Below, one piece after another: positions 1-33,808 of a stretch of 33,808 nucleotides of DNA. The stretch comes from Acidimicrobiales bacterium. Lineage in GTDB: Bacteria; Actinomycetota; Acidimicrobiia; Acidimicrobiales; RAAP-2. Position 1 is the stretch's first letter; the number at the start of each line of letters is the position of its first letter. The translations under genes and the position numbers were made by a program. The stretch covers positions 1 through 33,808 of the forward strand of contig JASHYA010000119.1 of the NCBI GenBank assembly GCA_030043315.1, in the 5' to 3' direction. The notes beneath the pieces were generated by a model. The model worked only from the letters and a program-made list of their open reading frames with translations, searched no databases and was not told the origin of the DNA.

Positions 1-166
1 TCGACCCTGTCGCTGCCGAGGCCGTCTGGAGGGGACCCGCGCCGAGGAGCAGGGCGGCAACCAGCTGGACGGCCAGGCAACCGGTGGACAGCGCGAGGGT
101 CAGGACTCTCCGGATGGTCGACCGTCGAACGGCGCGAACCGCCCGCGGGTCGGCATCCCCGTCCAT
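1..166 (-). CDS. N-terminus of a secreted protein (signal peptide), truncated at left window edge
   Basis: Reverse complement from ATG at 166 stays open to the edge: MDGDADPRAVRAVRRSTIRRVLTLALSTGCLAVQLVAALLLGAGPLQTASAATGS. Basic N-region, hydrophobic core and ASA-like cleavage site. Absent from the ORF track because there is no in-window stop. Confidence 0.65.
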   Translation of the reverse strand, partial: MDGDADPRAVRAVRRSTIRRVLTLALSTGCLAVQLVAALLLGAGPLQTASAATGS

Positions 167-296
167 GGGAACAAAGGTTGCACTGCGAAGGTCGTCACGA
201 CTTGGACATGACGACCCACCCGTTGGACATTCGGACCGTAGAGCCGCGGCCGGTCGGGCGATCAGCCCGCGATCAGCCCGCGATCAGGCGAGCCGA

Positions 297-1166
297 TCAG
301 GCGACGGACCGCCGAAGCTGCCCCGGCGTGACGCCGCGCTGGGCCAGCATCACCCGGTTCAGATGGCTCTGGTCGCTGAACCCGACGGCGAGCGCGATCC
401 TCGCCAGGGGTAGCCGCGTGCCCGCGATCAGCTCCTCGGCGCGCTGCAGCCTCCGCGTTCGTACGTACCTGTGTGGCGGTTCGCCGGTCTGCTGCCGGAA
501 CAGCCGCGTGAAGTGCGTGGGGCTCACGCCGGCAACGGCAGCAAGGTCGGTCACGGTGAGCGCCTGATCGAGATTGCAGTCGATGAAGTCGTAGACCTGT
601 TCGAGCTGGCGCCAAGACAGGGTGTCAGGTGCAGGGATCTGCCTCATGGTGGGGCGATCGCTGTAGTGCTCCAAGAGATGCGCCTCGAGCGCATACGCCA
701 GTGCGTCGGCGTACAGGGTGTCCCTGGACGCGCCCATCTCGAACGTGCGGGCCAGGTACCTCGCCAACTGGGCGAGCAGTGGATCATGCACACCCAGCGC
801 CGGGCAGAGCGTGACCGGGCAGGAACCGAGACGGTCGGAGTCGAGCGCCAATCCGATCCGGACGTCCTCACTCCGCTTATCCCACGCACGCTCCTCGGTG
901 TAGCCGGCTGGGTTCACCACGACGTGGCCAGGGGGAAGGAGGAAGGTGCGGACGCGACGCCCATCTCGCCAGTGCACGTTCAGTGCCGCGCTGTTGTGCA
1001 CGACGACCACGTGCAATCCCTGGGGTGCAGGAACCATGTCGGTGACGGGGTCGGCGATGGTGCGCTTGACGATCAGGCCTGGGAAGTCCGGCCCGCTCGT
1101 CGACAACACCGTCGCCCCTGCCTGTCTGTCGAGCTCGTCCCAGGCGGTCAGGGGATCGTCCGCCAT
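297..1166 (-). CDS. AraC-family transcriptional regulator (N-terminal sensor domain + C-terminal HTH)
   Basis: Translated C-terminus: LTVTDLAAVAGVSPTHFTRLFRQQTGEPPHRYVRTRRLQRAEELIAGTRLPLARIALAVGFSDQSHLNRVMLAQRGVTPGQLRR, a classical AraC double HTH. Start chosen at MADDPLTAW (ATG at 1166) within the longer 297..1532 ORF. Confidence 0.93.
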   Translation of the reverse strand: MADDPLTAWDELDRQAGATVLSTSGPDFPGLIVKRTIADPVTDMVPAPQGLHVVVVHNSAALNVHWRDGRRVRTFLLPPGHVVVNPAGYTEERAWDKRSEDVRIGLALDSDRLGSCPVTLCPALGVHDPLLAQLARYLARTFEMGASRDTLYADALAYALEAHLLEHYSDRPTMRQIPAPDTLSWRQLEQVYDFIDCNLDQALTVTDLAAVAGVSPTHFTRLFRQQTGEPPHRYVRTRRLQRAEELIAGTRLPLARIALAVGFSDQSHLNRVMLAQRGVTPGQLRRSVA

Positions 1167-1558
1167 GGCGCCCCCTCTCCTTCGAAGTTGACGGAGGCGC
1201 CGTTTGCCGACGCAATGAGCTTTTGATCCGAGAGGTCGTCGGTGGAAACCCAAACCCGTACGTCCTCGGTCCGAATATCCCTCGCATGTTGCTCGACATC
1301 GCCGGCCGGATTGAAGATGACGTGGCCCAGCAGCACAGGAGAGGGCCCGGTCCGTCCTTGCGCACCCCGTTGCAGGTCGACAGCTGCGCTGTTGTGCACG
1401 ACGACCGTGTGCCCGTTCGACGGCATGGCAGCCATGTCGGTGCTGCGCCCAGCGACGGCGTCCCTGACGACCGTTACCGGCACGCGCTCCCCGCCCGACG
1501 ACGACAGCCTCTTGGTTACCAGCCGCCTGCACTCTGCCGTGATCGAGCTGGTCCCCAT
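1148..1558 (-). CDS. Standalone paralog of the AraC N-terminal sensor domain (no HTH)
   Basis: HTVVVHNSAAVDLQRGAQG...LLGHVIFNPAGDVEQHARDIRTEDVRVWVSTDDL aligns by eye with HVVVVHNSAALNVHWRDGR...LPPGHVVVNPAGYTEERAWDKRSEDVRIGLALDSDRL of the downstream AraC. Stop overlaps the downstream start by 19 bp. Confidence 0.7.
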   Translation of the reverse strand: MGTSSITAECRRLVTKRLSSSGGERVPVTVVRDAVAGRSTDMAAMPSNGHTVVVHNSAAVDLQRGAQGRTGPSPVLLGHVIFNPAGDVEQHARDIRTEDVRVWVSTDDLSDQKLIASANGASVNFEGEGAPWRTIP

Positions 1559-1825
1559 CACCATCCCTCTTCTGGCGTTATACGCGAATTCTACTCCCGT
1601 GTAGTCCGCGCCGCCGAGCGGAATGACGGCCCGAGCTTCCTCCCCTTCTTCTCTCAAATTCGACTGCAACGGGCCTAGCAACGCCCCCTGCAGACTGCTT
1701 ACATATGTTGTGTAACGTTGGGACCGAGACCCCGGGTGCCGAGCGGGTCAGGCATCACGGGGCTGGGTCCAGCTCTGGCTCTCAAGTACCGGAGGCCGTC
1801 TGCTCGGCATCCTGCTCGTGCCTCG

Positions 1826-2260
1826 TCACGCCCCGGTCGCCTCGCCCGCGACTCGACCGAAGAACCGCTCGACTGCGGCGACGTCGTCGGAGTACATGGT
1901 GACTGTGTCAATAAGGTCGTCGCCGTCGAAACGGAGGAGGATGAGCACTCTCGTGCGCGCGGTCGCTGTCTGGGACTGCATGCGGACGTCGACCAGGACT
2001 GCCACGTGATTGACGCCGACCATGAGGTCGTCCTGCTTGAACGGATCGAAATGACCACCCGTCCGCTCGGCGATGGCCAGGAGGTGGCGAGCGACCTCGT
2101 CGCGCCCGGAGAAGTCGCCTGCGAGCGTGTGGTCGCCCGGCACCCGGTAGGTCACGTGCGGCGAGAGCAGCTCGAGCGTCTCGGTCAGGTCGCGCCTTCC
2201 CAGGTGATGGAGGAAGCGCTCCACCTTCGCAACCCTGCTCGGATCGCTCGGACTGCTCAT
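1826..2260 (-). CDS. SnoaL-like / NTF2-fold protein
   Basis: 144 aa; pattern ERFLHHLGRRDLTETLELLSPHVTYRVPG...FSGRDEVARHLL...VLILLRFDGDDLIDTVTMYSDD is typical of the SnoaL-like fold. Confidence 0.75.
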   Translation of the reverse strand: MSSPSDPSRVAKVERFLHHLGRRDLTETLELLSPHVTYRVPGDHTLAGDFSGRDEVARHLLAIAERTGGHFDPFKQDDLMVGVNHVAVLVDVRMQSQTATARTRVLILLRFDGDDLIDTVTMYSDDVAAVERFFGRVAGEATGA

Positions 2261-2277
2261 GGCCCCTCCAGGGCGTT

Positions 2278-2318
2278 CATCGTCGGAGAGCGCTCGACCA
2301 TCGTTGGTGAGCGCTCGA
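2278..2318. repeat. Tandem direct repeat, 20-bp unit at 21-bp spacing
   Basis: CATCGTCGGAGAGCGCTCGA (2278-2297) and CATCGTTGGTGAGCGCTCGA (2299-2318); 18/20 identical, each containing the palindrome GAGCGCTC. Confidence 0.8.
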
Positions 2319-2685
2319 GCATGGTAAATGGGGCGACGCCACGGCGGAGACCTGTCTCACGAGTACGACAGCTCCGCCGTTCCGTGGTGACAACCGGGTG
2401 GCATCTCCGACGGATCCGAGAAGCGTTCCGGCGGAGAAGTCGATCGTGATGACGTGGTCACGTGGTCTCCTCGGTGAAATATAGGCCCCGGGGATGCCTC
2501 GAAACGCACCTCGCGTGGCCGCGCGACGCGTGCCGCTCGATCCGGCGCGGGCCGCGGCGGTCGCCTCTCGGGCGATCGACCAGGGCACAGGATCCCGTCC
2601 GTGGTGAACTCGGCAGCGTCGGGGCCCGGTCACCTCCCGCGGGCAATCTGGCGGGCTCGTGGGCAGTGCGATAGCACAGTGCGCA

Positions 2686-4119
2686 ATGTCCGAGAGCCAG
2701 GAGGCCGCGGTCGAACCCAGGGATAAGGGGACCGCCCTGCTCGTCACGCTGGCGATGGCCCAGTTCATGGTGGTGCTCGACTTCACGATCGTCAACGTGG
2801 CGCTCCCGTCGATCCAGCACGACATGCACGTCGCGACGACGACGCTGCAGTGGTTGGTGAGCGCGTATGCCGTCACCTTCGGCGGCTTCCTCCTCCTCGG
2901 CGGTCGGCTCGCCGACGTGTTCGGCCCTGCCCGGCTGTACCGGATCGGGCTCTGCATCTTCGTCCTCGCCAGCATCTCGGGAGGTTTGGCGGTCGAGCCC
3001 AAGCTGCTGCTCGCCTCGAGAGCCGTCCAGGGACTCGGCGCCTCGCTGCTCGCTCCGGCCGGCCTCTCCCTGCTCGTCACGAGTTGGACGGGCGAGCAGG
3101 AACGCAGCCACGCGCTCGGGGTGTACGGCGCCGTCGCCTCAGCCGGCTTCGCCGCGGGCGCAGTACTGGGAGGACTCCTCGTCGAAGTGACCTGGCGGCT
3201 CGTGTTCTTCGTGAACGTCCCCGTGGGCGCAGTCCTGCTGGTGATGTCGTGGCACCTGCTTCCCGCCGATCCACCGCGCCGGTCAGGGCGTCTCGACGTC
3301 CCCGGGGCGCTCATGGCGACCGCAGGGGTCGCCCTCCTCGTTCTCGGGGTGACGCTCGTCGGCGACACGCTCCGGCCGACGCAGCCGGCCATCGCCGTGG
3401 CCGCCGCGGCCATCCTGCTCGGCGCGTTCGTCGTCCGTGAGCGGAGAACCACCGCCCCCTTGCTCGATCTCAAGCTCCTGGAGGACCGGGGGATCCTCGG
3501 CGCCAACGAGTGCCTGCTCGCCTTCGGCGCCTGCAACGCGGCTGCCGTGCTCCTCATGACGCTCTACCTGCAGGAAGGTCGAGGCTTCTCGCCGCTCGTG
3601 ACCGGTCTCTGCATCATCCCGCAGGCGGTAGGGGCGTTCTCCCTCGCCGGTCCGGCCTCGAAGCTCGTTCCGGCGCTCGGTCCACGCCGTGCGCTCGCCC
3701 TGGGAATGTCGCTCGGCCTGTTGGCGCTGGCCGGCGCCGCCCTCAGTGTCTGGACCGGCACGCTCGCCGGGCTCCTCGTCGCACTTTTCGTCTTCGGGGT
3801 GTCCGCCCGGATCGTCCAGGTGGCGTCGGCGCTCGCAGGAACGCGCGGGCCGGTGGCCGCCCGGTCCGAGGGTTCGGCGAGCGCGGTGCTCACTGCGTCT
3901 CGTCAGGTCGGATCGGCGCTCGGCGTCGCCGTCGCGTCGGCCGTCCTCGTCACCGTCCATGCTCCAGAGCCGCACCGAACCACGGTGGCCATGCTCGTGG
4001 CCGCGTGCTTCGCCCTCGTCGGACTGGTCACGACGAAGGTCGTTCCGAGCGGACCCGGCCACCCGGTCGCGGCGCGGCTCGAGCACGCGTTCCACCGACA
4101 CGCCGGCGGCATGCCCTGA
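2686..4119 (+). CDS. MFS transporter, DHA2 (EmrB/QacA-like) drug exporter
   Basis: Translation MAQFMVVLDFTIVNVALPSIQHDMHVATTTLQWLVSAYAVTFGGFLLLGGRLADVFGPARLYRIGL matches DHA2 motifs; many TM segments. ATG at 2686 preferred to the GTG at 2659. Confidence 0.93.
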   Translation: MSESQEAAVEPRDKGTALLVTLAMAQFMVVLDFTIVNVALPSIQHDMHVATTTLQWLVSAYAVTFGGFLLLGGRLADVFGPARLYRIGLCIFVLASISGGLAVEPKLLLASRAVQGLGASLLAPAGLSLLVTSWTGEQERSHALGVYGAVASAGFAAGAVLGGLLVEVTWRLVFFVNVPVGAVLLVMSWHLLPADPPRRSGRLDVPGALMATAGVALLVLGVTLVGDTLRPTQPAIAVAAAAILLGAFVVRERRTTAPLLDLKLLEDRGILGANECLLAFGACNAAAVLLMTLYLQEGRGFSPLVTGLCIIPQAVGAFSLAGPASKLVPALGPRRALALGMSLGLLALAGAALSVWTGTLAGLLVALFVFGVSARIVQVASALAGTRGPVAARSEGSASAVLTASRQVGSALGVAVASAVLVTVHAPEPHRTTVAMLVAACFALVGLVTTKVVPSGPGHPVAARLEHAFHRHAGGMP

Positions 4120-4158
4120 GACTCTGATCCTGATCTCTCATCTCTTGATCAGCAGCTC

Positions 4159-4182
4159 GATCTCGATCTTGATCTTGATCTT
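4159..4182. repeat. Hexanucleotide microsatellite (GATCTY)4 in a GATC-rich patch
   Basis: gatctc gatctt gatctt gatctt read directly; flanking 4121-4160 is also rich in tgatc/ctctcatctc. Confidence 0.85.
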
Positions 4183-4229
4183 GGAGCACCGTCGAATCCG
4201 CGCACGCTCGGGTTCTACGCTTGGAGCCG

Positions 4230-5138
4230 ATGGACCCCGCGGTCAGTGTCCGGCCCTGGTCTGCGACGCCGGGACGTTTGAGCGAAGGACCCCGGTGGAG
4301 CGAGGAACACGCCAAGCTCCTCTGGGTCGACGTCCTCGGGTGCATGTTCCACCGAGCTTCAGTGGCACCGAACGGGACCATGAGGGATCTCAGTTCGACC
4401 ACCCTCGACCGCCACGTCGGAGCGGTGGCGCCTGCGGCCGGCGGCGGTTACGTCCTGGCCGCCGGCGCGGGATTCCTCGGTCTCTCCGACTCCGGTGAGA
4501 TCTACGAGCTGGCCCAGCCGGAGGCCGGTCGCAGCGACGTACGGATGAACGACGGGGCGTGCGACGCGCTCGGCCGCTTCTGGGCAGGAACCATGGCCTA
4601 TGACCAGTCCCCCGGGGCTGGGACGCTGTACCGCCTGGAGCTGGACGGCACCTGCACGACGGTGCTGAAGGGTCTGACCATCTCCAACGGCATCGGGTGG
4701 AGCCCCGACGGAACGACCATGTACCTGGCCGACAGCGGCACCGGCGATGTCGACGCCTTCGACTTCGACCTCCAGTCAGGGGAGGTGGCCGACCGGCGGA
4801 CCCTTGTCCATTTCGATGCGCCAGGTGTCGTCCCCGACGGTCTCACCACGGACGAGGCGGGCGGGATCTGGATCGCGCTGTGGGGAGGTGGCGCGGTCCA
4901 GCAGTATGCGCCGGACGGCCGCCTGCTCGCCACGATCCCACTGCCGGTGGAGCGACCCACCTCGTGCGCCTTCGGCGGACCGGAGTGCCTCGCTCTCTTC
5001 GTGACCACGGCGCGCGACGGGCTCGACGAGGACGCCTTGGCCCGCCAGCGCGACGCCGGCCGGGTCTTGCGCGTCGACGGCATCGGCGTTCGGGGAACGC
5101 CGTGCGAAACGTACCGAGGAGAGATCATGGCCCATTGA
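4230..5138 (+). CDS. SMP-30/gluconolactonase/LRE family beta-propeller
   Basis: RLSEGPRWSEEHAKLLWVDV, MNDGACDALGRFWAGTM, SNGIGWSPDGTTMYLADS and PDGLTTDEAGGIWIALWGGG are SMP-30 signatures. Confidence 0.93.
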   Translation: MDPAVSVRPWSATPGRLSEGPRWSEEHAKLLWVDVLGCMFHRASVAPNGTMRDLSSTTLDRHVGAVAPAAGGGYVLAAGAGFLGLSDSGEIYELAQPEAGRSDVRMNDGACDALGRFWAGTMAYDQSPGAGTLYRLELDGTCTTVLKGLTISNGIGWSPDGTTMYLADSGTGDVDAFDFDLQSGEVADRRTLVHFDAPGVVPDGLTTDEAGGIWIALWGGGAVQQYAPDGRLLATIPLPVERPTSCAFGGPECLALFVTTARDGLDEDALARQRDAGRVLRVDGIGVRGTPCETYRGEIMAH

Positions 5139-5309
5139 GCTCCGACTGCTCATGTGGAGGTCTGTTCGTCCGTCTCGGGCGGACGCACGTCGAGCCCGGG
5201 CACGCACTCCCACGAGCTGGCACCAAGGGGCCGCCAGGCGAGATGGCGGAGGAGTGGTCAGAAGAGAGGTCACAAGAGACACACCCGAGACCAAAAGGAG
5301 CAACCGATC

Positions 5310-6365
5310 ATGAAGGCATTTGTGATGAAGGAGATCGGCAAGGTCGGCTTCGTCGAGAAACCCGTACCTCAACCTGGTCCCAACGATGCGATCGTGCGCA
5401 CGACGCGGGCGCTCATTTGTACCTCGGACTCGCACACCGTCGACGGCGGCATCGGCCCTCGAGAAGATCTCACGCTCGGCCACGAAGCCGTCGGCGTCGT
5501 CCACGCGACGGGGAGCGAGGTCAAGGCGTTCAAACCCGGCGACCGGGTGGTGGTCGGTGCGATCACCCCCGACTGGGGAAGTCCCGCCGCCCAGGACGGC
5601 TACTCCTCGCAGTCGGGCGGCCCCCTCGGTGGCTGGAAATTCTCCAACACCAAAGACGGGGTCTTCGCCGAGTACTTCCACGTCAACGACGCTGACGCCA
5701 ACATGGCGCGGATACCCGACACCGTGCCGGACGAGATGGCGGTCTACTGCTGCGACATGCTCTCGACCGGCTTCATGGGTGCCGAAAAGGGCAACATCCC
5801 GATCGGAGGGACCGTGGCCGTGATCGCCCAGGGCCCGGTGGGGCTGATGTCGACCGCCGGAGCGAAGCTGCGGGGGGCCGGATTGATCATCGGGGTCGAG
5901 TCGGTGCCACGTCGCAAGGAGCTTGCTCGCAGCTATGGTGCCGACGAGATCGTCGACTTCACGACCGAGGACGTGGTCGAACGGGTCCTCGAGCTGACCG
6001 GCGGCGAGGGCGTCGACACCGCGATCGAAGCCCTCGGCGCGGACGCGACCTTCCAGACGGCGGTGAAGGTGACCAAACCCGGTGGCACGGTATCCAACAC
6101 CGGCTACTTCGGAGAAGGGGAATTCGTCCGGATCCCCCGGGTCGAATGGGGAGTCGGCATGGCCGACAAGACGATCGCGACCGGCTTGTGCCCCGGCGGA
6201 CGTCTCCGCATGGAGCGGCTGCTGCGGATCCTCGAGACGAAGCGGGTGGACCCGACCCTCATGACCACCCACACGTTCGGTTTCGACGAGATGGAGCAGG
6301 CGTTCGAGGTCTCCGACAAGAAGCTCGACGAAGTGGTGAAACCGCTGATCGTCTTCGCCGCCTGA
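5310..6365 (+). CDS. Zinc-dependent secondary alcohol dehydrogenase, TbADH / isopropanol-dehydrogenase type
   Basis: MKAFVMKEIGKVGFVEK..., CTSDSHTV, LGHEAVG, WKFSNTKDGVFAEYFHVNDADANMARIP, RVEWGVGMADKTI, GLCPGGRLRMERL. RBS aaaaggag about 9 nt upstream of ATG 5310. Confidence 0.92.
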   Translation: MKAFVMKEIGKVGFVEKPVPQPGPNDAIVRTTRALICTSDSHTVDGGIGPREDLTLGHEAVGVVHATGSEVKAFKPGDRVVVGAITPDWGSPAAQDGYSSQSGGPLGGWKFSNTKDGVFAEYFHVNDADANMARIPDTVPDEMAVYCCDMLSTGFMGAEKGNIPIGGTVAVIAQGPVGLMSTAGAKLRGAGLIIGVESVPRRKELARSYGADEIVDFTTEDVVERVLELTGGEGVDTAIEALGADATFQTAVKVTKPGGTVSNTGYFGEGEFVRIPRVEWGVGMADKTIATGLCPGGRLRMERLLRILETKRVDPTLMTTHTFGFDEMEQAFEVSDKKLDEVVKPLIVFAA

Positions 6366-6374
6366 TCGCGGCCG

Positions 6375-7736
6375 CTACTGCCCGACCGGTCCGTCGGAGC
6401 CGGCCGGGTACTCCTCCATCGGTACGTGACCCGCTTCCCACCCATCGAGGATCGGCGTCACCACCCGCCAGGACTCCTCGGCCTCGTCGCCCCGTATCGA
6501 AAGGGTCGTGTCCCCGCTCAGCACGTTCAGCAACAGCCGGCCGTACGCGGGCAGCTCCGGCTCCTCCAGCTGCGCCTGCAGGACCAGTGGAACCAGGCTG
6601 ACCCCCACCCCCGGTCCGACGCCGGTCAGCTCGAGGGAGAGCTCCTGCGCCTCGAGGCCAAACCGAAGCCGGTTCGACGGCGGAAGCGCGTCCCCCGAGG
6701 GGAGGTGGGGCACCTGTCGGAAATGCACCACCACCTCCTTGCGATCTCGCGCCATGGCCTTTCCGGTCCGCACACGGAACGCCGTGTCCGCCCACCTCCA
6801 GCCCTCGAGCTCGAACACGACCTCGGCGAAGGTCTCGGTGCCGTGCGCGGGATCGACGCCGGACTCGTCGACATAGGCAGGGACCTGCCGGTCGCCGAGC
6901 CGACCGGCGAGGTAGCGGGCTCGTCGGGTGGCCGAGCGGACCCGAACCTCGTCGAAGGGGCGGATCGAGCGCAACACGTCCAGCTTTCGGTCGCGCAGGT
7001 CGCGTTCACCCAGGGTGATCGGCGGCTCCATCGCGACGAGACAGAGAATCTGCAGCAGGTGGTTCTGCACCATGTCCTTGAGCGCGCCCACCCCGTCGTA
7101 ATAGCCGGCCCTTCCTTCGAGGGCCAACGACTCCTCCCAGACGATCTCGACCTCATCGATGTGGGCACCGTTCCAGATCGGCTCGAGCACCCGGTTGGCC
7201 AGGCGCGTCCCGAGCAAGGTCTGCACGGTCGTCATCGCCAAGAAATGATCGACTCGGAAGATCTCCCCTTCGCTCATCACGCTGGCGAGCAACCGGTTGA
7301 GCTCGATCGCGCTCGCAAGATCCTCCCCGAAGGGCTTCTCGAGGACGACCCGGCTGCCGGTGGGCAAGCCGGCTGAATGCAGGGCACGGACCGCGAGCGG
7401 GAAGACGGACGGCGGAAGGGCGAGGTATGCGGCCACCGGCCCGTCGCCGGCGACGCACGCGGCGACCGTCGCGGCGTCGCCAAGGTCCAGCCGCCGGTAG
7501 TGCGACGAGCGGAGGACGAAGGTGCGCGCCCCGGCATCGACGTCCGCTGCCTCTTCCTCCAGCCACGCGGCGGCGTGCGTCCGGAACCGATCGTCGTCCC
7601 AGTCCTCCCGGGACGCTGCGATCAACTCGAAGCCATCTCCGAGGTACCCCCTGGCCCGGAGGGCCGCCAGACCGGGAAGCAGGTACCGGCCGGTGAGGTC
7701 GCCGGTGGCCCCCATGATGACCAGACGCTCGATCAC
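6375..7736 (-). CDS. zwf: Glucose-6-phosphate 1-dehydrogenase family protein (divergent subfamily)
   Basis: GATGDLTGRYLLPGLAAL (nucleotide-binding motif), RVDHFLAMTTVQTLLGTRLANRVLEPIWN, EGRAGYYDGVGALKDMVQNHLLQILCLVAMEPP. Confidence 0.85.
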   Translation of the reverse strand: MIERLVIMGATGDLTGRYLLPGLAALRARGYLGDGFELIAASREDWDDDRFRTHAAAWLEEEAADVDAGARTFVLRSSHYRRLDLGDAATVAACVAGDGPVAAYLALPPSVFPLAVRALHSAGLPTGSRVVLEKPFGEDLASAIELNRLLASVMSEGEIFRVDHFLAMTTVQTLLGTRLANRVLEPIWNGAHIDEVEIVWEESLALEGRAGYYDGVGALKDMVQNHLLQILCLVAMEPPITLGERDLRDRKLDVLRSIRPFDEVRVRSATRRARYLAGRLGDRQVPAYVDESGVDPAHGTETFAEVVFELEGWRWADTAFRVRTGKAMARDRKEVVVHFRQVPHLPSGDALPPSNRLRFGLEAQELSLELTGVGPGVGVSLVPLVLQAQLEEPELPAYGRLLLNVLSGDTTLSIRGDEAEESWRVVTPILDGWEAGHVPMEEYPAGSDGPVGQ

Positions 7737-7985
7737 GTCGCCCGCGCCTCGGGCAGGTGTGGGCGGCGTGCTCCCCCTCGATCTGGAAGATGCAACCCCG
7801 GCGGATCGCAGGTCACGATCAACGAATCGATCCTCCCGTCACGCGGCCGGCTCGGTCTTCCAGCCAGCTTGGTCTTGTCCGCGCTGCAGCCATCGGAACT
7901 GTACACATCGGAAGCGAGCGCACCGTCGGGAGGTCGCCGGACGAACCGCCGACGCGGTCCTCGCGAGCTGGCGCCCCGACGAGCG

Positions 7986-9959
7986 TCACAGCCCGTGCGG
8001 ACCGTCGCTGTCCGAGGTCGATGCCGCCTCGCGGGTCGCCACCTCGTCGACCTGAATCAGGTGCATCACCGCGTTGATCAGCGCGAGGTGGGAGAAGGCC
8101 TGGGGGAAGTTGCCGAGGTGCTGTCCGCTGTGAGGATCGATCTCTTCGGCGTAGAGCCGAAGGCGGCTGGCAGAGGCGAGCAACTTCGTGCACAGCGAAC
8201 GGGCGCGGCCCACCTCACCGATCTGCACCAGAGCCGATACCAACCAGAACGAACAGATGGTGAACGTCCCTTCCTCACCGGAGAAGCCGTCGTCGGTCTC
8301 CTCCACTCGATAGCGAAGCACGAACTCTTCCTCGGTCAGCTCGTCGGCGATCGCCATCACCGTGGCCCGCACTCGCGAATCCTCCGGGGGCAGGAAGCCG
8401 AGGAGCGGAATCAACAAGACGGAGGCGTCCAGCGCGGTCGTCTCGTAGTGCTGGCAGAACACGCCCCGCTCGTCGACTCCCCGCTCGCACACGTCGGCGT
8501 GGATCACGTCGGCAGCGGATCGCCAGCGAACGGCGTCGTCTTTGGCTTCCCGCAATTCGGCGAGCTTGGCGCCACGGTCCAGGGCCACCCAGCACAACAC
8601 CTTGGAGGCAGTGAAGTGCTTGGCCGGCCCCCTCACCTCCCACAGCCCTTGATCGGGCTCGCGCCAGTGGGCGAGCGCGGCGTCCACCTGGTGCCTGATC
8701 ATCTGCCAGCGCCGCTCGTCCAAGCGCTCACGAAAGCTGGTGTGCAGGTAGACCGAATCGAGGAGGACCCCCCACACGTCGTGCTGACGTTGGTCCCATG
8801 CAGCGTTGCCCACCCGAACCGGCCGGGCCCCCTTGTACCCGGAGAGGTGGTCGAGGGTGTACTCGGTCAACTCCCTCTCGCCCCCGATCCCGTACATGAT
8901 CTGGAGATCGGGCTCTTCCTCGGCTAGATCTGCCAGGAAATAGTAGAAATCGTTCGCTTCCCGGTCGAAGCCCAACGTGTAGAGACCCCACAGCATGAAC
9001 GTCGAGTCGCGCAACCACGAATACCGGTAGTCGTAGTTGCGTTCACCGCCGGGCGTTTCCGGCAACGAGGTGGTGGCGGCGGCGACCAGGGCTCCCGTCG
9101 GCGAATAGATCAGGCCCTTGAGCGTCAATACCGACCGCTGCAGGAAGGGTCGCCACGGGTGGTCCGGGAAGTTCCCACGGCTGATCCACTCGTGCCAGAA
9201 GTCCCCGGTGACGGTGAGCCGACGGTGCGCCTCCTCGAAGCTCTGCGGGGGCTCGGCGTCGCCCCACGACAACGCGCAGTACACCTGCTCACCTGCGCGC
9301 AGCCGACGGCGCGCGATGGCCCGGGGCCCCTCGAAGCCGAGGTTCAGGCTCGTCGTGAGGCGAACTGCCGGCCCGTCGTCTCCGGGGGTGACCTCGGCGT
9401 CACCGTAACCCTCCCCGAGGTGGGACCACGACCCGAGCCGACGGCCGTAGTCGAAGGCTGGTTCGCACTCGAGCAGGAAGTCCATCGTCCCGCTCAGGCA
9501 CCTGACGGTGCGCAGCAGCACGTGCTCGGCGGCATGATCGGTGGGAACCCGCCAGTGGTGCGATGAGCGGGACGCCCCGTACCGCCATGGCCCGATCAGC
9601 AAGGCATCCCGCACCAGCACCCAGCCCGTCGACGTGACCCACGTCGTCTCGAGGATCATCGTCCCCGGCAAGTAGCGCTGATCGACCGGCACGTCGAGGT
9701 CCATCGGGCTCAATCGGAAGATCCCGGCGCTCCGGTCGAGAACGGCGGCGAAAATGCTCGGCCCGTCCATCCTCGGCAGGCACATCCACTCCACGTTCCC
9801 GTTGGGCGCCACGAGCGCGCAGACCTCGCAGTCGGACAGGAACCCGTACTCCTCGATCGGAGGGAACGGACTGCCACCGAGAGTCGAACGGGAGAGGGCG
9901 GAGGAGGATCCAAGGGGCCCGAACGCAGGATTCGTCACCGCAGTCACCGTCCCTTGCAC
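7986..9959 (-). CDS. Glycoside hydrolase family 15 (glucoamylase/trehalase-like)
   Basis: PPIEEYGFLSDCEVCALVAPNGNVEWMCLPRMDGPSIFAAVLD; NYDYRYSWLRDSTFMLWGLYTLGF; GLWEVRG; LYAEEIDPHSGQHLGNFPQAFSHLALINAV. Confidence 0.95.
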   Translation of the reverse strand: MQGTVTAVTNPAFGPLGSSSALSRSTLGGSPFPPIEEYGFLSDCEVCALVAPNGNVEWMCLPRMDGPSIFAAVLDRSAGIFRLSPMDLDVPVDQRYLPGTMILETTWVTSTGWVLVRDALLIGPWRYGASRSSHHWRVPTDHAAEHVLLRTVRCLSGTMDFLLECEPAFDYGRRLGSWSHLGEGYGDAEVTPGDDGPAVRLTTSLNLGFEGPRAIARRRLRAGEQVYCALSWGDAEPPQSFEEAHRRLTVTGDFWHEWISRGNFPDHPWRPFLQRSVLTLKGLIYSPTGALVAAATTSLPETPGGERNYDYRYSWLRDSTFMLWGLYTLGFDREANDFYYFLADLAEEEPDLQIMYGIGGERELTEYTLDHLSGYKGARPVRVGNAAWDQRQHDVWGVLLDSVYLHTSFRERLDERRWQMIRHQVDAALAHWREPDQGLWEVRGPAKHFTASKVLCWVALDRGAKLAELREAKDDAVRWRSAADVIHADVCERGVDERGVFCQHYETTALDASVLLIPLLGFLPPEDSRVRATVMAIADELTEEEFVLRYRVEETDDGFSGEEGTFTICSFWLVSALVQIGEVGRARSLCTKLLASASRLRLYAEEIDPHSGQHLGNFPQAFSHLALINAVMHLIQVDEVATREAASTSDSDGPHGL

Positions 9960-10191
9960 CTGGGCACGCGGTCAGGGCGTCAGGTGATGACGCCTCGGCG
10001 ACAACGAAGCTTATGGCCGGGCGGCCTCGGAAGGTAGAGCCCACGGGCGATTCAGGTCGACGGGCCACTCCGACGAGCTGACTCCCGGGCCGAGAAGGCT
10101 CCTTCGGTGGACCATGCGTGGTCGCCGTCGCGGACCTCCTCTGCGAGGTCCGCTCAGCCAAGAGGCCAAGCGCCTCCGCAAAGCTCGTCGC

Positions 10192-11484
10192 TCACTCCGG
10201 CAGACCGTCGACGAGACTCGCGTCGACGTTGGGAGGGGTGTGCACCAACGCAGCGAGCCCGCTCGCGATCAGGCAGGACCCGGCGCCCACGAGCAGCGCA
10301 GCCCGAGGCCCACCAGCCTCCGTCACCTGCCCGGTGATGATCGTCCCGATGGGAGTGGTGCCGAGGTACACGAAGACCCACAGCGCCATGATCCGCCCTC
10401 GATAGGCGGGCGCGGCGTGCAGCTGGAGGGTGGTCGAACACAGGGTGACGAACGCGAACCCAGCCACGCCGGTCGCCGCGAGGGTGACGCAGACCAGGGC
10501 GAGGGTTGGCGCGCCGGCGGTGACCAAGAGGCACGCACCGAACGCGAGCGAGGCTGCCAGCAGGTACGTGCGGCGGGGGTGACGGATCAGGCCGACACCG
10601 AGGGATCCGACCACGGAGCCGACACTGAGGACTGCGGCGAGGAGGCCGTAGGTCCCACCCGAGCCGTGAAAGGTCTCCTTGGCCAGTACGGGCAGGATGA
10701 CGGCGAAGTTGAAAGCGAGGAGACCGACGAGGGCCATCATGGCGAGGGGCAGCCAGAGCTGCTGATGCCGGCGCGCGTACTGCAGCCCGGCGCGGACGCC
10801 GCCACCGTGCCTCGAAGCACGGGGTCCGGCGTCGAGTGGACGGATGACCACGAGCGCGCCCACGACGGCCAGGTAGGACAGCGCGTTCACCGCGAAGCAG
10901 GAAGTGGTGCCGATCGTGACGATGAGGAGACCCGCCACGGCGGGGCCGACGACCCGCGCGGAGTTCACCACCACGCCGTTCAGGCTGACGGCGCTGCCGA
11001 GGTCGTCCACCTTGACCAGTCGGCTCACGAAGGCTTGGCGGGCGGGTGAATCCACGATCTGGACGAATCCGCCGAGCACGCTCACGACGACGATGAGGAT
11101 GACCGTTGCCTGGCCGGCGGCGGCCAACGCCCAGAGCGCGGCGGCGATGACGCCGTAGGTGGTCTGGGTGACGACGAGGAGCTTGCGCAGGTCGACCCTG
11201 TCGGCGACCGTGCCGCCCCATGGCCCGAGCAACAGGTTGGGGACGCCCCCGACGGCGAGCACGAGCCCGAGGTCGCTTGCCGACCCGGTGAGCTTCAGGA
11301 CGAGCCAGCCGAGTGCGGTCTGCTGGACGAAGGTGCCGCTCGCGGAGATCGCCTGGCCGGCGAAGTAGAGGCGGAAGGGCCGGGACCGCAGCGCCCGAAG
11401 CGAGTTGCGGCTGCGGACCCCGCGTGGCGGCGCGCTCGGCTGCGGGATCGCCTCGGGCACCGCGGCCAGCGCGTCACGGTCCAT
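10192..11484 (-). CDS. MFS transporter (enterobactin-exporter-like, MFS_3)
   Basis: FRLYFAGQAISASGTFVQQTALGWLVLKLTGSASDLGLVLAVGGVPNLLLGPWGGTVADRVDLRKLLVVTQ. Start MDRDALAA (ATG at 11484) preferred to 11607. Confidence 0.9.
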   Translation of the reverse strand: MDRDALAAVPEAIPQPSAPPRGVRSRNSLRALRSRPFRLYFAGQAISASGTFVQQTALGWLVLKLTGSASDLGLVLAVGGVPNLLLGPWGGTVADRVDLRKLLVVTQTTYGVIAAALWALAAAGQATVILIVVVSVLGGFVQIVDSPARQAFVSRLVKVDDLGSAVSLNGVVVNSARVVGPAVAGLLIVTIGTTSCFAVNALSYLAVVGALVVIRPLDAGPRASRHGGGVRAGLQYARRHQQLWLPLAMMALVGLLAFNFAVILPVLAKETFHGSGGTYGLLAAVLSVGSVVGSLGVGLIRHPRRTYLLAASLAFGACLLVTAGAPTLALVCVTLAATGVAGFAFVTLCSTTLQLHAAPAYRGRIMALWVFVYLGTTPIGTIITGQVTEAGGPRAALLVGAGSCLIASGLAALVHTPPNVDASLVDGLPE

Positions 11485-11851
11485 GGCGCCGCGGAGGAGC
11501 TGACCGCGGGTGCGTGGGCCGCTTCGAGCCGGTTCTTGCTGGGCCGGGCTGCTCGAGTGTGGCCGCGCGCTCGGGGCGGATCTCCGTGACAGGAACCTGA
11601 CCCTCACCCCGGCGCTCCCTCGCCGGTCAAGGCCGTGTCTCGTCGGTCACTCGCCCTGTTGGATGCCGCGACACGCCGCGTAGCGTACGGTCCTCCCGAG
11701 AGGTCCGAGCAATGCGGCAAGAGGAGAGGGCGACGGGCGGCGTCGCCACTCCGCCTTCGTCATCGGCGCAGCACTGCTCTGCAGGAGGGCGCCGTCCGAC
11801 CGGAGGTCGAGGGCAGGCCGGCACGGCTCGGCGAGGGCCCCTGAAAACCGA

Positions 11852-12685
11852 CTAACCCAGCACGACGAGCGCCTGACCGTAGAGCCTCGAGAAGTGCACG
11901 ACGGCACCGAGATACGACCCGGTGGGGAAGTCGAACGCCACCACGCGATCTTCGGTCGTGCAATAGAGGTTGTCACGCCCGAGCCGTAATCCCCGCGGCC
12001 TCATCATCGGTTCGGCGACGTCGGGCACCAACACGCGAACGAGCCGCCCGGTGGACGGGTCGTACTCGCGGATGCTCCCCGTCGCGTCGGGGGAGCCGAA
12101 CGGCCACTCGCTCGAGACCACGATGTTGCCATTGGGTGCGACGACCAGATCGAGCGGACTGAGCTCCGGGTCGTCGACGAGGCGTGGCGTGCGCCGCGCT
12201 CCTGTCTTTTCGAAGACCGCAATCGTGTTCTCCCCCTCACCCGACGGGCCGATCCCGGACGCGAGATACAGCTCACCGCCGGTTCCGAAGCCGAACCCTC
12301 GCGGGAAGGGGACGACCCCGTCGGGAAGCAGCGGCTCGCCCGGGCGGTCGAGGCGTGCGGGCAGCGCGAGGATCGTACGCCGGCGCCTGAGCCCGACGTA
12401 GTAGCGGCCGTCCGGGCCGAACACGCCCCCGCCCGGGTCGAGCCCGTCGATCCGACCCGAGTCGAGAGCGACCTCTCCGTGTCGATCGAGCGCGAGCACT
12501 CGGTCGTCACCGCTGTTGAGATACACGAGCTCTCCGGACGGGTCGAGACTGAGCCCGCGTGGATCCGCGATACGGTCATCCTCGCTGAACCGTCCGTTCC
12601 ACGAGCCATCGGCCGCGAAACTCAAGAGCGCGCCGTAACCGTCACCGTTCTGGCCGCTGGTGCTGGTCACCAGGATGAGGGTCAC
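11852..12685 (-). CDS. NHL/SMP-30-like beta-propeller protein
   Basis: Repeated blade motifs: DPRGLSLDPSGELVYLNSGDDRVLALDRHG, PFPRGFGFGTGGELYLASG, SPLDLVVAPNGNIVVSSEW, RPRGLRLGRDNLYCTTEDRVVAFD. Start GTG at 12685 is a guess (ORF extends to 12760). Confidence 0.75.
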   Translation of the reverse strand: MTLILVTSTSGQNGDGYGALLSFAADGSWNGRFSEDDRIADPRGLSLDPSGELVYLNSGDDRVLALDRHGEVALDSGRIDGLDPGGGVFGPDGRYYVGLRRRRTILALPARLDRPGEPLLPDGVVPFPRGFGFGTGGELYLASGIGPSGEGENTIAVFEKTGARRTPRLVDDPELSPLDLVVAPNGNIVVSSEWPFGSPDATGSIREYDPSTGRLVRVLVPDVAEPMMRPRGLRLGRDNLYCTTEDRVVAFDFPTGSYLGAVVHFSRLYGQALVVLG

Positions 12686-12698
12686 GGGCGCCCGCGTG

Positions 12699-12894
12699 TC
12701 ACCCTCGGGCAATAAAGCTTCCCTCGGCATCGACGGTGGGCAGTGCGTCGATGTGCGCACCGAGCCACCTGAGGGTCGTGAGACACATCGGGAGAGCTGG
12801 CAACGACCTGACCGTTCTCGGTCACGAGCCGCCGGCGCCAGCCGGAGTCGTCCTGCGAGGAGACCTGAAAGCAGCCCGAGCGACCGTTGCTCAT
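12699..12894 (-). pseudogene. Short YegP/DUF1508-like ORF with apparent frameshift
   Basis: Frame 1: MSNGRSGCFQVSSQDDSGWRRRLVTENGQVVASSP. The plausible continuation is in a shifted frame: MCLTTLRWLGAHIDALPTVDAEGSFIARG*. The switch lies near the CCC at about 12790. Confidence 0.4.
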
Positions 12895-13130
12895 GCCGAT
12901 CCCTCTCCTTCCGTGACCCCGTTGGACCTTAGGCCGTTTGGCTGCGAGAGCATGTCGCTCAAACGCGGGACACGTCCCCAAGAGTCGTCCGACAAGGTCC
13001 GGCTCGCCTCGCGCCGCTCCCCGGCCCGTTGCGCGCCGCGCTGACATCCGGGCCCCTCAGCCAGCGCGCACCAACTGGCGCCATCCCCGGGAGACCGCGC
13101 GTCCCGGGGGTGCTGCGGCGCGCGCCTCGG

Positions 13131-13204
13131 CATGGCCAGTTGCCGCTCCATCTCCGCGACGTCGAAATTGGAGACGCCGGGGTTCCGGATCATTCCCTCG
13201 GAGG
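13131..13204 (-). pseudogene. Aldo/keto reductase gene fragment
   Basis: EGMIRNPGVSNFDVAEMERQLAM matches the conserved AKR segment (G-K-I-R-x-x-GVSNF). No AKR sequence continues on either side in any frame I read. Confidence 0.5.
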
Positions 13205-13316
13205 CCGCCGCAGGGTCTGAACGATCACCGCCCAGACCCTGGTAGGCAAAGACCACTGCTTGGACTCGGTCGCGGAGCTCGGTGGCCCGGGACCGGCACG
13301 GTCTCGTTCCGACTGA

Positions 13317-14711
13317 TCAACCCGACTGACCGGTGGCGGTCGCCGTCACCCACGCCTGCGCCCCCATCTGCACGGCATCCCACGGACTGCCGAGTGGTGG
13401 GGTGTACGAGAGATCTAGGTCGCTCATGGTGTCGACGGTCATCTCGTGGAAGATGGCCGTCGCCGCGATGTCGATGCGCTTTGCCACCTCGGCGTGCTTG
13501 TGCCCGAACAGCTGGACCCCGAGCAGGCGGCCACTTGCTCTGTCGCCGGTATGGCGCATGGCAATGCGATGGCTACCGGGATAGTAGGCCTTGTGGTCGT
13601 CGGCCTCGCAGCCCACCGTCAGCGGGTCGAAGCCGACAGGTCTGGCCTCGGGATCGCGGAGGCCGGTGCGGGCCACCGCGTGGTCGAAGACCTTCACCAC
13701 CTGAGTGCCGAGGCTGCCGGCAAAGGTCCGGTCACCGCCGATCGCATTCTCGCCAGCGACCCTCCCCTGCTTGTGGGCGGTGGTGCCGAGGGGCAGGTAG
13801 GTCTCACCCAGCAGGCGGTGGTGCGTCACGACGCAGTCGCCTGCGGCCAAGACGCGGGGCAAGTTGGTGCGCATGTGAGCGTCGACGGCAATGGCACCTC
13901 GAAGCCCAAGGGTCGCGCCGGCGGACGCGGCCAGCTCCGCGTCGGGTCGGACCCCGACGACCACGAGGACCATGTCGACGCCCTTCACGATCGTCTCGCC
14001 GTCGGTGGTCAACGCTTCGACGGTGAGGCGCGCAGGACCGCTGGTCGCCTTGGCCACCGAGCGCACAGCGGTACTGGTGGTGACCTCGACGCCATGATCT
14101 GCGAGTTGCTCGTGCACCAGAACGCCGATCGCAGGGTCGACGGTAGGCAGCACCTCTGCGAGCCGCTCCATCTGAGTGACGGCCAAGCCCCTAGCCACCA
14201 GGGCCTCGGCCATCTCCAGTCCGATGTAACCCCCACCGACGATGAGGGCCTCGGTGGGCGCCTGCTCTTCCAGGGTCCGCATGACGGCGAAGGTGTCGCC
14301 CATCGAGTGCAGCAGGTGGACTCCGTCGTCCACGCCGAGCACCTCCAGCCCCGTGATCGGAGGACGGACCGGCAGCGCTCCGGTGCCCACCACGAGCTCG
14401 TCGTAGGCGAGCAGCTCCTCGCGACCATCGGGTCCGGTCACGAGGAGCTTGCGCCCCTCGACGTCGATGCGCCGGGCCAGCGTGTCGAGACGCAGGCTCA
14501 TTCCCGTCGCCTCGAGGTCGGTCGCGCTCCGGTGGGCCAAATTGCGCCAGTGGGTCACCTCCCCCGAGAGGTAGTAGGGAATGCCGCAGATCGAGAAGTT
14601 GGGATAGGCGTCTGCGACCACCACCGTGACGTCGGTTGTGGGGTCGAGCTCGCGGATCCGCAGGGCGGCGCTGATCCCGGCGTCGCTACCTCCGACGGCG
14701 ATGACGTGCAT
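13317..14711 (-). CDS. FAD-dependent pyridine nucleotide-disulfide oxidoreductase, CoA-disulfide reductase/NADH-oxidase-like
   Basis: MHVIAVGGSDAGISAALRIREL (FAD), NFSICGIPYYLSGEV (single redox Cys as in the CoADR/NOX family), ALIVGGGYIGLEMAEAL (NADH), LPRVLAAGDCV, LPLGTTAHKQGRVAGENAIGG. Starts 7 bp after the aquaporin stop. Confidence 0.9.
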   Translation of the reverse strand: MHVIAVGGSDAGISAALRIRELDPTTDVTVVVADAYPNFSICGIPYYLSGEVTHWRNLAHRSATDLEATGMSLRLDTLARRIDVEGRKLLVTGPDGREELLAYDELVVGTGALPVRPPITGLEVLGVDDGVHLLHSMGDTFAVMRTLEEQAPTEALIVGGGYIGLEMAEALVARGLAVTQMERLAEVLPTVDPAIGVLVHEQLADHGVEVTTSTAVRSVAKATSGPARLTVEALTTDGETIVKGVDMVLVVVGVRPDAELAASAGATLGLRGAIAVDAHMRTNLPRVLAAGDCVVTHHRLLGETYLPLGTTAHKQGRVAGENAIGGDRTFAGSLGTQVVKVFDHAVARTGLRDPEARPVGFDPLTVGCEADDHKAYYPGSHRIAMRHTGDRASGRLLGVQLFGHKHAEVAKRIDIAATAIFHEMTVDTMSDLDLSYTPPLGSPWDAVQMGAQAWVTATATGQSG

Positions 14712-14718
14712 GAGGCTC

Positions 14719-15552
14719 CTATCGCCTGCTCGGGTCGGTGCTCGCGGGCGCGGTGGCGTCTGTTGCGGCCCGGTCGCCGTCGCCGTCGGCGTGAGCCGGT
14801 GCGGCCCGGAGGGGTTGCGAGGCGACGCCGTCCGGAGCGGTTTCGGCGTCGTGTCGAACGAGGACCTCTGCCGCCTGCGCGGGCGTGATGTCGGGATAAA
14901 GAGCTCGGACCACGACGAACGCGAGCACGCCACCGACGATCTGAGCGGTGATGAAGCTTGGTGCCGACGACGGGGCGATCCCCGCGAAGGTGTCCGAGAA
15001 CATGCGGCCCACGGTGATCGCGGGATTGGCGAAGCTGGTGGAGCTCGTGAAGAAGTACGCCGCCCCGATGTAGGCACCGACGGCTGCCGGGGCGGTTCGT
15101 GACCGGCCGGAGCGGACCAGGGCGAAGATCACAAGCAGCAGGCCCAAGGTGGCGACGACCTCGGAGAGGAAGTGTGCCGGTGAGGCCCGGCTCTTGCTGG
15201 AGAACTCCACGGCATCCAGGGAGAACATCACGTTCGCCACCACCGCCCCGGAGATGCAGCCGGCCATCTGGGCCGGAAGGTACGCAGCTGCATCACGCCA
15301 GCTGAGCCCTCCGAAGGCGGCATCGACGAAGGACACGACGGGGTTGAAGTGACCACCGGAGACGGGCCCGAACATCAAGATGATGGCGAAGAGGCCAGCT
15401 GCGGTGGCTGCCGCGTTCTCGAAGAGCTGCAGCCCCGTGTTGCCGGGTGAGAGGCGTTGGGCGGCGATCCCCGAACCGATGACCACCGCCGCCAGGAACG
15501 CGCTCCCCAGGAACTCGGCGAACACACGGCGCCACAACGGAGCTTCGCTCAT
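14719..15552 (-). CDS. MIP/aquaporin-family channel
   Basis: MSEAPLWRRVFAEFLGSAFLAAVVIGSG; two half-helix motifs GGHFNPVVSF and SFANPAITVGR; six predicted TM segments. Located in the ars operon. Confidence 0.9.
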   Translation of the reverse strand: MSEAPLWRRVFAEFLGSAFLAAVVIGSGIAAQRLSPGNTGLQLFENAAATAAGLFAIILMFGPVSGGHFNPVVSFVDAAFGGLSWRDAAAYLPAQMAGCISGAVVANVMFSLDAVEFSSKSRASPAHFLSEVVATLGLLLVIFALVRSGRSRTAPAAVGAYIGAAYFFTSSTSFANPAITVGRMFSDTFAGIAPSSAPSFITAQIVGGVLAFVVVRALYPDITPAQAAEVLVRHDAETAPDGVASQPLRAAPAHADGDGDRAATDATAPASTDPSRR

Positions 15553-15589
15553 GGTTGCGCGCGGCGGCGGACCGAACGTCCGCCTACCG

Positions 15590-16072
15590 CTAGCAGCATC
15601 TCGATGACGACGACTCCGCGCTCGCGCCAGACGCTGCAGGTTCGTCGACGCGGGCACAGCAGGTGCCGTCGCCGCGAATGCCCAACTCGACGGGTGCGTC
15701 GGCCAGGACCGTGTAGAGCTCCCAGGGTGCTCCATCGGGGTCATCGACCCACACCTTGTCCTGCACCGCGTAGCAGCACGTCGTGGTTTGCTGGTCGAGA
15801 GTGGCGAGACCCTCTCCTGCGAGCCGGGCACGGGCGCTCGCCACCTGGGCGGACGTTTCGACCTCGACGCCCAAGTGGTTGAGGGCTCCCTGCACCCCCG
15901 TGCCACGAGCCTCAGGCGTCTCGATGAGCACGAGCTTCAAAGGCGGCTCGGTGATGGCGAAGTTGGCATACCCCGGACGGATCTTCGCGGGCGGGCTGTC
16001 GAACAGCTTGGCGTAGAAGTCGATGGCCGCCTCGAGATCCGAGACGTTGAGGGCTAGCTGGACCCGGGGCAT
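15590..16072 (-). CDS. arsI: ArsI/CadI-family vicinal-oxygen-chelate protein (organoarsenical C-As lyase-like)
   Basis: MPRVQLALNVSDLEAAIDFYAKLF, LNHLGVEV, TTTCCYAVQDKVWVDDPDGAPWELYTVL, C-terminal ...SSSSRCC. Matches the ArsI TCCYAVQDK..DPDG..WE signature. RBS aaaggaag upstream. Confidence 0.92.
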   Translation of the reverse strand: MPRVQLALNVSDLEAAIDFYAKLFDSPPAKIRPGYANFAITEPPLKLVLIETPEARGTGVQGALNHLGVEVETSAQVASARARLAGEGLATLDQQTTTCCYAVQDKVWVDDPDGAPWELYTVLADAPVELGIRGDGTCCARVDEPAASGASAESSSSRCC

Positions 16073-16088
16073 GGAGTCTTCCTTTTAC

Positions 16089-16140
16089 ATCGACGGTTGT
16101 CTATGCGTGTAGTATCTTCGTTACATCGACATATGTCAAT
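16089..16140. promoter_or_regulatory. Two operator-like repeats in the arsI/arsR divergent promoter
   Basis: ATCGACGGTTGTCTAT (16089-16104) and ATCGACATATGTCAAT (16125-16140); consensus ATCGACNNNTGTCNAT, imperfect dyads spaced 36 bp start to start. Confidence 0.65.
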
Positions 16141-16150
16141 GGGAGATCGG

Positions 16151-16501
16151 ATGACCACTCGTTCCGTGCCCAAAGCCAAGCTGCTCTCCGACCCGCTGTG
16201 CTGCACCCCTCTGACCAAGGCTCCCCTGGCGGTCGCAGACGCCGAGGACGTGGCTCCCGTCCTCGCTGCACTCGGGGACCCGGTCCGTCTGCGGCTCCTG
16301 TCGATCGTGGCCGCCGAGGGCGAGGTATGCAGTTGCAACCTCGAGGAACCGTTGGGCAAGAGCCAGCCCACCATCTCCCACCACACCCGCGTCCTCGCCA
16401 ACGCCGGCCTGATCGTCGGGGAGAAGCGCGGCAAGTGGACCTGGTGGCGAGTCGTCCCCGAACGCCTGGCCACCCTCCGCCACGTTCTCGGCGGTTCGTA
16501 A
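16151..16501 (+). CDS. arsR: ArsR/SmtB-family metalloregulator
   Basis: SDPLCCTPL..., VLAALGDPVRLRLLSIVAAEGEVCSCNLEEPLGKSQPTISHHTRVLANAGLIVGEKRGKWTWWRVVPERLATLR. Start MTTRS at 16151 with gggag RBS. Confidence 0.94.
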   Translation: MTTRSVPKAKLLSDPLCCTPLTKAPLAVADAEDVAPVLAALGDPVRLRLLSIVAAEGEVCSCNLEEPLGKSQPTISHHTRVLANAGLIVGEKRGKWTWWRVVPERLATLRHVLGGS

Positions 16502-16506
16502 TCGCT

Positions 16507-16527
16507 GCGATCAACGAATTGAATCGC
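16507..16527 (+). terminator. Weak hairpin just after arsR stop
   Basis: GCGATCAA-CGAA-TTG(A)ATCGC: 8-bp stem with a 1-nt bulge and tetraloop, followed by tgtgtt. Confidence 0.3.
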
Positions 16528-16601
16528 TGTGTTCGCCAATTGATCCGGGAGTCGCGGCGCGGGATGTTTCGAGCTGGAGGGGACGGGCGCATCCCCTGCT
16601 G

Positions 16602-16982
16602 TCAGCCCCGCGACCTCCTACTTCTCTTCTTCATCTTCGCCGGCAGCAACAGCTCCGCGATCCAGCTGAACACCGCGATCACCAGCCCCCCCAGCACCGC
16701 GGCACCGAAGTTGTCGATGGTCAGATGTTGCGAGATCGCAGCGGTGATCTCCAAAACCGCGGCGTTGATGACCAACAAGAAGAGGCCCAGGGTGAGGACG
16801 ATGAGAGGGAGGCTGAGCAGCCGGAAAATCCGACCGAGGATCAGGTTGACCACCGAGAAGATGGCCGCCAGCCACACGTACCAGATGAAGCCGCCGTGTA
16901 CGTTCAACCCGGGAACGAGGCGCGTTGCCGCGGCGATGATCACCGCCAGCACGATCAGCCGGACCGCCAACCGGAGCAGCAC
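16602..16982 (-). CDS. Phage-holin-4 / YvlD-like small membrane protein
   Basis: LLRLAVRLIVLAVIIAAATRLVPGLNVHGGFIWYVWLAAIFSVVNLILGRIFRLLSLPLIVLTLGLFLLVINAAVLEIT is typical of this 4-TM family. Confidence 0.88.
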   Translation of the reverse strand: MLLRLAVRLIVLAVIIAAATRLVPGLNVHGGFIWYVWLAAIFSVVNLILGRIFRLLSLPLIVLTLGLFLLVINAAVLEITAAISQHLTIDNFGAAVLGGLVIAVFSWIAELLLPAKMKKRSRRSRG

Positions 16983-17058
16983 GTCAGCACACCTCTTGGG
17001 CGGCCCAGCGTTCGGGCCTGACGATCATCGCAACGCCTCGCGGATCAGTACACCGGGC

Positions 17059-17340
17059 CTACGCGCCGAGCAGCTTTGCCTTCTGTGCCGCGAACTCGTC
17101 CTCGGTCAGGATGCCCTGGTCACGCAGCTCCGCAAACTGCTTGAGCTGCTCGATGACGCCGGGATCCATCGCCGTGGACGCCACCGGCGCTGCGGAGACA
17201 GGGGTGGCGGCCGCGGGTTGCTGGTCATACCGGGCCTGCTGACGCGCGGCCACCCGCGCGCTGACGGCAGTAGCGGTGCCTGCGATCACGGCGGTGCGGC
17301 CAGCAGTTCGCACCAACCCCCGCGGACGAAGAAGCGGCAT
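17059..17340 (-). CDS. SHOCT-domain protein
   Basis: MPLLRPRGLVRTAGRTAVIAGTATAVSARVAARQQ...IEQLKQFAELRDQGILTEDEFAAQKAKLLGA; ggaggg RBS upstream of 17340. Confidence 0.88.
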   Translation of the reverse strand: MPLLRPRGLVRTAGRTAVIAGTATAVSARVAARQQARYDQQPAAATPVSAAPVASTAMDPGVIEQLKQFAELRDQGILTEDEFAAQKAKLLGA

Positions 17341-17386
17341 CCTAACCCTCCTTGTTGACGATGATCCCGGCGAGCGACCCGCTCGC

Positions 17387-17812
17387 CTAGGCGCCCGCCG
17401 CGGCCAGGTCGGCGAGGGCAGCGTCGACCAGCTCCGCGGGGATGCGTGCACCCTCCATGATCACGCCCTGGGCATCGCGAACGGCTTGTGCGAGCTCCGT
17501 CGCCCAGGTGTCCTCCCAGACGATCACGACGGCAGAAGAACCGGGTTCCAGCGACTCAGCAACGTAGGCGACGTCCTCTTCGTTGGCGAGGCCGTCGACC
17601 TCACCTTGAAGACTGGCATACGGCGCCAACTCATCGAGCTGGTCGAACTCAAAGGTCGTCACCGAGCCATCGGCGTCCTTCAAGATGAAGACGAGGTCGA
17701 TGATGCGGACGGTCCCGCTCTCGATGAGCTTCGCCATCGGTGGGACGATGTCGTCCTTGAAGTGGTTGCCCGGGAACCGGATGACGATGTACTCGACGGG
17801 ACCAACGGGCAC
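17387..17812 (-). CDS. DUF6325-like protein (DUF1269-related)
   Basis: MPVGPVEYIVIRFPGNHFKDDIVPPMAKLIESGTVRIIDLVFILKDADGSVTTFEFDQLD...PGSSAVVIVWEDTWA; GTG start with aggaggc RBS. Confidence 0.8.
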   Translation of the reverse strand: MPVGPVEYIVIRFPGNHFKDDIVPPMAKLIESGTVRIIDLVFILKDADGSVTTFEFDQLDELAPYASLQGEVDGLANEEDVAYVAESLEPGSSAVVIVWEDTWATELAQAVRDAQGVIMEGARIPAELVDAALADLAAAGA

Positions 17813-18239
17813 CGGAGCCTCCTAATGTCGGATCAGTCGCTGCGCTGCGTCGGGAGGAATCGACTCGACGGCACTATATCGCGGGAACCGCCGTGCACCA
17901 CCCGGTTCACACGACCTCGCTCCTTCCGCCGCTACGTGGTCTGACGAGAGGTGACGGTCGACGTTCCTCGCTGCCTTCCCTGTCCAGCGAATGGCGCGGT
18001 GTGTCAACTCCATCCCGCCATGGCTTTGTGTGGAGGAGGACGACGAGACCACGGGGTGTGCAAGATCTGCACCACCGCCAGGAGCATCACCGTGACGACC
18101 CCCAGAGCGACGAGGCCACCAACCGGCTGGCCATTCGATTAGCATGCGAAAAGGCGGCGGTTCAATTGCTGCACCGTTGGCCCGAGAGCATGCGTCGGAC
18201 CGGGTCGTCGTCACAATTGGCCTCGATCACGGAAGGGAA

Positions 18240-18650
18240 ATGGGAGTCGTGAGCATGATTGCCTTCATCTATCCGCTCTTGAGCATCTTCTGGTCGATAT
18301 TCATCTTCTTCGGGTTCATCATCTGGATCTGGGTTCTGGTGATGGTCTTTACGGACATCTTCCGGAGCCCGGACATGGGCGGGGTGCACAAGGCGCTCTG
18401 GTTCATCTTTGTTCTTTTCTTACCGATCTTGGGCGCGTTCTTCTACTTGATCGTGCGTGGCGGAAAAATGCAGGAGCACTCGGTCCGGGCGGCACAGGCT
18501 CGAGACGAGGCCTTCAAGCAGTACGTGCGGGATGCGGCAGGTGCCGACGGATCACCGGCCGACCAGCTCGCGAAGTTGGCGGATCTCGCGCAACGCGGCG
18601 TGATCACCCAGAACGAGTTCGAACAGCAGAAGGCGAAGATCCTCGGCTGA
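18240..18650 (+). CDS. PLDc_N-like membrane + SHOCT-domain protein
   Basis: Two TM helices (IFWSIFIFFGFIIWIWVLVMVFTDIFRSPDMGG..KALWFIFVLFLPILGAFFYLIVRG), then SHOCT DQLAKLADLAQRGVITQNEFEQQKAKILG. Confidence 0.88.
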   Translation: MGVVSMIAFIYPLLSIFWSIFIFFGFIIWIWVLVMVFTDIFRSPDMGGVHKALWFIFVLFLPILGAFFYLIVRGGKMQEHSVRAAQARDEAFKQYVRDAAGADGSPADQLAKLADLAQRGVITQNEFEQQKAKILG

Positions 18651-18755
18651 GGCGCAGCATCCATCGGGGACCGGTCCGTGCCACCGAGCTCGTGACGGAG
18701 ACATAGGCGATCTCTCGCCGGAGCCGCGCTGTGGCCGCTGTCGACGCGACCCGAT

Positions 18756-19340
18756 TCACGTTGCGTGCTTGGCCAGGTCGCGCAGGACGAGCGAGGTGAT
18801 GATGTCGAAGATGCCGAGGACGATGAACCACACCCCAAGGAGGACCGCCAGGACGGTGAGCGAACCAACCGGTGCGGCGACGACAACGATTCCGGCTATG
18901 AGGCTCAGCACACCGAAGGCGATTTGCCAACCACGACCGGCGCGGTCCTCTTGGTTGAACCCCGCCATGAGTGACACGACTCCCTGAGCGATCCAGGTGA
19001 TCCCCACAAGCAGTGCGATGAGGACCCGGGTGACATCGAGATGACGGATCAGCACCACCCCGAGAACGACGAACATCAAACCGACGATGGCCGGCCATCC
19101 GCGGTGACCGGTTGAAGGGTCGAGGGCCCGGATCAGCTGAAACAATCCAGAGACAACGAGCAGGACTCCGACCAGAACTGCAATCACGTTGAGTGAAGTG
19201 GTGGGGTGCACTACGACAACGACCCCCAGTGCCAGAGTGACGATACCCACGAACAGCCCCACCTGCCATGACGTCGCGAGGGCAGCCACGCTCATTCCCG
19301 TCGCATCCCCAACCTCGCCGCCGCCAGACCGGTGAGACAT
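18756..19340 (-). CDS. HdeD-family acid-resistance membrane protein
   Basis: GLFVGIVTLALGVVVVVHPTTSLNVIAVLVGVLLVVSGLFQLIRAL...GVVLIRHLDVTRVLIALLVGITWIAQGVVSLMAG; repeated 2-TM units. Confidence 0.85.
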   Translation of the reverse strand: MSHRSGGGEVGDATGMSVAALATSWQVGLFVGIVTLALGVVVVVHPTTSLNVIAVLVGVLLVVSGLFQLIRALDPSTGHRGWPAIVGLMFVVLGVVLIRHLDVTRVLIALLVGITWIAQGVVSLMAGFNQEDRAGRGWQIAFGVLSLIAGIVVVAAPVGSLTVLAVLLGVWFIVLGIFDIITSLVLRDLAKHAT

Positions 19341-19546
19341 CGATTGCTCCTCGCTCAACTGGTGCCCGTGCAGCTTCACCACCTTAGCAACTACCTCGTG
19401 CCCCACCCATGAAATCATTCCGACGGGACGGCCGCTGGAGGCGTTCAGCGCGGCCGTGAACCCCGGCGGCTCATCGCACAAGGCGACCGACCGTTGCACA
19501 GGAGGTCGCATAACCCGGAAGCTGTGCGATGTTGCAGACAGGCGGA

Positions 19547-20215
19547 TCAGGCGAGGCCGTGGTCCCGCGCGTAACGCACTGCGCTCGACCTGTCCGATGA
19601 GCCCGTCTTGGCGAAGATGCGGTTGACGTGGCTCTTCACGGTGTGAGGACTGAGGTAGAGGGACGCGGCGATCTCGGGATTGGCCATGCCGCTGGCCATC
19701 ATGACGAGGACCTCTGCCTCTCTTTTCGTGAGGCCGTCGGGTAGTCGGTCGGGGAGCTCCCGAAGCGGGTTATCCGGACCACGAGTGGCGGCACCGACGA
19801 GCGCGGCTTGGATCGAGCGGTCGAGAACGGCGAGACCGGTGACGGAGCTCCGCAGCGCGTGGGCGATGTCGGCGCGGTCAGCGTCTTTGGTCAGATAGCT
19901 GCGCGCGCCGGCGCTGAGTGCGGCGAGGACAGACGCGTCGTCGGCGTAGGTGGTGAGCACGACGATTGCGATCTCGGGGTGGTGCTGACGGAGATGGTGG
20001 GTGGCTTGGATACCGTCGACCCCTGGCATGTGGAGGTCGAGGAGGATGGCGTCGGGGTGGTGTCGACCGCAAAGATCGATCGCTTCTTGACCGTCGGCGG
20101 CGGAAGCCACCACCTCGATGTCTGGCAGGAGATCGAGCAGCAGCACCAGGCCTTCGCGGACGCTCGCCTGGTCGTCGGCGACGATGATCCGCACGGGAGC
20201 CTGTACCTCGGTCAT
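19547..20215 (-). CDS. NarL/FixJ-type response regulator (REC + LuxR HTH)
   Basis: IIVADDQASVREGLVLLLDLLPDIEVV..DAILLDLHMPGVDG..LTTYADD..LTKREAEVLVMMASGMANPEIAASLYLSPHTVKSHVNRIFAKTGSSDR. Confidence 0.96.
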   Translation of the reverse strand: MTEVQAPVRIIVADDQASVREGLVLLLDLLPDIEVVASAADGQEAIDLCGRHHPDAILLDLHMPGVDGIQATHHLRQHHPEIAIVVLTTYADDASVLAALSAGARSYLTKDADRADIAHALRSSVTGLAVLDRSIQAALVGAATRGPDNPLRELPDRLPDGLTKREAEVLVMMASGMANPEIAASLYLSPHTVKSHVNRIFAKTGSSDRSSAVRYARDHGLA

Positions 20216-21363
20216 TGGGGGACCTGGGCCGTCACCACCCAATTACCTTCGCTCGCGCGAGCCTCGAGCGAACCGCCGATGAGCAGGAGCCGTTCGCGCA
20301 TGCCTGCGAGGCCGTAGCCGCCATTGGCGGTCTCCAGGCAGGGCCGGTCGGACGGGCCGTTGCTGAGGGGACTGAGCACCCTGAGCGTCGTTGGGCCATC
20401 GGAGAAGTCGAGCCGCATGGCGACCGGCTGGTGAGGGGCGTGCTTGGCCGCATTGACGAGGGACTCCTGGGCGGCGCGGGTCAATGCCAGCGCGGCGTCG
20501 GGCGTGAGGGGGCGTGGCCGTCCAGTGACTTCGAGGCTGACGGGGGTGAGGTACTGGTGCCGGTGCTCGCTTCCGAGCTCGTCGAGCGCATCGGCGAGCG
20601 GCGGGGTGTCGGAGCGCAGTGCCTGGAGTGCTCGACGGGTCTCGGTGAGCCCTTCGGCGGCGAACCGTTGGGCCCGGTTGAGCAGGTCGACGGCCCGTTC
20701 CACGTCACCTTGGTCGGTCAGCACCGCCCGGGCCGCTTGGATCTGGACCCCGAGTGAGCCGAGCGAGTGGGCGAGCACGTCGTGGATCTCCCGGGCGATG
20801 CGGTTGCGCTCGTCGAGCGCGGCGGCGCGGCTTTGCTCCGTGCGCAGTTCTTCGGCGTTCGCCAGGAGCGCTGCCGACTGTTCGGCCTGGACGCGGTAGC
20901 CGAGGAGCAGCCGACCGAAGAGGAGCCCGACGATCATGAGCATAGGAACGCCGACCAGTCCCCACAGGCCGACGTCGTAGGCGAGGCCGCCGGCATCGAC
21001 GGCCAGGACACCAGCCGCGGCGACCAAGCACGCGGTCCACAGCCCGAAGTCGTACGCGGCGACACCCGCGGCCATGGCGGCGAGGACGACGAAGGGCGCT
21101 CCGCTGCTGGTGAGCGCCGCCCACCCGCAGGTCACCACGCTCGCTGCGAGGAGATAGGGCAGCATCCGGCGTAGCAGCGGCCGGGACGGGGAGCGCTGAA
21201 CCACCACCCGCACTCCTAAGGCCAGCGCTCCGATGACGGAGGCATCGACCAAGTCGACGAGGTTCCGGGTCACCCCGTACGGGAGGGTGAACACCGAGAT
21301 CCCGACGACGACCACGACGGTCGCGATCGCCGCCCAGGTAACCCGGTTCAGGCGGCTCGACAC
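20212..21363 (-). CDS. Histidine kinase (HisKA_3 / NarX-LiaS type)
   Basis: ERNRIAREIHDVLAHSLGSLGVQIQAARAVL, AAQESLVNAAKHAP, GYGLAGMRERLLLIGGSL; N-terminal TM helices; 4-bp ATGA overlap with the response regulator. Confidence 0.95.
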   Translation of the reverse strand: MSSRLNRVTWAAIATVVVVVGISVFTLPYGVTRNLVDLVDASVIGALALGVRVVVQRSPSRPLLRRMLPYLLAASVVTCGWAALTSSGAPFVVLAAMAAGVAAYDFGLWTACLVAAAGVLAVDAGGLAYDVGLWGLVGVPMLMIVGLLFGRLLLGYRVQAEQSAALLANAEELRTEQSRAAALDERNRIAREIHDVLAHSLGSLGVQIQAARAVLTDQGDVERAVDLLNRAQRFAAEGLTETRRALQALRSDTPPLADALDELGSEHRHQYLTPVSLEVTGRPRPLTPDAALALTRAAQESLVNAAKHAPHQPVAMRLDFSDGPTTLRVLSPLSNGPSDRPCLETANGGYGLAGMRERLLLIGGSLEARASEGNWVVTAQVPQ

Positions 21364-21415
21364 CTTTCAATTATCGCCCAATCACGACCGCCGGCCCTCA
21401 GCCCGGAGGGTGGAT

Positions 21416-21450
21416 CCCGGTATGAATCGGTCGGCGTACGTCATACCGGG
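21416..21450. promoter_or_regulatory. Perfect 10-bp inverted repeat with 15-nt spacer in the HK/ABC intergenic region
   Basis: CCCGGTATGA - ATCGGTCGGCGTACG - TCATACCGGG; the arms are exact reverse complements. Confidence 0.8.
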
Positions 21451-21538
21451 CTCGTCCCGTCCTCGTCCCAGCGCGGGCCTTCGAAACCCAACCGGCGGGC
21501 TGACGACAGCGCCGGGCTCGGGCCGCAAACTCGTCAAC

Positions 21539-22285
21539 ATGACAGCGACTACTACGAACGTCGTCGAGGCCGCACGGGCCATCGATCTCGTCAAGGCCTA
21601 CGGTGCCGGCCAGGCTCAGGTCCACGCGTTGGCCGGGGTGTCGGTCCGCTTCGAGGCGAGCCGGTTCACCGCGGTCATGGGACCGTCGGGGTCGGGAAAG
21701 TCGACCCTCATGCACTGCATGGCCGGCCTCGACCGCCCGACCTCAGGGCAGAGTCTCATCGAAGGCACGGACCTGACTTCGCTCGGCGACGGCCGGTTGA
21801 CCGAGCTGCGCCGTGACCGGATCGGCTTCGTCTTCCAGTCCTTCAATCTGGTGCCGACCCTCACCGCGGCCGAGAACATCACCCTGCCCGTCGATCTGGC
21901 AGGTCGAAAGGTCGACAAGTCATGGTTCGATCACCTGGTCACCCAGCTCGGCCTCGCCAACCGCCTCGGTCACCGTCCCAGTGAGATGTCGGGGGGACAA
22001 CAGCAGCGCGTGGCGTGCGCCCGAGCCCTCATCAACCGTCCGGCGCTGGTCTTCGCCGACGAGCCGACCGGCAACCTCGACTCCAACGCCTCCGCAGAGC
22101 TGCTCACCTTCTTGCAGCACTCCGTCGCGGAGATGGGCCAATCGATCGTCATGGTCACCCACGACCCGCACGGCGCGTCCTTCGCCGACCGGGTGGTGTT
22201 CCTCTCGGACGGGCGGGTCGTCGACGAGCTGGAAGCCCCGACGGCGGACTCGGTCCTCGAGCGGATGCGGACCCTCGGATCCTGA
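21539..22285 (+). CDS. ABC transporter ATP-binding protein (LolD/MacB type)
   Basis: Walker A GPSGSGKSTLMHCMAG, signature MSGGQQQRVACARAL, Walker B LVFADEPTGNLDS. Confidence 0.96.
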   Translation: MTATTTNVVEAARAIDLVKAYGAGQAQVHALAGVSVRFEASRFTAVMGPSGSGKSTLMHCMAGLDRPTSGQSLIEGTDLTSLGDGRLTELRRDRIGFVFQSFNLVPTLTAAENITLPVDLAGRKVDKSWFDHLVTQLGLANRLGHRPSEMSGGQQQRVACARALINRPALVFADEPTGNLDSNASAELLTFLQHSVAEMGQSIVMVTHDPHGASFADRVVFLSDGRVVDELEAPTADSVLERMRTLGS

Positions 22286-22286
22286 C

Positions 22287-24815
22287 ATGGGACGGGTCAC
22301 CCTCAAGGGCATCCTCGCCCACAAACTGCGTCTGGCGCTCACTGCCATCGCCATCATCCTCGGCGTCACCTTCATCGCCGGGACCTATGTGCTCACCGAC
22401 ACGTTGCACGCCACCTTCGACGCCCTTGTTGGCTCCATTTACCAGAACATCGACTTCCAGGTCCGCGGCGTTGCCCAGTTCCCGACCAAGGACGCAGCCA
22501 CGGCGACACGCAACCCCATCTCCGAGTCGCTCCTCGCCACCGTCCGCAAGGTGCCGGGGGTAGAAGTGGCGGAGGGAACAGTCTCGGGATCCGTCCAGTT
22601 CGTCGCTCCGGACGGGACGCTCATCGCCAATGGCGGGGAGCCGACCCTCGGAGTGAACTTCGACCCGAACCCCCAGGTCTCCGATCTGCGAATCGTCGAA
22701 GGCCGGGCGCCTTCGGCTCCCTATGACGTCGTGATGGACGCTGCCACCGCCCAGAAGTACCACTTCCACGTCGCTCAGCGCGTGAAGATCCTCTCCGCGC
22801 TCGGGACGGACACCTTCACGATCTCGGGAATCGCCCAGTACGGCTCGGCGAACACGCTGGCCGGCGTGACCCTGGCCGGCTTCACGCTCCCAACGGCCCA
22901 GCGGCTCATGCAAGAACCCAGGCAGCTGAGCAACATCAACATCGTGACCCGGCCGGGGACCGACCAGGCAGCCGTCGGACGGGCCATCGCCCGAGTGCTG
23001 CCAAAGGGCGTGCAGGTGGTGACCGGGAAGACCGTGCTCGCCGAGCAGACCAGCTCGATCGACCAGGACCTGTCCTTCTTCTCCACCGCGCTCCTCATCT
23101 TCGCCCTGATTGCCCTCTTCGTCGGAGCCTTCACCATCTTCAACACCTTCTCGATCCTCGTCGGCCAACGCACCCGGGAGCTGGCTCTGCTCAGGGCCGT
23201 GGGCGCCACCCGCCGCCAGGTGTTCCGCTCGGTGCTGGCCGAAGCGGCGATCGTCGGGCTCCTCGCCTCGGGGATCGGGCTGGGTCTGGGCGTCCTCACT
23301 GCGCTCGGCATCGAGGAGCTCCTGCGCGGTTTCGGGATCACCCTGCCGGCAGGAGCCCTCGTCTTCGAGGCCCGCACCGTGATCGTCTCACTGGCTGTCG
23401 GCGTCGGCGTCACGGTCGTCTCTGCCCTCGGCCCGGCACGCCGCGCGGTGCGTGTCCCGCCTGTCGCCGCCCTGGGCGACCGCGAGCTCGACGCCGGGTT
23501 CCCGGCTCGACGTCGAGCGGTCGCCGGTGCCGTCCTCTTCGCCCTCGGAGTGGTCTTCCTCGCCTCCGGCCTGGCCAAGCCCGAGGTGAGCCTGGTCGGT
23601 CTCGGCGCGGCGGCCATCTTTCTCGGCGTCGCGATCCTCGCGCCGACCTTTTCACGACCGCTCGCAAGCGTCATCGGTCGCCCGTTCGTGCGGGTCCTCG
23701 GGGTAGGAGGCCGGATCGGCCGGGAGAACTCGATCCGCAACCCCCGCCGGACCGCGCAGACGGCAGCGGCGCTGATGGTGGGCATGGCGCTGGTCGCGGT
23801 GATGGCGATCTACAGCGCCTCTGCCTCGCGCTCGACCACGGGCAGCTTCGACAGCGCGGTGCGGGCGGACCTCATCGTCTCGACCACCTCGAGCGACGAG
23901 GCCGGGACCGTCAACCCGGGACTCCCGCACGTGCTCGCCTCCCTTCCCGGCGTCACCGCCTCGACGGTCGTCTACGGCGGCCAGTTCGAGGTCGGCCAGA
24001 CAGTCGAGCAGTTGAAGGCCATCTCCAGCGGAGGCCTGGCCGACACGATCATCGTCCACATGGTGAGCGGGAGCCTCGGATCGCTGCGGCACGGCAGCCT
24101 GCTCGTCGACTCCACGACGGCTCGTCGAAACCATCTCGCCGTCGGCGATCCCGTCAGGGTGAAGTTCGCCCTCAGCGGACCGACCACGATGCGTGTCGGG
24201 GGCATCTACCAGCCCAACGCGGTCATCGGCAGCTACCTCATCGGCGACGCCTTCTACCGGAGCCACTACGCCGATCCCACCCCTGGCGCTGTTCTGCTCG
24301 ACACCGACGGCAGCTCCCGGGTCGAGATGCTCGTGCGGCACGCCGTCGCCCCCTACCGCGGCCTTCAGGTCCAGACGGCCGCGGAATTCAAGAAGTCCGA
24401 GACCGCACAGGTCAACCGGGTTCTCGGGTTGGTCTACGCCCTTCTGGCGCTCGCCGTGCTCATCGCTCTCATCAGCATCGTGAACACGCTCATGCTGTCG
24501 GTGCTCGAGCGCACTCGCGAGATCGGGCTCCTGCGTGCAGTCGGCATGCGGCGCCACCAGGTCCGCACCATGATCCGTTCCGAGGCGGTGATCCTCGCCG
24601 CCTTCGGCGCCATCATCGGGTTGCTTCTCGGGGCCGGACTCGGAGTGGCCCTGGTCGCGTCCCTCGGCTCCCAGGGTGTGACGATCACCACAGTCCCAAT
24701 CGCGGAGTTGGTCGCGTTCTTCGTGCTTGCGTGCGCACTTGGTCTCGGAGCGGCGACCTGGCCGGCCCGTCGGGCGGCCCGGCTCGACGTTCTCCAGGCC
24801 ATCGCCACCAACTGA
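22287..24815 (+). CDS. FtsX/MacB-type ABC transporter permease
   Basis: 843 aa in frame from ATG 22287. N-terminal TM + periplasmic domain; two FtsX segments (NTFSILVGQRTRELALLRAVGATRRQV and NTLMLSVLERTREIGLLRAVGMRRHQVRTMIRSEA). Confidence 0.95.
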   Translation: MGRVTLKGILAHKLRLALTAIAIILGVTFIAGTYVLTDTLHATFDALVGSIYQNIDFQVRGVAQFPTKDAATATRNPISESLLATVRKVPGVEVAEGTVSGSVQFVAPDGTLIANGGEPTLGVNFDPNPQVSDLRIVEGRAPSAPYDVVMDAATAQKYHFHVAQRVKILSALGTDTFTISGIAQYGSANTLAGVTLAGFTLPTAQRLMQEPRQLSNINIVTRPGTDQAAVGRAIARVLPKGVQVVTGKTVLAEQTSSIDQDLSFFSTALLIFALIALFVGAFTIFNTFSILVGQRTRELALLRAVGATRRQVFRSVLAEAAIVGLLASGIGLGLGVLTALGIEELLRGFGITLPAGALVFEARTVIVSLAVGVGVTVVSALGPARRAVRVPPVAALGDRELDAGFPARRRAVAGAVLFALGVVFLASGLAKPEVSLVGLGAAAIFLGVAILAPTFSRPLASVIGRPFVRVLGVGGRIGRENSIRNPRRTAQTAAALMVGMALVAVMAIYSASASRSTTGSFDSAVRADLIVSTTSSDEAGTVNPGLPHVLASLPGVTASTVVYGGQFEVGQTVEQLKAISSGGLADTIIVHMVSGSLGSLRHGSLLVDSTTARRNHLAVGDPVRVKFALSGPTTMRVGGIYQPNAVIGSYLIGDAFYRSHYADPTPGAVLLDTDGSSRVEMLVRHAVAPYRGLQVQTAAEFKKSETAQVNRVLGLVYALLALAVLIALISIVNTLMLSVLERTREIGLLRAVGMRRHQVRTMIRSEAVILAAFGAIIGLLLGAGLGVALVASLGSQGVTITTVPIAELVAFFVLACALGLGAATWPARRAARLDVLQAIATN

Positions 24816-24895
24816 CCGAAGCCAGCTCGCTCGACACAGGGCACGTGCCATTTCAGATGGACCGTCGACGAGACGGTCGCCGTCAGCCGTACGTC

Positions 24896-25363
24896 CTACG
24901 TCTCGCTTGGCTGCAGAACCTTCTCCATGAAGACACGCCGATAACCATCCTCGGTGCGCCGGTCGATCTCCCGGTAGCCGAGGTGCGAGTAAAGGGCGAC
25001 GTTCTCCGTCATGACCTCGTTGGTATAGAGGCAGAGGCGTCCGAAGCCCTGGCGTCGGGCCTCTTCCTCTGCGAAATCCAGGAGCCGCCGTCCGAGCCCG
25101 CGGCCGTGAGCGCCGGGGTGCACCGCGACGTTGTCAACGAGCAGGGCATCATCGGTAGGTATCAGGCATATGAGGCCCCTGATCGGTCGGCCGATGACCC
25201 ACACTTCGCTCGCCTGGATGTGCGGTCGCACGTCTTCGAGCATCGGGGCCGGTGCACGGTCCATGCGGGCCAGGTACTTGCTGTAGGCAGCGTTGACGAT
25301 CTCCCGTAGCGCGGGCAGATCGAGTTCCGTGGCCGGACGTGGATCAGTGCGTCGTTCCGCCAC
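24896..25363 (-). CDS. GNAT-family N-acetyltransferase
   Basis: LLVDNVAVHPGAHGRGLGRRLLDFAEEEARRQGFGRLCLYTNEVMTENVALYSHLGYREI is GNAT motif A/B. Confidence 0.93.
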   Translation of the reverse strand: MAERRTDPRPATELDLPALREIVNAAYSKYLARMDRAPAPMLEDVRPHIQASEVWVIGRPIRGLICLIPTDDALLVDNVAVHPGAHGRGLGRRLLDFAEEEARRQGFGRLCLYTNEVMTENVALYSHLGYREIDRRTEDGYRRVFMEKVLQPSET

Positions 25364-25616
25364 TCGAACAGTATGTCCGCGCGCGGCTCAGGACCGCCTC
25401 ACCGCCGTGCACGGAATGTCCAAGTCCACGAAGATCCGCGATTGACGAGCGTGGCTTCTCGTAGGCCTGATGCGGCGTGCTCCTGAGATTGGAGCGAAAT
25501 CGAGCAAGCCACGAGCTGCAGAGCGGTCACCGCCGTTTCCGCCACCGACCACGGCTCGCCGTGGACCCGGAGACCACCAACCGTTGTGCGCCATCGAGGC
25601 GAGTCAACAGGGCCTG

Positions 25617-26165
25617 TCAGCCACGAACCCCTTCAACGCAGTCCTTGAGCCGGCGAAGATCCCCGTCCAAGTCCGAACCTCGTTCACGGTGACCCGGGTT
25701 GAACCAGTACAGGAAGATCTCGAAGCCTCGGGAGAGGCGGCGAATTTGGTAAGTCTCACGCACCTCGGTCCCGTCGCCCTCTGCCGAAAGCTCGATCCGC
25801 CAGTCGGTTGAGTCCGGGTAGAGGCGAGAAGGCAGCGTCCGCCAACCGAGAATCCGGCCGGCTTGGACGTCGGTCACTTCGTTCTCCCGCGTCCAACGGC
25901 GAAAGCCGCGCCGATTGTGGCCGCGGAACCTGGCTCCTGGTGCCACACGGTTGAAGGGACTGATCCATTCACATCCGGCCGCTTCGCAGCTCCAGACCGT
26001 TTGGCGGCCGATGTCAACGACGGTCTCCCAGACCTCCTCGGGAGAGGCGTCGATGTGGACGGCGGCGGTCGCAGTTCGGGCCAGGCGCATGCCGCGATGC
26101 CCCCGATCCTGTGCCTCGTCCGTCGCTTCCGGATCGCCCGTCGTCCTCTCCTTTTGATGGAACAT
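25617..26165 (-). CDS. SRPBCC (polyketide cyclase/START-like) protein
   Basis: ATAAVHIDASPEEVWETVVDIGRQTVWS...RFRGHNRRGFRRWTRENEVTDVQAGRILGWRT...GDGTEVRETYQI. Start uncertain (ATG 26165 or 26090). Confidence 0.85.
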   Translation of the reverse strand: MFHQKERTTGDPEATDEAQDRGHRGMRLARTATAAVHIDASPEEVWETVVDIGRQTVWSCEAAGCEWISPFNRVAPGARFRGHNRRGFRRWTRENEVTDVQAGRILGWRTLPSRLYPDSTDWRIELSAEGDGTEVRETYQIRRLSRGFEIFLYWFNPGHRERGSDLDGDLRRLKDCVEGVRG

Positions 26166-26288
26166 GATTCCACCATCACGATCCATTCTGAGACCGTCAA
26201 TGCTGTGACCGTGACCCCCCACCGGAGCGCGAGACGCCGGCGGTTCGGCGAGGCGCTTACGTCGTCGCGCCCCCTCGTGCCCGGCCGC

Positions 26289-28220
26289 CTAGGTCCAGTG
26301 CAGTGTCGCCGGTGTGGTGTTGTCCGATGGGCTGAGCGGCGGGTGAGCGATGCCCTTGTGGATCTCGGCGACTGTGACCATCTCCGGCTGCCAGATGTCC
26401 GGGAGCTCCTTGGCGATCAGGTTCTCATACTTCGTGAAGTCCGTCTTGCTTGTAACCGTGATCGTGTCCTCGATGAGCTTGTTCACGGTCGGTGTTGTGA
26501 AGCTCGGGTAGTTCGACTCCGCGTCCTTGGCGAAGAGGTTCTGACCGCTCGGATAGACCGTGCCGCCATAGTCCCACCCGAGCCCGACCGCAGCGAACTG
26601 CCAGCTGCAGCCGCGCGGGCATGGGGTCGAGGAGCCAACGATCGTGTCGAAGGTCTGGCCGATGAGGTTCATCCGGATCCCCGCCCCCTCCCAGCTGGAG
26701 CGCTCCGCGTCCGTGACGTTCTTGATCGCCGCTGTGCCAGACGCGTACCGCATTGTGAACTCGAGCTTCGTTCCCGCGGCGATCCCCGCACCGCAGTGGC
26801 CGGCGCCCGTACCCGGCTTCTCGCACGTGCTCACCCCGCCGGGCACGACCTTCCATCCATGGGACGTGAGCAACGCCTTGGCATGCTTGGGGTTGTAGGG
26901 ATATGGATTGGACGCCTCGTACGACGAGGAGTACGCGTTCCGTGGCCAGACCGGGACTGCCCCGTAGTCGGGCACGCCATACCCCTTCTCCAGGGTGTCG
27001 ATGTACAGCTTCTGTGTGATGAGCGATTGGAGCGCCTGGCGGACGTAGAGCTGGCGGAGCAGTGCACCGGCCGCTCCACTGTTGGCCGTCGACCGCTCGT
27101 TCTCCACGATCGCGTTGAAACCCCATTCGTAGACGGGTTTGAGCGTGTATGTGCGCGCCAGACGCGGGTTGTTCGCGCCAGGCTTCAGTGTCTGTGTCGG
27201 ACGCGACGGCGCTTTGGCAGGGGACGTGATCTCTGTCCGGGGGATGTAGTAGGCGACGTCGATCGACCCCTGCACGAGCGCCGAGTACTCGGCAGAGGCT
27301 GTCGTGAACGGCTCCTCGATGAACTCCTTGTAGGTCGGCTTGTTCGGGCCTGAATATGTGTCGTTCCGCACCATGACCACCGGCTCTGTCGGCCCGAACG
27401 ACTTGAGCTTCCAGGGACCGTCCACGATCTTCCAGAGGGGATTCGTGGCGTACGTCGCCAGCGCGTTGGTCGACGCGCTCGGGTTTGTGGGGTTCAGCCC
27501 CGATTGCTCTGAAAGGAAGTCGTACACGGCCTTGCACGCCGCGTTCGCGGTCCCGTACGGCGCGGTCGCGCAGTGCGCCGATCCGGCAGACGCGCCGGCC
27601 GACGTCTTTGTCCACGCGAGTGGGATGGGAACGATCGTCGACAACTCGTCACTGAGGAGCCACTGAACGTTGAAGGCGCGGTCGAAGGTGAACGTGAACG
27701 AGGTGGAACTTGTGACTTTGAAGCTCTTCACGCTTGTCGGCATCGACAGGCCTCCTGGGAACCACTCGGCGAAGCTTGATGGCTTTTGGTGCCAGAGGTT
27801 CATCCAGAAGAGCACATCTGTCGCAGTGACCTTGGTCCCGTTCGACCACGAGTATTTCTTGAGGGTGATCTTGACCGTCCTGCCACCGTTTGACGTCACC
27901 GGCAGGTTGGCTATCGACAGCGCCTCGTCGAGTGTCGGCTTGCCGTTCTTCCCGTACCAATAGAGCGGGCGGTACATGAAATTGTCGAACTCGTCCCCGT
28001 TCGGGACCGTGTTGTAAGCGACTGTGACGAAGGGGAAGATGTAATTCGGCGCTTGGCCGGGCTTCTCGGCGAAGGTGATGACGTTCTTGTTCACGGAGGA
28101 TGCGGCACGCTTCTGCGAAGCGGCCGCGACCGAGACGCCGGCGGCTACGGACCCGGCCGCGAGCAAGGCTCCGACCCCGCTCCAGAGCACTGCACCCCGT
28201 ACGCGCTTCGAAATTTGCAC
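26289..28220 (-). CDS. ABC transporter substrate-binding protein, family 5 (peptide/nickel type)
   Basis: Signal peptide, then NVITFAEKPGQAPNYIFPFVTVAYNTVPNGDEFDNFMYRPLYWYGKNGKPTLDEALSIANLPVTSNGGRTVKITLKKYSWSNGTKVTATDVLFWMN, typical SBP_bac_5. GTG at 28220 with aagggggg RBS preferred to 28331. Confidence 0.92.
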   Translation of the reverse strand: MQISKRVRGAVLWSGVGALLAAGSVAAGVSVAAASQKRAASSVNKNVITFAEKPGQAPNYIFPFVTVAYNTVPNGDEFDNFMYRPLYWYGKNGKPTLDEALSIANLPVTSNGGRTVKITLKKYSWSNGTKVTATDVLFWMNLWHQKPSSFAEWFPGGLSMPTSVKSFKVTSSTSFTFTFDRAFNVQWLLSDELSTIVPIPLAWTKTSAGASAGSAHCATAPYGTANAACKAVYDFLSEQSGLNPTNPSASTNALATYATNPLWKIVDGPWKLKSFGPTEPVVMVRNDTYSGPNKPTYKEFIEEPFTTASAEYSALVQGSIDVAYYIPRTEITSPAKAPSRPTQTLKPGANNPRLARTYTLKPVYEWGFNAIVENERSTANSGAAGALLRQLYVRQALQSLITQKLYIDTLEKGYGVPDYGAVPVWPRNAYSSSYEASNPYPYNPKHAKALLTSHGWKVVPGGVSTCEKPGTGAGHCGAGIAAGTKLEFTMRYASGTAAIKNVTDAERSSWEGAGIRMNLIGQTFDTIVGSSTPCPRGCSWQFAAVGLGWDYGGTVYPSGQNLFAKDAESNYPSFTTPTVNKLIEDTITVTSKTDFTKYENLIAKELPDIWQPEMVTVAEIHKGIAHPPLSPSDNTTPATLHWT

Positions 28221-28393
28221 GGTCGTGGTCCCCCCTTGAGTAGGCGACGGCGTGGGCGCACACCTGGAGAGGGCCACAACGCCGCAGTTTTGATGTTTGA
28301 TATGTTTGCTCAGACGAAAGAAGCCTGTCAAGCGCCCCGCAGGCTCCGTGCGGCTGTCGGCCCGGCCCTGACCGTGCTGGCAGGATCGGGTCC

Positions 28394-29332
28394 GTGATCG
28401 ACGCGCATCACCACCTGTGGGACCCCGTCCTTCGTGAATACGACTGGCTCATGGGTGGCCAGGCGTGGGCCACCGAAGAGGAGCTGGGCAGACTGCGCAG
28501 ACGTTCCACGCTCGCCGAGCTCGCCCCCCTCGCGGTCGGAGCCGGCGTGACCCGGACGGTGGTCATCCAGACCGTGAACGACGGGTGGGAGACCCGCGAC
28601 CTCCTGGGGCTCGCCGCCGGGATCGGGTACAACGGAGCCCCGACCGCGGGCTCCGCGGGCGACGGTCTGCTCGCCGGGGTCGTGGGGTGGGTGGACGTGA
28701 CCGGTCCCGGCGTGCGCGACGCGGTGGCTCGGCTCCGGGCAGAACCCGGCGGTTCGTTCCTGTGCGGGATACGACACCCACTGCTCAACGAGGCTGATCC
28801 GACATGGTTGGTCAGCCCCCAGGTGCTGAACGGGTTGCGCGCCCTGGGGGAGGAGCGACTCTGCTTCGACGTGGTCGCCTTCCCTCTCCAGCTGAGGGCA
28901 GCGGTGACCGCAGCTCAGAGTCTGCCGGAGCTGAGCTTCGTGCTCGATCACATGGGTAACCCACCGGTCGGGTCCGAGGAACGAGCCACGACGGACGGCT
29001 GGACCCAAGCGATCCGCAGCCTCGGCGCACTGCCGAACGTGACGTGCAAGCTCTCGGGCACGCACAGCGCATCGGCCAGCGCCGACGAGCTGCGCCCCTC
29101 CTTCGAGGCGGTGCTGGAAGCCTTCGGGCCGGACCGGCTCATGTTCGGCTCCGACTGGCCCGTCTCCTCCCTTTCCGCGCCCTACGACGAGGTCTGCCGC
29201 ATGTACCGGGAGGTCACTTCGGACCTGTCGAGCGCTGAGCAGGCGGCCATCTTCGAACACAACGCACGCCGGGTGTACGGGTTGGCGCCGTCGGGCGGCG
29301 ACGCAGCCCCAGCAGCGGGGTCCGATTCCTGA
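28394..29332 (+). CDS. Amidohydrolase family 2 (lactonase-type TIM barrel)
   Basis: VIDAHHHLWDPVLREYDWL..., LCGIRHPLL, FVLDHMGNPP, NVTCKLSG, FGPDRLMFGSDWPVSSL; GTG start. Confidence 0.93.
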   Translation: MIDAHHHLWDPVLREYDWLMGGQAWATEEELGRLRRRSTLAELAPLAVGAGVTRTVVIQTVNDGWETRDLLGLAAGIGYNGAPTAGSAGDGLLAGVVGWVDVTGPGVRDAVARLRAEPGGSFLCGIRHPLLNEADPTWLVSPQVLNGLRALGEERLCFDVVAFPLQLRAAVTAAQSLPELSFVLDHMGNPPVGSEERATTDGWTQAIRSLGALPNVTCKLSGTHSASASADELRPSFEAVLEAFGPDRLMFGSDWPVSSLSAPYDEVCRMYREVTSDLSSAEQAAIFEHNARRVYGLAPSGGDAAPAAGSDS

Positions 29333-29432
29333 GGGCATCACAACGACCATCGGCCCACCGGTCCCTCGAGCTGAAAGCGCCGGAGCGACGCCCTTGGACG
29401 TCGACCAGGTTTCGCTCCTCGAAGGACCTGCG

Positions 29433-30686
29433 TTATCGCCGCGCTCGGTCAGATCCCGTCGGCGTGCGCACCGACGCGCCGAAGGAGAGGACTTGTCCAC
29501 GCGCGACAACCACCCGCGGCCTGCTGTACGCGTCCACGTCGGTGAGGGGGTTCCCGGCAAGAGCCACAAGATCGGCCGCAAGCCCCGGGCGGATCGAACC
29601 CGTTACCTCTGCGAGCCCGATCGCGTCAGCGGCGAGCGTCGTGGCCGAAGCAAGCGTTTGGCGTGGGTCCATTCCGATCGCGTCGAAGACCTTGAGCCCC
29701 TCGGCATACATCTCGGGAGTCGTGGTGGGAAGTCCCATGTCCGTTCCCGCGACGAGTCGGACACCGAGTTCGTGCAGTCGCCGGAGGTTCGCCAGGGCGA
29801 TATCCCTGGGCGCCCACGGGACACCGATCGTAAGCCAGTAGTTGTTCACAGTCGGCACGACGGGAGTACCGCGCTCCGCGATCGCCCGAACAAGATCTTC
29901 GTCGAGTACAGCGTGCGGACTGGCCGCGAACGTGCAATGTTCGATGGTATCCACACCCGCCTCGAATGCCACTGCGATGGCTTCGCGGTTCTGGCAGTGC
30001 GCCGCAACCGGCAGGTCGTACCGGTGCGCCTCGTCGACGATCGTGCGCATCTCATTGAGGGTGAAAAGGGGAAAGTACGGAGCCTTGCCCTCCGACCGGC
30101 GAAAGTTCGCGAACCCGCCCGACGCCATCACCTTCACCCAGTCGGAACCGTCTTTGACTAGCTGGCGTACGGCTCGACGCAGCGCCACTGTGTCATCACA
30201 CTCGATACCGATCCGATGGCCATGTCCACCCGTCACCGTGATCGGGCGGTTGGCGACGAGCAGCCGCGGGCCGAAAATCTCTCCGCGATTGATGGCGTCA
30301 CGTACTTCGGAACCGAGAGTGAATGGTCCTCCTAGGTCTCGAACCGTCGTCACGCCGACACGCAAGAACCTCTGGACATTCGACACAATTTGCAACAGCA
30401 GCGTCGTCAGATCGTCGGAGGAGTCTCGCCGCAAGAGCAACGTGGCAAGATCAAGGGAAGAGTTCAGATCTAGGTGGGGGCTCGCGTCGCTACTGAGGTG
30501 GACGTGCGTGTCGATAAATCCGGGTACGACGGTCAGCTCACCAAGCTCGACATCGACAGCCAACTCGTCGCAATCTGGACCCACCGAGACGATGACACCG
30601 TCTTCGACCACCACGAAGCAGTTTTCGAGCGGAACGAGGTCGTCTCCGGCGATGACGGTGTCCGCCCGCAACACCGTGCGCCTCAT
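29433..30686 (-). CDS. Amidohydrolase family 1 (imidazolonepropionase/prolidase-like)
   Basis: VVPGFIDTHVHLSSDA, GVTTVRDLGG, DWVKVMASGG, VAAHCQNREAIAVAFEAGVDTIEHCTF, LVAGTDMG, GSIRPGLAADLVALAGNPLTDV. Confidence 0.94.
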   Translation of the reverse strand: MRRTVLRADTVIAGDDLVPLENCFVVVEDGVIVSVGPDCDELAVDVELGELTVVPGFIDTHVHLSSDASPHLDLNSSLDLATLLLRRDSSDDLTTLLLQIVSNVQRFLRVGVTTVRDLGGPFTLGSEVRDAINRGEIFGPRLLVANRPITVTGGHGHRIGIECDDTVALRRAVRQLVKDGSDWVKVMASGGFANFRRSEGKAPYFPLFTLNEMRTIVDEAHRYDLPVAAHCQNREAIAVAFEAGVDTIEHCTFAASPHAVLDEDLVRAIAERGTPVVPTVNNYWLTIGVPWAPRDIALANLRRLHELGVRLVAGTDMGLPTTTPEMYAEGLKVFDAIGMDPRQTLASATTLAADAIGLAEVTGSIRPGLAADLVALAGNPLTDVDAYSRPRVVVARGQVLSFGASVRTPTGSDRARR

Positions 30687-31062
30687 CGGGCCCAACCCAT
30701 CTCTGCGCCGTATGGACTGGAAGTCTTGTCGACTGCATTGACCGTCATAGCAGAACAACCAGCCTGCTCGGCGGGGGATCCGAACGGACACGGTGCCTCG
30801 TACTCAGAGCGGTTGCTGGCGAACATGGATCCCCACTCGTATCTGGGAAGGTTGATCGAGTGCAACGTAGGCCGGTCCGACGAAGAGGGCAAGCAGCCCC
30901 AACCTCGATATCCGGTCCAACCCCCCTGCCAACGTGATGCGCGTTCATCCGCGAGCACCTCGTGGTGGCTCAGGAAGACCGGGCTCCGGGTCAGTGCCGA
31001 CCAAGTACTGGGGCCTCGAGGAGAATGAGATCATCGATGACGACGGTCATATCCGCCTCCGG

Positions 31063-31287
31063 CTATTCGTCGGCGAGGTCCGGATCCTCTCCCGTGACCC
31101 CGGCAACCGCCTCGTCGTACCCCCCATCGTCGACCCACTGACGAATTACGGTTGCGACATTGTGTGGCAGCCCAGTCTGGAACGGCTCCGGCGGTTCCGA
31201 GCGCAAGTCCCCTGACGACTCCGCGAGACGCCTCGACTCTTGAATGACGTTCTCAAGCTCTGGGTCGAGGCGCATCTCGGTGGGCAC
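31063..31287 (-). CDS. Small hypothetical acidic protein
   Basis: 74 aa MPTEMRLDPELENVIQESRRLAESSGDLRSEPPEPFQTGLPHNVATVIRQWVDDGGYDEAVAGVTGEDPDLADE. Composition looks coding, but no family recognised. Confidence 0.35.
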   Translation of the reverse strand: MPTEMRLDPELENVIQESRRLAESSGDLRSEPPEPFQTGLPHNVATVIRQWVDDGGYDEAVAGVTGEDPDLADE

Positions 31288-31954
31288 GTCGCGACCGTAG
31301 TCGTTGGTTCATCAAGAACCCGTCGGCTGATGTGCTCTGTCCCACTCGAGGCAACGGGCAGGAGAGCGCGCAACGCCGGGCACGGATGAGTGGCGCACGA
31401 ATGAGAAGTGTCCCCAACGTGCGATTCGCGCTTATCGATCCAACAGCGGCAGAGGGTGCATCAGCGCGGGCGAACGTCGTGTCAACGGAATCGGCACGGC
31501 CGAGCGGAGGCGGGCGGGCGCCGCAACCGCTCGGCGATCCCCTGGCCTCGCGGAGCACCACGTCGTCGACTTTCTTCCCTTTCACGCCTCAAGGCCGTGG
31601 GCGAGCTGGTAGGGCTCGCCCGCTTTCCGGCAGGAGGAGGCTGAGGGGGAGGCTGACGGCGTCGGCGACCTCCTTCACGCTGAAGCCCTCCCAGCCGGCT
31701 GGGCATCGGCGGCGACGAGGGAACCCACGAGCCGTCGCTCTGCCCGCGGAATCGGTGGCGGGTGGCCGGAGGGGCGTCGGGCACGCAGACGACGCCGTCG
31801 GCGTCGCCGGTCTCAAGGACGCTCCCGGCGGCGTCACAGCTCGATCGCGCCCGTCCTCCGGGACGAGTACCGGCGTCGCTGGCACGCAAAGTCCGCCTCA
31901 CGCGATGCTGCATGCACCAAGAGCACCGGTGTCCACGGGAAGCGGGTCCCCCCA

Positions 31955-33106
31955 GTGATCGTCTTGAAGGCCGTCTCGCTCGTTGTCGGCGTCGTGTTCG
32001 TCATGGCCGTGCTCATCTCCGCCCTTGAAACCGTGGTGCTACCCCGCAACGGTTTTACCCGCATCTCGCGCGCGGTCTTCGCCATGGCCGATCGGGTGCT
32101 CGTCCGGAGCTGGAGGCACGCCTTCGTCCAAGAGAGCTGCCGCACCCTCTACGCGCCGATGGCCCTCGTCACCCTGCCCCTGGTCTGGACCCTGGCCGTC
32201 ACCTTCGGCTTTTCGTTCGTATTTTGGGGAATCGGAACCGGATCGGTGCAACACTCCTTCGAGATCAGTGGCTCCTCTCTCTTCACCCTGGGCTTCGCAC
32301 AGCCCAACGGCGTCGGAAGGATCTGGCTGACCTTCGTCGAGGCGACCATCGGGCTCGGTCTGGTCGCCCTGTTGATCAGCTACCTGCCCACCATCTACGC
32401 GGCCCACAACCAGCGCGAGATGGGGATCAGCCTGCTCCGCCCCTTCGCCGGCACGCCCTCCTCCCCCGTCGACCTCCTGGCCAGCCTCGATCGGCTCGAC
32501 ATCCTCAAAAACGACGACCTGTGGCGGAGCGCGACCAACTGGATGCTCGACCTCGATCAGACCCACTGTGCCTTCCCCGCCCTCTGCTACTTCCCCGAAG
32601 GGACGTCGGGTCAGTCGTGGGTGGCCTCGGTCGGTACCGTCCTCGACGCGGCGGCGTTGCTGCTGTCAGGCCTGGAAACTACAGCGCCGGTCACGGCGGT
32701 AGACGCCCGAGGACCGATGATGCTGCTGGCCTACGGCATGCCGGCCGCCGTCAAGATCGGCCTGGCCGCCGGCTTGCCGCTGGAACCTCCGAGAAAGCTG
32801 ACCGACCTCATCGGGGCAGCCGAGCAGCCGCCCCCGGCCATCGCGGTCGACCGCAGCGAATACATGGCCGCCCTCGAACGCCTTCCCGACCTGCTGGCCG
32901 TAGCCGACGAGAACCGCGAGAGATGCTGGCGGCGCTACGCGTGGATCCGGTCGGGGTATGACCGCGCGATCCGCGGTCTGGCCGGGCTGACCCGGGCGAC
33001 CCCGGCCCCCTGGACTACCGACCGGCCTGCAGCCACTGCCCGGCCCCGCTTCCTCCGTCGACGCCCGATCGCAGTCGACTGGTCGCCGGCCGCAGCGGGC
33101 CGGTAG
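31955..33106 (+). CDS. Ion-channel-like (2-TM pore) membrane protein with C-terminal cytoplasmic region
   Basis: N-terminal TM helices; pore-loop-like GSSLFTLGFAQPNGVGRIWLTFVEATIGLGLVALLISYLPTIYAAHNQRE resembles Ion_trans_2 proteins. Confidence 0.7.
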   Translation: MIVLKAVSLVVGVVFVMAVLISALETVVLPRNGFTRISRAVFAMADRVLVRSWRHAFVQESCRTLYAPMALVTLPLVWTLAVTFGFSFVFWGIGTGSVQHSFEISGSSLFTLGFAQPNGVGRIWLTFVEATIGLGLVALLISYLPTIYAAHNQREMGISLLRPFAGTPSSPVDLLASLDRLDILKNDDLWRSATNWMLDLDQTHCAFPALCYFPEGTSGQSWVASVGTVLDAAALLLSGLETTAPVTAVDARGPMMLLAYGMPAAVKIGLAAGLPLEPPRKLTDLIGAAEQPPPAIAVDRSEYMAALERLPDLLAVADENRERCWRRYAWIRSGYDRAIRGLAGLTRATPAPWTTDRPAATARPRFLRRRPIAVDWSPAAAGR

Positions 33107-33353
33107 GCGCCGCAGGTTGCGGTCGCCCGGGGCCCCAGGGGTGGTTGACGCTCGGGCCTCCCCCCGTCATCGCCACAGACCTCAGGTGCTGGATGAGGTG
33201 GTCGATGGACCGGTTGGCCCGTGCGCTCGTCGTGCGCAACCTGGCCATCGAGCGCCAAGAAGACGTCCGGCGTCGTGCGACTGCCGGCCGTGAGTTGCAT
33301 CCGGACGCGCCCCTGTTCTCACGCACGCGGACACGGGGTTGGACCCGGGTGAG

Positions 33354-33808
33354 TCAGTGTGGCGGTCGAGACACGGGGGCCGACAGGTTCACGGTGAGGA
33401 TGCTCCGGTAGAGCGCAGCTGTCTTGGGGCCGATCGTGTACTGCGGAGCCCCGCCGTAGCCGGTGCCGTAGCTTGTCCCGGTCGTCAGGCTGATCGGCTT
33501 GGCCAGACGGTACCCGGCGAACACCATCGTGAGCTTGCCTGTGTGCTGGACCACGCTCGGCCCGTACGTCCTGCCCGAGTAGTAGGCCGAGATGCCGAGC
33601 CGTGTGTAAGCATGGTTGTGACCTGTGTGACCTGTGTTCCCTGTGTGGGCGATCTGTGTCTCCTGTTTCTGCGAGGCGGAGAACGTGTAGTCGGTGCTCT
33701 CGACGACAGTCGGGACGGACCATGTGTACCCGTTTGTCGACTGGGTGGAGAAGATCTGGTTGAAGGCGTCACTGTCACCGTCACCTGCCCATGCTCCGGA
33801 GAGGAAGA
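33354..33808 (-). CDS. C-terminal part of a secreted repeat/BNR-like protein, truncated at right window edge
   Basis: Frame open from the right edge: FLSGAWAGDGDSDAFNQIFSTQSTNGYTWSVPTVVESTDYTFSASQKQETQIAHTGNTGHTGHNHAYTRLGISAYYSGRTYGPSVVQHTGKLTMVFAGYRLAKPISLTTGTSYGTGYGGAPQYTIGPKTAALYRSILTVNLSAPVSRPPH*. The ORF track lists only the tail from an internal GTG. Confidence 0.65.
   Translation of the reverse strand, partial: FLSGAWAGDGDSDAFNQIFSTQSTNGYTWSVPTVVESTDYTFSASQKQETQIAHTGNTGHTGHNHAYTRLGISAYYSGRTYGPSVVQHTGKLTMVFAGYRLAKPISLTTGTSYGTGYGGAPQYTIGPKTAALYRSILTVNLSAPVSRPPH

Follow-up and report, generated by a model that had tools for sequence, protein, structure and literature searches.

Does a short open reading frame (ORF) lying directly ahead of an AraC-family regulator gene, and overlapping its start, encode a small protein that acts on its neighbour, or is it what remains of a duplication? 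The question arises near one end of a 33,808-nucleotide contig of an Acidimicrobiales bacterium, the whole of which was analysed here as the window. The short ORF occupies positions 1148-1558 on the minus strand (ATG start, 136 aa plus stop) and the regulator gene positions 297-1166 on the same strand (289 aa), with an overlap of 19 nt. Two in-frame starts are available to the short ORF, ATG 1564 and ATG 1558, the latter being better placed, with the plausible ribosome-binding site (RBS) AGAGGG six bases upstream. A scan for promoters and terminators across positions 1-2800 returned no sites.

The downstream gene is typical of its family: its product matched HTH_18 (PF12833, 6.2e-24, residues 208-286) and PF00165 (1.9e-17), which places it among the AraC-family regulators, with a putative sensor region at about residues 1-180 and the AraC helix-turn-helix (HTH) at about 198-286. 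Its structure model was poor (mean pLDDT 45.8), and the helices predicted at residues 129-143 and 148-167 come from this low-confidence model. The AraC frame is open upstream as far as GTG 1532 (297-1532, minus strand, 411 aa), and an overlong 411-aa call by an automatic gene caller could mask the short ORF. The short ORF gave no HTH match with either Pfam or NCBIfam and lacks the C-terminal double-HTH DNA-binding domain that defines AraC-family regulators. A structure model computed from its sequence alone, without an alignment, had a mean pLDDT of 31.9 and no confident residue, and is uninformative either way.

Searching the whole source genome with the short protein returned only itself and the N-terminal region of the AraC protein (42% identity over the 90 residues 18-107, E=4.7e-14), while a third match had E=0.03 and contained stops. 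Both copies carry the motifs TDM, H-VVVHNSAA, GHV--NPAG and EDVR, and counted from ATG 1564 the two proteins align from their starts across 109 codons (positions 1238-1564, minus strand) at 58% nucleotide identity and about 35-41% protein identity. The similarity runs out around residue 107-109, in a sensor region some 180 residues long, so that a complete N-terminal ligand-binding and dimerisation domain is not present, and any counterpart of the full protein's helices at 129-167 is missing. The remaining C-terminal tail (1148-1237, minus strand, 29 residues plus stop) is unrelated to the regulator protein: it consists of the AraC gene's leader, RBS and first codons read in another frame, and comparison with regulator codons 105-200 gave no trace of the missing part (P=0.56). 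Similarity between the leaders of the two copies, as expected of a 5' tandem duplication, was not detected (P=0.45). Judged by these alignments, the short ORF is a genuine but truncated tandem copy that corresponds to the first third of the AraC gene.

The similarity, the lack of an HTH and the 19-nt overlap had all been noted in a preliminary description of the locus and are borne out, whereas its term 'standalone sensor domain' was too generous for 107-109 of about 180 residues followed by leader sequence. Its suggestion that the short protein heterodimerises with or titrates the regulator found no support. The dimerising helices of AraC-family proteins normally lie in the C-terminal half of the sensor region, and the absence of this half from the short ORF weakens the case for heterodimerisation.

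The pattern of change between the copies bears most directly on selection. Differences are spread almost evenly over codon positions 1, 2 and 3 (0.44, 0.38 and 0.40), with NG86 estimates of 0.57 for dN and 0.63 for dS, a dN/dS near 1 that marks the loss of purifying selection in a decaying duplicate; an MFS orthologue pair with a similar third-position divergence (0.41) had a dN of just 0.13. As controls, 105-codon windows with 33-50% protein identity were taken from MFS paralogs of the same genus and from AraC-family pairs. A third-position divergence of 0.40 or less occurred in 0.9% of the MFS and 0.8% of the AraC windows, a figure of about 1% that is rough because the control windows overlap. 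Third-position differences averaged 0.53-0.54 in the controls against 0.40 between the copies, and identical residues shared the same codon in a fraction of 0.66 between the copies compared with 0.47-0.48 in the controls. Since synonymous change is unsaturated while protein change is large, the short protein would have been little constrained through much of its history. Compared with distant relatives, which are not mutually independent, the short copy scored below the full gene in 12 of 13 cases, and at sites where the copies differ it matched the family exactly 63 times against 124 for the full gene; the site-wise relative-rate test alone was not significant (P=0.08). This asymmetry in the scores points to the short copy as the less constrained of the two. 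Taken together, the even change over codon positions, the place among the lowest 1% or so of control windows and the lower scores against relatives favour the decaying duplicate that the preliminary description had listed among its options.

The reading frame itself has remained open, with neither a stop nor an indel in the 109 aligned codons, and truncation is the only damage found where disabling stops or frameshifts would mark a decaying duplicate. In a neutral simulation with 0.3 substitutions per site the probability of encountering no stop was 0.22, and with indels at 3-5% per substitution the probability of encountering no indel was 0.01-0.055. GC content at the three codon positions (0.65, 0.53 and 0.78) is still coding-like, the residues that the short copy has retained tend weakly towards family-conserved positions (P about 0.035), and altered residues are slightly more family-like than expected by chance (P=0.043). 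The open frame is weak evidence of coding because three of the six frames are stop-free over this stretch and the AraC frame is itself open to 1532. Such signs of retained constraint fit an earlier period of selection, perhaps on a copy that still had its full length, and a later relaxation. They are compatible as well with a functional short protein.

Compensated frameshifts within the short ORF were also considered, as other frames give GDQLDHGR and VRKDG, which resemble WDELDRQ and WRDG. A gapped DNA alignment was better at first, but a null that kept the in-frame matches produced the same gain (36 against 34.9). Set against shuffled codons, the frameshift segments had initially given P=0.005, a misleading value, as leftover in-frame homology inflates this test. 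Against the null, P ranged from 0.15 to 0.6, and compensated frameshifts were consequently rejected as unproven.

Relatives of the short ORF were sought widely, and none was found among 172 genomes of the family, in samples of the genus, order, class and phylum, in plasmids and viral contigs, or in two peptide-pattern scans of 84,980 species genomes. The full regulator had no match within the family either, while its sensor region gave weak single-sequence matches (E about 1e-4 to 1e-5) in the order and phylum samples, mainly in one distant genus, which a profile search also recovered. The pair of short ORF and AraC gene is thus a singleton by sequence in the genomes searched. The preliminary description had named a neutral substitution pattern, or relatives with a lost or frameshifted short ORF, as grounds against a functional pair: the pattern is indeed close to neutral, but relatives cannot decide the matter, since neither gene occurs in any of them.

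Upstream on the same strand lies a SnoaL-like gene (1826-2260, minus strand, PF12680 2.6e-8), a possible transcriptional neighbour of the AraC pair. Like the pair, it had no relative at E<=1e-8 among 12 further genomes of the genus, and all three genes are possibly one acquired block. Beyond it lies an MFS transporter gene (2659-4119, plus strand). One other genome of the genus carries an 80% orthologue (L024, 10616-12124), whose neighbours in the sequenced part of that relative differ from those seen here. Short degenerate GATCTTGATCTC-type repeats lie at 4126-4186, between the MFS gene and an SMP-30-like gene. Further along, a 516-aa frame at 7377-8927 on the plus strand, opposite the genes for G6PD and a glycoside hydrolase of family 15, had no Pfam match and is probably a spurious antisense frame.

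I put the probability at roughly two in three that the short ORF represents a partial paralog in decay, its frame still open under relaxed selection, and that the intact AraC protein regulates alone. A tandem duplication would have placed a copy of the first 109 or so AraC codons ahead of the gene, whether its 5' part and leader were duplicated in a single event or a full tandem copy later lost its 3' part. Missing both its HTH and the sensor's C-terminal half, the copy would then have read into the intact gene's leader and stopped just inside that gene. The copy, formerly constrained, would have gone on to change in a near-neutral manner and, if expressed at all, would presumably have lost its function, while the intact AraC gene stayed constrained and would act as a regulator on its own. 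Most likely, the short ORF is an ordinary evolutionary leftover.

The gapless, stop-free 109 codons, the weak bias to family-conserved residues and the plausible RBS ahead of ATG 1558 would also suit a small, rapidly diverging protein with a working role: bound to the regulator or to its ligand, it would tune the regulator as a dominant-negative or decoy. An HTH-less interfering partner in the LuxR family, CerN with CerM, offers a precedent (PMC11655674). The near-neutral codon pattern, the end of homology ahead of the C-terminal part of the sensor and the want of a retained relative in any genome set searched make such a protein unlikely. More specifically, it is quite doubtful that a fast-evolving half-sensor paralog is translated from the overlapping upstream ORF and, serving as a decoy or as a partner in folding, determines how the regulator responds.

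Alternatively, the protein could be irrelevant and translation of the short ORF, as an upstream overlapping ORF or leader, could control that of the regulator, whose RBS lies within the short ORF and whose start it overlaps. Overlaps typical of translational coupling are 1-4 nt, which the 19 nt found here exceed, and the regulator has its own strong predicted RBS, AAGGAGAGGGGG (1171-1182, minus strand, read from the sequence). The leaders of the copies show no detectable similarity, and I regard control of this kind, including the coupling that the preliminary description suggested from the overlap, as improbable. An assembly or binning artefact would be conceivable in a fragmented metagenome assembly (348 contigs, estimated completeness 59%) as a chimeric or collapsed sequence, but copies that differ at 42% of bases are not a misassembled repeat, and the adjoining MFS gene has its orthologue in the same genus, which makes an artefact highly improbable.

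Among known systems, the ANR (AraC negative regulators) are small proteins that modulate AraC regulators in Gram-negative pathogens, and in the abstracts consulted they are not characterised as partial AraC copies (PMC5570504). CerN is an HTH-less antagonist of the full regulator CerM and resembles the short ORF as a paralog without a DNA-binding domain; it belongs to another family, whereas the short ORF keeps only a sensor part and evolves in a near-neutral manner (PMC11655674). With the downstream AraC-family regulator the short ORF has in common the first 109 or so N-terminal residues, and it has neither the HTH nor the sensor's C-terminal half. Truncated tandem duplicates and young pseudogenes are similar in that a partial 5' copy adjoins the intact gene and substitutions are near-neutral, but differ in that the short ORF has kept an open frame with no gap in 109 codons. 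An open frame beside its parent gene in a GC-rich genome can mimic a functional mini-regulator, and here comparison of codon positions with control paralogs reveals little selection on the encoded protein; should the protein act after all, the locus would exemplify the tuning of an AraC regulator by its own fragment.
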